Below are positions 1-64,000 of a stretch of 64,000 bases of DNA, one piece after another (the first letter of the stretch is position 1; each line of letters opens with the position of its first letter). Source of the DNA: Parvularcula maris (lineage in GTDB: Bacteria > Pseudomonadota > Alphaproteobacteria > Caulobacterales > Parvularculaceae); contig NZ_JANIBC010000002.1 of assembly GCF_024505085.1 (NCBI RefSeq), positions 177,016-241,015 on the forward strand. Reading direction: 5' to 3'. The position numbers were made by a program, and so were the translations under genes. Below the pieces are notes generated by a model. It was not told where the DNA came from and ran no database searches. It saw only the letters and a list, made by a program, of their open reading frames with translations.

Positions 1-543
1 CGTAGACGTTCTGCGGTCGCTCTGTGCGGCAGCCTTCGGTCCATGGGTCCCGGATCGCTACGCGTCCGGGATGACGGCGGGAGAAACCAGGCACGCCGAA
101 GCGCCCGCCCACGGTCGGTTGTCAGCTGGTCCGGGGTGTCCCGCGCGCCTCGTTGCCGAAGCGAGGGAAGAGGTTGTAAACTGTGCTTCCGCATGATCGG
201 CTCCCACACCGATACGAGGCGCGCGGTACGGCGGACCATTCCGGTGGGAATGCAGGGGCCAATCCTTAGCTCACCCCGATGGCTGCCGTGATCCTCTGGC
301 CGCGTTAGCCGGACGCACCAGCTCGCTTCCCCGAAGGGCACCAACACCCGCCGCAGCGACAAGCAGGAAGGTCAGGCGCCCACCGCCCCGGTCTTGTCGC
401 AACGGTCGTTATTTAACGTGGGTGCAACGGAAGAGGATAAATTTCTCAAGCCAACATCTGACTCGACCTCGGAGAGCTTGCGAGCTAGAACGTTTTGAGA
501 ACACCCGTATTGGTATTTTTTAGAATCCGTCTAATCGCATTTC
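1..543. other. gene-poor left edge, no supported gene
   Basis: No protein-coding gene or RNA family is recognised here. Short open frames exist on both strands (for example an 82-codon plus frame from 43), but they overlap each other, have no credible ribosome binding site and read like arginine/serine-rich chance translations. The last ~120 bases before the gene at 544 are visibly more AT-rich than the window in general and probably hold its promoter. I looked for the signatures of tmRNA, RNase P RNA and SRP RNA and did not find them. Confidence 0.5.
48..71. repeat. hairpin, REP-like or terminator
   Basis: The arms TCCCGGA (48-54) and TCCGGGA (65-71) are perfectly complementary around a 10-base loop. 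No T-run follows, so it is more like a dispersed palindromic element than a classical terminator. It may close a gene that lies to the left of the window. Confidence 0.4.
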
Positions 544-1095
544 ATGTTTCCTCCGTTCGATCCACGTGCTGTTTGCAACCTACTGCTGGATGAAGCTGAC
601 CATCGCGGTGTGCAGATTTCGAACTTGGCTTTGCAAAAGCTGCTATACTTTACGCACGGCTTGTTTCTGCAACGCACCGGCGAACCGCTAGTATCAGGAT
701 ACTTTGAGGCATGGCGCTACGGCCCGGTCCATCCGGGATCATACGCCGCTTTCAAAAAATACGGTGCAGGGATCATTTGCGGGCGAGCTTCGAAGATCAA
801 CCCTCTGACGGAACAAGAGACGCAACTGCCAGCAGTCCGGGATAAAAATGTGCTTGCAGTGACAGGGCAAATCATTGCTACGCTCGGTCATATGACTGCA
901 GGACAGCTAGTTGATTTGTCACACGTAGCAGGCTCGCCTTGGGCAGCAGTAGTCGAGTGCGGGGAAGCAACAGCAAACTTTGGGCTTCGTATACCGAACG
1001 AATTGATCCGAGAAAAATTCAATCAACACAAAATGCAAATCGGGCATGCCCCAAGACTGAGTGAGATCGCCGATGACGAACCGTTCAATCCCTGA
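544..1095 (+). CDS. Panacea-domain (DUF4065, SocA-like) antitoxin
   Basis: 183 residues. The N-terminal half carries the Panacea/DUF4065 signature: an 'ISNLALQKLLYF' type helix (about residues 26-37) followed by 'FEAWRYGPVHP' (about 56-66) and 'FKKYG'. Known members include SocA of Caulobacter, which neutralises the clamp-binding toxin SocB, and many antitoxins paired with unrelated toxins. The stop codon lies inside the next gene, an overlap of 23 bases from the ATG at 1073, so the two are translationally coupled. Base composition is lower in GC than the flanking core genes, consistent with acquisition by transfer. Family assignment is confident; the antitoxin role is inferred from domain and context. 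Confidence 0.85.
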   Translation: MFPPFDPRAVCNLLLDEADHRGVQISNLALQKLLYFTHGLFLQRTGEPLVSGYFEAWRYGPVHPGSYAAFKKYGAGIICGRASKINPLTEQETQLPAVRDKNVLAVTGQIIATLGHMTAGQLVDLSHVAGSPWAAVVECGEATANFGLRIPNELIREKFNQHKMQIGHAPRLSEIADDEPFNP

Positions 1096-1819
1096 GCAAG
1101 ACCTTGCGCGCATCGCCCCAATGGGTCGAGACGAGAAAAGAGCTGCACTTCAGCGCCTGAAGAAAGGTTGGCCACCCTACAGCTACTCCCACGTCCGCAA
1201 TGCTTTCGGCAGCATACTGAACCTGAAGGTCGGATTGTTTCCAGACGCAGAGAAGATTCCCCTGGATGCGATTTTGGCCGGAATAAAAGATAGCTGCAGG
1301 AAGGAACGCAACTTTGAAGACGCGTACAAAGCCAACGCCGAAGTTGCAAAATGCCTAAGATCTTTCGCTGATAGAGAAGAGATTATAGGCAGACCTCACG
1401 ATTTTATTCCCATCTCAATCGGGACGTCACGGAAGTTATGTTACTGGTCGCCTATGGTCCTCCAGCTACGGAGTCAAACTTGCGTGCCACTCCTTGACGT
1501 AAGAAAGGTAGAGAAACTCACCGTAGATGCTAAGAGGTTTGCTTTCTCTACAATGCACCAACGTATTCGCGAAGGCAACCCTGACTTCGCTGACGTGAAC
1601 CTAGCCATCATCACTCTTTCCGCTGGACGAAACAAGAAGCGAGTAGCCAATTTCGAGTTTGCAGATCAGTATGACCTCTTCAGCTACGCACAGTTAGATC
1701 AAATGGTCCGCGAAACCTACGAGATTTGGAATGATATTTGGTCTGAGCGAGCTGCTCAAGCCAAGGAAGAAGCGTCGAGCGACAGTAATCTTGGCCCGCT
1801 CTTTGCGAACATAGCGTAA
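1073..1819 (+). CDS. unrecognised partner of Panacea protein, candidate toxin
   Basis: 248 residues from the ATG at 1073; a GTG at 1061 would add four residues. I do not recognise a family. The protein is soluble, with no signal peptide or membrane segment. A central beta-rich stretch contains 'VPLLDVRKVEKLT' and 'FADVNLAIITLS'. An acidic C-terminal tail ends in 'NLGPLF' followed by four residues, loosely resembling a beta-sliding-clamp binding peptide (QLxLF type). It overlaps the upstream Panacea gene and shares its lower GC. In Panacea operons the second gene is usually the toxin, so this is a candidate toxin, possibly SocB-like. That function is inference and no catalytic residues are claimed. 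Confidence 0.6.
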   Translation: MTNRSIPEQDLARIAPMGRDEKRAALQRLKKGWPPYSYSHVRNAFGSILNLKVGLFPDAEKIPLDAILAGIKDSCRKERNFEDAYKANAEVAKCLRSFADREEIIGRPHDFIPISIGTSRKLCYWSPMVLQLRSQTCVPLLDVRKVEKLTVDAKRFAFSTMHQRIREGNPDFADVNLAIITLSAGRNKKRVANFEFADQYDLFSYAQLDQMVRETYEIWNDIWSERAAQAKEEASSDSNLGPLFANIA

Positions 1820-1942
1820 GGTCAAGGTACGCTACACCTTACCGTCCGCTAGGCGAGTAACCCCCGTCGCTTACTGTCTCTTGCACCCAATCCCCTCCCC
1901 CGCCATAGCCCTGCGTTCACTCTTCAACCCGGCGGACACATC

Positions 1943-3040
1943 ATGGGCTTCAAATGCGGCATTGTCGGGCTTCCCAATGTGGGCAAGTCGACGCTTTTCA
2001 ACGCGCTGACCAAGACGGCGGCGGCGCAGGCGGCGAACTATCCTTTCTGCACCATCGAGCCCAATGTGGGGGATGTGGCGGTGCCCGAGCCTCGGCTCCA
2101 GAAGCTCGCCGAGATCGCGAAGTCCGCCGAGATCATCCCCTCGCGGCTTCAGTTCGTGGACATTGCCGGGCTGGTGCGTGGCGCCTCCAAGGGGGAAGGC
2201 CTCGGCAACCAGTTCCTGGCCAATATCCGCGAGGTGGACGCGGTGGCCTATGTGCTGCGCTGCTTCGAGGATGACGACATTACGCACGTCGAAGGTCGGA
2301 TCGACCCCATCGCCGACTACGAGACGGTGGAGACGGAGCTGATGCTGGCCGATCTCGAGAGCCTGGAGAAGCGCCGGGCGAACCTCGAGAAGAAGGCCAA
2401 GGGGCAGGACAAGGAGGCTAAGAAGACCCTGGTCCTGGTCGACCGGGCGCTGGCCGAGCTGCGCGAGGGGCGGCCTGCACGCGCGGCGGAGGTCTCGAAG
2501 GACGAGATGAAGGCCTGGCGAGGGCTGCAGCTCCTGACCACCAAGCCGATCCTGTTCGTGGCCAATGTCGATGAGGATTCCGCCGGCGAAGGCAACGAAT
2601 ACTCAAGCAAAGTCCTGCAAGAAGCCAAGATGCAGAACGCCGCCGCCGTCGTGATCTCCGCGAAGATCGAATCGGAGCTCGCCACCTTGGACGACGAGGA
2701 GGCGGCGGAGTTCCTGAGTGAGATAGGGTTACAGGAGCCAGGGCTGAACCGGCTCATCAGGGCGGGCTACGAGCTCCTCGGACTTCACACTTACTTTACT
2801 GCAGGCCCGAAAGAGGCGCGTGCGTGGACAATCCGCAAAGGCGCCCTTGCCCCGGAGGCCGCGGGAGTTATCCATACAGACTTCGAGAAGAAGTTTATTC
2901 GAGCCGAAACCATCGCTTACGAGGATTATGTCTCACTGGGCGGCGAAACGCCTGCCAAGGAGGCCGGGAAGCAGCGGATCGAGGGCAAGGACTACGAGGT
3001 GCGCGACGGCGACGTGATGCACTTCCGAACCGGGAACTAG
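1943..3040 (+). CDS. ychF: ribosome-associated ATPase YchF (OLA1 family)
   Basis: 365 residues, the usual YchF length. The P-loop GLPNVGKST is at residues 9-17, a G3-like DIAG follows near 74, and a coiled-coil insertion rich in K/E lies around 130-160. The C-terminal TGS-like domain contains '[16 protein letters not shown]', the usual YchF hallmark. The family binds ribosomes and hydrolyses ATP rather than GTP. The protein is cytosolic. The gene stands alone between the toxin-antitoxin pair and a hypothetical gene 39 bases downstream. The start at 1943 gives the conserved N-terminus MGFKCGIVG. Confidence 0.97.
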
Positions 3041-3079
3041 GCCGCAGGGCCTTTGGGGTTGAACAGGGAACCTAAGATC

Positions 3080-4300
3080 ATGGCAAACGACGATCACGGG
3101 CTGTCGGGACTGTTCGGCGATGACGGCGTTCCTGCGACCAGCAAGCCGAAGGCGCCCGCCGCGGTGCCTGCCGATGACGACCTCCCCCCGGTGATCGACG
3201 ACGCCGACAAGTCGCCCCTGGACCTTCTGGCGGACAAGATCGGCCTCGACCTCACGGAAGAGGACGATGACGAGCTGCCCCCCGCCGCAGCCGAGGCGGA
3301 GGACGAGCCCGAGGCCTTCCACCGCTCGCCGTTCCAGGCCGAGGCACCTGCGGATGAGGCGGAGGAGCCTGCGTCCGAGGCGCACGACCCCTTCTCCATC
3401 GCACTGACCCAAGGCGCGGTCGGCCCCATCGGGATGGGCGCGGGCGAGGAGGTGAGCCCCCAGGCCGCCGCGATGCCCCTGCCCCGTACGGCTCCCCCGG
3501 CCGAGGCGCACCAGGGCGGCATCCTCTGCTTCCTGGTCTCGGGCGACGACGATCGCGGGCGCAAGAGAACCCTCGAAGCGCTGAACGTGGCCGCGGGCAA
3601 CGGCGCGGTGCGCCTGCGCTCCCTGCCCGAAGAGCCCGAAGAGATGGACCGGGTGCTGGAAGACGCGCTCAGCACCACCGATTGCGACTATGTGGCGTTC
3701 CTGTCGGGGGGCACCGAGCCCGCCGATGACTGGGCGCTGGAGTGCTCCAAGGCGTTTGCCGAGCTGCCCAAGACGGGCGCGCTCAGCGTCTGCGCCGCCA
3801 ATGCCGACCCGCTGAGCCCCTGGGCCAGGGTGGCGTTCTTCATGGACGAGGCGGAGCGCAAAAAGGGCCGCAGCCAGGGCTCGGACACGATGGTGTTCAG
3901 GAAGAGCGTTCTGCGGGAGCTGCATGAGCAGCTCGGCCCGATCCTGCGCGACGGGCACCTGCTCGACGCGATCTCCGGCCGTGGCCACCGCATCAACCCC
4001 GCCACCGAGGCGCGCGTGTCGATCGCGACGCCCTCGGACCGCCGCGAGGTGATGCGCCGCGTCCGCCTGCAGGCCAAGCGTTCGGCCAGCCTCCAGGCAC
4101 GGAAGATGAACCCGGTCGTCCGCTACCTCATGGTACCGGCCATGTTCCTCAGCAGCCCCTTCCGCCTGATGGCTGTGCGCAAGGCGGCCAAGGAGGCCGT
4201 CGGCGGGGCGCAGTTCCGCGAGGTAGCCTCCAAGGCGATGATGGCTGTCCTCGCCGACCGGCGCGTGCGCGCGATGACGCTGCTGACCGGCGGGAAGTAG
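3080..4300 (+). CDS. hypothetical protein, acidic N-terminus, weak GT-A resemblance
   Basis: 406 residues from the ATG at 3080, chosen because AGGGAA lies 10-15 bases upstream; an in-frame TTG at 3053 is less likely. The first ~140 residues are low-complexity, rich in Asp, Glu, Ala and Pro and probably disordered. From about 150 a Rossmann-like segment reads 'GGILCFLVSGDDD' and then 'CDYVAFLSGGTEPADDWALECSKAF', which resembles the nucleotide-sugar binding part of family 2 glycosyltransferases, but no clear DxD motif is visible. The C-terminus is basic with one hydrophobic stretch near 350. No function is assigned. Confidence 0.8.
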   Translation: MANDDHGLSGLFGDDGVPATSKPKAPAAVPADDDLPPVIDDADKSPLDLLADKIGLDLTEEDDDELPPAAAEAEDEPEAFHRSPFQAEAPADEAEEPASEAHDPFSIALTQGAVGPIGMGAGEEVSPQAAAMPLPRTAPPAEAHQGGILCFLVSGDDDRGRKRTLEALNVAAGNGAVRLRSLPEEPEEMDRVLEDALSTTDCDYVAFLSGGTEPADDWALECSKAFAELPKTGALSVCAANADPLSPWARVAFFMDEAERKKGRSQGSDTMVFRKSVLRELHEQLGPILRDGHLLDAISGRGHRINPATEARVSIATPSDRREVMRRVRLQAKRSASLQARKMNPVVRYLMVPAMFLSSPFRLMAVRKAAKEAVGGAQFREVASKAMMAVLADRRVRAMTLLTGGK

Positions 4301-4314
4301 GGCTGGGTTTCTTG

Positions 4315-4429
4315 TCTCTCCCTTGGAAGAGACCGACATCTTCGATGTCGAGAAGAGGGCTACAGTCCGTCTACTCCCCTCTCCCCAAATCAAAGATTTG
4401 GACCTCTCCCGAGGGAGAGGTTACGGCTC
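4315..4429. repeat. dispersed palindromic element, copy 1
   Basis: Intergenic element with perfect small hairpins (CGACATC-TTC-GATGTCG near 4335; CAAATC-AAA-GATTTG near 4390), ending in a larger CCTCTCCC/GGGAGAGG inverted repeat. Related elements lie near 16.9, 23.6 and 28.4 kb. It sits between convergent genes, where it may also help to end transcription. Confidence 0.65.
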
Positions 4430-4726
4430 TTCCTTGAGCTTCCCTCTCATCCGCAAACTCTCCCGGTTGAGCGTGTGCAGGTCAGCCCGGCCCTCCATGA
4501 CCTCATGCCCCAGCTCCAACGCCTCCCGCAGCATCCCCTCCGGCGCGTGGCGGTAGGCTGGGCGCTTCTCGATCACCTCGTACCAGACCCGGCCCGCGGC
4601 GTTGTCGAGCAGGATGCGCTGGAAGCAGTGGTCGAAGCGCACCGGCCAGTCCCTGTCCTTCGCCGCTTCGGGCATCGCCTTACGGGTCAGCTTCAGCCAG
4701 TCCTGTTCGAGCTGCTCGCGCTTCAT
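4421..4726 (-). CDS. conserved hypothetical protein
   Basis: 101 residues from the ATG at 4726, preceded by GGGAGA at good spacing; an upstream in-frame start would add a poorly conserved 13-residue extension. The core 'WPVRFDHCFQRILLDNAAG..WY' matches my memory of a small uncharacterised proteobacterial family. The protein is soluble and mostly helical, with no known function. It is transcribed divergently from the TRAP operon, with about 100 bases between the two starts. Confidence 0.7.
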   Translation of the reverse strand: MKREQLEQDWLKLTRKAMPEAAKDRDWPVRFDHCFQRILLDNAAGRVWYEVIEKRPAYRHAPEGMLREALELGHEVMEGRADLHTLNRESLRMRGKLKEEP

Positions 4727-4827
4727 GCGCTCTCTCCCTTTGACGCTCGGCGCGCATCCCGCCAATGTGCGGCGCTGGCGCGAGGTTCCACCTGAGAGGA
4801 CCCGCGCGGAGGACGAACGGGGCGAGC

Positions 4828-5958
4828 GTGAGCGAGAGCGTAGGACGGCGCGGATTTCTGAAGAAGGCGGCGCTTGGGGCGCCCTTGCTACTGGCTGGGT
4901 GCGACTGCGCCGAGCGCTGCGCCGCCGTAGCCCCAGCCCAGGCCGTAGCCGGGATCGAGCCGCGTCGGCTGAAGATGGTGACCACCTGGCCCAAGGACTT
5001 TCCCGGCCTCGGCGACGCAGCGGAGCGGACAGCGGATTTCATACGCGATCTGACCGGCGGGGCCATCGACATCAAGGTCTTTGCTGCCGGGGAGCTGGTG
5101 GGTGCGTTCGATGTCTTCGATGCGGTGGCATCGGGCGCGGCGGATCTCTATCACGGTGCGGACTACTACTGGACGTCGAAGTCCCGCGCCTATCCCTACT
5201 TCACCGCCGTCCCCTTCGGCATGACCGTGACCGAGCAGGTCGGCTGGCTGGAGGCCGGCGGCGGGCAGGAGCTGTGGGACCGGCTAGCCGAGCCTTTCGG
5301 CATCAAGCCCTTCGCCTCGGGCAATACAGGCCACCAGCTCGGCGGCTGGTTCAAGCGGGAGCTCACCGATGTGGACGGCCTGCGCGGTCTCAAGATCCGT
5401 ATGCCCGGTATCGGCGGTGAGGTGATGAGAAGAGCGGGGGCCTCGCCCGTGCTTCTTCCGGGGTCGGAGCTCTACCAGTCGCTCCAGTCCGGCGCCATCG
5501 ACGCGACCGAGTGGGTGGGTCCGTGGAACGACCTCGCCATGGGTTTCTACCGCGAAGCGCAGTACTATATGTGGCCTGGCTTTCACGAGCCTAACGCGCA
5601 GCTTTCCGTGGGCATGAATCTCGACCTCTGGAACTCGATGAGCGCGCAGGAGCAGGCGATCATCAAGGCCGCCATGCGCTCGGCCAACCATGAGAGCATC
5701 GGCACCTATGTCATCCGCAACGCCGACGCCCTCGGTGTGCTGACTGAGGAGCACGGCGCACGGCTGACCCCCATGCCGGACGATGTGATGGCCCTTCTCG
5801 CGGAGAAAACGCTCGAGGTGCTGGAGGAGATCGCGGAGAGCTCGCCCATCGCGCGCGAGATCCATGAGAGCTATATGGGCACACTGAGGAAAACCATGCC
5901 GCTGACGGCCATCACCGATGCCGCCTTTATCGACGCTCGCCAGAGGCTGATCCGATGA
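4828..5958 (+). CDS. dctP: TRAP transporter substrate-binding protein DctP
   Basis: 376 residues from the GTG at 4828. The N-terminus has a twin-arginine signal (GRRGFLKKAAL) running into a lipobox-like LLLAGC, so it is probably Tat-exported and perhaps lipid-anchored. The body is a DctP periplasmic binding protein with the 'KIRMPG' arginine motif (about residue 190) and 'ATEWVGPWND', as in the TakP/lactate-type subgroup that binds 2-oxo or hydroxy acids. It is the first gene of an overlapping operon with a CPBP-like protein, DctQ and DctM. Family certain; substrate inferred only from the subgroup. Confidence 0.92.
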   Translation: MSESVGRRGFLKKAALGAPLLLAGCDCAERCAAVAPAQAVAGIEPRRLKMVTTWPKDFPGLGDAAERTADFIRDLTGGAIDIKVFAAGELVGAFDVFDAVASGAADLYHGADYYWTSKSRAYPYFTAVPFGMTVTEQVGWLEAGGGQELWDRLAEPFGIKPFASGNTGHQLGGWFKRELTDVDGLRGLKIRMPGIGGEVMRRAGASPVLLPGSELYQSLQSGAIDATEWVGPWNDLAMGFYREAQYYMWPGFHEPNAQLSVGMNLDLWNSMSAQEQAIIKAAMRSANHESIGTYVIRNADALGVLTEEHGARLTPMPDDVMALLAEKTLEVLEEIAESSPIAREIHESYMGTLRKTMPLTAITDAAFIDARQRLIR

Positions 5959-6461
5959 AGGTCTGGCCTTTCTCTACCCTGAGGAACCCCGAGGCTCCCC
6001 TCCCCCTCGTCGTGCTGTCCGGATGGGCGACGGCCACCATCCCGGCGCTCTTGCTGGTGCTGGTGGCGCAGCAGATCCTGCCGCCGGAGATGTTCGAGCG
6101 CGTCGGTGACGAGGTGTGGTCGGACGAGTTGCCCGTCTGGGCCAATGTCGGAGGCGTCGTGCTCTTCGCGCCGGTGGTCGAGACGTTGATGATGGCCATC
6201 GGCTTCGCGCTCATGTCTCTCGTCCGTGTGCCCCCTGGCTGGCAGATCGCGGCGCAGACCGTCGCCTGGGGCATTCTACACGGCTCGATCGCTGCCGCCT
6301 GGGGCATCGCGCCCACCTGGATCTTCTTCGTCCTCAGCGTCATCTGGATCGGACAGCGGCCCGCCTCCTGGTGGAAGTCCTTCTTCGCCGTCACACTGGT
6401 CCATATGCTGAACAATGCTCTGGCCGCTATCGACCTCGTCAGGACGCAAGCTGGCGGATGA
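5955..6461 (+). CDS. CPBP-like intramembrane protein within TRAP operon
   Basis: 168 residues with about four hydrophobic segments. Near residue 76 'APVVETLMMA' resembles the CPBP (Abi/CAAX protease) motif 1, but the paired glutamates are reduced to E-T. 'VAWGILHGS' and 'HMLNNALAA' match motifs 2 and 3 (HxxxN). It may therefore be an inactive or divergent intramembrane protease. It overlaps dctP by an ATGA and dctQ by four bases, so it is cotranslated with the transporter. I know of no standard TRAP component of this type; a role in assembly or quality control is speculation. Confidence 0.7.
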   Translation: MKVWPFSTLRNPEAPLPLVVLSGWATATIPALLLVLVAQQILPPEMFERVGDEVWSDELPVWANVGGVVLFAPVVETLMMAIGFALMSLVRVPPGWQIAAQTVAWGILHGSIAAAWGIAPTWIFFVLSVIWIGQRPASWWKSFFAVTLVHMLNNALAAIDLVRTQAGG

Positions 6462-7018
6462 CGGCTAAGCTTCTCGTCATTGCCCTGCTTTTGCTGCCGC
6501 TCTTCGCAGCGCCCTTCTCGGCGGCTGTGCGCGAGGCTTTGAGGCGCATCGTCGGCGCAGGCTTTTGGATCGCCGGGGCCTGCGTTCTGCCGCTGCTCGT
6601 GGTGCAGCTCGGCGTGGTGCTCCTGCGCTCGGTCTTCTCGGTCAGCTTCATCTGGCTTCAGGAGAGCACGCTCTACCTCTTCGGCGCCATGTTCCTCCTT
6701 TCGTCCGGGGCGCTGCTGCTGCGCGACGGCCATGTGCGGGTGGACATCTTCTACGGCAAGGCTGGTGAGAAGCGCCAGGCGCTGGTCGATCTTGTCGGCA
6801 TGCTGATATTCGTCTTGCCGCTGTCCGTCCTCATCATCTGGGTGAGCTGGCGCTATGTGGGGACGAGTTGGACGCAGCTCGAGCGCAGCCAGGAGACCTC
6901 GGGTCTGCACATCGTCTATATTCTCAAGTCGCTGATCCCGGCCTTTGCCGTCATGCTCCTCTTCGCGGGGGAGCTGCGGGCGGCGGAGCTTCTGAACAAG
7001 CTGCGGGGCCGGGGGTGA
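6458..7018 (+). CDS. dctQ: TRAP transporter small membrane subunit DctQ
   Basis: 186 residues from the ATG at 6458, which overlaps the upstream gene by four bases. Four hydrophobic segments and the typical DctQ core 'FIWLQESTLYLFGAMFLLSSG' region with 'GHVRVDIFY' (about residues 88-96) identify the small integral membrane subunit that couples the binding protein to DctM. Its stop overlaps the dctM GTG start. Confidence 0.92.
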   Translation: MTAKLLVIALLLLPLFAAPFSAAVREALRRIVGAGFWIAGACVLPLLVVQLGVVLLRSVFSVSFIWLQESTLYLFGAMFLLSSGALLLRDGHVRVDIFYGKAGEKRQALVDLVGMLIFVLPLSVLIIWVSWRYVGTSWTQLERSQETSGLHIVYILKSLIPAFAVMLLFAGELRAAELLNKLRGRG

Positions 7019-8619
7019 TCGAGGACCTGATCCTCTGCTTCTGCGCCTGCGCGACATGGCTCGACATCGCCATGGTCGTGGTGCTGTGCGCGCTCTTGCT
7101 GGCGGGGTTCCCGGCGGCCTTCACCCTGGCGGGGACGGCCCTCGTCTTTGCACTGATCGGCCTGGCCATGGGGGTTTTGGACCCGACCTTTATCGGCGAG
7201 CCCTACCCCATCCGCATCTTCGGTATCGTCAAGAACCAGGTGCTGCTCGCCGTGCCGCTCTTCGTGCTGATGGGCGTGGTGCTCGAGCGGGCCAGGATCG
7301 CCGAGGAGCTGCTCGAGACCACGGCGAGGCTGTTCGGGCCGCTGCCGGGGGGCCTCGGCATCGGGGTGATGATCGTGGGTGCGCTTCTCGCTGCATCCAC
7401 CGGCATTGTGGGTGCTACGGTGGTAACCATGGGACTCCTCAGCCTGCCGACCATGCTGAGGCGCGGCTACTCACCCGCGCTGGCCTCGGGGTCGATTGCG
7501 GCGGCAGGGACCTTGGGTCAGGTGATCCCGCCGTCGATCGTTCTGATCCTGCTTGGCGACGTCATGAGCAACGCCTATCAGGAAGCGCAGATCAGCCAGG
7601 GGGTTTTCTCACCCGAGCCTATCTCCGTGGGCGATCTTTTTGCCGGGGCGCTTATACCGGGCCTCGTGCTGGTAGGGCTCTATCTTCTCTATCTCGTGGC
7701 GGTGGCCTTTCTTAGGCCCTCGGCTAGCCCCGCTGTGCCTGACGAGGACCACTATAGCTGGGCCGAGGGCGCGAAGGCGGCAGCCAGGACCCTGCCTGCG
7801 CCGCTGCTCCTCATCATCGCCGTGCTCGGCTCGATTCTCACGGGCGCGGCGACGGCCACCGAGGCCTCGGCCATTGGGGCGGCGGGGGCGTTTCTGATCG
7901 CAGGCAGCAAGCGGAGCATTGCAGAGGGGTGGAAGAGGCATCTAGCGACCGCAGGGATTGCCGCGGCGGTGGTCCTGTTCCTGCTGGCTGCGAATTTCGA
8001 CCTGCGCCTGGGCCGGGAAGCGTCGACGGCGGACAGCGTCGCCATCTTGCTGGCCGCCATCGCCACTCTCGTTCTTCTGGCGGGGCTCTTCGTCAGCTTC
8101 TGGTCCATGGGGCGGAAGCTGCTGCAGCCTGTCCTGGAGCAGACCACGCAGGTGACCTCCATGGTCTTCACCATCCTCATCGGCGCGGCGCTGTTCAGCC
8201 TCGTCTTCCGAGGGCTGGGCGGCGACGAGACCGTGGCGGCGGCGCTGGAAGCAGCGCCAGGCGGCACCGTGGGTGCGCTGGTCATGGTCATGGTGGTGAT
8301 GTTCGTCCTCGGCTTCTTCCTCGACTTCATCGAGATCACGCTTGTGGTCGTGCCGCTGGTGGCGCCGCCGCTGCTAATGGCGGGGGTGGACCCGGTGTGG
8401 CTCGGCGTGCTGATGGCGGTGAACCTGCAGACGAGCTTCCTCACACCGCCCTTCGGCTTCGCACTGTTCTATCTGAGGGGTGTGGCCCCGGAAGGGGTGA
8501 GCACCGCGGCGATCTACCGGGGGGCGCTGCCCTTCGTCATGATCCAGATCGCAATGCTGCTGATCCTTGCGCTTGTGCCGACCCTGGCCACATGGCTACC
8601 GGAACGCATCTACGGCTAA
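7015..8619 (+). CDS. dctM: TRAP transporter large permease DctM
   Basis: 534 residues from a GTG start that overlaps dctQ by GTGA. It is longer than a minimal DctM (about 430) because of an extra hydrophobic insert around residues 290-375, as found in the longer DctM proteins of the TakP-like group. Signature parts include 'GALLAASTGIVGATVVTMG', 'AAAGTLGQVIPPSIVLIL' and the late 'NLQTSFLTPPFGFALFYLRG'. The subunit forms the Na+-driven substrate channel in the inner membrane. Confidence 0.95.
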   Translation: MIEDLILCFCACATWLDIAMVVVLCALLLAGFPAAFTLAGTALVFALIGLAMGVLDPTFIGEPYPIRIFGIVKNQVLLAVPLFVLMGVVLERARIAEELLETTARLFGPLPGGLGIGVMIVGALLAASTGIVGATVVTMGLLSLPTMLRRGYSPALASGSIAAAGTLGQVIPPSIVLILLGDVMSNAYQEAQISQGVFSPEPISVGDLFAGALIPGLVLVGLYLLYLVAVAFLRPSASPAVPDEDHYSWAEGAKAAARTLPAPLLLIIAVLGSILTGAATATEASAIGAAGAFLIAGSKRSIAEGWKRHLATAGIAAAVVLFLLAANFDLRLGREASTADSVAILLAAIATLVLLAGLFVSFWSMGRKLLQPVLEQTTQVTSMVFTILIGAALFSLVFRGLGGDETVAAALEAAPGGTVGALVMVMVVMFVLGFFLDFIEITLVVVPLVAPPLLMAGVDPVWLGVLMAVNLQTSFLTPPFGFALFYLRGVAPEGVSTAAIYRGALPFVMIQIAMLLILALVPTLATWLPERIYG

Positions 8620-8644
8620 GACTTCTACCCCTTTGAGGTGACCC

Positions 8645-10468
8645 ATGTTTCAGACCTTCGATCCCGTCTCCGACCGCTCTTTCGCCGGTAAGCACCTGCC
8701 GCTGCTTCGTGAGAGGCTGAAGGCCCTGGGCCTCGACGGCTTCCTGGTGCCCCATGAGGACGAGTATCTGAACGAGTACCTGCCGGACCATGCCGAGAGG
8801 CTGATGTGGCTGACGGGGTTCTCGGGGTCGGCGGGTTCGGCGGTTGTGCTGTCAGGCAAGGCAGCGGCCTTCTCCGATGGGCGCTACTCGATCCAGCTTC
8901 CCGCCCAGGTGGACGACCAGCATTTCGAGCTGCTGATGACCCATGACGTGACGCCCTCCGACTGGCTTCGTCAGAACGCGGAGGAGGGGCAGGTGATCGG
9001 CTACGACCCCATGCTGTTCTCCGAAGCGGCGCTGAAGCCGTTCCAGAAGGCGGCGGCGAAGAAGGGGTTCACCCTTAAGCCCGTCCGGCCCAACCCCATT
9101 GACGAGGCCTGGCAGGACCGCCCGGACGAGCCGACCGCCAAGATCAACCCCCACCCGCTAGAGTTGGCCGGAGAGGATGCAGCCGACAAGCGCACGCGCA
9201 TTGGCGAGGACGTGGCAGAAGCAGGAGCGGACTTGGCCCTTCTCACCTCCCCCTCCTCTCTCGCGTGGCTGTTCAACATTCGCGGCGGCGACGTGCATGC
9301 CGCGCCCCTGCCCCTGGGCCGGGCGATCATACACAGGGACGGCCAGGCGGAGCTCTTCGTCCGTCCCGAGAAGGTCACCGACGAGCTGCGCAGCCATCTC
9401 GGCAACGAGGTCGCCCTCCACGCTGAAGCCCAAGTGGACACCCGCCTTGCCGTGCTGGCGAAGGAGGGCAAGTCGGTGCTGGTCGATCCTGGCCTCACGC
9501 CGGTTTTCTACCTGTCCGCCGTCGAGGAGGCTGGCGGCAAGGTGGTGCGCGGCGCCGACCCCGTCTCCCTACCCCGCGCCATCAAGAACGAGGCCGAGCT
9601 GCAGGGCGCCCGCGAGGCTCACCTGCGCGACGGCGCCGCCATCACAGAGTTCCTTCGTTGGCTGAGCATCGAAGCGCCGAAGGAGACCGTCACCGAGATC
9701 GCCGCCGCGCAGAGGCTCGAAAGTTTCCGCCGCGAGACGGGTGTCCTGAAGGACATCAGCTTCGACACGATCTCGGCCTCGGGTCCCCACGGTGCCATGG
9801 CGCACTACCGGGTGACCTCAGCCACCGACCGCACGCTGAAGAAAGGCGAGCTGTTTCTCATCGACTCGGGCGGTCAGTACCAGGACGGCACGACGGACAT
9901 CACCCGCGTGGCCGCCATCGGCGAGCCGACCCCGGAGATGCGCGAGCGCTACACGCTGGTCCTCAAGGGCCATATCGGGCTAGCTCGAGCGCGCTTTCCG
10001 AAGGGCACGTCAGGGCACGCCCTTGATGCATTGGCGAGGCTGCCGCTCTGGATGGCAGGGCTCGACTACGACCACGGCACAGGCCACGGGGTGGGCAGCT
10101 TCCTCTCCGTCCATGAGGGGCCGCAGAAGATCTCCAAGCACGCCATCGACCAGGCCCTCGAGCCGGGCATGATCTGCTCGAACGAGCCCGGCTACTACAA
10201 GGAGGGCGAGTACGGCATCCGCATCGAGAACCTAGTGGTGGTCACCGAGGCAGCTCCGATCGAGGGCGGGGACGCCGATCGTTCCATGATGGGGTTCGAG
10301 AACCTGACCTTCGCGCCACTCGAAAGAGAGCTTATCGAAAGTGAACTACTCACCCGTGACGAAAGGGAATGGGTCGATGACTACCATTCGCAAGTGTTTG
10401 ACCGTATCTCTGAATACTTGACCGAAGATACGAGAGACTGGCTCTCTTCTCGCTGCAGACCGCTGTGA
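8645..10468 (+). CDS. M24B aminopeptidase P (Xaa-Pro aminopeptidase)
   Basis: 607 residues, the length of the three-domain aminopeptidase P group: two creatinase-N domains (about 20-330) and a C-terminal pita-bread domain. Metal ligands are visible in 'LIDSGGQYQDGTTDITR' (two Asp), 'HGTGHGVGSFLSVHEGP' (His), 'NEPGYYKEGEYGIRIEN' (two Glu). The enzyme removes N-terminal residues before proline. There is no signal peptide, so it is cytosolic. The gene lies 25 bases after dctM and may be cotranscribed. Confidence 0.95.
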   Translation: MFQTFDPVSDRSFAGKHLPLLRERLKALGLDGFLVPHEDEYLNEYLPDHAERLMWLTGFSGSAGSAVVLSGKAAAFSDGRYSIQLPAQVDDQHFELLMTHDVTPSDWLRQNAEEGQVIGYDPMLFSEAALKPFQKAAAKKGFTLKPVRPNPIDEAWQDRPDEPTAKINPHPLELAGEDAADKRTRIGEDVAEAGADLALLTSPSSLAWLFNIRGGDVHAAPLPLGRAIIHRDGQAELFVRPEKVTDELRSHLGNEVALHAEAQVDTRLAVLAKEGKSVLVDPGLTPVFYLSAVEEAGGKVVRGADPVSLPRAIKNEAELQGAREAHLRDGAAITEFLRWLSIEAPKETVTEIAAAQRLESFRRETGVLKDISFDTISASGPHGAMAHYRVTSATDRTLKKGELFLIDSGGQYQDGTTDITRVAAIGEPTPEMRERYTLVLKGHIGLARARFPKGTSGHALDALARLPLWMAGLDYDHGTGHGVGSFLSVHEGPQKISKHAIDQALEPGMICSNEPGYYKEGEYGIRIENLVVVTEAAPIEGGDADRSMMGFENLTFAPLERELIESELLTRDEREWVDDYHSQVFDRISEYLTEDTRDWLSSRCRPL

Positions 10469-10583
10469 TGAGCGAATTTGTCGCACCGTGAGCGATACTG
10501 ACACATTGCTCACTCTCCACGGCCCACGTTATCAGAGAGGGCATCTTTCGTCATGGGTGAACTAGGGCTAGGGTTCAGGGCAA

Positions 10584-11600
10584 GTGGACAATAACACACT
10601 GGAGAGGATGAAAGTCAGCGCGTTCGAGCGGTTTCCCATCGCCTTCGTGCTGACCAACCCGAACATGGACGACAACCCCATTGTCTATGTGAACCGGGCA
10701 TTCGAGCGGCTGACCGGCTACACAGCCGAGGTGGCGATCGGGCAGAACTGCCGGTTCCTGCAAGGTCCTGATACGGACAGTGAGGTGGTGGCTGAGCTGG
10801 GAGATGCCATCAAGGAGCGGCAAGGATACCGCACGGAGCTTCTGAACTACCGGGCCGATGGCTCGACCTTCATGAACGAGCTCCTGATCGAGCCGATCCA
10901 CGATGATGAAGGCCAGCTTCAGGCCTTCCTGGGGCTGCAGCGCCAGGCCGGTGTCAGCGCCGCGGCCCAGCACCGGGCGGAGAAGCAGCTTCAGGAGATC
11001 CAGCACCGGGTGAAGAACCACCTGCAGATGGTGGTCTCGATGATCCGCCTACAGAGCCAGAAGGCCCAGGGCGCCGACCCCAGCATCGACTACGCCGCCC
11101 TCGCCTATCGGGTCGAGACGCTGCAGCTTCTCTACCAGGAGATGAACAAGACCTCCGAGCACGCCGAGGTGCCCATCGGCGCCTATCTCAGCCGCATCGC
11201 GACGACGATCGGGCATCTCGAGGGCCGCGAGAACATCCGCCTCAACATCGCCACCGAGAGCTTCTACGTGCCGGTGGAGACGGCGGCCCGGGTCGGCCTT
11301 CTGGCCTCGGAGATCATCACCAACGCCTATCAGCACGCCTTCCAGAACCGCAAGGCTGGGCTGGTCGAGGTCAGCCTGCGCCAGCTTTCGGGCGGCGTCA
11401 TGCGGCTGGAGGTGATGGATGACGGCGTCGGCCTGCCCGAGGGGGTCGAATGGCCCAAGGGCAACACGATGGGCGCCACCATCGTCGCCTCGCTCCTGAA
11501 GGGTGTCGAAGGCACGATCAATATCGCGCGGGGGGTTGCGGGAACGACGATCAGCGTCGATGTTCCGTTACCCGACAGCCGCGCGAAACATGAAAACTAG
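10584..11600 (+). CDS. LOV-domain blue-light sensor histidine kinase (HisKA_2/HWE type)
   Basis: 338 residues from a GTG at 10584 (an ATG at 10608 is an alternative). Residues 10-120 are a PAS domain of the LOV class: 'GQNCRFLQG' with the photoactive Cys56, and Asn88, Asn98 and Gln119 in the expected FMN-contact places. Residues 130-190 are a HisKA_2 dimerisation domain with phospho-acceptor His141 in 'IQHRVKNHLQMV'. Residues 195-335 are the ATPase domain with Asn247 in the N box and DDGVG at 279-283. Alphaproteobacterial relatives control the general stress response in light. No response regulator is adjacent. The 3' end overlaps the next gene by 11 bases. Confidence 0.93.
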   Translation: MDNNTLERMKVSAFERFPIAFVLTNPNMDDNPIVYVNRAFERLTGYTAEVAIGQNCRFLQGPDTDSEVVAELGDAIKERQGYRTELLNYRADGSTFMNELLIEPIHDDEGQLQAFLGLQRQAGVSAAAQHRAEKQLQEIQHRVKNHLQMVVSMIRLQSQKAQGADPSIDYAALAYRVETLQLLYQEMNKTSEHAEVPIGAYLSRIATTIGHLEGRENIRLNIATESFYVPVETAARVGLLASEIITNAYQHAFQNRKAGLVEVSLRQLSGGVMRLEVMDDGVGLPEGVEWPKGNTMGATIVASLLKGVEGTINIARGVAGTTISVDVPLPDSRAKHEN

Positions 11601-12348
11601 CCTTCTCGCCCTTCTTCTTTTCTTCCAGCCGCCGCTGACGCCCGAAGTGGTGAAGGCGGAGGTGGTGGCCACCTATCCGCACGAGACGACGGCGTTCACC
11701 CAAGGCCTGCTGTTCGCGGATGGCGTGCTGATCGAGAGCACGGGCCGGGAGGGGCAGTCGCGCCTGCGCAAGCTGTCCATCCGCACCGGACGCCCGCTGA
11801 TGGAGGTGGCCCTGCCGGACGAGGTGTTCGGCGAGGGCACGGCGCGGGTCGGCGAGCGGCTAATCACCCTCACCTGGCGCTCCGGCGAGGCCTATGTCTA
11901 CGACCTTCAGACCCTCGAGGAGGTCGGCAAGTTCTCCTATGAGGGAGAGGGCTGGGGCCTCACCTATGACGGCGAGCGCCTCATCATGAGCGACGGCTCG
12001 GACCGCCTGCGGTTTCTCGACCCCGAGACCTTCGAGGAGATCGGCGAGGTCGAGGTGACGCTCTCCGGGCAGAAGATCGGACGGCTGAACGAGCTCGAAT
12101 ATGTGGACGGGCGGGTCTGGGCCAACGTCTTCATGCAGGACTTCCTGGTACGGATCGACCCCGAGACCGGCGCCATCGACCAGGTGGCGGACCTTCAGGG
12201 CCTGTACCCCCGTGCCCTGCGCAAGAGCCCGATCAACGACGTCCTCAACGGTATCGCCTATGAGGAGAGCTCGGGGCGGCTCTTCGTCACGGGTAAGAAC
12301 TGGCCCAACATGTACGAAATCAAGCTGACCCCCAAGGAAGCGGAGTAG
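11590..12348 (+). CDS. glutaminyl-peptide cyclotransferase, plant/bacterial five-bladed type
   Basis: 252 residues from the ATG at 11590, which overlaps the kinase stop. A hydrophobic N-terminus (residues 3-12) suggests export. The body matches glutamine cyclotransferase (PF05096): 'YPHETTAFTQGLLF' near 34-47, 'EGWGLTYDG', 'LNELEYVDGRVWANV' and 'PINDVLNGIAYE' near the end. It converts N-terminal glutamine to pyroglutamate, probably in the periplasm. Overlap with the LOV kinase suggests coexpression, though no functional link is known. Confidence 0.9.
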   Translation: MKTSLLALLLFFQPPLTPEVVKAEVVATYPHETTAFTQGLLFADGVLIESTGREGQSRLRKLSIRTGRPLMEVALPDEVFGEGTARVGERLITLTWRSGEAYVYDLQTLEEVGKFSYEGEGWGLTYDGERLIMSDGSDRLRFLDPETFEEIGEVEVTLSGQKIGRLNELEYVDGRVWANVFMQDFLVRIDPETGAIDQVADLQGLYPRALRKSPINDVLNGIAYEESSGRLFVTGKNWPNMYEIKLTPKEAE

Positions 12349-12352
12349 CCCT

Positions 12353-12808
12353 ATGCCCGGTCTGTGGTTTTCCGAGTTCGAGGAGGGTCAGGTCTTCGAC
12401 CATGAGTGGACACGGACGATCACGGAGGCGGACAATACCTGGTTCAGCCTCGCCACCATGAACCCGCAACCGCTCCATATCGACCACCACAAGGCGGCGG
12501 AGACCGAGTTCGGCAAGCCGCTGGTCAACAGCCTCTTCACCCTTGGCTGCCTCATCGGCATGACGGTGAACGACACGACGCTGAACACCACCGTCGCGAA
12601 CCTCGGGATGGAGAAGGTGCGCTTCCCCGCACCCGTCTTCCACGGCGACACGGTGAAGGCGAAGACGACGGTGGTCGGTATACGGTCTTCCAAGTCGCGG
12701 CCCGGTCAGGGCATCGTCACCTTTCTGCACGAGATGTTCAAGCAGGACGGCACGTTGGTCGCCTCCTGCGAGCGCGCCGCGCTGATGATGGCGAAGCCGG
12801 ACGCCTAA
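12353..12808 (+). CDS. MaoC-family (R)-hydratase
   Basis: 151 residues, single hot-dog domain. 'ITEADNTWFSLATMNPQPLHID' (about residues 23-44) is the MaoC active-site region, with the Asp and His of the hydratase motif. Relatives hydrate enoyl-CoA or mesaconyl-CoA thioesters. It follows the cyclotransferase by four bases, so it belongs to the same transcript, and it is convergent with the minus-strand gene ending at 12812. Exact substrate is unknown. Confidence 0.88.
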   Translation: MPGLWFSEFEEGQVFDHEWTRTITEADNTWFSLATMNPQPLHIDHHKAAETEFGKPLVNSLFTLGCLIGMTVNDTTLNTTVANLGMEKVRFPAPVFHGDTVKAKTTVVGIRSSKSRPGQGIVTFLHEMFKQDGTLVASCERAALMMAKPDA

Positions 12809-12811
12809 GGG

Positions 12812-14209
12812 CTAACCGCGGCCCCCGGCAAAGGCCGAGGCCACCTTGGCGAGAAGCGCTCTTGCATCGCCCTCCCCTTCGCTCCCCGTCTGCCTGCTGC
12901 CGCCCGGTTGAGCGCCTTCGGGCAGAGCTTGGGGCGTGAAGGCTTGCGGCCAGGGCAGCATGGGGTCGAGGAGTAGCGCCTCACCTGCCCTCAAAGAGCG
13001 CAGGGCCAGCTCGATAGCCTCTGTACCCGCCCCTTCCGCCTTGGCGCCGTGGGTGGCGATGCCCGACTGTCCGGACGCGAAGGTTCTAGCGGTGGTGAGG
13101 CTGGCGAAATGGGCGGAGGGCTCAGGCGCCTCGCCCATGAGGCGGTCGACCTGATGGGCGGCGAAGAGAACGGGGATGCGGCCGCCGGAGGTCTTGGCGA
13201 GGGTCTTGGCGAAGCGCTGGATGATCTTCGCCGCGGGCCGGTGCAGCTCCGGGACGAGGTTGCCGAGCTGGCAGACGGTCATGGGCGGGCGGCCATCGGG
13301 CAGGCGGAAGAGGTTCTGCACCACCATGTCGGCGTCGAGCGCGTCGGCTTCCTCGCTGAGGAAGAGAGCCAGCCGGTCGTCCTCGCGCGCGCGGCGAAGC
13401 CTGGCGGAGAGCGAAGAGGCCGGCTTGGTATCGTCCTGGCTGGCAGAGCCGATACGATCGAGCTCGGCGATCAGGGAGCGAAGCTGCCCCCCCTGCCCCC
13501 TCACCGCCATGCGCAGCAAACGGCGCTCGTCCTCGGACAGAGGCTCCTGCACGGCGCCCAGTACGGCGGCTATCTCGTCCGCGTTCAGAAGACCGATGGG
13601 AGCGAGGCCTAAGCTGAGATCGACCACGCTGGCGGCGCCGCCAAAGCTGTCCGTAAAAAGATCGTCCGGGTCGAGGACGATCAGCCTGGCGGGGAAGGAG
13701 CCGAGCAGCAGTTTGCGGATGATGAGGGCGAAGAGCGGCGCAGTCTGAAGCGGCTGTCCGGCGATCACCAAGCCGTCGCGCATCAGGTGCTGGAGTTCGA
13801 GAGACAGGGGCCGCTCGCCTGCTGCAAGGTTCAGCGGCTCCTTGAGAGCCGCTTCGCGCGCCTCGATGGCCTCGCGCTCGTCCAGCAGCCTGGCGCTGGC
13901 TCCGACGCTCGGGCAGGTGACGCGGGCCATGGGGATGCCCGCCTCGAGACTGCCCAGAAGCCGCACCTCGGCGAACACGATCTCGACCTGGCCGGGCTCG
14001 GTCAGGCCCGCCGGGGTTTCCATCGCCGCCACCGAGGCGATGATCGGGGTGATCCCTTCGATGGCGATCAGCGTGCCGATGGTCAGGTTGGCGGCGCGCG
14101 CCAAGGTCGCAGGAAAGGCAAGGATGGCCGTCTCTGCACTGACCGACGCGACCACGCCCTCCAGGCGGCTGCCGCCCTGGCTCGGAACTGCGCTGTTGGC
14201 ACCCGTCAC
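12812..14209 (-). CDS. HerA-like protein lacking Walker A and B (pseudo-ATPase)
   Basis: 465 residues. Residues 15-95 form a HAS-barrel ('LTIGTLIAIEGITPII', 'AEVRLLGSLEAG'), followed by a RecA-like domain of the HerA/FtsK class. The usual Walker A segment (GTTGTGKS type) is replaced by 'GQPLQTAP' (about 173-180), although the following 'ARLIVLDPDDLFTDSFG' aligns well. The Walker B region ends in 'PVLFAAHQVDRLMG', without the acidic pair. ATP hydrolysis is therefore unlikely. It starts inside the stop of the upstream kinase-like gene (ATGA overlap). The HerA-like fold is an inference from alignment by eye, and the role is unknown. Confidence 0.75.
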   Translation of the reverse strand: MTGANSAVPSQGGSRLEGVVASVSAETAILAFPATLARAANLTIGTLIAIEGITPIIASVAAMETPAGLTEPGQVEIVFAEVRLLGSLEAGIPMARVTCPSVGASARLLDEREAIEAREAALKEPLNLAAGERPLSLELQHLMRDGLVIAGQPLQTAPLFALIIRKLLLGSFPARLIVLDPDDLFTDSFGGAASVVDLSLGLAPIGLLNADEIAAVLGAVQEPLSEDERRLLRMAVRGQGGQLRSLIAELDRIGSASQDDTKPASSLSARLRRAREDDRLALFLSEEADALDADMVVQNLFRLPDGRPPMTVCQLGNLVPELHRPAAKIIQRFAKTLAKTSGGRIPVLFAAHQVDRLMGEAPEPSAHFASLTTARTFASGQSGIATHGAKAEGAGTEAIELALRSLRAGEALLLDPMLPWPQAFTPQALPEGAQPGGSRQTGSEGEGDARALLAKVASAFAGGRG

Positions 14210-14958
14210 GCTGCGCGCTCCTCTGCCAGGGAGGGGCAGAACAAGGACAGCTTGCTGCCGCCTTCTTCAGTCTCTGTAGTAAGCTCGCAGCCGAGACGCT
14301 TGACCTGACGGACCAGGTCTTCCTGGTACACGTTCGATGAGCAGCCAAGCTCGTCCACGACTTCGAACGTGACGGTGATACCGGGAAGCTCGCCGCGCTC
14401 CGCCCTGGCCGCGCAGCTAATGGCGCGGCGGGCCTTGCCGCCATCGGTGAGGTGGTCGAAGACCAGCCCGAGCGCGCGTTCCAAGTCCTGCGGCGGCACA
14501 ATCAACGTGGGAAGGACGTCTGCGATGTCCGCGCGACTGACGAAAACGGACTTGGTCCTAGCTGCCAGGACTTCCTTCAGAACGGGGAGGAGATCCGTGC
14601 TCGGCTCTTCTTTTCGAGGAGTATCCGCGCCCGCCGCCGCCCGCAGGATGGCGTCGATCCGCTCCAGAAGCACGCCTGCCGAGTTCAGCACGTGATCGAG
14701 ATACTCCGCTCTCTTCTCATCACCGAGGTCCGGCTGCTCCTTCACGAGGCCGGTGAAGCCGGTGATGGCGTTGAGGGGAGTACGGAGCTCATGGTTGAGG
14801 CCGGAAAGGAAGGCGCTCTTCGCGGCGATGGCCTGCCTGGCCTCAGCTTGCGCGACGGTCAGTTCCTGGCGCAGCTCCAGGATGCGCTGCTTTCGGCCAT
14901 AAGCCGCGGCATAGGCCTTGAGGGAGCGACCGTCTCTCTCTCCTGCCGCCAAACGCAT
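14206..14958 (-). CDS. histidine-kinase-like protein with degenerate ATPase domain
   Basis: 250 residues. A coiled coil (about 24-48) leads into a HisKA domain with an intact H box, 'GLNHELRTPLNAITGF', phospho-acceptor His56. The C-terminal ~120 residues have the length of an HATPase domain, but no recognisable N box, and the G1 box (DxGxG) position reads 'DELGCSSN'. It may thus act as a phosphotransfer or scaffold protein rather than a kinase. No transmembrane or sensory domain is present. It is cotranscribed with the pseudo-HerA gene, an unusual pairing of two enzymes that both seem to have lost ATP use. Confidence 0.8.
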   Translation of the reverse strand: MRLAAGERDGRSLKAYAAAYGRKQRILELRQELTVAQAEARQAIAAKSAFLSGLNHELRTPLNAITGFTGLVKEQPDLGDEKRAEYLDHVLNSAGVLLERIDAILRAAAGADTPRKEEPSTDLLPVLKEVLAARTKSVFVSRADIADVLPTLIVPPQDLERALGLVFDHLTDGGKARRAISCAARAERGELPGITVTFEVVDELGCSSNVYQEDLVRQVKRLGCELTTETEEGGSKLSLFCPSLAEERAA

Positions 14959-15013
14959 GCCGCACCCTGTTCCTTACCGAGATGGTTCGGGATTAGGGTT
15001 ACGGCAGGCATAC

Positions 15014-16918
15014 TTAACCGGTCGTTAAGCCAGGAGGAACTGGGTTCTGCTCGAGGATCTCCTCCTTGCGGGCCTTGATCTGGTCCGTATCCCCTGCTGG
15101 CTGCGTGCGGCCCTCGGCCACCTCTGGCGGAACATAGGCCAGCACGCGGTCGCCAAGCTTAGGGATGAGGGGGCTGTCCGAGGTCGCAAAGACGATCTGC
15201 TCGTCGCGCTCGATCAGCATCATCAGGCTTTCGTCCCCCAGCGCCTCTTTCAGCATCTCCGCCGTGTACTCTTCGGAGACGCGGGTGAGCTGGAAGGCCC
15301 AGCCGTTATAGTGGCGCTGCATCAGCTCATCGAGGGAGACCGGCTTGCCGAAGAGCGAGCGGCCCTGAAGCGCGTAGGAGACGGCGCGGCGGTGCTCGCC
15401 CGTGCCCTTCGAGGAGAGCTGGAAGGTGCGGGTGCGGTCGAGCTCGTGGGCGAGGTCGGTGCAGACGAGGGCGTTGTGGCTGTCATTGGCCGTCACGGCC
15501 AAGAGCGTGTCGTAGCGGACGAACTCCACATGATGCTCGGTCACCTCGGAGAGGATCTCGCCGTAGAACGTCTCGAGCCCGGCGTTCCTGGCCGAACGGA
15601 GGGCACGGTAGCTCGAGTCGGAGATGAGGACCGGGATGCCCATCTCGCGCAGCTTCTCGCCCAGGGCCGTCGACCAGGCCGAACCGCCGACGATGAGGAA
15701 GCCCGGCCGCCCCGCCTGGGCGAGGCCCAAGGCCCGCGCCAGGGGCGTGATCGAGAAGCCGTGGGCGATGACGGTGGCGAAGACCATGGCGAAGGCCAGC
15801 GGCACCATCTTCTCGCCGTCTTCATAGCCGATCTCCACCATCTTGGCGGCGAAGAGGCCCGAGACCGCCACGGCGACGATGCCCCTCGGCGCGATCCAGC
15901 CGACGAGCAGCCGCTCCTTGAAGGTGGGGTTGGTGCCGATCATGGAGAGGAAGACGGCGATCGGCCTCACCAGAAGCAGCATGGCCAGCACGAACAAGCC
16001 GTCCTGGAGGGTCAGGCTGGTCAGGGTCTCAATGGTGAGGTTCGCCGTCAGGACGACGAACACGCCGGAGACGAAGAGAACGGCGATGTTCTCCTTGAAC
16101 TGGCGAAGCTGGTTGATCGAGGGCAGCTTGGCGTTGGCCAGGGTTACGCCCATGGCGGTGACGGAGAGAAGGCCGCCCTCCTCCTGAAAGCCGTTGGCGA
16201 CCGCGAAGCAGACCAGCACCGAGCCGAGCAGCACAGGCGTCTTGAGGAACTCCGGCACCCAGCCCTTGCGGAAGGCCTGAGCTGCGAAAAGGCCCATGAT
16301 GACGCCGAGCCCGGTAGAGAGGAGCGCGCCCAGGATGAGGCTGCCGATGACCTGGTAGCTCGCCACGTCGACGCCGATATGGGCGATGTGCAGCGTCTCA
16401 TAGACGAAGACGGCGAGGAGCGCGCCGAGGGGGTCGTTGACGATCCCCTCCCAGCGCAGCAGCGTCGCTGGGCGGCTGGACAGCTTCGCCTGACGCAGGA
16501 GCGGCATGATGACGGTGGGGCCGGTGACGACCATGATGCCGGAGAAGAGTGCCGCGGTCTCGAAGGAGAGACCTGCGATCTTCCAGGCGGCCAGGAAACC
16601 GAGGCCCCAAGCGATGAAGACGCCGGGGAAGACGAGGCGCCTGACACCGCGCCCGACCTCGCGCAGCTCGTCGAATTTGAGCTGCAGGCCCCCTTCGAAG
16701 AGGATGATGCCGACCGCAATGGAGATGAGCGGCTGGTAGAGCTCGCCGAAGCTCTCTTCGGGCCTGATCCATCCGAACACGGGACCGATCAGGATGCCCG
16801 CGATGGACATCAGGACGATGGCCGGAAGGTTGAAACGCCAGGCCAGCCACTGGGCGGCGATGCCCGCGAAGCCGATCAGCGTGACGACGAAGACGATGTT
16901 GTCCAAGGACGGCTCCAA
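15014..16918 (-). CDS. CPA1 Na+/H+ antiporter with C-terminal TrkA-N/RCK-like domain
   Basis: 634 residues from a TTG at 16918. About 12-13 membrane helices (residues 5-405) include 'WEGIVNDPLGALLAV', the ND motif of electroneutral NhaP-type antiporters. A cytoplasmic nucleotide-binding domain (about 415-530, 'FLIVGGSAWSTALGEKL') and a C-terminal TrkA-C-like part follow. The glycine-rich loop is GGSAWS, not the canonical GxGxxG, so ligand binding may be altered. It exports Na+ in exchange for H+. It fits a marine lifestyle and the Na+-pumping rhodopsin in this window, but is not linked to it. Confidence 0.88.
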   Translation of the reverse strand: MEPSLDNIVFVVTLIGFAGIAAQWLAWRFNLPAIVLMSIAGILIGPVFGWIRPEESFGELYQPLISIAVGIILFEGGLQLKFDELREVGRGVRRLVFPGVFIAWGLGFLAAWKIAGLSFETAALFSGIMVVTGPTVIMPLLRQAKLSSRPATLLRWEGIVNDPLGALLAVFVYETLHIAHIGVDVASYQVIGSLILGALLSTGLGVIMGLFAAQAFRKGWVPEFLKTPVLLGSVLVCFAVANGFQEEGGLLSVTAMGVTLANAKLPSINQLRQFKENIAVLFVSGVFVVLTANLTIETLTSLTLQDGLFVLAMLLLVRPIAVFLSMIGTNPTFKERLLVGWIAPRGIVAVAVSGLFAAKMVEIGYEDGEKMVPLAFAMVFATVIAHGFSITPLARALGLAQAGRPGFLIVGGSAWSTALGEKLREMGIPVLISDSSYRALRSARNAGLETFYGEILSEVTEHHVEFVRYDTLLAVTANDSHNALVCTDLAHELDRTRTFQLSSKGTGEHRRAVSYALQGRSLFGKPVSLDELMQRHYNGWAFQLTRVSEEYTAEMLKEALGDESLMMLIERDEQIVFATSDSPLIPKLGDRVLAYVPPEVAEGRTQPAGDTDQIKARKEEILEQNPVPPGLTTG

Positions 16919-16927
16919 CTCAGAGTG

Positions 16928-17085
16928 AGCTCACCTCTCCCGCTTGCGGGAGAGGTCAAAGGCTGCGCAGCAGGCTTTGGGTGAGGGGATCGGCGAAGCC
17001 GTGGTGATCCAGATGACGACCAGCGTTGCGCTTCGAAGGCCCTCACCCTCGGTCCCTCTCCCGCGGGGTCGGGAGAGGGAGGCGG
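16928..17085. repeat. dispersed palindromic element, copy 2
   Basis: Begins with CCTCTCCCGCTTGCGGGAGAGG, a perfect hairpin, followed by a CAAAGGCTGCG/CAGGCTTTG imperfect hairpin. It ends with CCCTCTCCC...GGGAGAGGG (about 17055-17081). The architecture matches the copies near 4.3, 23.6 and 28.4 kb. It lies between two minus-strand genes. Confidence 0.65.
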
Positions 17086-17111
17086 TACAAGCTATGCCGC
17101 GCTTTGCAAAC

Positions 17112-17888
17112 TCAAGCGTCCTTGAAGTTCGGCTGGCGCTTCTCGACGAAGGCTTTCATGCCCTCCTTCTGGTCCTGGGTGGCGAAGACCGAGTGGAAGA
17201 CTCGGCGCTCGAAGCGGACGCCTTCGGAGAGGGGCACCTCGAAGGCGCGGTTGACGCTCTCCTTGACCATCATGGCGATGGGGCGGGAGTAGCCGGCGAT
17301 CTTCTTGGCCGCCTCCATGGCGGTGTCCATCAGCTCGGCCTTCGGCACAATGCGCGCGACGAGGCCGCAGCGCTCGGCCTCCTCGGCGCCCATCATCCGT
17401 CCGGTGAGGCACATATCCATCGCCTTGGCCTTGCCGATGAACTTGGCCATGCGCTGGGTGCCGCCTGCGCCGGGAATGGCGCCGATGGTGATCTCGGGCT
17501 GGCCAAATTTCGCATTGTCCGCGGCGATGATGAAGTCGCACATCATGGCGAGCTCGCAGCCCCCGCCGAGGGCGTAACCGGCCACCGCTGCGATGAGTGG
17601 CTTACGGGTGCGTGAGGCCTGCTCCCAGTTGGCGGTGATGAAGTCCTCGGTATAGGCTTCGACGAAGCTCTTATCGGCCATCTCCTTGATGTCGGCGCCG
17701 GCGGCGAAGGCCTTCTCCGAGCCGGTCAGCACGATGGCGCTGATCTGGTTGTCCTCGTCGGCCGCCTTCAGCGCGTCGGTCAGCTCGTCCATCAACTCCC
17801 TGTTGAAGGCGTTGAGCGCCTCGGGACGGGAGAGCCTGATGACCCGGACACGCTCGTCGGTCTGGACCTCTAAGGTATTGTAAGCCAT
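17112..17888 (-). CDS. enoyl-CoA hydratase
   Basis: 258 residues from the ATG at 17888, with GGAAAAG just upstream; in-frame upstream starts would add a non-conserved extension. Crotonase signatures are 'GADIKEM' (oxyanion hole), '[16 protein letters not shown]' (first catalytic Glu) and '[15 protein letters not shown]' (second catalytic Glu nearby). It hydrates short-chain trans-2-enoyl-CoA in fatty-acid oxidation. The protein is cytosolic. No other beta-oxidation gene is adjacent. Confidence 0.95.
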
Positions 17889-18067
17889 AGTCTTTTCCAT
17901 ATTCTGTAAGCAGAGCCATGGCCCCGCCAAGCCGTCCGCATAGACCCGCCCAACCCGGCTCGCAACCGCCGAGCCGCAGCCGCGGCCTTTTGCGGGCACG
18001 GGCGGGGGTGACGGGGGGCACAAGCGTCGCTATCTGCTCAGCTCGACTTCTCAGATAGGAGTTCTCG

Positions 18068-18199
18068 ATGGAACTGATCCTCGCCGCCGGAACGGGCAAC
18101 CCGCTCCACATCTTCACCTCGCCGAGCCTTCTCATCATCATCCTGTTCGTTGTGGTCTTCGCGGGCCTCAACATTCTCGAGAAAGGGCGCTGGGACTGA
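18068..18199 (+). CDS. small single-span membrane protein
   Basis: 43 residues, reading MELILAAGTGNPLHIF at the start and ending NILEKGRWD. A clear AGGAG lies eight bases before the ATG. Residues 20-36 form one transmembrane helix (LLIIILFVVVFAGL). I recall similar very short proteins in alphaproteobacteria but know no function. The gene is just upstream of the Ca2+/Na+ antiporter gene (27 bases) and likely in the same transcript. Confidence 0.7.
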   Translation: MELILAAGTGNPLHIFTSPSLLIIILFVVVFAGLNILEKGRWD

Positions 18200-18226
18200 G
18201 CCCTCTAGGGACCTGTCCGCCCCTTT

Positions 18227-19177
18227 ATGGCTGAAGCCGCTCTTCTCCTCCTCGTAGGTCTCGTCATTCTTCTCACCGCCGGGGAGTTCCTCGTGCGCGG
18301 TGCGTCCGGCCTTGCGGCCATCGCCAAGATACCGCCCCTGATCATCGGCCTGACCGTGGTGGCCTTCGGCACCTCAGCGCCGGAGCTGGTGGTGACGGTG
18401 GACGCGGTGGCGTCGGATGCTGCGGGCATCGCGCTCGGCAACATCGTCGGCTCGAACATCGCCAACGTGCTTCTGGTCCTGGGACTTCCGGCTATCCTGC
18501 TGCCGATCAGCATGAACGTGCCCAAGCTCCGGCGGCACGGCATTGCGCTTCTCGTAGCCACGGCGCTTTTCTGCGCGATGGTCTACTGGAACGGCAAGAT
18601 CGGCATGCCGGAGGCCTACGCCTTCACCGGCGGGATGCTGGTCTACTTCCTGATGATGTGGCGCGAAGCGCGCAAGGGCGGCGACGCATCGCTGGTAGCC
18701 GAGGGGGAGACGGTGACGGCGCCCAAGCTGCCGTTGGTCCTGCTTTTCACGGCGCTGGGGCTCGTGGGCCTGCCCCTCGGCGCGACGCTTCTGGTCAATA
18801 ACGGCGAGGCCATCGCCACGATGATGGGCGTGCGTCAGGAGATCATCGGTCTGACCATTATCGCCTTCGGCACCTCCCTGCCCGAGCTTGCCACGGTGCT
18901 GGCCGCCGCGTTCAAGAAGGACGCGGATGTGTCGGCGGGGACCATCATCGGCTCGAACATCTTCAACATGCTCTTCGTCGGCGCCGCCGCAGGCTATGTC
19001 GGGACGAGCGCCTTCACCGAGACGGCGCTGAGGATCGACCTGCCGGTGATGATCGCGGCGACCCTGCTGATCAGCGGGCTGATCCTCCTCAGGAAGCCGT
19101 TCGGCAGGGTGATCGGTCTTCTGAGCGTCATCGCCTATGTGGGCTACATCGCCTTCATCGGCACGGCGGCAGGTTGA
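18227..19177 (+). CDS. Ca2+/Na+ antiporter, YrbG/CaCA family
   Basis: 316 residues, about ten membrane helices in two inverted repeats. The alpha-1 repeat has 'GTSAPELVV' and 'GNIVGSNIANVLLVLG'; the alpha-2 repeat has 'GTSLPELATV' and 'GTIIGSNIFNMLFV', the cation-binding signatures of the family. It exchanges Ca2+ for Na+ or H+ at the inner membrane. It is followed after three bases by the pteridine reductase-like gene, so it heads a four-gene run. Confidence 0.93.
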   Translation: MAEAALLLLVGLVILLTAGEFLVRGASGLAAIAKIPPLIIGLTVVAFGTSAPELVVTVDAVASDAAGIALGNIVGSNIANVLLVLGLPAILLPISMNVPKLRRHGIALLVATALFCAMVYWNGKIGMPEAYAFTGGMLVYFLMMWREARKGGDASLVAEGETVTAPKLPLVLLFTALGLVGLPLGATLLVNNGEAIATMMGVRQEIIGLTIIAFGTSLPELATVLAAAFKKDADVSAGTIIGSNIFNMLFVGAAAGYVGTSAFTETALRIDLPVMIAATLLISGLILLRKPFGRVIGLLSVIAYVGYIAFIGTAAG

Positions 19178-19180
19178 GCC

Positions 19181-19915
19181 ATGCGGGCGGTTCTGATCAC
19201 CGGCGGTGCCATCAGGGTCGGGCGGGCTATCGCCGAAGCTTGCGCCGAGGCGGGATGGCAGCCGGTCATCCACTATAACAGCTCGGCCGGCTCGGCTGAG
19301 GAGCTGGCCAAGAAGCTCGGTACTGTGGCTGTCGGCCAGAACCTCTCCCAGGAAGGCGCGGGCGAGAAGCTGATCGCTGCTGCGGTAGAGAAACTAGGTC
19401 GACCCCTGACGGGTCTCGTCAACTCCGCCGCGATCTTCGAGCACGATACGGCGGGCGAGGCGACCGAGGAGGCGCTTTACAAGCACTTCCGCATCAACGC
19501 CGTGGCGCCCATGATGACCGCGAAAGCTTTCGCCAAGCAGGCCCCGGACGGCGGCGCGGTGGTCAACATCCTCGACCAGAAGCTTTTCATTCTGAACGCG
19601 GACCATTTCAGCTATACGGTGAGCAAGCAGGCGCTGCACGGCGCGACCTTGACCATGGCGAGGGCCTTCGCCCCCAAGGTGCGGGTGGTCGGCGTGGCAC
19701 CCGGCTACAACCTCCCCTCCCCCGGCCAGCCGGAGGAAGTGTTCGAGCGGCTGGCGCCCACGGTCAACGTGCTGGAGCGCCGCCTGACACCGGAAGATGT
19801 CGCCGAAACCGTCCTCTTTGCGCTTCAGCACCGCGCCATTACGGGCCAGGTGCTGATCGCCGACAATGGCGAGCACCTCAAGGCGAGCCCGCGCGACGTC
19901 ATGTTCTCGGAATAA
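19181..19915 (+). CDS. pteridine reductase-like SDR (FolM type)
   Basis: 244 residues, short-chain dehydrogenase. 'ITGGAIRVGRAIA' at residues 6-18 is the dinucleotide-binding motif in the form typical of FolM/pteridine reductases, and 'YTVSK' (about 146-150) holds the catalytic Tyr and Lys. The C-terminus 'GQVLIADNGEHL' also fits. It probably reduces dihydromonapterin or dihydropterins with NADPH. The next genes are folB and a pterin synthase-like gene, which supports a pterin function. Confidence 0.85.
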   Translation: MRAVLITGGAIRVGRAIAEACAEAGWQPVIHYNSSAGSAEELAKKLGTVAVGQNLSQEGAGEKLIAAAVEKLGRPLTGLVNSAAIFEHDTAGEATEEALYKHFRINAVAPMMTAKAFAKQAPDGGAVVNILDQKLFILNADHFSYTVSKQALHGATLTMARAFAPKVRVVGVAPGYNLPSPGQPEEVFERLAPTVNVLERRLTPEDVAETVLFALQHRAITGQVLIADNGEHLKASPRDVMFSE

Positions 19916-19919
19916 TGCC

Positions 19920-20303
19920 GTGTACCTACCGCCCCTTCAGCAAGGCCACTACACCGTCTTCCTCGAAGACTTGCGCCGCCATGTGAAGCTCGGCGTCCTG
20001 GACCATGAAGTGCGCCCGCAGCTCGTCAGCTTCAGCATAGCCGCCATCATCAAGCGGCTAGGCCCCGGTGACGGGATCGAGGATGTGGTGGACTACGACC
20101 ATCTCCGCCAGGCCGTCATCACCCTGACGGAAGACACCCATTTCGGGCTGCAGGAGACCCTCTGCGAGGCGCTGATCGAGGAGATCGGACGGCATAAAGG
20201 CGTGCACGGCGTGGTGGCGGAGACTCGCAAGCTCTCCGTCTACCCCGACGCCGAGGCCGTGGGCTGCCGCATGGAGCGGATCGAAGAGGGGGTGCTTCGC
20301 TGA
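19920..20303 (+). CDS. folB: dihydroneopterin aldolase
   Basis: 127 residues from a GTG at 19920; the nearby ATG at 19915 is out of frame. The core 'VFLEDLRRHVKLGVLDHEV' (about residues 11-29) and 'DVVDYDHLRQAV' (about 58-69) match FolB, where the Tyr of VxDY and a later Lys act in the aldol reaction making 6-hydroxymethyl-dihydropterin for folate. It lies four bases after the FolM-like gene and its TGA shares one base with the next ATG. Confidence 0.88.
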   Translation: MYLPPLQQGHYTVFLEDLRRHVKLGVLDHEVRPQLVSFSIAAIIKRLGPGDGIEDVVDYDHLRQAVITLTEDTHFGLQETLCEALIEEIGRHKGVHGVVAETRKLSVYPDAEAVGCRMERIEEGVLR

Positions 20304-20668
20304 TGTACGAGCAGCGCTACCGCTTCTTCTTCGAGGCTGCCCATGAGCTCGGCGGCAATGTCGCGGGCGACGACCACCCTTACGCGCGGGTCCACGGACA
20401 CAGCTTCGAAGTGCTCCTGATCCTGCGCGGCGAGGAGGTCGGGCCGAAAGGTTGGCTTACGGACTTCGCCTTGGTCCGCGCCGAAGCCGATGACCTGCGC
20501 CGCACGCTGGACCACGCCTTCCTCAACCATATCGAGGGGCTGGAAGTGCCGACGCTGGAGAACCTCTCCCACTACATCTTCGAGCGTAGCCGCAAGGCAC
20601 TGGACAAGCTCGCCGCGGTGGAGGTGGCCCGGCCCTCCCTGGGCGAGAGCGCGCGCTACGAGCCCTAA
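20303..20668 (+). CDS. 6-pyruvoyl-tetrahydropterin synthase/QueD family protein lacking catalytic Cys
   Basis: 121 residues. Zinc ligands are present: His14 in 'FEAAHEL' and His31/His33 in 'VHGHSF'. At residue 27, where E. coli QueD has its catalytic Cys, this protein has Tyr ('YARVHGH'). 'GWLTDF' and 'LDHAFLN' are also conserved. It may act in folate or pterin synthesis rather than in queuosine synthesis, as the folB/FolM context suggests. It is the last gene of the run and its 3' end overlaps the convergent hydrolase gene by four bases. Confidence 0.82.
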   Translation: MYEQRYRFFFEAAHELGGNVAGDDHPYARVHGHSFEVLLILRGEEVGPKGWLTDFALVRAEADDLRRTLDHAFLNHIEGLEVPTLENLSHYIFERSRKALDKLAAVEVARPSLGESARYEP

Positions 20669-22071
20669 AAGCCGTTCTCGTCGAGGAAGCGGTACACCGC
20701 GTCCTTGGTCTGCGCCGACCGTTCGGGGTCGCGCAGGAAGAAATGGCCGCGATCGGGCTGCGGCAGGAACTCGACCGCAGCTCCCACATCGCGCGCTGCA
20801 CTGACGAAGGCTTCTGCCTCTTCGAAGGAGCAGTCCGTATCGTACTCGGCGTTGGCCATGAAGATGGGCGGGCCTTCCGGGTTGGGGGCGAAGCGGGGCG
20901 AGAGGCGTCTTGCGTTGTCCATGCCGCCGGAAAGGCGCACCGTATAGGGATCGTTGGTGAGGTCGGTACAGCCGGAGATCGCCGCGACCAGGTCCGGCGC
21001 TGCCGCGTCAGGTGCGAAGCTGGCCGCCGCGAGGGACAGATGCGCACCCGCCGAGAAGCCCGCCGCCCCGATGCGCTCAGGGTCGATGCCGTACTCGCTT
21101 GCGTTCTCCTTCAGCCAACGGATGGCGTCGAGCGTGTCCTCGTAGCTGTCCGGAATGGTGGAGCCGTGGCGCCCCTCGACCCGGTACTCAACCTGCGCCA
21201 CCGCCATGCCGCGCTCCTTGAACCAGGCGCAGGGTCCGCACCAGTTCCACGAGCCGAAGGACCAGCCGCCGCCATGAAACCATAGCATGGCCGGGCGCGG
21301 CTCGCTGGCACCGTCGGGAAGGTAGAGGTGAAGTTCGAGGTCGTGTCCCTCGGCCGTCTTGAACACCTCGATGATGTGCCCTTCGCGTTCGTCCTGATAC
21401 GCTTCGGTTTGACGGAGAAGCGCGTCCGTCTCCTCCCCCGGACAACTCTTGGCGATCTGCGCAGGCTCGTCCGTCAGGCCGTCCGCTTCGTAGTACTCCA
21501 GCCAGTCGGCTAAGGCCTCGCGCTCCAGAAAACAGCGGATTTCATCGTTTCTGAACCGGCGGTTGATCAGGAGTTTGGCCGTCAAATTGCGCGTGCCGTC
21601 GTTCAGCCTACCCTTGCGTCGCTCGATGAGGTCGAAGGCGTCCTTGTTCCGCTTACGGACGAGGAAAGAGCTGTACTCTTCAAGGCCTAAAAGATCCGGA
21701 CGCCCCAGATCGAGCCGCCTCAGATAGCGGTCATAGCCTCGGCTGGGCTCGTAGTCTGGGTGGTCTGCAAGATCGCGGTGATAGTTCGGGTAGAGAAGCC
21801 TGCCCACCGCCCACTCGTAGAGTATGCGGGCCTGGTAGCGTTCTGCCGCTTGGTCGTCATCGTAGCGCGGCACGGCGCGGAGACGGGCCTGCCACCGCTC
21901 TAGCTCCTCATGCCAAGCATGGATGAAGGCGTCTTCTTCTAGCGTCGCCATCTGCCGGAAGGTCGGGCCGAGCTCTTCCGTCCAGGCCGCCACGACCTCG
22001 TCGGCGGTCTCGACTGCCTCCGTAGGCTGAAGGGTGAAGAGGAGGGCTGCGATCAGGGGAAGGACGGTCAT
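20665..22071 (-). CDS. exported alpha/beta hydrolase with ~210-residue N-terminal extension
   Basis: 468 residues. A signal peptide covers about residues 1-19. Residues 25-220 form a helical, acidic, Tyr-rich domain that I do not recognise. From ~230 on comes an esterase/lipase fold of the HSL/BD-FAE type: 'LWFHGGGWSFG' (oxyanion), 'AAGFSAGAHLS' (nucleophile Ser), and 'YDTDCSFEE' and 'RGHFF' for the Asp and His of the triad. It is probably periplasmic or surface-located. The substrate is unknown. Confidence 0.85.
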   Translation of the reverse strand: MTVLPLIAALLFTLQPTEAVETADEVVAAWTEELGPTFRQMATLEEDAFIHAWHEELERWQARLRAVPRYDDDQAAERYQARILYEWAVGRLLYPNYHRDLADHPDYEPSRGYDRYLRRLDLGRPDLLGLEEYSSFLVRKRNKDAFDLIERRKGRLNDGTRNLTAKLLINRRFRNDEIRCFLEREALADWLEYYEADGLTDEPAQIAKSCPGEETDALLRQTEAYQDEREGHIIEVFKTAEGHDLELHLYLPDGASEPRPAMLWFHGGGWSFGSWNWCGPCAWFKERGMAVAQVEYRVEGRHGSTIPDSYEDTLDAIRWLKENASEYGIDPERIGAAGFSAGAHLSLAAASFAPDAAAPDLVAAISGCTDLTNDPYTVRLSGGMDNARRLSPRFAPNPEGPPIFMANAEYDTDCSFEEAEAFVSAARDVGAAVEFLPQPDRGHFFLRDPERSAQTKDAVYRFLDENGF

Positions 22072-22126
22072 GGATGTCTCGTTCGGTCTTATGCCCGGCT
22101 TTCAAGGCCTCCGGGTAGCGAAGGGT

Positions 22127-22912
22127 TCAGGTGAACACCACCACGGACTGGCGGTGGGAGGCGACCGGGCGCAGGCTTCGGTCCCAGACCGTCATCTTCT
22201 GGCTGGACCATCCGCCCCCGGCCCATTCGGCCGATGTCTCGACCAGGTACCATCCGTCCTCTGTCTGCGGATCGTCGGATAGGAGATCGACCTGCCAAGT
22301 GACCGAGCTGACCGGGGCCGGACCCTCGATAACCGGCGCGATGGCTGGAGGCTGAATGTCGGCGAGGGCGATGAGGGGAAGGATGCCTGCTCGTGCTTCC
22401 TCGTCTCTGTGGCGCACCCACCAGAAGCTGCGATGCTCGCCCCTTCCGCTGAAGGGCACGCCGCCGCGGGCGATGTGGATATCGAACTGCGACAGGAAGG
22501 CAGGGAAAGACGAGCCGGTGGGTAGCAGCTTGGACGGATCGAGCGGCGGAAGGTCCGGGGGGCTGAGATCGAGATGGGCGATCTTGCTCTCTCTCGCCGC
22601 GCCGAACACCAGAAGCGCGCGGGTGGCAAGGCCCGCCTCCGCGCGCAGGTCGGCGGCGACGAAGCTGGTGGATTTGCCCTGACGAAGAAGCTCGCAGGCG
22701 ATTACCGCCTTCCCCGCCGCCGGCCCGACGAAGCCGATCTGGGCGGAGCGTAGGGGCGGAAGCCCCGAGAAGGCGTTCTGGGCTGCGGCCAGGCACATGG
22801 ATGCGGTCAGCCCGCCGTAAGCGGTGCGGCCCTGAGACCATTCGGGCGGGATCGCCTGATGGTAGGTGCCGCCCTCTTCCCTCATCGACGCGATCAGCTC
22901 GGTGAAACGCAC
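22127..22912 (-). CDS. acyl-CoA thioesterase, TesB-like double hot-dog
   Basis: 261 residues from the GTG at 22912, preceded by AGGAGAG. The N-terminal hot-dog has '[17 protein letters not shown]' (about 28-44), and the C-terminal half has '[12 protein letters not shown]' and '[24 protein letters not shown]', the pattern of the 4HBT_3/TesB family. It hydrolyses acyl-CoA thioesters. It is transcribed divergently from engB with 54 bases between starts. Confidence 0.87.
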
Positions 22913-22966
22913 GTCACTCTCCTCCTCGGCCTTTCGCCTTCCGGCTCTGCGTGGCAAGGCGCGGCG

Positions 22967-23593
22967 ATGACCACCCGCCCCTCCCGAAAAGTCTTTACCG
23001 GCGAAGCGACCTTCATGAAGGGGGTCGTCGACATTGCCGGGCTACCGCCTGCCGATCTCGGCGAGTTCGCCTTTGCCGGACGATCGAATGTAGGCAAGTC
23101 CTCGCTGCTCAACGCGCTGATGAACCGGCGCGGTTTGGCGCGGACCTCGAACACGCCTGGACGGACCCAGGAGGTCAACTTCTTCGACATTGGCGGGCGG
23201 TTCAGGCTCGTGGACCTTCCGGGCTACGGCTATGCGCGGGCCTCGCGCAGCAAGGTCGATGCCTGGACGGACCTCATCTTCGACTACCTGACGGGGCGGC
23301 CGAACCTGCTGCGCGTCTTCCTGCTGGTGGACAGCCGCCACGGGCTGAAGCCGGTGGACGAGGAGGCGATGGCGCTCCTCGACGAGGCGGCGGTGAGCTA
23401 CCAGATCGTCCTGACCAAGACCGACAAGATCAAGGAGACCGGGGTCACGTTCCGGCTGAACGAGGTCGGCGAGGCCCTGGCCAAGCGGCCTGCTGCCCAC
23501 CCGGAGGTGCTGGCTACTTCGTCGGAGAAGAAGCACGGCCTCGATACGGTGCGGAGCAAGATGCTCGAGGCGCTGGAGGGGTGGCGGGGGTAG
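22967..23593 (+). CDS. engB: ribosome biogenesis GTPase EngB (YihA/YsxC)
   Basis: 208 residues from the ATG at 22967. G motifs: '[12 protein letters not shown]' (G1, about 36-47), 'NTPGRTQ' (G2), 'DLPGYGYA' (G3), 'TKTDK' (G4) and 'TSSEKKHG' (G5). The family is needed for assembly of the large ribosomal subunit and is usually essential. It ends just before a palindromic repeat. Confidence 0.96.
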
Positions 23594-23603
23594 GTCACTA
23601 TCG

Positions 23604-23763
23604 CCTGCCTCTCCCGCCCCGCGGGGTTGGGTGTACACAATCGACGGACCGAGGGTGAGGGTGTTCTGAGCGCAGGTCTTTATGAAGAGCGTTCCAGAAC
23701 GGCTTCGCCGAGGCCCTCACCCGAAATCGAAGATTTCGACCTCTCCCGCAGGGCGGGAGAGGT
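23604..23763. repeat. dispersed palindromic element, copy 3
   Basis: Starts with CTCTCCCGCCCCGCGGGG and ends with CCTCTCCC(gca)GGGCGGGAGAGG. Inside are CGAAATC-GAA-GATTTCG (about 23721-23737) and GAGGGTGAGGG/CCCTCACCC arms. The plan is the same as copies 1, 2 and 5. It lies between convergent engB and the stress-protein gene and probably also terminates them. Confidence 0.65.
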
Positions 23764-23773
23764 GACAAGCGGC

Positions 23774-24289
23774 CTAAGCCGCATGGCTGAAGGTCACGCC
23801 CTTGTGGACGCCGACATCGGGGAGCTGGTCGTCCATCAGGTTCGCCTTGGCGATCTCCCAGCCGAACTTCATCGAGCTGCCGGTGGAGCCCCAGACTTCG
23901 CCGTCCTGGAGGTCGTACTGAAGGAGGCAGAGGGTCGGGTCGTCCTGGCCGTCCTTGTACCAGGCGGCAACGATCGGGTTCCAGAACTGGTCGATCTTGG
24001 CGCGGTCGTTGTTCTCGCGCAGCGTGCCCTTCACGCAGGCATGGTAGTCGTGATCCTTGCCGACGACGTGGAAATGAGCGGTGGTGTGACCCTTGCGCAG
24101 CTCCTCGACGAGCTCGCTGTCGGTCTTGGCGTAGATCCAGAGGCGGTTCGTGCCCTCCTCGTGGCTGGCTGCCATGGGCTGGGCGTGGAGACCCGCATCC
24201 ATGAGGTGCAGCATGCCTGCGGGGACGTTGTCGAGCTGCTCGAAGAACTGCTTCTCGGGATTGGCTTCGGTCTCTTTCAGGTCAACCAT
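23774..24289 (-). CDS. pyridoxamine 5'-phosphate oxidase-like general stress protein
   Basis: 171 residues, split-barrel flavin-binding fold of the PNPOx-like/general stress protein 26 group. Supporting parts are 'MLHLMDAGLHAQPMAA' (about 26-41), 'LWIYAKTDSELVEEL' and the late 'GEVWGSTGSSMKFGWEIAKANL'. Members bind flavin or heme, and their reactions are mostly unknown. The gene is divergent from the ECF sigma gene across ~240 bases. Confidence 0.88.
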   Translation of the reverse strand: MVDLKETEANPEKQFFEQLDNVPAGMLHLMDAGLHAQPMAASHEEGTNRLWIYAKTDSELVEELRKGHTTAHFHVVGKDHDYHACVKGTLRENNDRAKIDQFWNPIVAAWYKDGQDDPTLCLLQYDLQDGEVWGSTGSSMKFGWEIAKANLMDDQLPDVGVHKGVTFSHAA

Positions 24290-24477
24290 CAGGTGCCTCC
24301 TTGTGATGCGTAGGAGGGCAACAGGGCGGCGGAGCAGCCGGTTCCGAGCCGGCGGAAAAGCGAGGCCGCCCGGTGCGTGCGGCGCTGGTCACGGCGATCG
24401 GATGGTGCGACACTTTGCCGGTTCGCTTCACAGGGAGCGAAAAGGCGGGCCTCGTGCACCTGACGGAGAGGCCACCT

Positions 24478-24503
24478 GTAACCATTGCGGAGGCTCGCGC
24501 GGA
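24478..24503 (+). promoter_or_regulatory. candidate ECF promoter upstream of sigma factor/nrsF
   Basis: GTAACC at 24478-24483, 16 bases, then CGGA at 24500-24503. This resembles the GTAACC-N16-CGAA promoter I associate with Caulobacter SigF, with one mismatch in the -10. It would start transcription about 20 bases before the sigma gene and so give autoregulation. The consensus is recalled, not tested. Confidence 0.45.
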
Positions 24504-24531
24504 TATGGTCACAGAAGACAAAGGTGAAACC

Positions 24532-25113
24532 ATGAACGCCAAGCCCAAGCTACGCGTCGTCGAGGGAAGCGAAGCTCCCCGCTCCGCCACGGACCTGTCC
24601 CATCTGGGACCCCTGATGGCGCGTGCTCAGAAAGGCGACAAGCGGGCCTATCAGGAAGTGCTCAAGGCCTGCGACGCCTGGCTGCGCATCTTTCTCGCCC
24701 GCCGTGTCGCCCCCGACGCTGTCGAGGACGTCGCCCAGGAGGCCCTGATGGCCCTCCATAAGAAGCGGCATACCTACGATCCCACCAAGCCGTTCGCGCC
24801 CTGGTTCGTCGCCATTGCGCGCTACAAATGGCTCGACAAGCTCCGCCGCCACTACCGCGCGGAGGAGGTCGAGCTGGAGGATCAGGCAGCGGTCGGAGGC
24901 CATGAAAGCGCAGTCATGTCGAAGATTGTTCTCGAACGCCTTCTGTCTCACATCCCTGAAAACCAAGCTCAAGCCATTCGCCTGGCCAAGATCGAGGGCC
25001 ACGCCCTCGACGAGATCGCCGAGATGACGGGGCAGTCCCTCTCCTCGGTCAAGGTCCGTATCCACCGCGGTATGAAGCGAATGATGAAACGTCTGGAAGA
25101 AGCGAATGCCTAG
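24532..25113 (+). CDS. ECF RNA polymerase sigma factor (NrsF-associated)
   Basis: 193 residues from the ATG at 24532; an ATG at 24505 is in frame but too near the predicted promoter. Region 2 spans about 30-95 ('DAVEDVAQEALMALHKKRHTYDPTKPFAPWFVAIARYKW'), and region 4 spans 130-185 with a helix-turn-helix ('LDEIAEMTGQSLSSVKVRIHRGMKRM'). It is paired with the membrane anti-sigma factor NrsF, whose gene overlaps by eight bases. In Caulobacter such a pair senses metal or oxidative stress. Confidence 0.93.
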   Translation: MNAKPKLRVVEGSEAPRSATDLSHLGPLMARAQKGDKRAYQEVLKACDAWLRIFLARRVAPDAVEDVAQEALMALHKKRHTYDPTKPFAPWFVAIARYKWLDKLRRHYRAEEVELEDQAAVGGHESAVMSKIVLERLLSHIPENQAQAIRLAKIEGHALDEIAEMTGQSLSSVKVRIHRGMKRMMKRLEEANA

Positions 25114-25756
25114 CTACGAAAACCCCTCCTCTGCGTCGCTGATCGACGGGCTCACGGCGAGCCTCGCTCCGGTCTCGCGCCGCCGCCCGACCCGTGAAGC
25201 GCTCATGCTGGCCGGTATCCTGGCCCTGCAGCTGGTCGGCACCTACCTCTTCATCAGCAGCAGCACCTCGGCGGTGTTCACCCACAACCCCACCATGGCC
25301 TTCGCCAAGACCGGCCTCTTCGCCGCGCTGACGATCGGTTTTGCCGCCCTCGCCTTCCGCAGCTTCGAGCCCACGGCGCCGCGCCAGAAGAAACTGGCCC
25401 TCGCCATTGGCGGCGCGCTAGCTGGGTTCGCGGTGCTGAGCCTCGACCGCAGCTTCGGGGGCAGCGCCCAGGCCATCTTGATGCCGTCGAAGGGGATCAC
25501 CTGCCTGGTCAGCTCGATCAGCTTCTCCCTGCCGATGTTCATCGGGCTGACCTTCTTCATGCGGGGGGCAGCGCCCACCAGCCCGAAGATGACCGCCCTG
25601 TTCATCGGCATCGCCTCGGGTAGCTGGGGGGCCTTCCTCTACGGCCTGCAGTGCCCCTTCATGAACCTGGGCTACGTCGCCCTCTGGTACGGAGGCGCCA
25701 TCGCCCTCACCACCCTAGCCGCGGCAGCACTCCTGCCGCGGTTCGCGCGTTGGTAG
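25106..25756 (+). CDS. NrsF (DUF1109) membrane anti-sigma factor
   Basis: 216 residues with six hydrophobic segments, the DUF1109 layout. Conserved family cysteines appear in 'PSKGITCLVSS' (about residue 133) and 'LQCPFMNLGYVALWYGGA' (about 188). In many members the second motif carries histidines, which are missing here, so the sensed signal may differ. It presumably holds the ECF sigma factor at the inner membrane until the thiols are modified or bind metal. The overlap with the sigma gene supports fixed stoichiometry. Confidence 0.9.
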   Translation: MPSYENPSSASLIDGLTASLAPVSRRRPTREALMLAGILALQLVGTYLFISSSTSAVFTHNPTMAFAKTGLFAALTIGFAALAFRSFEPTAPRQKKLALAIGGALAGFAVLSLDRSFGGSAQAILMPSKGITCLVSSISFSLPMFIGLTFFMRGAAPTSPKMTALFIGIASGSWGAFLYGLQCPFMNLGYVALWYGGAIALTTLAAAALLPRFARW

Positions 25757-25852
25757 GGAGGGTTATGATTGAGTGGCGCTACCGGCTCGCTACTCGCGAG
25801 CCTACTTGAGCGCCGGCTCGACTTCGCTTTCGCTTCGCTCGCGTACTTCGGG

Positions 25853-25905
25853 GGCAAGGCAGTTCCGCAGTGCGGCTCGCGCGAGCGTGCCGCCTTGCCA
25901 TTTTT
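25853..25905. terminator. long stem-loop followed by T-run
   Basis: Outer arms GGCAAGGC (25853-25860) and GCCTTGCC (25892-25899) enclose an inner GCGGC/GCCGC stem with the self-complementary GCTCGCGCGAGC at its tip. TTTTT follows at 25901-25905. This fits a Rho-independent terminator for the sigma/nrsF transcript and sits opposite the end of the convergent SDR gene. Confidence 0.65.
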
Positions 25906-25958
25906 GCGGTCGCGATAAGTCGGCGGTACGCTTCGCGAACCGCCCTACATGATCGAAA

Positions 25959-26735
25959 CTACTTCGATCCCAGCCCACAGGCGGTGATGCCGCCGTCGAT
26001 GCGGAACTCCGAACCCGTGACGAAGCGGGCCTCGTCCGAGGCGAGGTAGGTGGCCATGGCGGCCACCTCGTCCGGCTCGCCGAGGCGCTTCATCGGGATG
26101 TTCCGTACCAGAGCCTTCTCGCCCTCTTCCTGGCTGCCCTTGAGCTGGATCATCGGGTCGAGGATCGGTGTCCGTGTAAAGACGGGATGGATCGAGTTGC
26201 AGTTGATCTGGTAGCCGTTCCTTGCGCAGTGGAGCGCGATCGACTTGCCCATCATGGCGACGCCTGCCTTGGCGACGTTGTAGCTGAGGAAGTTGCCGTC
26301 GGCCATCAGTCCGGCCACCGACGAGATGATGATGATCGAGGCGGGCGCGTTGTCCTTGAGGTAGGGCATGGCGGCCTGGGTGCCGAGGAACACCGAGTCC
26401 ATGTCGATGGCGCAGACCTTCCGGTACATCTCGTAGCTCTCGGTCTCGACATTCCCGAAACTGCCTATGCCGGCATTGTGGACGAGGACGTTGATGCCGT
26501 CCATCTCCTCCGCCGCTGCCTCCAGGGCCTGTTTCCAGGCGAAGGGGTCGGTGACGTCGTGCTCGATGCCTGCCGCCGCGCCGATGCGCTCGGCTTCCTG
26601 GCTCACTTTATCGAGCTGAATGTCCGTGAGCGTTACATCGGCGCCCTCGCGCATGAACATCTCGCCCATGGCCAGGCCGAGCCCCTGGGCCCCGCCGGTG
26701 ATGAAGGCTTTCTTGCCCGCTAGTCGTTTGGACAT
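25959..26735 (-). CDS. short-chain dehydrogenase/reductase
   Basis: 258 residues from the ATG at 26735, preceded by GAGGAAA. 'ITGGAQGLGLAMGE' (about 11-24) binds NAD(P), 'VHNAGIG' is present, and 'YNVAKAG' (about 152-158) holds the catalytic Tyr and Lys. The C-terminus 'GSEFRIDGGITACG' is typical of classical SDRs of the cyclopentanol or 3-hydroxyacyl dehydrogenase type. The substrate is not defined. Confidence 0.92.
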   Translation of the reverse strand: MSKRLAGKKAFITGGAQGLGLAMGEMFMREGADVTLTDIQLDKVSQEAERIGAAAGIEHDVTDPFAWKQALEAAAEEMDGINVLVHNAGIGSFGNVETESYEMYRKVCAIDMDSVFLGTQAAMPYLKDNAPASIIIISSVAGLMADGNFLSYNVAKAGVAMMGKSIALHCARNGYQINCNSIHPVFTRTPILDPMIQLKGSQEEGEKALVRNIPMKRLGEPDEVAAMATYLASDEARFVTGSEFRIDGGITACGLGSK

Positions 26736-26756
26736 GTCGTTTCCTCTAGTTTGTTC

Positions 26757-26886
26757 GTGTGCGCCTCTCCTCCCCTTCAGGGGGGGTGGCCACGTAGCGG
26801 TCGGAGGGGAGTAGCGAAGAAGGACTTTGCTAGTGGATGGTCCCCCTCCGCCCCTCCGGGGCACCTCCCCCTGGGAGGGGGAGGAA
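26757..26886. repeat. palindromic intergenic element, related type (copy 4)
   Basis: Arms are CTCCTCCCC and CACCTCCCCCTGGGAGGGGGAGG, with a CCCTCCGCCCCTCCGGGG hairpin. It resembles the other copies in position and layout, but its end blocks are CTCCCC/GGGGAG rather than CTCTCCC/GGGAGAG, so it may be a separate subfamily. Confidence 0.5.
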
Positions 26887-26896
26887 GGCCTGTGCC

Positions 26897-27211
26897 TTAC
26901 CCCTTGCGTACCTCGTCCATGGCCTTTTGCAGCGCGTCGGTCATCGCCTTGCGGATGTCCTGGTCGCTGATGTCGTTCTTGGGCAGGTCGGCGCGTAGCT
27001 TTTCGAAGACGTCGTTGTCGCCGGGCTCCTTGAGGTCGGCGCGGATCACCGATTTGGCGTACTCGTCGGCATCGCCTGCGGTCTTGCCGAGCTTCTCGGC
27101 GGCCCAGAGGCCGACATAGCGGTCGCGCTTGGCCTCGACCTTGAAGCGCTTCTCCTGGTCGTGGGCGAACTCGTTCTCGAAGGCCTGCTCGCGGTTGTCG
27201 AAGGTGGTCAT
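26897..27211 (-). CDS. DUF1476, F1-ATPase inhibitor zeta subunit
   Basis: 104 residues, all-helical and highly charged. The N-terminal 'FDNREQAFENEFAHDQEKRFK' region is the inhibitory segment of the alphaproteobacterial zeta subunit known from Paracoccus, which blocks ATP hydrolysis by F1FO. The rest ('DRYVGLWAAEKLG', 'DADEYAKSVIRADL') matches DUF1476. The gene is divergent from purC, a neighbourhood common in alphaproteobacteria. Confidence 0.93.
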   Translation of the reverse strand: MTTFDNREQAFENEFAHDQEKRFKVEAKRDRYVGLWAAEKLGKTAGDADEYAKSVIRADLKEPGDNDVFEKLRADLPKNDISDQDIRKAMTDALQKAMDEVRKG

Positions 27212-27372
27212 GGCCGTCTCCCCATCTTGTCACTCACCACTTAGCTAGGCGTCTTCGCGGCGCCGCGAAAGCGCTTTGCCCCGGCTTGTGAGGCGTGTTA
27301 GCAGCGCTCGCTCCAAGGCGGAGCCCATCAGGGGGCGCTTCGCCCACCCCTATTGACGATTGAGGAGCCACG

Positions 27373-28161
27373 ATGGCCCGCGGCAAGCAGATCTACGAAG
27401 GCAAGGCCAAGATACTCTATGAGGGGCCGGAGCCTGGCACGCTGATCCAGTTCTTCAAGGACGACGCCACCGCCTTCAACGCGCAGAAGCATGCCGTTCT
27501 TGAGGGCAAGGGCGTCCTCAACAACCGCATCTCCGAGTTCATCATGATCGGGCTCGAGCGGATCGGCATCCCCACCCACTTCATCAAGCGCATCAACATG
27601 CGCGAGCAGCTCATCCGCCATGTGGAGATCATCCCGCTCGAGGTAGTCGTGCGCAACGTGGCGGCGGGCTCGCTGTCCAAGCGCCTCGGTATCAAGGAGG
27701 GCGAGCAGCTTCCCCGCTCCGTGGTCGAGTTCTACTTCAAGGACGACAAGCTCGGCGACCCGATGGTCTCCGAGGACCACATCACCGCCTGGGGCTGGGC
27801 CTCCCCCCAGGAGATCGACGACATGATGGCCTATGCCCTCAGGGTGAACGACTATCTGTCGGGCCTCTTCGCGGCGGCGGGTATCCGGCTTGTGGACTTC
27901 AAGCTGGAGTTCGGACGGCAGTACGAGAACGACATGGTGCGGCTGATCCTCGCCGACGAGATCAGCCCCGATTCGTGCCGCCTCTGGGACCTCGGCTCGG
28001 GCGAGATCATGGACAAAGACCGCTTCCGCAAGGATCTCGGCGATGTGGTCGAGGGCTACCGGGAGGTGGCGAGGCGCCTCGGGATTCTGCGCGGTGACGA
28101 CGCTCCGTCCGGCGAGCCCGGCCCCAAACTGGTCAGCGACAACGGAAAGGCTCCCTCATGA
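27373..28161 (+). CDS. purC: phosphoribosylaminoimidazole-succinocarboxamide synthase
   Basis: 262 residues. '[12 protein letters not shown]' (residues 7-18), '[12 protein letters not shown]' and '[13 protein letters not shown]' are SAICAR synthase signatures. It condenses CAIR with aspartate using ATP in purine synthesis. Its stop overlaps the purS ATG by four bases, so the two are coupled. Confidence 0.97.
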
Positions 28162-28409
28162 AGGTTCGGGTTCTCATCACGCTCAAGAACGGTGTCCTGG
28201 ACCCGCAAGGCAAGGCTATCGAGGGGGCGCTTCACGGCATGGGCTTCGATGGGGCGTCGGGTGTGCGCCAGGGCAAGCTGATCGAGCTCGACGTGACCGA
28301 CGCCTCCTCGGCTGCCGATGCCGAGGAGAAGGCGCGGGCTATGTGCGACAAGCTTCTCGCGAACCCGGTGATGGAGAGCTACACGGTCGAGGTGCTGGAC
28401 GCGGCCTGA
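28158..28409 (+). CDS. purS: FGAM synthase subunit PurS
   Basis: 83 residues, the normal PurS length, with '[22 protein letters not shown]' and '[21 protein letters not shown]'. PurS bridges PurQ and PurL in the three-part formylglycinamidine ribonucleotide synthase. purQ and purL, which commonly follow it, are not here: a repeat and then bamD on the other strand come next. Confidence 0.95.
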
Positions 28410-28447
28410 GGGGTCGCTGCCGGTCCGGACGCTAGCTCCCATGCGGG

Positions 28448-28573
28448 TCATCTCTGCCTCCGGGAGAGATCGACATCTTCGATGTCGAGTAGAGAGCTGA
28501 GCTGGCTTTACAGAAAACTCTCACCCGAAGCCTGTGCCATGCAGCCTTCGACCTCTCCCGAAGGGAAAGGTGT
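28448..28573. repeat. dispersed palindromic element, copy 5
   Basis: Contains GACATC-TTC-GATGTC (about 28471-28485), the same hairpin as copy 1. It also has an AGCCTGTGCCATGCAGCCTT segment and closing CCTCTCCCGAAGGGAAAGG. It separates convergent purS and bamD. Confidence 0.6.
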
Positions 28574-28594
28574 GCTTAGTACCGAACCTCGTCG

Positions 28595-29539
28595 CTAGTC
28601 CGCGCCGCCGGGGATGGCCGTCTCGGTAATCTCCGGCCCGCCGGCATCGTTCCTGATCTCCGGGGCCTTGCTGAGGTCGACATCGTCACCGGCGCGGCGG
28701 AGCTTCTCTTCCGGGGTCAGCTCGGCCACCTGGTTCCTGCTACTGGCGGCGTTGGCGGCCTGGATCTGCTCCAGCTCCTGACCGTGGCGGCGGAAGGCGC
28801 GGTAGGTATCGCGGTACCAAGGGCTACCAGGGTAGTTGTAGCCCAGGATCGCCGCATGGCGCTTCGCCTCGTCCAGAAGACCGAGCTCGAGATAAGCCTC
28901 GACCGAGCGGTGCAGCGCCTCCTCGGTGTGGCCGGTGCGCTGGTACTTCTCCAGGACGTTGTTGAAACGTCCTAGGGCCGCCACATGCTGGTTCTGCTTC
29001 AGATACCAGCGGCCGATATCCATCTCCTTGCCCGCCAGATGGTCCTGGGTGAGGTCGAGCTTGAGCTGGGCGTCGCGGGCGTATTCGGTCTCGGGGTAGC
29101 GGCGGATGACGTCGGTGAGGGCATCGCGGGCCTCACGGGTGATCTGCTGGTCGCGGCCCACATCGCGGATACGCTCGTAGTAGTTCATCGCCTTGAGGTA
29201 GTAGGCGTAGCCCGCGTCCTTGTTGCCAGGGTGGATCGCCAGGAAGCGGTCGATCGTGCCGAGCGAAGCCTCCCAGTCGCCGACGAGATACTCCGAATAG
29301 GCCGTCATCAGCATGGCTCGCCTGGCCCAGGCCGAGTAGGGGTGCTGGCGCTCGACCTCGGCGAAATAGGCGATGGCGTCGTCGTAGCGGCGCCGTTTGA
29401 TGGCCTTGGTGCCTTCGGAGTAGAGCTGCTCCACCGGCTGCTCGACATAGGCGAAGCGGTCCGTCCCGGTCCCGTCCGATGCGCAGGCAGTCAGCGTGGC
29501 CGCCGCGACGGTAAGAAGTGCAAGACGGAAAAGCTTCAT
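28595..29539 (-). CDS. bamD: outer membrane assembly lipoprotein BamD
   Basis: 314 residues. The signal peptide ends in the lipobox LTAC (Cys about 19). Five TPR-like repeats cover about 35-240; 'LYSEGTKAIKRRRYDDAIAYFAEVERQHPYSAWARRA' is the classic BamD N-terminal TPR. It works with BamA to insert outer-membrane beta-barrel proteins. The C-terminal ~60 residues are acidic and variable. The gene lies downstream of lpxC on the same strand, the usual alphaproteobacterial order. Confidence 0.96.
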   Translation of the reverse strand: MKLFRLALLTVAAATLTACASDGTGTDRFAYVEQPVEQLYSEGTKAIKRRRYDDAIAYFAEVERQHPYSAWARRAMLMTAYSEYLVGDWEASLGTIDRFLAIHPGNKDAGYAYYLKAMNYYERIRDVGRDQQITREARDALTDVIRRYPETEYARDAQLKLDLTQDHLAGKEMDIGRWYLKQNQHVAALGRFNNVLEKYQRTGHTEEALHRSVEAYLELGLLDEAKRHAAILGYNYPGSPWYRDTYRAFRRHGQELEQIQAANAASSRNQVAELTPEEKLRRAGDDVDLSKAPEIRNDAGGPEITETAIPGGAD

Positions 29540-29662
29540 CGAACGAACCCCTTAGCCCCGCCCTGCCGCGGAACACGTAACCCTAGCTCGCGACCTTGTA
29601 AGGCCCAACACGCCAGGTTGCAAAGTGAATGCCGGGAAGGGTTGCGCCTTCGGGCCGACGGC

Positions 29663-30571
29663 TCAGCCGACAGCGGCGATGCGCTCTTCGACCGCCACCG
29701 GCGTCAGGGCCTGGGCCAGCATGGTGTTGATGGTGTGGCCCGGCTTGTAGGCGGTGATCTTACACCCCAGCGGTACGCCCATGAGATAGAGATCGCCGAT
29801 CAGATCGAGCGCTTTATGACGCACGAACTCGCGCTCCATGCGGAGGCCGCCCTCGTTGAGGACGCGGCCCTCGTCGATGACCACGGCGTTGTCGAGGCTG
29901 CCGCCGCGGGCCAGGCCGATGGTGCGCAGGTACTCGACATCCTTGAGGAAGGTGAAGGTGCGGGCCGCCGCCACCTCGCGGAGGACCGTCTCGCGGTCGC
30001 CCTCGATCAGGATGCGCTGCTCGCCGATGGCCGGGTCGTCGAAGGCGATGGTCACGTCCAGCACGAGGTCCGCGCCGCAACCGTCCTCGAGAGGCTCGGC
30101 GGTCAGGAAGGCGTCGCCGAGGGTGACGGTGACCGTATCGCTCGGCTGCACCGGCTCCACAGTCGAGGGGAAGACGAGCACGCCGACGGCCTCGATCGCA
30201 TCGACAAAGCAGGCGGCGGAGCCGTCCAGGATCGGGATCTCGGGACCGGACACGGACACCTTCGCCTCGGTGATGCCGAGCATGGCGAAGGCCGCCATCA
30301 GATGCTCTACGGTGGAGACGGAAGCCCCGTATCCATTGGTCAGCACGGTACCGAGCTGGGTCTTAGTCACAAGATGGGGATCGGCTGGCACGGTCCTTGC
30401 AGCCACAGGACCATCGAGGTCAGAACGGATGAAGGAGATGCCCGCTCCGGGCGCTGCCGGTTCGATGACCAGATCGGCGGTCTCCCCCGAATGGAGACCG
30501 ACGCCTTGAAGCCGAACCGTCGCTCTGACGGTTGCAGCCGCACGTGTGTCGTTGGCTGGTTCGTCGAACAT
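29663..30571 (-). CDS. lpxC: UDP-3-O-acyl-N-acetylglucosamine deacetylase
   Basis: 302 residues. Zinc ligands are in 'STVEHLMAAF' (His) and 'HKALDLIGDLYLMG' (His and Asp); 'PILDGSAACFVDAI' is also conserved. It performs the committed step of lipid A synthesis. Its presence indicates a Gram-negative outer membrane with LPS. It is 123 bases upstream of bamD. Confidence 0.97.
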   Translation of the reverse strand: MFDEPANDTRAAATVRATVRLQGVGLHSGETADLVIEPAAPGAGISFIRSDLDGPVAARTVPADPHLVTKTQLGTVLTNGYGASVSTVEHLMAAFAMLGITEAKVSVSGPEIPILDGSAACFVDAIEAVGVLVFPSTVEPVQPSDTVTVTLGDAFLTAEPLEDGCGADLVLDVTIAFDDPAIGEQRILIEGDRETVLREVAAARTFTFLKDVEYLRTIGLARGGSLDNAVVIDEGRVLNEGGLRMEREFVRHKALDLIGDLYLMGVPLGCKITAYKPGHTINTMLAQALTPVAVEERIAAVG

Positions 30572-30689
30572 GCCTACACCCTTACTCCCTGCCAGGTTTA
30601 CCTAGGGTGACGATGCTGCGAATGCGAAGTGACGCTTTGTTTCCCGCTGTTACCGGAATCAAGCCAATCTGACTAAGCCGTGAGAATTG

Positions 30690-32519
<1,830 letters not shown>

Positions 32520-32522
32520 GGT

Positions 32523-33857
32523 CTATTTCCCGTTCTTCTGGCGGAAGGCCGCTGCCCAGCCTTCGATGTTGCGCTGCTTGCCTCTTGCGACGCCCAGGGC
32601 ATCGGCCTCGACATTCCTGGTGATGACCGAGCCCGAGCCGGTGAAGCCGCCATCCGCGATCGTCACCGGCGCCACGAGCATGGTGCTCGACCCGATGAAG
32701 CAGTTCGCTCCAATGGTGGTCTTGTACTTGCCGTAGCCGTCGTAGTTGCAGGTGATCGTCCCTGCACCGACATTCGTGCCGGCACCGATCTCGACATCGC
32801 CGAGATAGGTGAGGTGCCCGGCCTTCACGCCCTCGCCGAGGACGGCTTTCTTGGTTTCGACGAAGTTGCCGATGGCTGATTTCGGTCCGAGCTTCGTACC
32901 CTGACGGAGCCTGGCAAAGGGGCCTGCCGCCGAGGCCTCCTCCATGACCGCTCCTTCGAGGTGCGAGAAGGGTTTGACCTCCACGCCCCGCTCGAGCCTC
33001 ACGCCGGGGCCGAAGACGACGTTCTGGCCGATGACGCAGTCAGGGGCGATCTCGGTGTCGTAGGCGAGGTAGACCGAACGCGGATCGCTCATGGTGACGC
33101 CCGCCTCCATCAGCTCGCGGCGGCGGCGGTCCTGGAAGATGCGCTCGGCCTCGGCTAGCTCCACCCGGTTGTTGACGCCGAGCACCTCGTCCTCCGGCGC
33201 GGTCTCGACCAGCACCCGGCCGCCCGCCTCGCGAATCAGCCCGGCGAGGTCGGTGAGGTAGTACTCCTCATTGGCGTTGTCGTTCTGCAGCTTGGGAAGC
33301 TCCGAAGCCAGGTAGTTCGAATCGAAGGCCATGACGCCCGAATTGCAGAGGCGTACCGCCAGCTCCTCGGGCGAGGCGTCCTTGGCCTCGCGGATATGCT
33401 GAAGCTCACCCGCCTCGTTGGTGATGAGGCGGCCATAGGGGCCGGGGTCTTGGGGTTCGAAACCTAGAACGACCAGACCGGCACCGTCTTCGATGCGCCG
33501 GGTCATCCGGCGAAGGGTCTCCTCGGTCAGGAGCGGGGTGTCGCCGTAGAGGACCAGAACCGTGCCCTCGAAGCCGTCAAGAAGAGGCATGGCCTGGCGC
33601 ACCGCATCGCCGGTGCCCTGCGGGGGGTCCTGAACGGCGATCTCCGCCCGCTCGTCGAGGGCCGGAAGCGCCGTGCGGACCTTCTCGCCGCCCGCGCCGA
33701 TCACCACACCGAGGCGCTCGGCGTCGAGGCGCCGCGCGACGCGCAGGCAGTGGCCTAGCATGGGAAGATGGGCAATCTTGTGCAGCACCTTCGGCGTCTC
33801 AGAGCGCATCCGGCTTCCGTGCCCGGCAGCAAGAACGATGACGGCAAGGGCTGACAT
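32523..33857 (-). CDS. glmU: bifunctional GlmU N-acetyltransferase/uridyltransferase
   Basis: 444 residues. The N-terminal pyrophosphorylase has 'VLAAGHGSRMRSETPKVLH' (about 8-26), and the C-terminal left-handed beta-helix has the hexapeptide repeats ending in 'GANCFIGSSTMLVAPVTI'. It makes UDP-GlcNAc from GlcN-1-P. It is first in the glmU-glmS pair. Confidence 0.97.
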   Translation of the reverse strand: MSALAVIVLAAGHGSRMRSETPKVLHKIAHLPMLGHCLRVARRLDAERLGVVIGAGGEKVRTALPALDERAEIAVQDPPQGTGDAVRQAMPLLDGFEGTVLVLYGDTPLLTEETLRRMTRRIEDGAGLVVLGFEPQDPGPYGRLITNEAGELQHIREAKDASPEELAVRLCNSGVMAFDSNYLASELPKLQNDNANEEYYLTDLAGLIREAGGRVLVETAPEDEVLGVNNRVELAEAERIFQDRRRRELMEAGVTMSDPRSVYLAYDTEIAPDCVIGQNVVFGPGVRLERGVEVKPFSHLEGAVMEEASAAGPFARLRQGTKLGPKSAIGNFVETKKAVLGEGVKAGHLTYLGDVEIGAGTNVGAGTITCNYDGYGKYKTTIGANCFIGSSTMLVAPVTIADGGFTGSGSVITRNVEADALGVARGKQRNIEGWAAAFRQKNGK

Positions 33858-34026
33858 GGAGACTCCTGGGCTTTTGCGTCTGCGAGATGGCCCTTTGGCG
33901 CACCCCCTGTCACCTCACAAGCGGTGAGCGCTTGCAACCTTGCAATCCTTGTGCCCGGCGTGTCTTTCCGCGGCTTAAGGGAAGTTGCGTTTCCCCTTTG
34001 CGGCCCGGCGAACTAGATGGCCCGCC

Positions 34027-34704
34027 ATGACGAAGCTTAGCGACACCGTGGTCATCTTCGACCTCGACGGAACACTCATCGACAGCGCGCCCGACCTCAC
34101 CGCCGCGCTCAACCGTGCCCTTCTGAGAGAGGGGCTGGACGAGATCGACGAGAGCAAGGTGAAGGCGCTGGTCGGCGAGGGAGCCAGGGCGCTTCTGGAG
34201 AAGGGCTTCGCCCTCCAGGGCAAGTGCTTTCCCGCGGGACGGCGAGGCGACGACATCGTTGCGGGGTATATCGACGACTACCAGCGCCGCCTCAGCGAGC
34301 GCTCGGCGCCTTTCCCGAAGGTGCGGGAGACGCTGGAACGTCTGAAGGCGCGCGGGGCGGCGCTGGCCGTCTGCACCAACAAGCTCGAGTGCCTGGCCGA
34401 ACCGGTCCTCGCGGACTTCCAGCTACGTCAGTATTTCCAGATGGTGGTGGCCGCGGATACGTTTGAGGAGAAGAAGCCCTCTCCCCTACCCCTCGTCAAC
34501 ATCGTCGAGGAAACCCGCAGACCGCGGGCGGTACTGATCGGCGATACCTATACGGACCTGGCGGCAGCGGATGCTGCCCACATGCCCTGCCTTATCGCCC
34601 GCTTCGGCTATGGCCAGCATGACAGGCGCCTCTCGGAAGCTGCTCATTTCGACAGCTTCGAACAACTACCTGCCCTGATCGGCGGGCTATGGAGCGAGGC
34701 TTAA
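34027..34704 (+). CDS. gph: phosphoglycolate phosphatase, HAD family
   Basis: 225 residues from the ATG at 34027. HAD motifs: 'VIFDLDGTLIDSAPDL' (nucleophile Asp), 'CTNK' (motif II), 'KPSPLPLVN' (motif III Lys) and 'LIGDTYTDLAAADAA' (motif IV). It matches Gph, which removes 2-phosphoglycolate formed by DNA repair. It is divergent from glmU, a common alphaproteobacterial arrangement. Other HAD substrates are possible. Confidence 0.9.
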   Translation: MTKLSDTVVIFDLDGTLIDSAPDLTAALNRALLREGLDEIDESKVKALVGEGARALLEKGFALQGKCFPAGRRGDDIVAGYIDDYQRRLSERSAPFPKVRETLERLKARGAALAVCTNKLECLAEPVLADFQLRQYFQMVVAADTFEEKKPSPLPLVNIVEETRRPRAVLIGDTYTDLAAADAAHMPCLIARFGYGQHDRRLSEAAHFDSFEQLPALIGGLWSEA

Positions 34705-34895
34705 ACCCTCGCTTCATCCCGCTTGGGCATGCCATTGACCATGTTGCTGCGGACATCGAAACGGGACGAGCGCATGGTGGAGACGAAGCCCTCTTGGACG
34801 AGCTTGATATCGACGTCGTAGCCCTGCTTCCGCCAGTAGTCGCGGATCATGGATTGCAGGCGGACGGCGCCGTCGTTGGAGCAGTAATCGGACAT
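34701..34895 (-). CDS. small conserved hypothetical protein
   Basis: 64 residues. 'MSDYCSNDGAVRLQSMIRDYW', 'FDVRSNMVNGMP' are patterns I have met in unnamed alphaproteobacterial small proteins. It is soluble with no known function. Its end overlaps the convergent gph by four bases. Confidence 0.7.
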   Translation of the reverse strand: MSDYCSNDGAVRLQSMIRDYWRKQGYDVDIKLVQEGFVSTMRSSRFDVRSNMVNGMPKRDEARV

Positions 34896-35092
34896 GAACC
34901 GGTTCCTCCCTTATGCTGATCGCGTCATATGCGCTCAGACACGGGGCTGTCTATAAGAATCTGCCAAAACGTTACGGTATCCGGCCATAACAGTTCGGTG
35001 AACGCCGGAACTATACGCAAAACCGAGATTGAACAGATTGTGATAACATTCGGACTTGATTCCAGGAAGATCGCCACAGGTCAGAAAAGATC

Positions 35093-36394
35093 ATGACGCA
35101 GCGCGGCGAACACTTCCGCTTCGGACCGGTGACCACCGAGGGGCAGACCGTCCGGTTCGGCTTCACCTGCAGCCGCTACGGCAGCTTCACCGAGGAGGTG
35201 ACGTTCTCCAGCCCCGCGCCTGACGCGCCCATGCTGCTCACCCTTCTGCAGGTCGCGCTCGGCGTCAGCACCTACAAGGCCGCGGCGGCGGAACGGGTCA
35301 CCTTCCCGCCCCTCACCAAGGAAGGCCGCGCCATGGCCGAGGCGCTTTATACCGAAGGGCTGGCGGAGTTCTTCGTGCGCGCAGACCTCCCCTACCCGCC
35401 CCTAACGAAGTTCGAAGGAGAGATCCTGCCCTTCATGAGGGGCGAGCCGAGCGGCACGGCTGCGCCGCTCGTCGCTTTCGGCGGGGGCAAGGACAGCTAC
35501 GTGGCCGGCGTCATCGTCGAGGAGGCGGACGGCGAGGCTCCCGCTTACGCTTCGGTGGTGCTGTCCGATGCCGTCGAAGAGGTGCTGCGCAGGACCGCCC
35601 CGAGCGAGCTTCTCATCGTCAGGCGGAAGCTGGATCCCGAGCTCCTCGCGCTCAAGGAAGGTTTCTCCGGCCACGTGCCGATCACGGCCATCAACATTCT
35701 GATCCTGACGATCGAGGGGCTGCTGCGCGGTTCCAAAGCAGTGCTCTTCGCCAATGAGCGCTCCGCCGACGAGCCGACCATGAGCGTTGGCGGGATCGAG
35801 GCGAACCATCAGTACTCGAAGTCCTCCGCCTTCGAAGTGCTGGTCCGCCGGGCGGTGGAGACGGCGGGAACCGAGGCGCCGCTCAGCTACTCGGTGCTCC
35901 GCCCCTATTCGGAGCTTTGGATCGGGCGCGCCTTCGCCGGTCTGAAGGAGCCCTTCGGACGGTTCACGAGCTGCAACCGGAACTTCCGCCTCGCAGGCGA
36001 TGCCGAGCGCCGCTGGTGCGGTGAGTGCGCCAAATGCGCCTTCACCTCGCTGATCCTCTCTCCTTTTCTGAGCCGGGAAGAGATGCTGGCCATCTTCGGC
36101 GAGAACTTTCTGGACCGCAGCCAGCTTCAGCACTTCTACCGCGAGCTGGTGGGACTCTCCGACCAGAAGCCCTGGGACTGTGTCGGCACCATCGCCGAGT
36201 GCCGCGCTGCGCTCTTCCGCGCCGGGGGGCGTGACCTTTTCGCTGAAACGGCGGCCGTGAGAGACCTTCTGCCGTCCGTTCTTTCCCAGGAGACGGAGGA
36301 GAGCTTACGGGAGCGCTGGGCCGAAGCCATGAAGGCCGAGCCGCCGGGGGAGCTGCCGAGGCGCTACGCGGACGCAGGAGAGAAGCTGACGTGA
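35093..36394 (+). CDS. murL: UDP-MurNAc-L-Ala-L-Glu epimerase MurL
   Basis: 433 residues. 'FGGGKDSYVAG' (about 129-139) is a PP-loop-like ATP-binding motif; 'FANERSADEPT' (219-229) and a four-cysteine region (Cys294, 309, 312, 315, 'CGECAKC') follow. This is the MurL family first described in Xanthomonas, which converts the L-Glu of UDP-MurNAc-L-Ala-L-Glu to D-Glu. It overlaps murD2 by GTGA, exactly the expected partner. The pair replaces glutamate racemase plus ordinary MurD. Confidence 0.93.
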   Translation: MTQRGEHFRFGPVTTEGQTVRFGFTCSRYGSFTEEVTFSSPAPDAPMLLTLLQVALGVSTYKAAAAERVTFPPLTKEGRAMAEALYTEGLAEFFVRADLPYPPLTKFEGEILPFMRGEPSGTAAPLVAFGGGKDSYVAGVIVEEADGEAPAYASVVLSDAVEEVLRRTAPSELLIVRRKLDPELLALKEGFSGHVPITAINILILTIEGLLRGSKAVLFANERSADEPTMSVGGIEANHQYSKSSAFEVLVRRAVETAGTEAPLSYSVLRPYSELWIGRAFAGLKEPFGRFTSCNRNFRLAGDAERRWCGECAKCAFTSLILSPFLSREEMLAIFGENFLDRSQLQHFYRELVGLSDQKPWDCVGTIAECRAALFRAGGRDLFAETAAVRDLLPSVLSQETEESLRERWAEAMKAEPPGELPRRYADAGEKLT

Positions 36395-37635
36395 GGTTTC
36401 TTCTTCACGGCGCCGGTGTGGAGACCCGCGCGGCGGCAGAGGGTCTTCGTCAGCGAAGCCGCGGCGATCTTGCGCTCTACGCGCCGCAAGGGGGGGAGAT
36501 CGAAAGGTTGGCCCCCCTGTCCGATCCTGAGGCGGACCGGTTTCTCGAAGGGGCCGTCTATCTCCGCTCGCCGGGCATCCCTCCGCGCGACGCTTTCTAT
36601 CAGCACGCTGAAGAGAAGGCCGCCCTGGTGACGACCCCCACCGGCTGGTGGCTGAAGGAGGAGGCGAGCCCGAACACGGTGACGGTGACGGGCACCAAGG
36701 GCAAGAGCACCACCACCGCGCTTCTGGCCGACTGCCTTGTGGCGGCCGGTCGCAGTGCCGCGGCCTACGGCAATATCGGCCGCCCTCCCCTTTCCGCCGA
36801 GCCTGTGAGTGAAGAGTTTCCGGTGCTGGAGCTCTCCTCCTACATGATGCACGATCTTCCTGAGGCGGAGCATCTCCACCTGGTCACTAGTCTCTATGAG
36901 GACCACCTCGACTGGCACGGCGGCAGGGCGGCCTACCATGCTGCCAAGCTCAGGCCGTTTCGGCGGGATCGTCCAGCCAGGGGTCTGGCGCCGCGCGCGG
37001 TCATCGAAGCCTACGGTTTACCTTCTTCCGTCACGGCTATCGAGGAGGTGGTGTCGCCGGAGCTTCATCTGGGTAGCCGCCTGATCGACGCCGGTCCCCC
37101 CGAGAGCGGGTTCACGGGCGGGCCGCTCCGCCTGGCGCTTCAGGCGGCAGCGGCGGCCACCGCGATCCTCGTCGGGGAAGGCGCAGCGGCGCTCGCCGCG
37201 AGCGAGGCGGCGGCAAACTTCAAGGGCCTGCCGTCGCGCCAGTCGCTCGTTCCGTCAGAAGACGGAAGGCTCTGGATCGACGACGCCCTCGCCACCATCC
37301 CCGAGGCGGTCGTCAGCGTGCTGTCGAGGTTCGAGGGCAGGAAGGTCACCCTCATCCTAGGCGGCGCGGACCGGGGCATCGACTACACCCCGTTGGAAGA
37401 GGCACTGGCCGCGAGCGAGGATGTCGCCGCCATCGCTTTCGGCCCCGTCGCGGCCCGCTTCCGCTTTCCCTACCTTCCCGCTGAAACGCTGGAGGCGGCG
37501 TTGGAAGAGGCGGCGACGCGGACGCCCGAGGGCGGGGTCATCCTCTTCTCACCGGCGGCGCCCAGCGCCCCGCCGCACAAGGACTATAAAGAGCGCTCAG
37601 CGATCTTTCGCGCGGCGGCGGGGGCCGCGCGCTAA
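36391..37635 (+). CDS. murD2: UDP-MurNAc-L-alanine--L-glutamate ligase MurD2
   Basis: 414 residues from a GTG that overlaps murL. Mur ligase centre: 'VTGTKGKSTTTALLADCL' (P-loop at 101-107). 'LYEDHLDWHGG' (about 168-178) and the C-terminal 'LILGGADRGIDYTPL' and 'LFSPAAPSAPPHKDYKER' are MurD-like. MurD2 adds L-Glu where ordinary MurD adds D-Glu. The assignment to MurD2 rests mostly on the fused gene order with murL. Confidence 0.88.
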   Translation: MRFLLHGAGVETRAAAEGLRQRSRGDLALYAPQGGEIERLAPLSDPEADRFLEGAVYLRSPGIPPRDAFYQHAEEKAALVTTPTGWWLKEEASPNTVTVTGTKGKSTTTALLADCLVAAGRSAAAYGNIGRPPLSAEPVSEEFPVLELSSYMMHDLPEAEHLHLVTSLYEDHLDWHGGRAAYHAAKLRPFRRDRPARGLAPRAVIEAYGLPSSVTAIEEVVSPELHLGSRLIDAGPPESGFTGGPLRLALQAAAAATAILVGEGAAALAASEAAANFKGLPSRQSLVPSEDGRLWIDDALATIPEAVVSVLSRFEGRKVTLILGGADRGIDYTPLEEALAASEDVAAIAFGPVAARFRFPYLPAETLEAALEEAATRTPEGGVILFSPAAPSAPPHKDYKERSAIFRAAAGAAR

Positions 37636-37682
37636 GCAAGCCTTCATTCAGCAGCGTCTTCGGGGTGACGAAGATGCCTTCC

Positions 37683-39266
<1,584 letters not shown>

Positions 39267-39599
39267 GGCTAGTTCTCCCTGTGGTCATCTCTGTGGGCGA
39301 GCTTGTCCTGCACCTCGCCCCGAGATGCTTTGTTTCCTGCCGCCTTAGAGCAAGACCTATGCCGTTGGCGAGGGTGGGAAACCGGCGACCAAAAGGTAGA
39401 AGCGTGATCACTCACGCCTTCCCGGTTGGCTCGCCGAAGCGAGCCCTACTCGGTTTCGAAGCGTTGCAGGAGAGCAACACTAGGCTACCGAATACAATCG
39501 AATGTATTTCGTGGATTGTATGGTTTCCAAGAACCGGTAGCGTCTGTGGTGACGGCGCCCGTCAGTGGCTGCCGCAGAGGAACGACCAGGGAGAAAACC
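39267..39599. other. 333-base divergent promoter region, pckA / TonB receptor
   Basis: No coding frame is supported. It contains a perfect hairpin GGCTCGC-CGAA-GCGAGCC (39428-39445) without a T-run and a palindrome at 39491-39508. Promoters for pckA (minus) and the receptor (plus) must lie here, but I cannot place -10/-35 boxes with confidence. Confidence 0.5.
39491..39508. promoter_or_regulatory. candidate LacI-family operator before TonB receptor
   Basis: AATACAATCGAATGTATT is an 18-base inverted repeat around a central CG, with one mismatched pair. Its size and centre fit LacI-family operators, and its core AATCGA is shared with the operator at 45412. It lies 92 bases before the receptor start. 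Confidence 0.4.
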
Positions 39600-41873
39600 A
39601 TGAGAACGACCCGTACGAGCCTTCTGGCTTCCTGCGCCCTGCTGGCTATGGCCACGAGCCACGCCGCCGCACAGGACAGTGTCGGCGACGAGATCGAAGA
39701 CCAGATCATCGTCACCGGTGTGCCCCGCGCCACCACGCAGCTTCAGTCGACCGCCTCCGTCACCGCGCTCGCCCCCGAGGAGCTGGAGCGCGCCGCCCCC
39801 CGCTCCACTGCCGAATTGTTCCGTGCCCTGCCCGGCATCCAGGTCGAGCCCTCCTCGGGCGATGCCAACACCAACCTCAAAGTGCGCGGCCTGCCCATCA
39901 GCGCGGGCGGCTCGCGCTACGTGTCCTTCCAGGAGGACGGCTTCCCCACCCTTCTCGTGGGCGACGTCTCTTTCGCCACCGCGGACAGCTTCCTGCGCTT
40001 CGACCGCACGGTGAGCACCGTGCAGTCGATCCGCGGCGGTTCGGCCTCGACCACCGCGCCCAACGCTCCAGGCGGCATCATCAACCTGATCTCCAAGACC
40101 GGCGAGCGCCAGGGCGGCTCGGCGGCGATCACCACGGGCCTCAGCTACAACTCCGTACGCGGCGACTTCGAGTACGGCATGCCGCTAAACGACAACTGGT
40201 CGGCCCATATCGGCGGTTTCGTGCGCACCGGCGAGGGCGTGCGCGAGGCACCTTCGGGTACGGAGGAAGGCGGTCAGGTCAAGGCGACGCTTGCGGGCGA
40301 TTTCGACCGGGGCTCGGTGAGCTTCCACTTCAAGCATCTCAACGACCGTGTACCGACTTACCTGCCGATCCCGGCACGCTTCGACGGCAACGGCTTCGAA
40401 GAGGTCGGCGTCGATTTCGGCGACGGCACGCTGTTCTTCGATCCGACCGATTTCGCCAACCGGGTGGACGGCGTCGACGAGACGAACGGCGACGGCTTCG
40501 AGGCGGAGATGACATCCATCGCCGTGGTCGGTGAGTATGATCTGACTGACACGCTGACGGCGACCTTCCGTCACCGGACGGCCAAGATCGACGGCAATTT
40601 CGCCTCCCCCTTCCCCGCCACTGCCTTCGACGACCCCGAAGCGGGGCCGTCGGCCACGGTGGTCTACTTCAACACGCAGCTTCGGGACTTCGACAACAGC
40701 TTCACCGAGGCCAGCCTGACCAAGGATCTGGACATCGTCCAGATCAGGGCCGGGGTGAATGTCGACAGCCAGGACATCAACTCGAACTGGAACTTCAACC
40801 AGTACAATATTCGCCTCGATGACGACCGGACCCTGTTCGACCAGGGCGACAGCGTGAACGGCGTCCTCTTCGGCAACCCCGCCTTCGGAAACTGCTGCAC
40901 CAGGTCCTACGATTTCGAGATCGACCTCGTCTCCCCCTTCATCGACCTGACCGGCGAGTGGGAGAACCTCTCCTGGGATGTCAGCTACCGCCACAACAGC
41001 TATGAGGTGGACGGAAGTTTCGCCGAGGTCGCCGTCCAGGCGCCACAGGACATCAACGGCGACGGCACGATCGGTCAGAACGAGCAGGCCGTGAACACCA
41101 TCGGCACGCCGAGCCTCGCCAATTACGACGTGGACTTCGACGCCTGGTCGGTGGGCCTCAACTACGAGGTGATGCCGGGCCTCGCCATCTTCGGGAACGT
41201 GGCCGAGGGCGGCTCGCTCTCCTCACCCGACCGGATCACCGGCAACTTGCTGCCGAACGGCACGGTGGTGGACGAGGCGGCCTTCAGCCGGGTCGAGCAG
41301 TGGGAGGTGGGCGTCAAATACCGCAATGGCCCGCTCAGCCTCTTCGTCACCTACTTCAGCGCCGACACCACCGAGGCGGCGGAGTTCGAGGTGACCACCC
41401 AGAACGTCCTCGAGAACAGTTTCGAGGCGGACGGCGTGGAGATCGAGGGCAGCTACGAGTTCGCCAACGGCCTCGGCATTCGGGCCAACGCCACCTTCCA
41501 GGACGCCGAGATCGTGGCCAGCAACGATCCGAGCGTCATCGGCAACACACCCCGCCGCCAGGCCGACTACATCTTCAACGTCTCGCCCTATTACGAGGCG
41601 GAGCGCTGGTCGGTGGGCGCCAACATCTTCGGCACGGACGACACCTTCGTTCAGAACAACAACGATCTGAGCTTCGACAGCTACACGGTGACGAGCCTCT
41701 TCGGCCGCTTCGATCTGACCGAGAACGTCACCCTCGCCGCCGACATCAACAACCTCTTCGACAATGAGGGCTTCACCGAGGGCGAGGAGGGCTCGGCGGC
41801 GGCTGGCGACTTCGTTCGCATCCGGCCGATCAACGGACGGACGGCGAGCCTGACCCTTAGCTACCGCTTCTGA
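39600..41873 (+). CDS. TonB-dependent receptor of fructoside locus
   Basis: 757 residues from the ATG at 39600, preceded by AGGGAGA; longer in-frame extensions lack a signal peptide. A signal peptide (about 1-24, ending SHAAAQD) precedes a plug domain (about 40-160: 'AELFRALPGIQVEP', 'VRGLPI', 'GGIINLISKT') and a ~22-strand barrel ending in the outer-membrane signature 'LTLSYRF'. It imports a substrate across the outer membrane using TonB energy. Position beside LacI, beta-fructosidase, MFS and fructokinase genes suggests a fructose-containing sugar. That substrate is inferred. Confidence 0.93.
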   Translation: MRTTRTSLLASCALLAMATSHAAAQDSVGDEIEDQIIVTGVPRATTQLQSTASVTALAPEELERAAPRSTAELFRALPGIQVEPSSGDANTNLKVRGLPISAGGSRYVSFQEDGFPTLLVGDVSFATADSFLRFDRTVSTVQSIRGGSASTTAPNAPGGIINLISKTGERQGGSAAITTGLSYNSVRGDFEYGMPLNDNWSAHIGGFVRTGEGVREAPSGTEEGGQVKATLAGDFDRGSVSFHFKHLNDRVPTYLPIPARFDGNGFEEVGVDFGDGTLFFDPTDFANRVDGVDETNGDGFEAEMTSIAVVGEYDLTDTLTATFRHRTAKIDGNFASPFPATAFDDPEAGPSATVVYFNTQLRDFDNSFTEASLTKDLDIVQIRAGVNVDSQDINSNWNFNQYNIRLDDDRTLFDQGDSVNGVLFGNPAFGNCCTRSYDFEIDLVSPFIDLTGEWENLSWDVSYRHNSYEVDGSFAEVAVQAPQDINGDGTIGQNEQAVNTIGTPSLANYDVDFDAWSVGLNYEVMPGLAIFGNVAEGGSLSSPDRITGNLLPNGTVVDEAAFSRVEQWEVGVKYRNGPLSLFVTYFSADTTEAAEFEVTTQNVLENSFEADGVEIEGSYEFANGLGIRANATFQDAEIVASNDPSVIGNTPRRQADYIFNVSPYYEAERWSVGANIFGTDDTFVQNNNDLSFDSYTVTSLFGRFDLTENVTLAADINNLFDNEGFTEGEEGSAAAGDFVRIRPINGRTASLTLSYRF

Positions 41874-41903
41874 CCGGTACTCCCTTACGGGGCAAAAGCG
41901 AGA

Positions 41904-41935
41904 GGGCCGTCCCGGTTGCCGGGGCGGCCCCTTTT
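41904..41935 (+). terminator. Rho-independent terminator after TonB receptor
   Basis: GGGCCGTCCCGG-TTG-CCGGGGCGGCCC forms a 12-bp stem with one G-U type pair, followed by CTTTTC. It starts 31 bases after the receptor stop and separates it from the LacI gene. Confidence 0.85.
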
Positions 41936-41992
41936 CATCGCCGCGGCATCACCGCTAGGACGGGCGCCACGCTACCCACGAGGAGCGGCGCG

Positions 41993-43000
41993 ATGTCCCG
42001 CAAACCCACCATGGCCGAGCTCGCCAGGATCGCCGAGGTCGACGCCTCCACGGTCTCCCGCGCCCTGGCAGGCAGCCCGCGGGTGAAGGAAGCCACCAAG
42101 GAGCATATCCGCCGCGTGGCCGAGGAGATCGGCTACGAGATCAACGTCTCCGCAAGAAACCTCCGCAAGCGCTCGACCGAGACCATCGGTATCGTGGTGC
42201 CTATCGACCCGACCAGGGGGCAGACGATCTCCGACCCCTTCTATCTGGAGATGCTGGGCGCGGTGTCGGCGGCGGCGGCCAAGCGGGGATACGACCTCCT
42301 CCTGACCATTCCCCAAAGCGACGAGAAGGTGGCGGAGCGGAGGCTTCTCACCTCGGGCAAGGTGGACGGCCTCATCATCATCGGACAGGCTGGCCGCAAG
42401 GAGCGGCTGAACGCCCTGGCTCAGTCCACGGACCGTATCGTGGTCTGGGGGGGCATCCTGGAGGATGCGCGCTACACCATCGTCGGCAGCGACAATATCG
42501 AGGGAGGGCGCCAGGCGGTGCGCCATCTTCTTTCGCTGGGCCGCAAGCGCGTTCTCTTCATCGGCGACAGGGCGCTGCCGGAGGTGGCCCTGCGCCATGA
42601 CGGTCTGGTCCGGGCGCATGAGGAGCTAGGCGTTCCTCTCGACCCTTCCCTCTACCTGCCCTTGGGCTTCGGTGCGCCGGACACCGCAAGAGAAGTCCGC
42701 CGTCTGATCGAAGAAGGCGTCTCGTTCGATGCGGTCTTCGCCGCCTCCGACGTCCTCGCCATCGCAGCGATGTCGGCGCTGCGGGAGGCAGGCCTCAGCA
42801 TTCCGGGCGATGTGGCTGTGGTCGGCTACGACAATATCGGCGCCTCATCCTCTGCCCTGCCGCCGCTTACCACGGTCTCGCAGCATATCGGCACGGGCGG
42901 CGAGCTGATGGTGGAGCTCCTCCTGCGGAAGATCAGGGGGGAGGAGGCCGCTTCACGGCTCACGCCGACGGAGCTGATCGTCAGGCAGTCGACGCACTGA
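41993..43000 (+). CDS. LacI-family transcriptional regulator
   Basis: 335 residues. The N-terminal helix-turn-helix 'MAELARIAEVDASTVSRALAGSPRVKEATKEHI' and hinge 'GYEINVSARNLRKRSTETIG' are standard LacI. Residues 65-330 form a periplasmic-binding-like sugar sensor. A good GAGGAGC ribosome site precedes the ATG. It probably represses the fructoside genes through the palindrome at 45412 and perhaps the one at 39491. Its 3' end overlaps the convergent fructosidase gene by 20 bases. Confidence 0.93.
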   Translation: MSRKPTMAELARIAEVDASTVSRALAGSPRVKEATKEHIRRVAEEIGYEINVSARNLRKRSTETIGIVVPIDPTRGQTISDPFYLEMLGAVSAAAAKRGYDLLLTIPQSDEKVAERRLLTSGKVDGLIIIGQAGRKERLNALAQSTDRIVVWGGILEDARYTIVGSDNIEGGRQAVRHLLSLGRKRVLFIGDRALPEVALRHDGLVRAHEELGVPLDPSLYLPLGFGAPDTAREVRRLIEEGVSFDAVFAASDVLAIAAMSALREAGLSIPGDVAVVGYDNIGASSSALPPLTTVSQHIGTGGELMVELLLRKIRGEEAASRLTPTELIVRQSTH

Positions 43001-44102
43001 CGAGCGGCCGCATGTGCTCCGCAGTTTCCCTGCCGAAGAGGATCTCGACAGGGGGAGCGAAGGTGAGCTGAAGCTCGGACGAAGCCATCTCCGTATTAGG
43101 AGCGATCAGAGTGGCTCGCCCGGCATGGTGGTCGATCAGCCCGAACTCTCCGCCGAAGAGGTGCCGGGTGCCGGGTAGGACCGCGCCCTCTGCGCTATAA
43201 GGCTCCCACGGCCCATCGAAGCCGGGTGCCCTGAACAGACGCAGCTCCTTGCTGACCTCCTCGTCCGGCTGGTCCTCGCGCAGACGGTTGCAGGTGGACG
43301 TCAGCATCAGGAGCGATCCGTCCTTCGGGTCCTGATAGACCTTAGGCACCTCGGACTGGGTGTAGTCCTGCGCGTCCGGCGGAACGATCGGCTCGAGGAG
43401 GGTATCCAGCTCCAGAACTCCGTTCCGGCGAACCACGCGAGCCTGCGCCACGGCGGGCTCGCTCGGGCCGGTCTTCGCCGCCCAGTAGACACGGTAGACG
43501 TCCGGCTCCTCCTCCACGAAGAAGGGGTCGCGCCAGGCGAGGATCGGGCCTCCCTCCTCTCCTAGGGCGCTGCCCAGGCTGTCCTTAGGGCCGAGATAGT
43601 ACCCCTTACGGAGGATCTCGCCGTAGTCCCGTTCCGGGTCGGACAGGACGACCGCCATGTCAGGATGCGCCCTGCCCATGGCTGGCGCTTCGAAGGCGCA
43701 GATGGACTGGATGAACGGACAATCCCGCCCAGCCCGGCGCACGCCGGTGAAGCCGAACAGAAGGTTTCCACCTTTCAGGTGAGCGGAGCCGCTCCATACA
43801 TTGTGGTGGGAGACACTCGCCGGGTCGTCCGAAGGCTGAAGGTAGGCGCCGAGATCCTGCCAGGAGCGCCCCTCATCCTTCGAGACGAAGCGCCGAACAT
43901 GGAAAGGGTAGTCGTTCCGCTGGCTCGGCCGGATAGGAGCACCTTCGGCGTTCAGCCTGGAAAGCGCCAAGGTGAAGAGGTGCAACTCTTCGCGGTCCTG
44001 ATAGGTCCACGCGTCCCAGAGCCAAAGCTTGGGATGCTTGATCCCTTCTCGGAACAGCTCGCGCGAGGGCGGGGGAACGGGGACGGTGTCGGCATGGCTC
44101 AT
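42981..44102 (-). CDS. clan GH-J beta-fructosidase (GH68/GH32-like)
   Basis: 373 residues, five-bladed beta-propeller. 'LWLWDAWTYQDREEL' (about 26-40) holds the nucleophile Asp, 'LAWRDPFFVEE' (about 189-199) the RDP stabiliser, and 'YTQSEVPKVYQD' (about 248-259) the acid/base Glu, in the order of GH68. There is no signal peptide, so it probably acts in the cytosol on imported sucrose or fructans. It is nine bases downstream of the MFS gene and so in its operon. Confidence 0.85.
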   Translation of the reverse strand: MSHADTVPVPPPSRELFREGIKHPKLWLWDAWTYQDREELHLFTLALSRLNAEGAPIRPSQRNDYPFHVRRFVSKDEGRSWQDLGAYLQPSDDPASVSHHNVWSGSAHLKGGNLLFGFTGVRRAGRDCPFIQSICAFEAPAMGRAHPDMAVVLSDPERDYGEILRKGYYLGPKDSLGSALGEEGGPILAWRDPFFVEEEPDVYRVYWAAKTGPSEPAVAQARVVRRNGVLELDTLLEPIVPPDAQDYTQSEVPKVYQDPKDGSLLMLTSTCNRLREDQPDEEVSKELRLFRAPGFDGPWEPYSAEGAVLPGTRHLFGGEFGLIDHHAGRATLIAPNTEMASSELQLTFAPPVEILFGRETAEHMRPLVSASTA

Positions 44103-44111
44103 CGTGGCCTC

Positions 44112-45356
44112 TCAATACTCGAGCACATCGGCACGTTCCAGTGCGGGGCCTGCCGGGTTGCGCAGCAGATTGAAGACGCAACCTGCGAACAGGAGGAGGC
44201 TGAAGCCGGTCGCGAGCATGAAGCCGATGCGCAGATCGCCGCCGCCGAAGCGGTCGCTGACGAACGCCATCGCCAAAGGAGCGAGCGCCGCAGAGGCGGC
44301 GGTGAAGAACAAGGTCACCCCCGCCACCGCTCCGTGGTCGGACTTGCCGTAGCAACTGATCGCCTTAGAGTTGAGGGTCGGATAGATCATGGACATGAAA
44401 AGGCCCGAGAGGGGCAGGAGGTAGACCGCTGCCGTCTGGCCACCCGCCATGCTGCCTGCGAAGCAGAGGAAGATGATGCCGGTGAAGAGCGCCAAGACCG
44501 GCTTCCAATCGAAGCGGCTCAGCACCGCCACGCCCAGGAACCTGCCCCCTGCCCTCAGCACGAAGAAGATCATCACCGCATAGGCTGCGAAGAAACCGGT
44601 CATTCCTTCGGCAGTGAAGTTTTCGAGGAAGGTCGGCAGCCAGACGAAGATCGCCACCTCCGACGCGACATAGAGGGCGATGGCCAGGGAGAAGCCGAGG
44701 GCGTGCGGGCTTCTCATCAATGACAAGGTGTGGGTGAGGCCCGGCTTCTCCTCTCCTGTCCCGGCCGTGGGCGGAAAGCTCGTCCTCGCCATGGCCAGCA
44801 CCATGCCTGCACAGAACATCGCCGCGATGATGTAGAGCCAGCGCCAGCTCATGCCGGACTGATCGAGGAAGACGACAAGCGCAGGCCCGACGATGGCGCC
44901 CACGCCAAAGAAGCCCTCTACGGCGTTCATCTTCTTGGTGTGGTCGCTGGTCGAACTGGAGATGTCGCCGATCACCGCCAACCCCGCCGTCTTGAAGATG
45001 CCGATGGCGAAGCCGGACACGAAGAGCAAAAGCGTATAGAGACGAAACGACGTGCCAGCGAAGAAGAGCGCGCTAGCGATCCCGTAGAGGGAGAGGCCCA
45101 GAACGATCGTCCGCTTTCGCCCGATCTTGTCGGACAGAAACCCAAGGGCCACACCGCTGAAGGCGATCGCCACCATGGTCGCCCAGTGGAAGGCTGCAGC
45201 CTGGGTGTTGGTGATGCCAAGCTCGCCGCGCGCGATGGAGATGATCTCGCCCACCGCATCGGTCGTCATCCCGAACATGAAGAACATGCCGAAGACCAGG
45301 AAGGTCACCAGACCGTAGCCTTCGCGGCTCACCGCCGCTGTGGTAGCGCTGCTCAT
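44112..45356 (-). CDS. MFS sugar permease
   Basis: 414 residues, 12 membrane helices. The MFS loop 2-3 motif is 'GFLSDKIGRKRT' (about 76-87). It most likely imports the sugar taken up by the TonB receptor, for example sucrose or a related fructoside, across the inner membrane. It is first in a two-gene operon with the fructosidase. The start lies 56 bases from the palindromic operator, shared with the divergent fructokinase. Confidence 0.9.
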   Translation of the reverse strand: MSSATTAAVSREGYGLVTFLVFGMFFMFGMTTDAVGEIISIARGELGITNTQAAAFHWATMVAIAFSGVALGFLSDKIGRKRTIVLGLSLYGIASALFFAGTSFRLYTLLLFVSGFAIGIFKTAGLAVIGDISSSTSDHTKKMNAVEGFFGVGAIVGPALVVFLDQSGMSWRWLYIIAAMFCAGMVLAMARTSFPPTAGTGEEKPGLTHTLSLMRSPHALGFSLAIALYVASEVAIFVWLPTFLENFTAEGMTGFFAAYAVMIFFVLRAGGRFLGVAVLSRFDWKPVLALFTGIIFLCFAGSMAGGQTAAVYLLPLSGLFMSMIYPTLNSKAISCYGKSDHGAVAGVTLFFTAASAALAPLAMAFVSDRFGGGDLRIGFMLATGFSLLLFAGCVFNLLRNPAGPALERADVLEY

Positions 45357-45411
45357 GTTTCGGCTCCCGCAAGGGGTCTTGCCCGCCCCTTGATCGGCAG
45401 CCTACATGTAA

Positions 45412-45427
45412 TGCCAATCGATTGGCA
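45412..45427. promoter_or_regulatory. LacI-family operator in divergent MFS/fructokinase promoter
   Basis: TGCCAATCGATTGGCA is a perfect 16-base palindrome with central CG. It lies between the divergent starts at 45356 and 45447, so one bound dimer could control both. The LacI-family gene 2.4 kb away is the probable regulator. Confidence 0.8.
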
Positions 45428-45446
45428 AGCGGCGCTAGCGACGGGG

Positions 45447-46349
45447 ATGGATGTGAGTGAGAGAGAACTGATCGCGGGGATCGACGCGGGCGGAACCACC
45501 TTCAAGCTCGGCATCGCCGAGAAGGTCGGCACGGAACTTCTGGACAAGACCAGGGTGCCGACCGCCCAGCCGGCCGCGACCATCGCAGCCAGCATAGAGG
45601 CGCTCAAGGAGATGGCGCGGCGGGCTGGGGGCCGGATCGTGCGGGTCGGCATTGCGAGCTTTGGCCCGGTGGATGTGGATTCGGGCTCGGAAAGCTACGG
45701 CTCGCTGCTGGCAACGCCTAAACCCGGTTGGTCGGCGGTGGAGCTTCTAAGCGAGGTCGCGCATGGTCTTGGCGCGAGGGGGGTTCTCGACACCGATGTG
45801 AACGGGGCGCTGGAAGCGGAGATGGCCTATGGCGCCGCTGCTGGTCTCAGCCGGGCGGCCTATGTCACCGTGGGGACCGGCATCGGCGTCGGCATCCTGA
45901 CAGGTGGAGGCTTCGCGGGTAGACCCGGCCATCCCGAGCTCGGCCATATCAGGGTAGCGAGGCATGCCGAGGATACGGACTATGCCGGACGGTGCAGCTT
46001 TCACGGGGACTGCCTGGAGGGGCTTGCCTCCGCCCCGGCGCTGGAGGAGCGGTTCGGCCCGCTACCGGCGCTCGGGGAAGAGCATGAAGCCTGGCGGATC
46101 GCGGGGTTCTACCTGGCGCAGCTCGCGATGACGCTGAGCCTGGGATACCGCCTCGAACGGATCGTCTTCGGCGGCGGGGTCATGCTGGCTCCTGCTCTCC
46201 TTGGCGAGGTCAGACGGTGTACTGAAGAGCTCAACGCAGGATACCTGCCGGAAGCCGCCAACGCAGAAGGCCTGATCGCGCGGGCCGCCCTCGGGGACGA
46301 TGCAGGGCTGATCGGCGCCCTTCATCTCACGGGGCGGCTGGAGCGGTAG
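45447..46349 (+). CDS. ROK-family fructokinase
   Basis: 300 residues from the ATG at 45447. 'GIDAGGTTFKLGIAE' (about 8-22) is the phosphate loop and 'VTVGTGIGVGIL' follows. 'GHPELGHI' and the zinc site 'RCSFHGDCLEGLAS' (about 185-198) are in the form seen in bacterial ROK fructokinases. It would phosphorylate the fructose released by the fructosidase. It is divergent from the permease across the operator. Confidence 0.9.
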   Translation: MDVSERELIAGIDAGGTTFKLGIAEKVGTELLDKTRVPTAQPAATIAASIEALKEMARRAGGRIVRVGIASFGPVDVDSGSESYGSLLATPKPGWSAVELLSEVAHGLGARGVLDTDVNGALEAEMAYGAAAGLSRAAYVTVGTGIGVGILTGGGFAGRPGHPELGHIRVARHAEDTDYAGRCSFHGDCLEGLASAPALEERFGPLPALGEEHEAWRIAGFYLAQLAMTLSLGYRLERIVFGGGVMLAPALLGEVRRCTEELNAGYLPEAANAEGLIARAALGDDAGLIGALHLTGRLER

Positions 46350-46352
46350 GCG

Positions 46353-47108
46353 TTACGCCTCGTCCAGCCAGTGCTCCAGGCTCGGCAGACCTTGCAGCCC
46401 GGTCTTGAGCGCCTCGTCCCAACCCATCGAGATAGAGGCGTAGGTCTCGTCATGCTCATCGATGCGGCGCTCCGTCCTGATGCGGAGGGCGTCGTTCTCG
46501 ATCACGGTCAGGTCGAGCGGCAGGCCGACGGAGAGGTTCGATCTGACCGTGAGGTCCATCGAGACGAGCGCCGTCCGCAGGCCCACGGCCAGGGAGGTGC
46601 CGTGCGAGAGCGTGCGGTCGATGATCGGCTTGCCGTACTTGGTCTCGCCGATCTGGAAGTAGGGCGTGTCCTCACCGCACTCGATAAAGTTGCCGGCCGA
46701 GTAGACGAGGAAGAGCCGCATCGGCTCTCCGCCAATCTGCCCGCCGATGATGATCGAGGCGCCTGAGGAGGCGCCCGCGTTCTCGATGGCCGCGCCGTGG
46801 ATGTCGATGAGCTGACGCATCTCCTGCCCGACGAGCTCGGCCAGCCTTGCGAGGCTGGGGACGTTCATGATCGTCTCGGTCTGCCCGTCCGTGCCCCCCG
46901 CCCCTAGGGCGACGGCGCGGTTGAGGTGGTCGATCACGCTCTGAGTGATGGAGAGGTTGCCCGCGCTCATCAGCACGATGGCCCTGTCCTCCCCCTGCCA
47001 GGTGAAGGTCTTCTTGTAGCGGGAGATGTTGTCGACCCCCGCATTGGTGCGCGTGTCCGAGAGGCAGACGAGGCCGGCATCGAGCTTGAGGGCGATACAG
47101 TAGGTCAT
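46353..47108 (-). CDS. Anbu, proteasome-like peptidase (bacterial proteasome homolog)
   Basis: 251 residues. After Met removal, Thr2 of MTYCIALK is the expected N-terminal nucleophile, with Asp18 in 'LSDTRTNAG' and Lys32/33 as partners. The fold is that of a proteasome beta subunit of the Anbu group. Anbu forms ring or spiral assemblies, and its substrate is poorly known. It is last of a four-gene operon with transglutaminase-like, alpha-E and ATP-grasp genes, the usual Anbu set. Confidence 0.94.
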   Translation of the reverse strand: MTYCIALKLDAGLVCLSDTRTNAGVDNISRYKKTFTWQGEDRAIVLMSAGNLSITQSVIDHLNRAVALGAGGTDGQTETIMNVPSLARLAELVGQEMRQLIDIHGAAIENAGASSGASIIIGGQIGGEPMRLFLVYSAGNFIECGEDTPYFQIGETKYGKPIIDRTLSHGTSLAVGLRTALVSMDLTVRSNLSVGLPLDLTVIENDALRIRTERRIDEHDETYASISMGWDEALKTGLQGLPSLEHWLDEA

Positions 47109-47136
47109 GGCGAATCCAGATTGTCCGGATGCGCTC

Positions 47137-47952
47137 TTACTGCTGCGCCTGTCCGATAGCTACCGATGCCGTCAGGGTTTCTTCGGCGTAACCCTCGATA
47201 GCCCCGATAACCGGCGCCGCGCGGCCAGCATCCAGGTGGCAAATCAGTCGAACGTGATCCTGGGTCGGGCAGGTTCGGTTGGCGATATCGAAGCCGACCC
47301 AGCCGAGACCCTCAACGAAAGCCTCCGCCCAGCCGTGGGTCTCGGTGAGGTCATCCCCCTCCCCCGCCACGTAGTAGCCCGCCACATAGCGCGCCGGTAT
47401 TCCCAGGCTCCGCGCCGCGGCGATGAACACATGGGCGTGGTCCTGACAGACCCCCGCTCCCTGCTCGAGAGCGGCGGCGGCGCTCGTCGCCATGTTCGTG
47501 CTGGCCGGTTTGTACTCGACGGCGTCGCGGACACTGGCGGAAAGGCTGTGAAGGGTTTCCAGCGTATCGCTGCGCCGAGCCGCGCTGGCGAGGTCCTTGA
47601 TTGCGGTGTCCGTTGCTGTGAGATCCGTCGTTCTGAGAAAAAGTTCCGCAGGCGCTCTTTCCTTGAGCCCCCGGACGACGCCCTGATCCTGGCGCCGCAC
47701 GACAATTCCTTCGGCGATCACCTCCACCTCGGAGATACCGCCGTCGCAGGACCAGAGAGCCTCCTTCACGCCAGCCGCATCGGTGAAGTTCGGCTCGATC
47801 GGTTGGTCATTGGCTGTGACTTGCCAGCTCTCCACCGTCTGCCCTTCGTACCCGGAAGGAAAAAGACGAAGGCGCATGACCGCCGCTACCGCCTGCGGCT
47901 CATAGGCGTAGCGTGTGACGTGGCGGATCGAAAGGCGGATGGGGTCGGTCAT
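47137..47952 (-). CDS. transglutaminase-like cysteine peptidase family protein
   Basis: 271 residues. The N-terminal beta domain (about 5-90, 'LSIRHVTRYAYEPQAV') is the bacterial transglutaminase-like N region. The catalytic core holds Cys169 in 'GAGVCQDHAHVFI', His206 in 'ETHGWAEAF' and Asp222, a complete triad. In Anbu operons it may form or break amide bonds in the peptide assembled by the ATP-grasp/alpha-E pair. That role is inferred. It is seven bases downstream of the alpha-E gene. Confidence 0.93.
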   Translation of the reverse strand: MTDPIRLSIRHVTRYAYEPQAVAAVMRLRLFPSGYEGQTVESWQVTANDQPIEPNFTDAAGVKEALWSCDGGISEVEVIAEGIVVRRQDQGVVRGLKERAPAELFLRTTDLTATDTAIKDLASAARRSDTLETLHSLSASVRDAVEYKPASTNMATSAAAALEQGAGVCQDHAHVFIAAARSLGIPARYVAGYYVAGEGDDLTETHGWAEAFVEGLGWVGFDIANRTCPTQDHVRLICHLDAGRAAPVIGAIEGYAEETLTASVAIGQAQQ

Positions 47953-47959
47953 GGGGGCC

Positions 47960-48883
47960 TCAAAAACCGTAGACCAAGGACGTGGCCGAGTGGATGTCGA
48001 GGACGCTCTTCAGGGTCTCCTGCACGAACTCGTGCAGGCCGTCCGCAAACACCTCGTCCATATCGGTGTCGGCAAGGCGGGCGTGAAGGCGCTCGGCACG
48101 GTTCTGCGCTTCGGTACGCTGATTATAGCGTAGCGCCAGCCTGCCTAGCGTATCGGCAGCCTCGGTGATGCAAAGGGCCACGGAGCGGGGGAAGGACCGG
48201 TTGAGGACAAGAAGGTCCGCCACGTTCCACGCGGTGACGTCGCCGCGATAGACGTGGTGGTAGGCCCTCAGCGCGGAGGCTGCGAAGAGCAGCGAGTTCC
48301 ACTGGTGAAAGTCCCGGCCCCCGCCGACCACGTCGCGTTCCGGCAGAAGGGCGAAGTACTTCACTTCGAGAAGCCGCAGCGCCATGGCGGCCCGCTCCAG
48401 CGCTCCGCCGAGCTTGATGAAGTCGTAGCGGTCGTCGCGCAGCATGGTCGTCTCGACCGAGCCGCGAAAGGCGGCGGCCCGCTTCTGGGCCCATTCGAGA
48501 TAGTCAGGCAGGGAAGAAGAGGCCTCGGCCTCGGGCACTTTCTCCAGCGCCCGCCACTCATCGTTAAGTGCTTCCCAGGCCTGCCGGGTCAGCGCCGTTC
48601 TCTCCGCCCGCGCATTGCTGCGAGCAAGGGTGAGGGCGGAGCGTACGGACGATCCTCCCTCCTCATCGAGCAGCAAAATACGGACGGCTTCGCGGCGTCC
48701 AACCTCCTCGCTCTCCGTAAGCGGCACACCGGCAGCCTTAAGCACCGATAGCCAGTCCTGGCGGGTGGCGGAGCCGGGCAGCATGGTCATCCTGGCGCCC
48801 ATATCGAGCAGCCTGGCGGTCGCGTCCGCCCGCTCGACATAGCGGCCCGTCCAGTAGAGGTTGGCGGCGGTGCGCGAGAGCAT
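47960..48883 (-). CDS. alpha-E domain protein
   Basis: 307 residues from the ATG at 48883 ('MLSRTAANLYWTGRYVERADATARLLD', the family's usual start); it shares one base with the ATP-grasp stop (TAATG). All-helical. The alpha-E family always occurs next to circularly permuted ATP-grasp proteins and is thought to work with them in amide-bond formation. No catalytic residues are known. Confidence 0.93.
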   Translation of the reverse strand: MLSRTAANLYWTGRYVERADATARLLDMGARMTMLPGSATRQDWLSVLKAAGVPLTESEEVGRREAVRILLLDEEGGSSVRSALTLARSNARAERTALTRQAWEALNDEWRALEKVPEAEASSSLPDYLEWAQKRAAAFRGSVETTMLRDDRYDFIKLGGALERAAMALRLLEVKYFALLPERDVVGGGRDFHQWNSLLFAASALRAYHHVYRGDVTAWNVADLLVLNRSFPRSVALCITEAADTLGRLALRYNQRTEAQNRAERLHARLADTDMDEVFADGLHEFVQETLKSVLDIHSATSLVYGF

Positions 48884-50325
48884 TAGGCGCCTCCCCCGTG
48901 GGGGGCGTCGCCGGCCAGAACCCAAGTGTCTTTCACTCCTCCGCCCTGGGACGAGTTGACCACCAGGCTACCCTCCCGCATGGCCACGCGAGTGAGCCCT
49001 CCCGGTGTCAGCCTCACCTCACGACCCACGAGGCAGTAAGGACGGAGGTCGACATGACGCCCGGCGATCTTGCCCCCCGTGAAGGTGGGCGCGGTGGAGA
49101 GATCGAGCGTGGGCTGAGCGATGAAGCCCGCCGGGTCCGCCTCGAGCCTCTTGCGGTAGGCGGCGACCTCCTTCTCGGTGGCACGGGGGCCGATCAGCAT
49201 GCCGTAGCCGCCGGAGCCGTCCACCTCCTTGACGACGAGGTCCGCGAGGTTCTCCAGCGTGTAGGAGAGCGCGTCCGGCTCAGCACATTTATAGGTCGGC
49301 ACGGTGTCGAGGATAGGTTTCTCGCCGAGATAGAAGTCGATCATCTCCGGCACATAGGTGTAGATGGCCTTGTCGTCGGCGACCCCTGATCCGGGTGCCG
49401 AGCAAAGCGTGACGCCGCCCGAGAGGTAGACATTCATCAGGCCTGGCACACCGAGGGCAGAGTCGGACCTGAACGCCAGGGGATCGAGGAAGTCGTCGTC
49501 GATCCGCCTGTAGATGACGTCGACGATCTCCAGACCCTTCGTCGTCCGCCGCCAGACCCGGCCGTCGCGTACCCTGAGGTCCCGCGGCTCGACGAGGTCC
49601 ACGCCCATCAGATCGGCAAGGAAGCTGTGCTCGTAATAGGCGGAGTTGAACGGCCCCGGTGTCAGCACCACCACCTGCGGGTCCTGGCGGCAGGCGGGCG
49701 GCGCGACCTCCTCTAGGGTCCGGCGCAGATCGTCCGGGTACCCATCGACGGCGCGCACCGCCCCCTCGCCGAAGAGGTCGGGGAACATCCTCGCCATGAT
49801 CTCTCGGTTCTCGAGCATGTAGGAGACGCCCGAGGGGGTGCGGCAGTTGTCTTCGAGCACCTGCCAGTCGTCCTCTCCGGTGCGCACGAGGTCGATGCCG
49901 ACGATATGGGAGTAGACTTTTCCCGGCGGGTCGAAACCGATCATCTCCGGGACGAAGGCCAGGTTCTGGATCACCAGCTCCGCCGGGATGCGCCCGGCAC
50001 GGAGGATCTCGCGGCGGTGGTAGACGTCGTAGAGAAAGGCGTTGAGCGCCTTGGCGCGCTGCTCGATGCCCTGGGAAAGCCGTGCCCACTCCGAAGCGCC
50101 GATGACCCGCGGGATCAGATCGAAGGGGATGAGGCGCTCAGGGTCGCCGCCCTCACCGTAGACGGCGAAGGTGATGCCGATCCGGCGGAACAGCGCCTCC
50201 GCCTCCTTGGCGCGAAGTTCCAGAAGCGGCTGACCGATCTCCTCCAGCCAGGATGCCACCTGGGTGTAGGGCGCACGGATGCCGCTGTTCGAGTGCATCT
50301 CGTCGAAGGGGATAAGGCCTCCCAA
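48883..50325 (-). CDS. circularly permuted ATP-grasp protein
   Basis: 480 residues from a TTG at 50325; an ATG at 50298 is possible, but the family's usual 'FDEM' segment supports the longer form. Features include 'RIGITFAVYGEGGDPERLIPFDLIPR' (about 47-72), 'LEDNCRTPSGVSYMLENRE' and 'VVLTPGPFNSAYYEH', typical of the type-2 permuted ATP-grasp. It probably links amino acids to a peptide or protein with ATP. It is first in the Anbu operon. Confidence 0.93.
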   Translation of the reverse strand: MGGLIPFDEMHSNSGIRAPYTQVASWLEEIGQPLLELRAKEAEALFRRIGITFAVYGEGGDPERLIPFDLIPRVIGASEWARLSQGIEQRAKALNAFLYDVYHRREILRAGRIPAELVIQNLAFVPEMIGFDPPGKVYSHIVGIDLVRTGEDDWQVLEDNCRTPSGVSYMLENREIMARMFPDLFGEGAVRAVDGYPDDLRRTLEEVAPPACRQDPQVVVLTPGPFNSAYYEHSFLADLMGVDLVEPRDLRVRDGRVWRRTTKGLEIVDVIYRRIDDDFLDPLAFRSDSALGVPGLMNVYLSGGVTLCSAPGSGVADDKAIYTYVPEMIDFYLGEKPILDTVPTYKCAEPDALSYTLENLADLVVKEVDGSGGYGMLIGPRATEKEVAAYRKRLEADPAGFIAQPTLDLSTAPTFTGGKIAGRHVDLRPYCLVGREVRLTPGGLTRVAMREGSLVVNSSQGGGVKDTWVLAGDAPHGGGA

Positions 50326-50570
50326 ACGTCAAAGAAACAGGCTGGGCCGGGTGCTAGCGCGATGCAAGGCCGGGATACAGAAGGGCGAGTTGACAATAGC
50401 GGGAGGCGTTTTGTCGGCTGTGAAGGACAGTTCCTGCTACCCAATCAGGCCTGATCCTATGCTGACAAGGTTGCACAGCGCGACCGTCCCAGCGCTCATC
50501 CATTTGCCGAGCGGCAGGAACCGTAAGACTCTTCCGATGGTTACGTAGTCTCCGACACGGAAGACAGGTC

Positions 50571-51119
50571 ATGGACGAGAAAGAGCGGATATTCTTCGCA
50601 GACTGGGAGGGGATCGCCGAAGTCGTCATCGTCTCGCCACTGATCTACGGCCTGGTGATCCTGTTCGTGCGCATCAGCGGTAAGCGGACGACCGGCGAGA
50701 TGAACAATTTCGACTGGATCCTGACGGTGGCCATGGGCTCCATCGTCGCGTCCGGCATCGTCATCAACACAGTCGAGCTGGCCGAGACCGTCAGCGCCAT
50801 CGCGGTCCTGATCGGCCTTCAGTACATCCTGACCAAGCTGACCCACCGCTCCTCGAAGGTGTCGAACATCGTCAAATCGCCGCCGAGGGTCCTCGTCTAC
50901 CGGGGGGTCATCGACGAGAAGGCGATGCAGGCGGAGCGGATCACGAAGGAGGAGATCGCCGCCGTTCTGCGGCAGAACGACATTCCCCGCTTGGACGCCA
51001 TCGAGTTTCTTGTCCTCGAGAATACCGGCCAGTTCAGCATCCTCTCACGGGTGGCGGCGGAGGCGAGCGTGGACGAGGTGGTGATGACCGAAGAGATGAG
51101 AAACGTAGCGCAGCGCTAG
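50571..51119 (+). CDS. DUF421 (YetF-like) membrane protein
   Basis: 182 residues. Three membrane helices (about 15-90) lead to a cytosolic YetF domain: 'SGKRTTGEMNNFDWILTVAMGSIVASGI' then 'RVLVYRGVIDEKAMQAERITKEEIAAVLRQ'. The function of the family is unclear. It lies 126 bases before the first rhodopsin gene on the same strand and might share its transcript, though the gap is large. Confidence 0.9.
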   Translation: MDEKERIFFADWEGIAEVVIVSPLIYGLVILFVRISGKRTTGEMNNFDWILTVAMGSIVASGIVINTVELAETVSAIAVLIGLQYILTKLTHRSSKVSNIVKSPPRVLVYRGVIDEKAMQAERITKEEIAAVLRQNDIPRLDAIEFLVLENTGQFSILSRVAAEASVDEVVMTEEMRNVAQR

Positions 51120-51245
51120 TTTCGCAGGGCCTCCACCCGCATAACATGTGACGCATTTCGGACATCGGTGAAGGAATCAAGCACACCCAGGAACCAACCA
51201 CGCTGCGGCCCGTTCATGGACTCGCTCACCTAGCGGGGAACCCAT

Positions 51246-52127
51246 ATGGACGCGCTTCACCACAACATCGAAAACTTCGCGGCGTTTCCGCATCCGGCCT
51301 ACCAGCTCATCGCCGTGCTGCTGATGGTGGGCTACGGAGCGCATCTTGCGTTCTCGGTCTACTTCCTGGCCGCCTCCACCCAGATCGCGCCGCGCTACCG
51401 CCTGGTGCCGTGGTTCTCCGCGGTGGTGATGCTGGCGGCGGGCCTCAGCCTCTTCCGCGAGTTCTCGGTATGGAGCGAGACCATGGTCTTCACCGGCGAG
51501 GACTGGCGCCGGGACAGCCAGGAGGTGTTCTCCAACGCCTACCGCTACGCCAACTGGACGATCACCATCCCGCTCCTCCTGGCGCAGCTCCTGATCGCGT
51601 TGAAGCTGCCCCGAGCCAGCATGCACAAGCTGCTGCCCAAGCTGGTCCTCGCCGCGATCGCGATGATCTGGACGGGTCTCGTCGGCCAGTTCTACGAGCA
51701 GGCCAGCATCGCCACGATGCTCGTCTGGGGCGCGATCTCCACCGTGCCCTTCGTCTATCTCGTCATCGCGGTGCAGAAGGAGCTGAAGGCCGCAAAGGGC
51801 CGCACCCCCGTCATTCTGCACCCGTGGCTGGACAAGATGTTCCCCTACTTCCTGTTCTTCTGGGGCCTCTACGCCCTGGCCTATATGGTGCCTGCCTTCT
51901 CCGACGGCGCGGCGGCTGCGGTGGTCAGGCAGTTCATGTACACCGTGGCGGACGTCTTCTCGAAGCTGGTCTACGGCCTCATCCTGTCCCGCTTCGTCCT
52001 GAGGCTGAGCGCTGCGGAGGGCTACGCCCCCGCTGCCGAGGCCCTCGGCCCCGACTGGTCGGCAACCGAGCCCGTGCCGGCTCACGCGACGACCGCACCT
52101 GCCGCCACGGCGGCCGAGACGGCCTAA
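51246..52127 (+). CDS. NTQ-motif rhodopsin, predicted light-driven inward Cl- pump
   Basis: 293 residues, seven helices. Helix C reads 'YRYANWTITIPLLLAQ': Arg100, Asn103, Thr107 and Gln114 occupy the places of bacteriorhodopsin R82, D85, T89 and D96, giving the NTQ motif known from marine chloride pumps. The retinal Schiff-base Lys240 and counterion Asp236 are in 'VADVFSKLVYG'. A ~35-residue Ala/Pro-rich tail follows helix G. It is first of four close genes; the retinal synthase starts four bases after its stop. Chloride transport is inferred from the motif. Confidence 0.93.
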   Translation: MDALHHNIENFAAFPHPAYQLIAVLLMVGYGAHLAFSVYFLAASTQIAPRYRLVPWFSAVVMLAAGLSLFREFSVWSETMVFTGEDWRRDSQEVFSNAYRYANWTITIPLLLAQLLIALKLPRASMHKLLPKLVLAAIAMIWTGLVGQFYEQASIATMLVWGAISTVPFVYLVIAVQKELKAAKGRTPVILHPWLDKMFPYFLFFWGLYALAYMVPAFSDGAAAAVVRQFMYTVADVFSKLVYGLILSRFVLRLSAAEGYAPAAEALGPDWSATEPVPAHATTAPAATAAETA

Positions 52128-52131
52128 ACGG

Positions 52132-53064
52132 GTGGCGCTTCTCCCCCGCCTTCCGAGCCCAGGCTTCGCCCTGTTAGCGCTCGCCGGGGCGGGGGCGGCG
52201 CTTACGGCGCTGCCGAGCTCCTGGACCTTGGCGGCGGCCTTCCTGCTGATCGGCGTGATCGGCCTGCCCCACGGAGCCTCGGACACCGCACTGGCAGCGC
52301 CGCGTTGGCGAGCGGCCTTCGGGAAGGCAGGACTTGCGCTGTTCCTGGCGGCCTATCTCGGAGCGGCGCTGGCTGCCTATCTCTTCTGGGTCAGCTTTCC
52401 TTTGGCCGGGCTGGCTGCCTTCCTGGTTCTCTCCGCCTACCATTTCGGTCACGACGACCTGCCGCCGCCCTTGAGAGGGAAGAGCGCGCTGGGCAGCCCC
52501 GAGGGCTGGCTTCGTGGAACGATGGTCCTCGGCGGCCCGGCGATCTTCTACCGGCCGGAGGTACAAGCGATCTTCGAAGCGCTTCTTCCTGGGGCGGAAG
52601 GTGAGGGTGCGGCCCTTCTCGCCTCCTTGCTTCAGATCGCTGGTCTCCTCGCTCTGCCGCTGAGCCTCGCTGCCGCCGTCCGCGACCGAGGGCAGCGCAG
52701 CAGTTTCCTTCGCTCCGTCATCTGTCTGGTGCCGTTTCCGCCGCTCGTCGGCTTCTCGCTCTACTTCGCCTTCGTCCATAGCCTGCATCAGACCGCCGAG
52801 CGCGGCACCAGGATGGGCGCAGGGTCGCTGCGGGACTATCTGGGGCGTTGCTGGCCGTTCGTAGCCGGAGGGGTCTTGGTGATGGCCGTTGTCGGCTCTG
52901 CCCTGGTCGCTGCGCCCGAGCGGGCCACCGCGACCCTCTTCATCGGCCTGGCCGTCCTGACCTTTCCCCATATCCTCTTCGGCGGCACGCCGAGGTCTGC
53001 GCCGGTCCGTAAAGATCCGTACCCGCCTCGTACCCTCACCCGCCTTTCTTGTGAAACGCCCTGA
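52132..53064 (+). CDS. blh: Blh/Brp beta-carotene 15,15'-dioxygenase
   Basis: 310 residues from a GTG, coupled to the upstream rhodopsin gene. It is a polytopic membrane protein with the Blh iron-binding histidines in 'GLPHGASD' (His47), 'SAYHFGHDD' (His104, His107), 'FVHSLHQ' (His216, His219) and 'LTFPHILFGG' (His280). It cleaves beta-carotene into two retinals, the chromophore of the rhodopsins on both sides. No carotenoid synthesis genes lie in the window, so beta-carotene must come from elsewhere in the genome. Confidence 0.93.
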   Translation: MALLPRLPSPGFALLALAGAGAALTALPSSWTLAAAFLLIGVIGLPHGASDTALAAPRWRAAFGKAGLALFLAAYLGAALAAYLFWVSFPLAGLAAFLVLSAYHFGHDDLPPPLRGKSALGSPEGWLRGTMVLGGPAIFYRPEVQAIFEALLPGAEGEGAALLASLLQIAGLLALPLSLAAAVRDRGQRSSFLRSVICLVPFPPLVGFSLYFAFVHSLHQTAERGTRMGAGSLRDYLGRCWPFVAGGVLVMAVVGSALVAAPERATATLFIGLAVLTFPHILFGGTPRSAPVRKDPYPPRTLTRLSCETP

Positions 53065-53081
53065 AACTAAAGGACCAACCC

Positions 53082-53939
53082 ATGCCGAACATCGAGAACT
53101 ACCTCACCTTCGAGCACTGGCATTTCGACTATGTCCGGCACATCTTCACCCTGACGGTTGCGGTGTTCGGCGCGGGGCTCGTCTACTTCCTCCTCAGCGC
53201 AAGGAACGTCGCGCCTCGATACCGGGCGAGCTCCTACCTCTCTGCGGTCGTCATGGTTTCGGCCACCTACGAGATATTCTCCTTGTGGCTCGGATGGGAC
53301 AGCTCCTTCGCCTATAACGGCAGCGAGTGGGCACTGGTCGAGGGGAAGGTCTTCTCCAACGGCTACCGCTACGCCAACTGGTGTATCGACGTGCCGATGC
53401 TCCTGACCCAGCTCCTCATCGTCGCGGGCTTTGCAGGACAGAAGTTCTGGTCGAACTGGTGGCAGTTCACCGCCGCCGGTCTCCTGATGATCTTCACGGG
53501 TTATATCGGCCAGTACTACGAGCCGCAGGTGGCCGGTCTTGAAGACGGCTCCACCATGCCGTTCTGGATCTGGGGCCTCGTCAGCTCGGTCTTCTACGCC
53601 TGGATCGTCTACCTGACCATCAAGGTCACGCTGAACCCCCATGGCGATATGCCGGTGCGGGCACGTAAAGAGCTGCGCAATGTGGGTATCCTGCTGATCG
53701 TCTCCTGGACCCTCTACCCCTTCGCCTACGGATGGCCGGCCTGGCAGCCGGATGCGGACGGTGTCGTCGTGCGCCAGACGCTCTACACCCTCGCCGACAT
53801 CTTCTCGAAGCTCGTCTACGGCGTGATGCTGGGCCGGGTGGCCCTGATGCGCAGCGCCTATGAGGGCTTCCCCTCGGCCATCGAGGTCGGCGGGGACCAG
53901 GCACTCACCAGCGATGAGAGAAAGCGTATCACAGCCTGA
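53082..53939 (+). CDS. NDQ-motif rhodopsin, predicted light-driven outward Na+ pump (KR2-like)
   Basis: 285 residues, seven helices, clearly similar to Krokinobacter KR2. Helix C 'YRYANWCIDVPMLLTQ' gives Arg96, Asn99, Asp103 and Gln110, the NDQ motif of sodium pumps. Lys243 and Asp239 are in 'LADIFSKLVYG'. By alignment by eye, KR2 His30 is kept (His20) and Gly263 is kept (Gly251), but Asn61 of the uptake filter is Ser51 and the outer Na+ ligand Asp102 is Lys89. A good AAAGGA site lies before the ATG. The TrkH gene starts at the very next base after its stop. Confidence 0.94.
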   Translation: MPNIENYLTFEHWHFDYVRHIFTLTVAVFGAGLVYFLLSARNVAPRYRASSYLSAVVMVSATYEIFSLWLGWDSSFAYNGSEWALVEGKVFSNGYRYANWCIDVPMLLTQLLIVAGFAGQKFWSNWWQFTAAGLLMIFTGYIGQYYEPQVAGLEDGSTMPFWIWGLVSSVFYAWIVYLTIKVTLNPHGDMPVRARKELRNVGILLIVSWTLYPFAYGWPAWQPDADGVVVRQTLYTLADIFSKLVYGVMLGRVALMRSAYEGFPSAIEVGGDQALTSDERKRITA

Positions 53940-55301
53940 ATGGAGCGCCGCTTTCGTTTACGGACCGTTCTGCTGCTGGCGCTGCGGTTCGGCCCGGCCC
54001 TCGTCCTTCTTCTCACCCCTGCCCTCCTCGTGGCTCTGTTCGGCCGCGAGGTCGGCGTGGCGCTCGTGCTCGTCGCCGGTATCGTGCCGTGTATCGGAGC
54101 TAGCCTCGCCATTCGCCGACGCCCTCCCCCGAAGGAGACCTCGGCAGCCGAGTCCGTCGCCGCCGTCACCCTGACCTTCGCCCTGGCGGGGGTCCTCCTG
54201 GCGCCGGTCTATCTAGTCAGTGGTCTGGGCTTTACCGATGCGGTGTTCGAGGGTGTTTCCGGCATCACCTCGACGGGTCTCTCACGCTACAGCGCGCCCG
54301 AAGACCTCGCTTTTCCGGTTCTCTTCACGAGATCATGGAGCCAGTGGGTCGGCGGCTACGCCATCATCGCGCTGGTCGCAGCGGTGCTCTCACCGGCCAT
54401 GAAAGCCAGCAAGGATATCGGCGCTCTCAACGTCGAGGCCGATGACCGCGACATGAAAAAGGCGAGCCTCGTGACCCTCGCCGCCTATACCGGGCTGACG
54501 GCGCTCGTCATCGTCGGTCTCCTCGTCACCGGCACCGATGCGAAGAACGCCGTCCTCTTCGGCCTGTCGGCCACACCCACCGGCGGCTTCGCTCCCCATG
54601 CGGACAGCGCCGCCATCCTCAGCCGCGAGAGTGTGATCGTCCTCGCCCTCTTCTTCACGCTCAGCGCCCTGGCCCTGACCGATCTCACCATGCCCGACGG
54701 CAAGAGAAGGGAGCGGCTAGGCAAGCTCGGTGCCGTTCTCCTCGCCATTATCGCCCTGACCATGGTCAGCACGGTCACCCTGCGCTTCGGCGATGATCTG
54801 AGCTGGTTCGACAGCGCCTTCACCGCCCTCTCCGCGCAGACGACCACGGGCTTCAACACCGTGCCGACGGACGAGCTGAGCCTTAGCAGCCGATCGGTCC
54901 TGATGCTGAACATGTTCGTGGGCGGTGATGTCGGCTCGTCGGGCGGCGGGGTCAAGATCCTGCGCCTTCTCATGCTGTCGGCACTGGTGCTGCACATCGC
55001 CAAACACGCCCGGCGGGAGTTCTGGCCCGATGACAGCGTCCGCATCACCCTCGCCGTGCTTGCGGGGTTCGTCATCGTCATCATCGTCGGAGCCCTACTC
55101 ATGATGCTGCTCGGCGCATCCTTCATGGACGCCCTGTTCGAGATGATCTCGGCGGTAGGCACGGTGGGCCTTTCCGCAGGACTGACAGGAGACCCGCCTC
55201 ACCAAGCGGCGATCTGGGTCCTGACGATAGGGATGATCCTGGGCCGAACCGAAGTCCTCCTGCTCGCGCTGCTGCTTGTCAGGGGAAGGAAGAGGAGCTG
55301 A
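53940..55301 (+). CDS. TrkH-family K+ transporter
   Basis: 453 residues with the four MPM repeats of TrkH/KtrB. Selectivity-filter glycines appear in 'SGITSTGLSRY' (about 98-108), 'ATPTGGFAPH', 'AQTTTGFNTVP' and 'AVGTVGLSAGL'. The ATG follows the rhodopsin TGA without a gap, so translation is coupled. No trkA gene is adjacent. TrkH admits K+ driven by the membrane potential, which both neighbouring light pumps would increase. The linkage to rhodopsins is the unusual point. Confidence 0.93.
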   Translation: MERRFRLRTVLLLALRFGPALVLLLTPALLVALFGREVGVALVLVAGIVPCIGASLAIRRRPPPKETSAAESVAAVTLTFALAGVLLAPVYLVSGLGFTDAVFEGVSGITSTGLSRYSAPEDLAFPVLFTRSWSQWVGGYAIIALVAAVLSPAMKASKDIGALNVEADDRDMKKASLVTLAAYTGLTALVIVGLLVTGTDAKNAVLFGLSATPTGGFAPHADSAAILSRESVIVLALFFTLSALALTDLTMPDGKRRERLGKLGAVLLAIIALTMVSTVTLRFGDDLSWFDSAFTALSAQTTTGFNTVPTDELSLSSRSVLMLNMFVGGDVGSSGGGVKILRLLMLSALVLHIAKHARREFWPDDSVRITLAVLAGFVIVIIVGALLMMLLGASFMDALFEMISAVGTVGLSAGLTGDPPHQAAIWVLTIGMILGRTEVLLLALLLVRGRKRS

Positions 55302-55382
55302 CGGCGCAGCGGCAGACGATACACGCCGGAAGGTTCGAACCCTCACCGAGCAAAGTCGACAGATTGGCGTTAGGCAGCCCGC

Positions 55383-56489
55383 CTAACGCCGTTCGACTTC
55401 GAGTTTCTGGACCTCCGTGCCGATCGCCCAGATGGTTGCGCCATCTGGATGCTCGACCACGGAGAAGTTGTTGGCGGCCGGTGCGATCGGTACGGGCTGC
55501 CAGCTAGAGCCGCCATCCGTGGTCTGAAAGCCTCCGGCCATCGTGCCGACGAAGCCGGACCGCTCGTCCACAAAGCCGATCCCGAACTGCCGAGCGTTGG
55601 CGTTCTCGACGAGGGGCAGCTCCGTCCACGTCCTGCCGCCGTCTTCGGTCTTGAGGACGAGCTGCTGGGGGTTGCTTGGATCGTAGGACATGACAGTAGC
55701 GTAGCCTGTCTCTTCCGTGGGAAAGCTCGCCTTCCAGATCAGCTCGCCAGGACGGCCTGAACGGTAGACCTCGCTCCAGCTCTCACCGCCGTCTTCGGTC
55801 CGCAGGATCAGCCCTTCGGTAGATGCGGGGTCACGCCCCGTCGAGGCGAAGACGAGGCCTTCGAACTCGGTGAGGAAGACCACGTCGAGCACCATCCCGG
55901 CCTGGGCCGAAAGGTCGATCGAGGTGAAGCTTTCGCCGCCATCCACCGATCGCAGCATCCCGGTAGGGCCGCCAACCCGCCCGGCGGCGTGGATGATCAT
56001 CCGGTTTTCGAGCTTGCCTTGAAACACCCGGTCCGTTCGAAGGATGTCGATGGCGCAGACGCCGGTTATCGGAGCTCCGTCAACGGCTACGGGCGTCCAG
56101 GTCGAACCGCCATCATCGGTTCGGTAGAGCGGTGTGTCATCGGACACGCCCGGATAGTAGTCCGTACCGATATTGCCGACGAACCCTGTCCTATCATCGA
56201 GGAAAGCCAATGCCCTGATGAACGTGCCCGGCTGATGGCGGACGAGGCTCCACGAAGCACCGCCATCGGTCGTGGCGTAGAGCTCGCCCTGTCCCGTTCC
56301 GTACCAAGCGCGGTCGCGGTCGACGACGGCGATATCGTCACGTTTGCCTGGGTAGGCTTCGGTATCGAGGGTCTGCCAGGCACTGCCCGTCAGATCGTAA
56401 CCACGCGGCGTGGAAGGAGGGTCAACCGGTGTGCTGGCACACGCCGTCAACACGAGCACACCGATGGAAGGCACCAGTTTGTTCATCAT
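55383..56489 (-). CDS. Asp-box (BNR) beta-propeller lipoprotein
   Basis: 368 residues from an ATG five bases after GGAGG; a second ATG follows at once. The signal peptide ends in the lipobox LTAC. Six Asp-box repeats of the form TxDGGxSW occur ('ATTDGGASW', 'RTDDGGSTW', 'RSVDGGESF', 'RTEDGGESW', 'KTEDGGRTW', 'QTTDGGSSW'), indicating a sialidase/Ycf48-like propeller. Catalytic sialidase residues are not evident. The function is unknown and probably binding. Confidence 0.85.
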   Translation of the reverse strand: MMNKLVPSIGVLVLTACASTPVDPPSTPRGYDLTGSAWQTLDTEAYPGKRDDIAVVDRDRAWYGTGQGELYATTDGGASWSLVRHQPGTFIRALAFLDDRTGFVGNIGTDYYPGVSDDTPLYRTDDGGSTWTPVAVDGAPITGVCAIDILRTDRVFQGKLENRMIIHAAGRVGGPTGMLRSVDGGESFTSIDLSAQAGMVLDVVFLTEFEGLVFASTGRDPASTEGLILRTEDGGESWSEVYRSGRPGELIWKASFPTEETGYATVMSYDPSNPQQLVLKTEDGGRTWTELPLVENANARQFGIGFVDERSGFVGTMAGGFQTTDGGSSWQPVPIAPAANNFSVVEHPDGATIWAIGTEVQKLEVERR

Positions 56490-56509
56490 GAGCTCCTCCC
56501 ATCCATCCT

Positions 56510-56992
56510 TCAATTGGCCTCACCGACGACCGAGCGTCCCAGGTCTTCCGTCGGTGTACGTCTATGTATCTGCAGGACCACGAACAGTTCGATGAGAAGC
56601 ACGACGGTTGCTATGCCGAGACTTACCAGTCCGGGCGTTCCGAGCGCGTCGAGGTAGTCGGAGGTCACGAGGTGTGTCGGGAAGTAGAGCGCGTGAAGCC
56701 CTACGCGGCCGATCATGAAGTCACGCGCTCTTGGCGACCATAGGAAGACCAGGAACCCGGTGATGAGAAGAAGCAGGCTGTAGACCGCGCCTACGACGTG
56801 ATCGACGATCTCCAGGTCTTCGTAGTAGCGGATCTGGGCCGCGGTCGCACCTACGGCCTCGCCGTCGATCGTCCCTGCGCCGATGGCCAGCGTGGTCCCG
56901 ATGTTCGAGAACTCGAACAAGGCTTGGAGAATGAGCACTGCTCCGAAGACGAAGCGCCAAAGAGGCTTCTTCCGCATGGCCGGCCCGGTCAT
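56510..56992 (-). CDS. four-helix membrane protein, unknown
   Basis: 160 residues from the ATG at 56992. Hydrophobic segments lie near 12-32, 66-86, 92-108 and 120-145. I do not recognise a family. The start overlaps the stop of the 42-residue gene upstream (ATGA), and the Asp-box lipoprotein gene follows after 20 bases, so the three form one operon below the M13 peptidase gene. Confidence 0.65.
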   Translation of the reverse strand: MTGPAMRKKPLWRFVFGAVLILQALFEFSNIGTTLAIGAGTIDGEAVGATAAQIRYYEDLEIVDHVVGAVYSLLLLITGFLVFLWSPRARDFMIGRVGLHALYFPTHLVTSDYLDALGTPGLVSLGIATVVLLIELFVVLQIHRRTPTEDLGRSVVGEAN

Positions 56993-57117
56993 GAGCCCAC
57001 CACCCCGTAATAGCTCAGGATCACATAGATCATGCGTCCGACCCCGAAGCCGGCGAAGAAGATGACGAACTTCATCTGCCAGTTCATTCGGTCCCAAGTT
57101 TTGCTTTGTATACCCAT
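56989..57117 (-). CDS. small membrane protein, 42 residues
   Basis: Starts MGIQSKTWDRMNWQMKF and ends in 'LSYYGVVGS'. Residues 16-36 form one hydrophobic helix. AAGGAGA lies at good spacing before the ATG. It overlaps the next gene by ATGA and follows the M13 peptidase gene by 27 bases. No family is known to me. Confidence 0.65.
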   Translation of the reverse strand: MGIQSKTWDRMNWQMKFVIFFAGFGVGRMIYVILSYYGVVGS

Positions 57118-57144
57118 GCTGTTCTCCTTCGCAGCTTTCATGCG

Positions 57145-59202
57145 CTACCAAATCGAGACCCGATCCTTCGGAGGAAGGTAGAGGTCGTCCTCAGGCGTTA
57201 CTTCGAACGCTCCGTACCAGGCGTCCATGTTCCTCACGACGCCGTTCGCCCTGTACTTGCTTGGGCTGTGGGGGTCGGCGGAGACGATGTATTGCAGGAA
57301 CTCCGGGCGGTCCTGGCTGCGCCAGACCTGAGCCCAGGAGAGAAAGAACCGCTGCTCGCCGGTGAAACCGCCTCTCAGAGGCGCTTCCTCTCCCCCGAGC
57401 GAGATACGGTAGGCTTCGAGCGCGATCGACAGGCCGCCCAGGTCGCCGATATTCTCGCCCATGGTCAGTTGCGGGTTGACGAAGATACCGGGCAGCGGTT
57501 CGTAGGCGGCATATTGCTGACCTAGAACGGAAGCCTTCGTGGTGAACGCCTCGCTATCCGCCGCTGTCCACCAGTCGCGCTGCACACCGGCATAGTCGTA
57601 GGCGCGGCCCTGATCGTCAAACCCGTGGCCGATCTCGTGACCGATCACCCCGCCAATGGCTCCATAGTTGACGGCAGGGTCGGCGTTCGGATCGAAGAAC
57701 GGCGGCTGGAGGATGGCCGCAGGAAAGACGATCTCGTTGAGGTCGGGACGGTAGTAAGCGTTGATCTCCTGCGGGTTCATCGCCCACTCGTCGCGGTCGA
57801 CCGGCCCCTTCAGACGCTCGATCGAATAGGCATGTTCGAACAGCGCCGAGCGCTTGGCGTTGCCGATCGCATCGTCCGGCCGCACCTCCAGCCCTGAGTA
57901 GTCACGCCATTCGTCAGGGTAACCCACCTTCACCCGCATGCTGTCGAGTTTGCGCAGGGCCTCCGCCTTGGTCTCGTCACCCATCCAGTCGAGCGCCGTC
58001 AGGCGTATACGGAACGCCTCCTTGAGATTTCCGACGAGGTCTTCGACCTGCCGTTTCGAGCTTTCGGGGAAGTGGCGCTCGACATAGACCCTGCCGATGG
58101 CCTCGCCGAGCGCGCCGCTGGTGGCGCTGATGCCCCGCTTCCACATCTCGCGCTGCTCGGTCTGCCCCGTCACAGCGCCCGTGAGGGCGAAGGAGGCCTG
58201 GTCGAACGCATCGGGCAGGATGCTGGCATAGCTCAGCGCAAGGGCTAGGCGTAGGTGGTCCTTGACGGTCTCGAGGTCCGCAGCTTGCAGGATGTCGATC
58301 CCGTTCGCGATCGCATCGGGTTGCACGACTACGACCTCTGAGATCCGCCCGGCACCGAGCGTTTGAAAGTAGCCGCGCCAGTCCAGCTCCCCGAGGCCGT
58401 CGAGCTCGCCGACCTGCCGGAGGTTGTAGGTCAGCTCGGGCCGGCGGTTCTTCTCCGGCTTCCAGTGCACCGCCGCGAAGCGCTGCTGAAGTTCGAAGAC
58501 GTTCCGTGCCCGTGCCTCCGTATCGTCCTCACCCAGAAGACCGAGCACGGCTTCGAAGGTGCCGCGAAGAACCTGCCTCGCGTTCTCGAACTGCGGCTCC
58601 TCGTAGAAGCTTTTGGGCAGGACCGCACCAGCCTGGCTGAGATAGAGGACGTAGCGGTCGGGTCTCTTCACATCGACGCCGACCGAGGCCGAGAACGCCA
58701 ACGATCCAGAGGTGCCGGGGGTTGCAAGATAGGTCAGCACCGCCTCGAACGACGAAAGCGCGTCGATACGCTGAAGGTCCGCGCGGATCGGCTCGAGCCC
58801 TCGCGACTCGATGGTCTCACGGTCGGTAAAGGCCTTGTAGAAGGCTCCGATCTTCTCTTCGACCGTACCCGGTTTTGCAGCTTTCGCTGCATCTTCGATG
58901 ATCCGGCGCTGGCGCTCCTCGGTCTTCTCGAAGGTCACGGTGAAGCTGTTATAGGACGGGTACTGACCTGGTATCTCGAACGTATCGAGCCATCTTCCGT
59001 TCACGTAGCGGTAGAAGTCGTCCCCCGGATCGACATCGGCATCGAGGTGAACGAGCTCCACCCCCCAGTCTCCCAGCTCGGCCGCGCGGGATGACTGAAC
59101 CGCGTCCCTCTCCAGCGGCGGCCCATCGGTCGCGCAGGCTAACAGGCAAACGCTGGTGAGAAGCGCGGCCGCAAAGGGAACGCCGCGACGAACGTTGAAC
59201 AT
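57145..59202 (-). CDS. M13 (neprilysin-like) metallopeptidase lipoprotein
   Basis: 685 residues. The signal peptide carries a lipobox-like LLACA. The zinc site 'GGVIGHEIGHGFDDQGR' (HExxH) and 'ENIGDLGGLSIALEAY' (third ligand Glu) are intact, and 'NAYYRPDLNEIVFPAAILQPPFFDP' is the substrate NAYY motif. It cuts short peptides in the periplasm or at the surface. A strong GGGAGGA site precedes the ATG. It heads the four-gene minus-strand cluster. Confidence 0.96.
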   Translation of the reverse strand: MFNVRRGVPFAAALLTSVCLLACATDGPPLERDAVQSSRAAELGDWGVELVHLDADVDPGDDFYRYVNGRWLDTFEIPGQYPSYNSFTVTFEKTEERQRRIIEDAAKAAKPGTVEEKIGAFYKAFTDRETIESRGLEPIRADLQRIDALSSFEAVLTYLATPGTSGSLAFSASVGVDVKRPDRYVLYLSQAGAVLPKSFYEEPQFENARQVLRGTFEAVLGLLGEDDTEARARNVFELQQRFAAVHWKPEKNRRPELTYNLRQVGELDGLGELDWRGYFQTLGAGRISEVVVVQPDAIANGIDILQAADLETVKDHLRLALALSYASILPDAFDQASFALTGAVTGQTEQREMWKRGISATSGALGEAIGRVYVERHFPESSKRQVEDLVGNLKEAFRIRLTALDWMGDETKAEALRKLDSMRVKVGYPDEWRDYSGLEVRPDDAIGNAKRSALFEHAYSIERLKGPVDRDEWAMNPQEINAYYRPDLNEIVFPAAILQPPFFDPNADPAVNYGAIGGVIGHEIGHGFDDQGRAYDYAGVQRDWWTAADSEAFTTKASVLGQQYAAYEPLPGIFVNPQLTMGENIGDLGGLSIALEAYRISLGGEEAPLRGGFTGEQRFFLSWAQVWRSQDRPEFLQYIVSADPHSPSKYRANGVVRNMDAWYGAFEVTPEDDLYLPPKDRVSIW

Positions 59203-59328
59203 CTTCTATCCTCCCGAGCCGCAAGACTGCTCTGCGGTATCTCGGAAAACGATAAGAAGGGTGACGCATCGGCGAAAGCCGGGCGGGTTCTGTTTCGCAA
59301 GAACTGTCCTGCGACAGTCTGTACCTTC

Positions 59329-60177
59329 TCAGCCGCCTCGCGGCTCTTCGCTCGGGGGACAACCGAAGAAGGCCGCATAGGCTCTGCCGAAAGCCCTGAC
59401 GGAGCCGAAACCGAGGCGCGCGGAGGTCTCGGTCACCGACAGGCCGCGGCGAAGCTCCGCCCTCGCCGCTTCGAGACGCAGGCGCCGATGGAAGCCCATG
59501 GGCGTCTCGCCGAAGGCCGCGGCGAAGGTTCGCGCCAGTTGGAACGGCGAGACGCCGACCTCACGGGCCACCTCGGTGAGCTTGACGCTGCGGTGTCGGT
59601 TGTCGGCAAGGAAGACCCTGGCATGGCTGGCGCGGTTCACCCGATCGGCCCCCGTCGCGGCCTTCGCGCCGCCCAGAAGCGGAGCCGTCAGCGCGTAGTG
59701 CTGGGTCAGCGCTAGGAGGTGAGCCTCGGCCCACCGCCCGAACCCTTCGGGCAAGTCCGCGTCGCCGCTCCCCTTCAGTGCCCGGTCGCATAGGTCCTGC
59801 AGGGCCAGCCCGAGTCTCGTGTCCTCGGCTCTCAGCACAAAACCCGTTTCCCATCCCGCCGAGCCAGCGCTGTGCCGGGCGCCCGACGCGTCCGGCGGAA
59901 GCGACAGACAGAGACCGGCAGCCTGGTCGCGAATGCCGCCGATCACGGGCTGCTCGGTCTCCAAGATCATGAGGGCACCAGCGGGCAGACGCAGCCGCTT
60001 CGGGCCGATCTCGTAGTACTCCTCCCCCTCGCGAACGAGTTTCACGCTCATCGCTCGGGAATAGGCAGGCGACCAGCCGCGTCCAAGATCGGAGGCCACG
60101 ACGAACCCGCTCCTGGTCCGCCTTTCGTCTTTGCGGTGAGCTCTCAACTGCTCGATTGTTCTCACGGACGGCCCCAT
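59329..60177 (-). CDS. AraC-family transcriptional regulator
   Basis: 282 residues from the ATG at 60177; an in-frame start at 60276 would add 33 poorly conserved residues. The C-terminal ~95 residues hold two helix-turn-helices ('VKLTEVAREVGVSPFQLARTFAAAFGETPMGFHRRLRLEAAR' and 'SVTETSARLGFGSVRAFGRAYAAFFGCPP'). The N-terminal part is a cupin-like sensor. The target is unknown; the neighbouring M13 cluster is 127 bases downstream on the same strand. Confidence 0.88.
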   Translation of the reverse strand: MGPSVRTIEQLRAHRKDERRTRSGFVVASDLGRGWSPAYSRAMSVKLVREGEEYYEIGPKRLRLPAGALMILETEQPVIGGIRDQAAGLCLSLPPDASGARHSAGSAGWETGFVLRAEDTRLGLALQDLCDRALKGSGDADLPEGFGRWAEAHLLALTQHYALTAPLLGGAKAATGADRVNRASHARVFLADNRHRSVKLTEVAREVGVSPFQLARTFAAAFGETPMGFHRRLRLEAARAELRRGLSVTETSARLGFGSVRAFGRAYAAFFGCPPSEEPRGG

Positions 60178-60497
60178 GTTTTGCGAATAGGATAACACAT
60201 CTGCCCTTCGAAAGCTGCGTGGCCTGTTGTTCGACTGCGATATCGCAAACACGTTTGAAAACGCTGTCGATTTCATTCGAGAAGTTTTCGATGTGTGTAT
60301 ATGCGGGACGAACTACCTTGATAGGCTGATTGCGTCCGCACTGAGCAGAGCCGTTCGAGGCTCCGCATCGCTGGATGACCCGATCGAGACGACCTTCAGT
60401 AGTTTGAAGGCCTTCGCTAGCAGAAGCGGGACATAGCCTGTTCGTCGCGCATTGGCGTATACATCGAACAAGTCTTGCCGGGGCATGTGTCTGAACG

Positions 60498-61640
60498 ATG
60501 TTCGAGGGTCTCTATTTTGGTTGGCGGACGGCCCTGCTCGGTATGGCCGTTGCGCCGACGCTTCTCATCGCCTTCGCGCTTTTCCGAACGGCGTCCCACC
60601 GGCAGTCCAATCAGCTTCTGGGCGTGCTGCTTCTGGTGCTGGTGGGGGTCGTGACGCCCTGGATCATCGGTTTTGCAGGCTTCTACGACCGGTGGCCGGA
60701 GCTGACCTCGGCGCCGTTCGCGATCACCCTGGCGATCGCGCCGCTCTTCTACGGATACCTCACGGTACTCGTGACGGGCGCTTTTCCGAGCTTCTGGCGC
60801 CTCCATCTGGCGCCTGCGGCGTTACAGTTCGCGGTTCTCTTCAGCGGTTTCCTACTACCCCTACCTCTCAAGACCGCCTGGTCGATGGCCCGCGCGCCGA
60901 TCGTGAACCCTGCCACCGATGCCGCGTTCGTCGTCGGCATGGTGGTGTATGGCTGGCTCTGTCTCGACCTCATCGGCCATTACCAGACTGCGCTCGCTGC
61001 CAGCAGAAGCGACGATGCCCGCTTCGCGCTGCCTTGGCTGCGCAACGTGGTGGCAGCGGGCGGAGCCCTTTTTGCCGCCGGCATCTTATCGAAGGGCGTC
61101 GGCCTGTTCGTACCGCTCGGATATGAGGGTCTTCTCTATCTGCATGCCGCTCTCGCTCTCATCGCTCTCTACCTCGCCGTGGAGGGTTGGAGGCATAGCC
61201 GGCTCACCTTCCCTCGCTTGGGCGATTTGCAAGCCGATAGCCCGGCGCCGCCTTCCCCACCGGAGGCGCAGAACTGGAGCGCGAGGGGGCAGGTCTGGCG
61301 CTGCCGGATCGAGGAGGAGGGATGGGCCACAGAGCCGGATCTGACCATTGCGGAGCTCGCCCAGCGCCTCGGCACCAACACCCACTACCTGTCGCGAGCC
61401 CTCAACGAGGGCCTTGGGGTGAACTTCTCGACTTTCGTCAACGGGCTTCGCGCCGAGGTGGTGGCTGCTCGCTTGGAAGCTGGCGATGAAAGGGCGCTGA
61501 TCGACATCGCGTTGGAGGCAGGCTTCGGCTCGAAGGCGACCTTCAACCGGGTGTTTCGGCAGTCGTTCGGCATGAGCCCGACGGCCTACCGGGCTGCGGT
61601 GTCTCAAAACCAAAAGAACGAGCTGCGCGCCGGAATCTGA
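60498..61640 (+). CDS. membrane-anchored AraC-family regulator
   Basis: 380 residues. Seven hydrophobic helices span about 10-230, and residues 270-370 form an AraC DNA-binding domain ('LTIAELAQRLGTNTHYLSRALNEGLGVNFSTFVNGLR', then 'ALIDIALEAGFGSKATFNRVFRQSFGMSPTAYR'). The protein thus senses through the inner membrane and binds DNA directly. It is followed by an S41-like gene after 61 bases, a likely target or partner. Confidence 0.9.
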   Translation: MFEGLYFGWRTALLGMAVAPTLLIAFALFRTASHRQSNQLLGVLLLVLVGVVTPWIIGFAGFYDRWPELTSAPFAITLAIAPLFYGYLTVLVTGAFPSFWRLHLAPAALQFAVLFSGFLLPLPLKTAWSMARAPIVNPATDAAFVVGMVVYGWLCLDLIGHYQTALAASRSDDARFALPWLRNVVAAGGALFAAGILSKGVGLFVPLGYEGLLYLHAALALIALYLAVEGWRHSRLTFPRLGDLQADSPAPPSPPEAQNWSARGQVWRCRIEEEGWATEPDLTIAELAQRLGTNTHYLSRALNEGLGVNFSTFVNGLRAEVVAARLEAGDERALIDIALEAGFGSKATFNRVFRQSFGMSPTAYRAAVSQNQKNELRAGI

Positions 61641-61701
61641 GGCGCGGGCACTGCTCAAGTTCGGCCAGAACCTCCTCGGTCAGCAGGTAGCGAGGCTCTT
61701 C

Positions 61702-63153
61702 ATGGATCGGCGGCACCTTCTTCAGATGGCGGCCTGCCTGCCGCTTTTCGGCACTTCCACGGCGTGCTCGAGAGCACCTGCCGAGCGGCTATCGGACGTC
61801 GAGGTCCTGCGGCTTGCCCTGTCGATCCATCCAGGGGTCTACCGGTATGCGGCCCCGGACGAGGTGGAACGCGGCCTGACGAACCTCGAGCCCGTGCTCG
61901 GTTCCGATGCTTCGCTGGAGCAGCAGTATCTGCAGCTCACCGCCTTTCTAGCAACCTTGCGTTGCGGACACACCGTGGTGAACCCGTTCAATCAGTCGGA
62001 GAAGGTTCGAGACCTCGTCTATCGCCGCCCAACGCGCCTGCCGTTCCTGTTCAAGTGGCTGGGCAGCGAGATGGTCGTGACCGACGCTGCCGAGGAGGCC
62101 AGCATGACCCCCGGTACGGTGGTCCTTTCGATCGACGGCGTGCCAGCCGGGGCTATGCTCGAACGGCTGGTGCGCTACGTCGGAGCGGATGGCGGCAATG
62201 ACGGCAAGCGAAGGGCCGCACTCGAAGTTCAGGGCCGGGCTCCGTTCGAGACCTTCGATATCCTTCAGGGCCTGCTCTATCCGCCCGAGAACGGCGCGTT
62301 CGATCTTCGTGTCCGCGGCACGGACGGCAGCGAACGCGCCCTCCGCGCGCCTGCCATCAGTGCCGAGCAGCGGCTGGCCATTCTGCCGCCGGAGCCGGAA
62401 AACGGTGAAGCGGTCTGGACATGCGACGAGGACCGGAACGGCATCGGCACTTTGACCATGCCCAACTGGGCGCTTTTCAACACGTCCTGGGACTGGCGAG
62501 GCTGGCTGTCGGAGAAGCTCGACAGGGCCTTGCGCCTTCGGGGGATGGTGGTCGACATCCGAGGCGTGGGAGGCGGTCTTTCCTGCGGCGATCCCATTCT
62601 CCGGCGCCTGATGGATGAGGACATCGTGCTCGACGACTACCGTTCGCTGGTGCGGTTCCAGCGTTCTCCTCAAGCGCTCGACCCCTACATCTTCGCGCCG
62701 TGGAACGGGTTCAAGCGGCTCGGGCGGGGCGCTCCGCCTATCGATGACGGGTTCTACGACCTCTCGGCCAAGGGCAAGCCGCGCACGATCACGCCGGTTG
62801 CGCCGAGACTGACCATACCCACGGCAGTCCTTGTCGACGCGATGAACAGCTCCGCCACGTTCACCTTTGCACGGCATATCAAAGCGCACGGCCTAGCGCG
62901 TCTGTTCGGCTCCGAGACCGGCGGAAACCTCAAAGGCATCAATGCCGGAGCGGTGTTCTTCGTCACCCTGCCGGATAGCGGCCTGACGATCGACCTTCCG
63001 CTGATCGGTCAGTACCCCGTCAGTCCGCAAGCGGACAGAGGTGTGCTGCCTGACAGCGCCGTCTACGAGACCGCCGCCGATATCGCCGAGGGAAAGGATG
63101 TGGTGTTGGCGAGCGCCAAAGACTGGATCCTGACGGATGGGCAAGGAGGTTGA
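61702..63153 (+). CDS. S41-peptidase-like exported protein
   Basis: 483 residues. An N-terminal RR-containing signal (MDRRHLLQMAACLPLF) ends near a Cys, so Tat or lipoprotein export is possible. The C-terminal half has the C-terminal-processing-peptidase fold: 'GMVVDIRGVGGGLSCGDPILRRLMDE' and 'AVLVDAMNSSATFTFARHIKAHGLARLFGSETGGNLKG', where the Ser of NSSAT would be the nucleophile. A PDZ-like part lies near 115-170. Catalysis is not assured. Confidence 0.82.
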   Translation: MDRRHLLQMAACLPLFGTSTACSRAPAERLSDVEVLRLALSIHPGVYRYAAPDEVERGLTNLEPVLGSDASLEQQYLQLTAFLATLRCGHTVVNPFNQSEKVRDLVYRRPTRLPFLFKWLGSEMVVTDAAEEASMTPGTVVLSIDGVPAGAMLERLVRYVGADGGNDGKRRAALEVQGRAPFETFDILQGLLYPPENGAFDLRVRGTDGSERALRAPAISAEQRLAILPPEPENGEAVWTCDEDRNGIGTLTMPNWALFNTSWDWRGWLSEKLDRALRLRGMVVDIRGVGGGLSCGDPILRRLMDEDIVLDDYRSLVRFQRSPQALDPYIFAPWNGFKRLGRGAPPIDDGFYDLSAKGKPRTITPVAPRLTIPTAVLVDAMNSSATFTFARHIKAHGLARLFGSETGGNLKGINAGAVFFVTLPDSGLTIDLPLIGQYPVSPQADRGVLPDSAVYETAADIAEGKDVVLASAKDWILTDGQGG

Positions 63154-63419
63154 GAGGTTCCGAGCACTCTTGAGAAACTCGCAGCGCGAACCACGTCTAC
63201 GGGTTTCGTCGGCGTGGTTTGTAGCGACCAGGAGATGAGCTGAAGTTCGCCAACACGCTGTAATGGCGGGCTATACAGCCTTTCGGTGCAGGCAGCCGGT
63301 CTCACAATGTTAGCGCAAAGCAGATTTGCGGTGGGAACGCGACGTCCTGCCGCGATTTGCTGCTGTAAATGTGAAGCCTGCGGTTCGCGCGGGCAGAGAT
63401 CTTGCTCTATCTGCCTCCT

Positions 63420-64000
63420 ATGAGAACCTTCTTAGCCCTCACAGTCCTGCTTCTTGCGGCATGCTCCGACGGTGCCGACGAGGAGGGGCGCTTCGGTGGG
63501 CCTCAGGCGAGCACCATCGTCCCCTTCGAGGTCGCCTATCTCGAGGATGCCCGCACCGTGCAGGCGGTCGGCACCGCCCGCGCCAGGGCGCAGGCGACGG
63601 TGCGCGCCGAGACCGCCGGTGTGGTCGAGGAGGTCCTTTTCGAGGCCGGGCAGTTCGTCGAGGCCGGTGCTCCCCTCATCGCCCTCGAGGCCGAGGACGA
63701 GCGCCTCGCTGTGCGTCTGGCCGATGTCACGGTCCGGGAGGCGGAGCAGCTTCTGGCCCGCTACCGACGGATCGAGGACACGGGCGCCGTGTCGGACAGC
63801 GCCATCGACGAGGCCCGCACCCAGCTCGAAGCTGCGAAGATCAACCTCGAACAGGCTCAGCTCAGGCTGGCGGAGCGCACGGTCAGGGCGCCCTTCGACG
63901 GCTATGTGGGCCTGAGCGACGTCGATCCCGGCAACAGGGTCGGACCCGACACGGTACTGACCGCTATCGACGACCGGCGCCTTCTCTATGTCGACTTCAA
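63420..64000 (+). CDS. RND efflux periplasmic adaptor, truncated by window end
   Basis: 193 residues are visible. The lipobox 'LLLAACSDG' (Cys about 15) marks a lipoprotein. A biotinyl-lipoyl-like domain ('AETAGVVEEVLFEAGQFVEAGAPL', about 60-83), a coiled-coil hairpin (about 95-145) and 'LRLAERTVRAPFDGYVG' are typical of MacA/AcrA-type membrane fusion proteins. The inner membrane pump gene is expected just beyond the right edge. Confidence 0.9.
   Translation, partial: MRTFLALTVLLLAACSDGADEEGRFGGPQASTIVPFEVAYLEDARTVQAVGTARARAQATVRAETAGVVEEVLFEAGQFVEAGAPLIALEAEDERLAVRLADVTVREAEQLLARYRRIEDTGAVSDSAIDEARTQLEAAKINLEQAQLRLAERTVRAPFDGYVGLSDVDPGNRVGPDTVLTAIDDRRLLYVDF

Follow-up and report, generated by a model that had tools for sequence, protein, structure and literature searches.

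The window analyzed here, that is, the whole 64 000-nucleotide stretch of Parvularcula maris DNA, contains between positions 51246 and 55301 of the plus strand a tight array of four genes, which encode an NTQ rhodopsin, Blh, an NDQ rhodopsin and a TrkH-family protein and are separated by 4, 17 and 0 bases. The gene order, coordinates and gaps of a previous sequence-only reading of this DNA proved exact on rechecking. The features of the locus are as follows:

51246..52127, plus strand: NTQ-type rhodopsin, 293 aa, judged from its sequence a probable inward chloride pump
52132..53064, plus strand: Blh, beta-carotene 15,15'-dioxygenase, 310 aa, with a GTG start
53082..53939, plus strand: NDQ-type rhodopsin, 285 aa, a probable outward sodium pump, ErNaR-like, Subgroup 2 (Glu64)
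53940..55301, plus strand: divergent cation uptake protein of the TrkH family, 453 aa, lacking a neighboring gene for an RCK subunit
55365..55391, plus strand: 11-pair hairpin between convergent genes, perhaps a terminator for both of them, lacking a T run

Judged from the gaps, the four genes are likely to be co-transcribed; at the last junction, the TGA of the NDQ rhodopsin gene is followed directly by the ATG of the TrkH-family gene. The RNA fold of the segment 55302-55410 has a free energy of -42.3 kcal/mol (z -2.65); the hairpin at 55365..55391 is absent from the terminator-like sites called by a terminator scan, comparison with Rfam gave no match at gathering scores, and sigma-70-like promoters yielded 0 matches compared with 0.4 expected by shuffling. 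A search of the entire window genome (G000) found just two rhodopsins, one Blh and four TrkH-family proteins.

Both rhodopsins are well above the PF01036 cut-off of 24.6 bits (114.1 bits for the NTQ and 124.1 bits for the NDQ protein), and Blh reaches 150.3 bits with TIGR03753 (cut-off 95.25) and also passes the cut-off of PF15461. The closest solved protein to the NTQ rhodopsin, according to phmmer, is the NTQ-type chloride pump 6ab9 (E 2e-53), and the alignment shows that N, T, Q, the arginine, the helix-G aspartate and the retinal lysine are all in place, with an alanine at the position of Pro186 of bacteriorhodopsin. In the phylogenetic tree, this protein belongs to the NTQ group, a branch with support 99* separating the 42 NTQ rows from the rest, and the NDQ rhodopsin groups with the 7 NDQ sequences (support 84, not starred). 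An origin of the two window rhodopsins by tandem duplication is rejected, given that they share only 37% identity and group one with NTQ and the other with NDQ proteins.

By phmmer, the NDQ rhodopsin is closest to the solved protein 8qle (E 1.1e-86), deposited as 'bacteriorhodopsin-like protein', which we take to be ErNaR. The two are alike in the NDQ motif, the extra counterion Glu64 and the retinal lysine, the residues aligned in the window protein being N99, D103, Q110, E64, D239 (the helix-G aspartate) and K243 (the retinal lysine). In the motif alignment, which took in all 55 rhodopsin rows, window included, Glu64 (in the place of Leu74 of KR2) is found in 7 of the 7 NDQ, 0 of the 42 NTQ and 0 of the 6 DTE sequences. 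In the paper on ErNaR, a residue of the Glu64 type defines Subgroup 2 of the NDQ pumps, and ErNaR, a member of this subgroup, is described as pumping Na+ with negligible proton currents (PMC11006869). The main text of that paper contains 0 occurrences each of 'operon', 'genome' and 'Trk', whereas in the window the TrkH gene abuts that of the pump.

The TrkH-family protein of the window matches PF02386 with 87 bits (cut-off 27) and remains below the curated cut-off of TIGR00933 (148.6 of 331.15 bits), as do the other five TrkH-family proteins encoded beside NDQ rhodopsins (165.6 to 314.7 bits). Its best match in the PDB by phmmer is TrkH 3pjz, presumably from a Vibrio (E 1.4e-20), followed by KtrB (E 1.3e-16), and it is 35% identical to its nearest kin and about 21-26% identical to the others. 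Four filter glycines, G113, G216, G304 and G410, which we read as one in each of the four pore loops, are invariant in the six NDQ-linked proteins, and the lysine of M4b is conserved. The window protein shares PF02386, these glycines and this lysine with the TrkAH and KtrAB systems, but in those systems an RCK gene (TrkA or KtrA) lies beside that of the membrane subunit, whereas the linked genes have a rhodopsin gene instead. A tblastn search with the RCK reading frames of the window genome (E 1e-4) detected no RCK gene near any of the six linked genes; RCK proteins are encoded elsewhere in the window genome, and the nearest RCK-like domain in the window itself, a TrkA_N match at about 15449-15700, is 38 kb away from TrkH.

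The sequence-only reading had treated the four genes as one light-driven salt module. Conservation of this cluster as a unit is rejected: among 53 further rhodopsin loci surveyed, none has the complete set, so that it is seen in the window genome only, with its pieces apart in relatives, and what survives of that reading is the link between the NDQ rhodopsin and TrkH, which does recur. Blh comes after the NTQ gene, in the same orientation, in 15 of the 41 other NTQ loci and adjoins 3 of the 6 DTE loci, both counts being lower bounds, with no Blh queries drawn from L138-L140. The window has the same NTQ-Blh pair, but fused to NDQ-TrkH, and the whole cluster resembles a joining of two gene pairs, each of which recurs without the other. 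P. oceani, of the same genus group as the window organism, likewise has pumps of both the sodium and the chloride type, and its published rhodopsin set consists of an NDQ protein, an NTQ protein and the inward proton pump PoXeR (PMC5118547). Unlike in the window, the NTQ, NDQ and Blh genes of this bacterium lie apart, but as in the window, the NDQ gene has a TrkH gene next door (L031); in P. dongshanensis (G051), as in P. oceani (G055), the NTQ genes and Blh are located away from the NDQ gene. A short-pattern scan of genome contigs matched P. oceani and P. dongshanensis only, scanning of viral contigs found no relative, and searches of plasmids retrieved only distant rhodopsins, with 27-32% identity. 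Family f15 is called 'Sphingomonadaceae-like' here, a putative placement suggested by one of its rhodopsins, which is 71% identical to the Polymorphobacter protein.

The association of the sodium-pump rhodopsin with a potassium-uptake gene, when tested across genomes, held: a TrkH/KtrB-family gene adjoins five of the six alphaproteobacterial NDQ loci outside the window (6/7 with the window), in three TrkH lineages. Such a gene was found within about 1.5 kb in 0 of the 41 other NTQ loci and next to 0 of the 6 DTE loci; the Fisher test for 5/6 NDQ against 0/41 NTQ loci gives 3.9e-6, a value that is a guide only since the loci are related. The NDQ sample comprises 7 loci from three family groups, all Alphaproteobacteria, and a single genus, with the genomes G727, G840 and G847, weighs heavily in it; the loci are not independent events. 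The two genes are arranged in tandem in the window, L030, L031 and L085, and divergently in L086 and L087. At the one exceptional locus (L088 of G883), there is no TrkH-family gene within about 9 kb, and the neighbors of the NDQ gene are Blh, a Na+:dicarboxylate symporter, a phosphatase-like gene and a LolA gene. Text searches of the literature found no published description of a rhodopsin-TrkH or rhodopsin-Ktr gene pair.

The linked TrkH-family genes are not a single inherited gene: in a tree built on rows with reading frames picked by phmmer, the hypothesis that all six form one clade is rejected (p 6.7e-6), as is a clade of the linked genes of G727, G840 and G847 (p 2e-6, for a grouping named after a first tree). 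This tree is unrooted, so that the three changes may also be one gain and two losses. Two genomes without an NDQ hit speak for the pairing: G054 is also without the linked Parvularcula TrkH lineage, and G655 is without the linked TrkH-family genes of its genus. Against it, there are unlinked relatives, such as G054_C1b of the former genome, which groups as sister to the protein linked in G727 (support 98/97, 41% identity). The NDQ-linked gene of G840 is the sole TrkH-family gene found in that genome. When the 20-kb stretches around L085 and L086, two loci of one genus, are compared (blastn pieces >150 bp), the NDQ gene alone is in common (871 bp, 82%); the pump therefore occupies a different site, next to a different KtrB-like gene.

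Because the NDQ-TrkH pair recurs and the four-gene set does not, the unit to be explained is the sodium pump together with potassium uptake; with no TrkH at the other NTQ loci, the chloride pump is an addition to the Na+/K+ pair and no conserved partner of it. The repeated side-by-side placement of the two genes suggests a light-powered exchange of Na+ for K+, and that the NDQ rhodopsin and its TrkH/KtrB-family neighbor form such a pair appears fairly probable, on the basis of the genes, the motifs, the operon-like spacing and the recurrent linkage with three TrkH lineages. The NDQ rhodopsin would expel Na+ with each photon, making the cell interior more negative, so that the pump would soon slow; the protein encoded by the adjoining gene would let K+ in, carrying the returning charge, with the net effect that light energy would drive Na+ export and K+ entry. 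The ion species and their direction, co-expression and coupling through charge are what we infer, and family knowledge suggests that K+ uptake would depend on light and could serve turgor. In the window, the genes for the NTQ rhodopsin, a presumed Cl- importer, and for Blh, the source of retinal, are joined upstream of this pair, and Cl- would thus be taken up along with K+ in the light.

This exchange and the explanations that compete with it have overlapping probabilities, whose total is not one. Coupling could occur via Na+ rather than mainly via voltage, with the inward Na+ gradient built by the pump being used by, or stimulating, a Ktr-type protein. Ktr systems are Na+-dependent, and clear kinship to KtrB is seen in three of the six linked proteins (L086, E 2.5e-92; L085, E 2.6e-48; and L087, which falls with L086 in the tree), but the Parvularcula linked lineage, window included, lies outside the KtrB-like group and has its best PDB match in TrkH; sodium-coupled uptake appears unlikely. 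Somewhat more doubtful is the proposal that the genes share regulation only, as members of a salt-stress regulon, with TrkH working regardless of light. Na+ export and K+ uptake are, indeed, both ordinary answers to salt, and no gene for a light regulator was identified at the window cluster in an unsystematic look; yet G000, G051 and G055 each encode four proteins of the TrkH family when a split match is taken as one, only one of them beside the NDQ gene, and an extra TrkH lineage next to the pump despite the other TrkH genes argues for dedication. Least probable of the three is adjacency without function, whereby rhodopsin cassettes, spread through gene transfer, settle close to other genes for membrane proteins, with TrkH as hitch-hiker or landing site: rhodopsin genes in these genomes do seem to be mobile, with an NTQ gene in a 16.5-kb stretch that is 97% identical between two species and the NDQ gene at two places within one genus, but TrkH adjoins none of the 41 NTQ loci, largely from the same families, and the linkage involves three TrkH lineages in two orientations.

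The exchange of Na+ for K+ by a light-driven pair can be compared with the Na+/K+-ATPase, which exchanges Na+ out for K+ in: the proposed pair would work alike, with the differences that it consists of two separate proteins and draws its energy from light, and no homology is claimed. A broader and more tentative proposal is that the alphaproteobacterial NDQ pumps and recruited channel-like proteins of the TrkH/KtrB type together make up a dedicated Na+/K+ exchanger driven by light. This two-protein functional counterpart of the Na+/K+-ATPase would have been assembled several times, and the cluster in the window, by adding a chloride pump, would be an operon for loading the cell with KCl and removing Na+ in the light.

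The benefit that sodium- and chloride-pump rhodopsins bring to their hosts is, to our knowledge, an open question. In a marine flavobacterium with three rhodopsins, growth is reported not to be stimulated by light (PMC4831467). That the sodium pump has a gene partner which recurs points to a specific job for it, namely Na+-for-K+ exchange in the control of salt or turgor, and a pump with a pathway for the counter-ion would be a natural pair for light-driven K+ loading.

The four plus-strand genes at 51246-55301, spaced by 4, 17 and 0 bases, encode an NTQ rhodopsin (a probable Cl- pump), Blh, an NDQ rhodopsin (a probable Na+ pump) and a TrkH-family protein, an arrangement that the sequence-only reading had described and that coordinates and family scores confirm. 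The products were assigned to families from these scores and from the nearest solved proteins.

The cluster and its flanking genes
50571-51119, YetF-like membrane protein gene, 126 bases upstream of the cluster
51246-52127, plus strand, first gene, NTQ rhodopsin, 293 aa
Second gene of 51246-55301, plus strand, Blh, 310 aa
Third gene of 51246-55301, plus strand, NDQ rhodopsin, 285 aa
53940-55301, plus strand, fourth gene, TrkH-family protein, 453 aa
End at 55383, convergent, BNR/YCF48-like gene downstream of the cluster

An 11-pair hairpin separates the cluster from the convergent gene, and no match to a sigma-70-like promoter was detected at the cluster. Searches of the 3.19-Mb genome (48 contigs) yield two rhodopsins, one Blh, four TrkH-family proteins and several RCK-domain proteins. 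The latter are all encoded away from the cluster; the closest TrkA_N match within the window is 38 kb off (about 15449-15700).

Rhodopsins were collected from overlapping genome sets, the larger of which are samples: the window's own family (62 genomes, NTQ query, E 1e-10), the class (385 genomes, NDQ query, 1e-15), the own order (249 genomes, 1e-32), family f15 (397 genomes, 1e-32), genera g214 (40 genomes, 1e-52) and g385 (18 genomes, 1e-32), and the order of genome G073 (396 genomes, queried with the NDQ rhodopsin of G840, 1e-32). NTQ rhodopsins were found in 42 places, including the window, DTE rhodopsins in six, and NDQ rhodopsins in seven genomes, namely that of the window, P. dongshanensis, P. 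oceani, G727, G840, G847 and G883. These seven NDQ loci represent three family groups, all in Alphaproteobacteria, and G727, G840 and G847 belong to a single genus.

The hypothesis that NDQ rhodopsins are linked to TrkH came from the window and was tested in other genomes. In P. dongshanensis and P. oceani, the other genus-group genomes with both NDQ and NTQ rhodopsins, the NDQ gene is followed by a TrkH-family gene (36.5% and 34.9%, respectively, in tblastn to the window's TrkH), and the NTQ genes and Blh are located elsewhere, so that the NDQ-TrkH pair rather than the quartet is common to the genus group. Thus, of the light-driven salt module originally proposed for all four genes, the NDQ-TrkH linkage recurs, whereas the complete quartet is not common to these relatives. 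Across 53 non-window loci, searched within 1.5 kb for Blh and, with 25 TrkH rows as queries, for TrkH-family genes, TrkH adjoins five of the six NDQ genes, none of the 41 NTQ genes and none of the six DTE genes; the window NTQ gene was left out of the control because TrkH starts 1.8 kb past it. The Fisher value for NDQ against NTQ loci (3.9e-6) is a guide rather than a probability, given the relatedness of the loci; two NTQ genes even lie within a shared, 97% identical stretch. TrkH is downstream on the same strand in P. dongshanensis, P. oceani and G727, and upstream and divergent in G840 and G847. Seven NTQ loci taken as 20-kb stretches (L025-L029, L089, L090) contain no TrkH match anywhere. 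Blh lies directly downstream, on the same strand, in at least 15 of the 41 NTQ loci and within 1.5 kb in 3/6 DTE loci. The exception among the NDQ loci is that of G883, with no TrkH within 1.5 kb and a divergent Blh upstream. There (L088:7213-10424), the NDQ gene is flanked on one side by Blh, beyond which lies a gene for a Na+:dicarboxylate symporter, another Na+ user, and on the other by phosphatase-like and LolA genes.

The six linked TrkH proteins occupy three positions in an unrooted tree that samples nine genomes and 25 TrkH-family proteins: a Parvularcula lineage (window, P. dongshanensis, P. oceani; support 99/96), G840 with G847 (100/100), and the G727 protein, which groups with an unlinked protein of G054 (98/97; 41% identity). 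Monophyly of all six is rejected (p 6.7e-6), as is that of the trio from G727, G840 and G847 (p 2e-6, for a group defined only once a first tree was available). The three changes on this unrooted tree may equally represent one gain and two losses. Compared with solved proteins, the linked products of L085 (the G727 locus) and L086 are KtrB-like and that of the window TrkH-like. The NDQ gene of L085, 82% and 81% identical in DNA to those of L086 and L087 (the G840 and G847 loci), is the sole piece shared in 20 kb, and L086 and L087 are syntenic; therefore, the pump occupies two sites in this genus, both adjoining KtrB-like genes, of differing lineages. In G840, no TrkH-family match was found besides the linked one. 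Of the two genomes in the tree that gave no NDQ match, G655 has only another KtrB lineage, and G054 lacks the linked Parvularcula lineage but carries, unlinked, the sister gene to the one linked in G727. The filter glycines, the mark of K+ conduction in the TrkH/KtrB superfamily, are complete in the linked proteins.

The M4b gate region reads Gly-Gly-Asp in all three Parvularcula NDQ-linked proteins (window 53940-55301, L030, L031) and in 0/22 other TrkH rows. The P. dongshanensis TrkH frame (L030, 10341-10581) has no ATG, GTG or TTG before 10581, homology is already present upstream of this point, and the start expected from relatives precedes it; hence, this gene may use a rare start codon or be shortened.

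In the alignment of 55 rhodopsins (42 NTQ, 7 NDQ, 6 DTE), the retinal lysine, helix-G aspartate and helix-C arginine are invariant. Position 64 is glutamate in all seven NDQ proteins, serine (37), threonine (4) or asparagine (1) in NTQ, and histidine in DTE. By the definition in PMC11006869, NDQ proteins with this glutamate are Subgroup 2; that paper describes Na+ pumping with negligible proton currents for ErNaR. The place of bacteriorhodopsin Pro186 holds alanine in 4/42 NTQ proteins, those of the window and three others, all in its genus group; residues other than proline are rare here and red-shift absorption, according to PMC7979833, by analogy with which the window NTQ rhodopsin (51246-52127) is possibly a red-shifted pump. 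The same paper reports threonine at this place in the P. oceani NDQ protein, which we find there and in P. dongshanensis.

P. oceani is known, from PMC5118547, to possess NDQ, NTQ and XeR rhodopsins; its assembly contains two NTQ genes compared with one in that paper. One NTQ gene of P. dongshanensis and one of P. oceani (L026 and L027; G051:C7 and G055:C23, respectively) lie inside a 16.5-kb stretch, 97% identical between the two species, together with copper-resistance-like genes for CopB, a multicopper oxidase and a heavy-metal ATPase, likely a mobile copper island bearing a rhodopsin. A KaiC-like ATPase gene follows NDQ-TrkH directly in P. dongshanensis (L030:11927-14793), succeeded by a histidine kinase gene of the HWE type and one resembling a response regulator, and past one opposite-strand gene in P. 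oceani (L031:13120-14562); the L031 KaiC-like and L030 response-regulator-like genes were called by sequence appearance alone. These neighbors could possibly function in light or clock signaling. A literature text search, with subscription papers mostly outside its scope, found no paper pairing a sodium-pump rhodopsin with TrkH or KtrB, a silence that hints at novelty.

A lone electrogenic Na+ pump charges the membrane and so slows itself; a K+ pathway allows charge to return. The observed genes, motifs, linkage and separate TrkH lineages suggest a coupling in which an NDQ pump and the adjoining TrkH/KtrB protein, if co-expressed and transporting in the predicted directions, would exchange Na+ for K+ under illumination. 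Searches around the six linked TrkH genes detected no RCK gene, so the gating normally provided by TrkA/KtrA would either come from elsewhere or be replaced. In the window, where NTQ-Blh is fused ahead of NDQ-TrkH, both pumps would hyperpolarize the cell, and K+ entry would be accompanied by Cl-. The salt-module interpretation is thus partly supported and sharpened: the recurrent pair consists of a sodium pump and a potassium-uptake gene.
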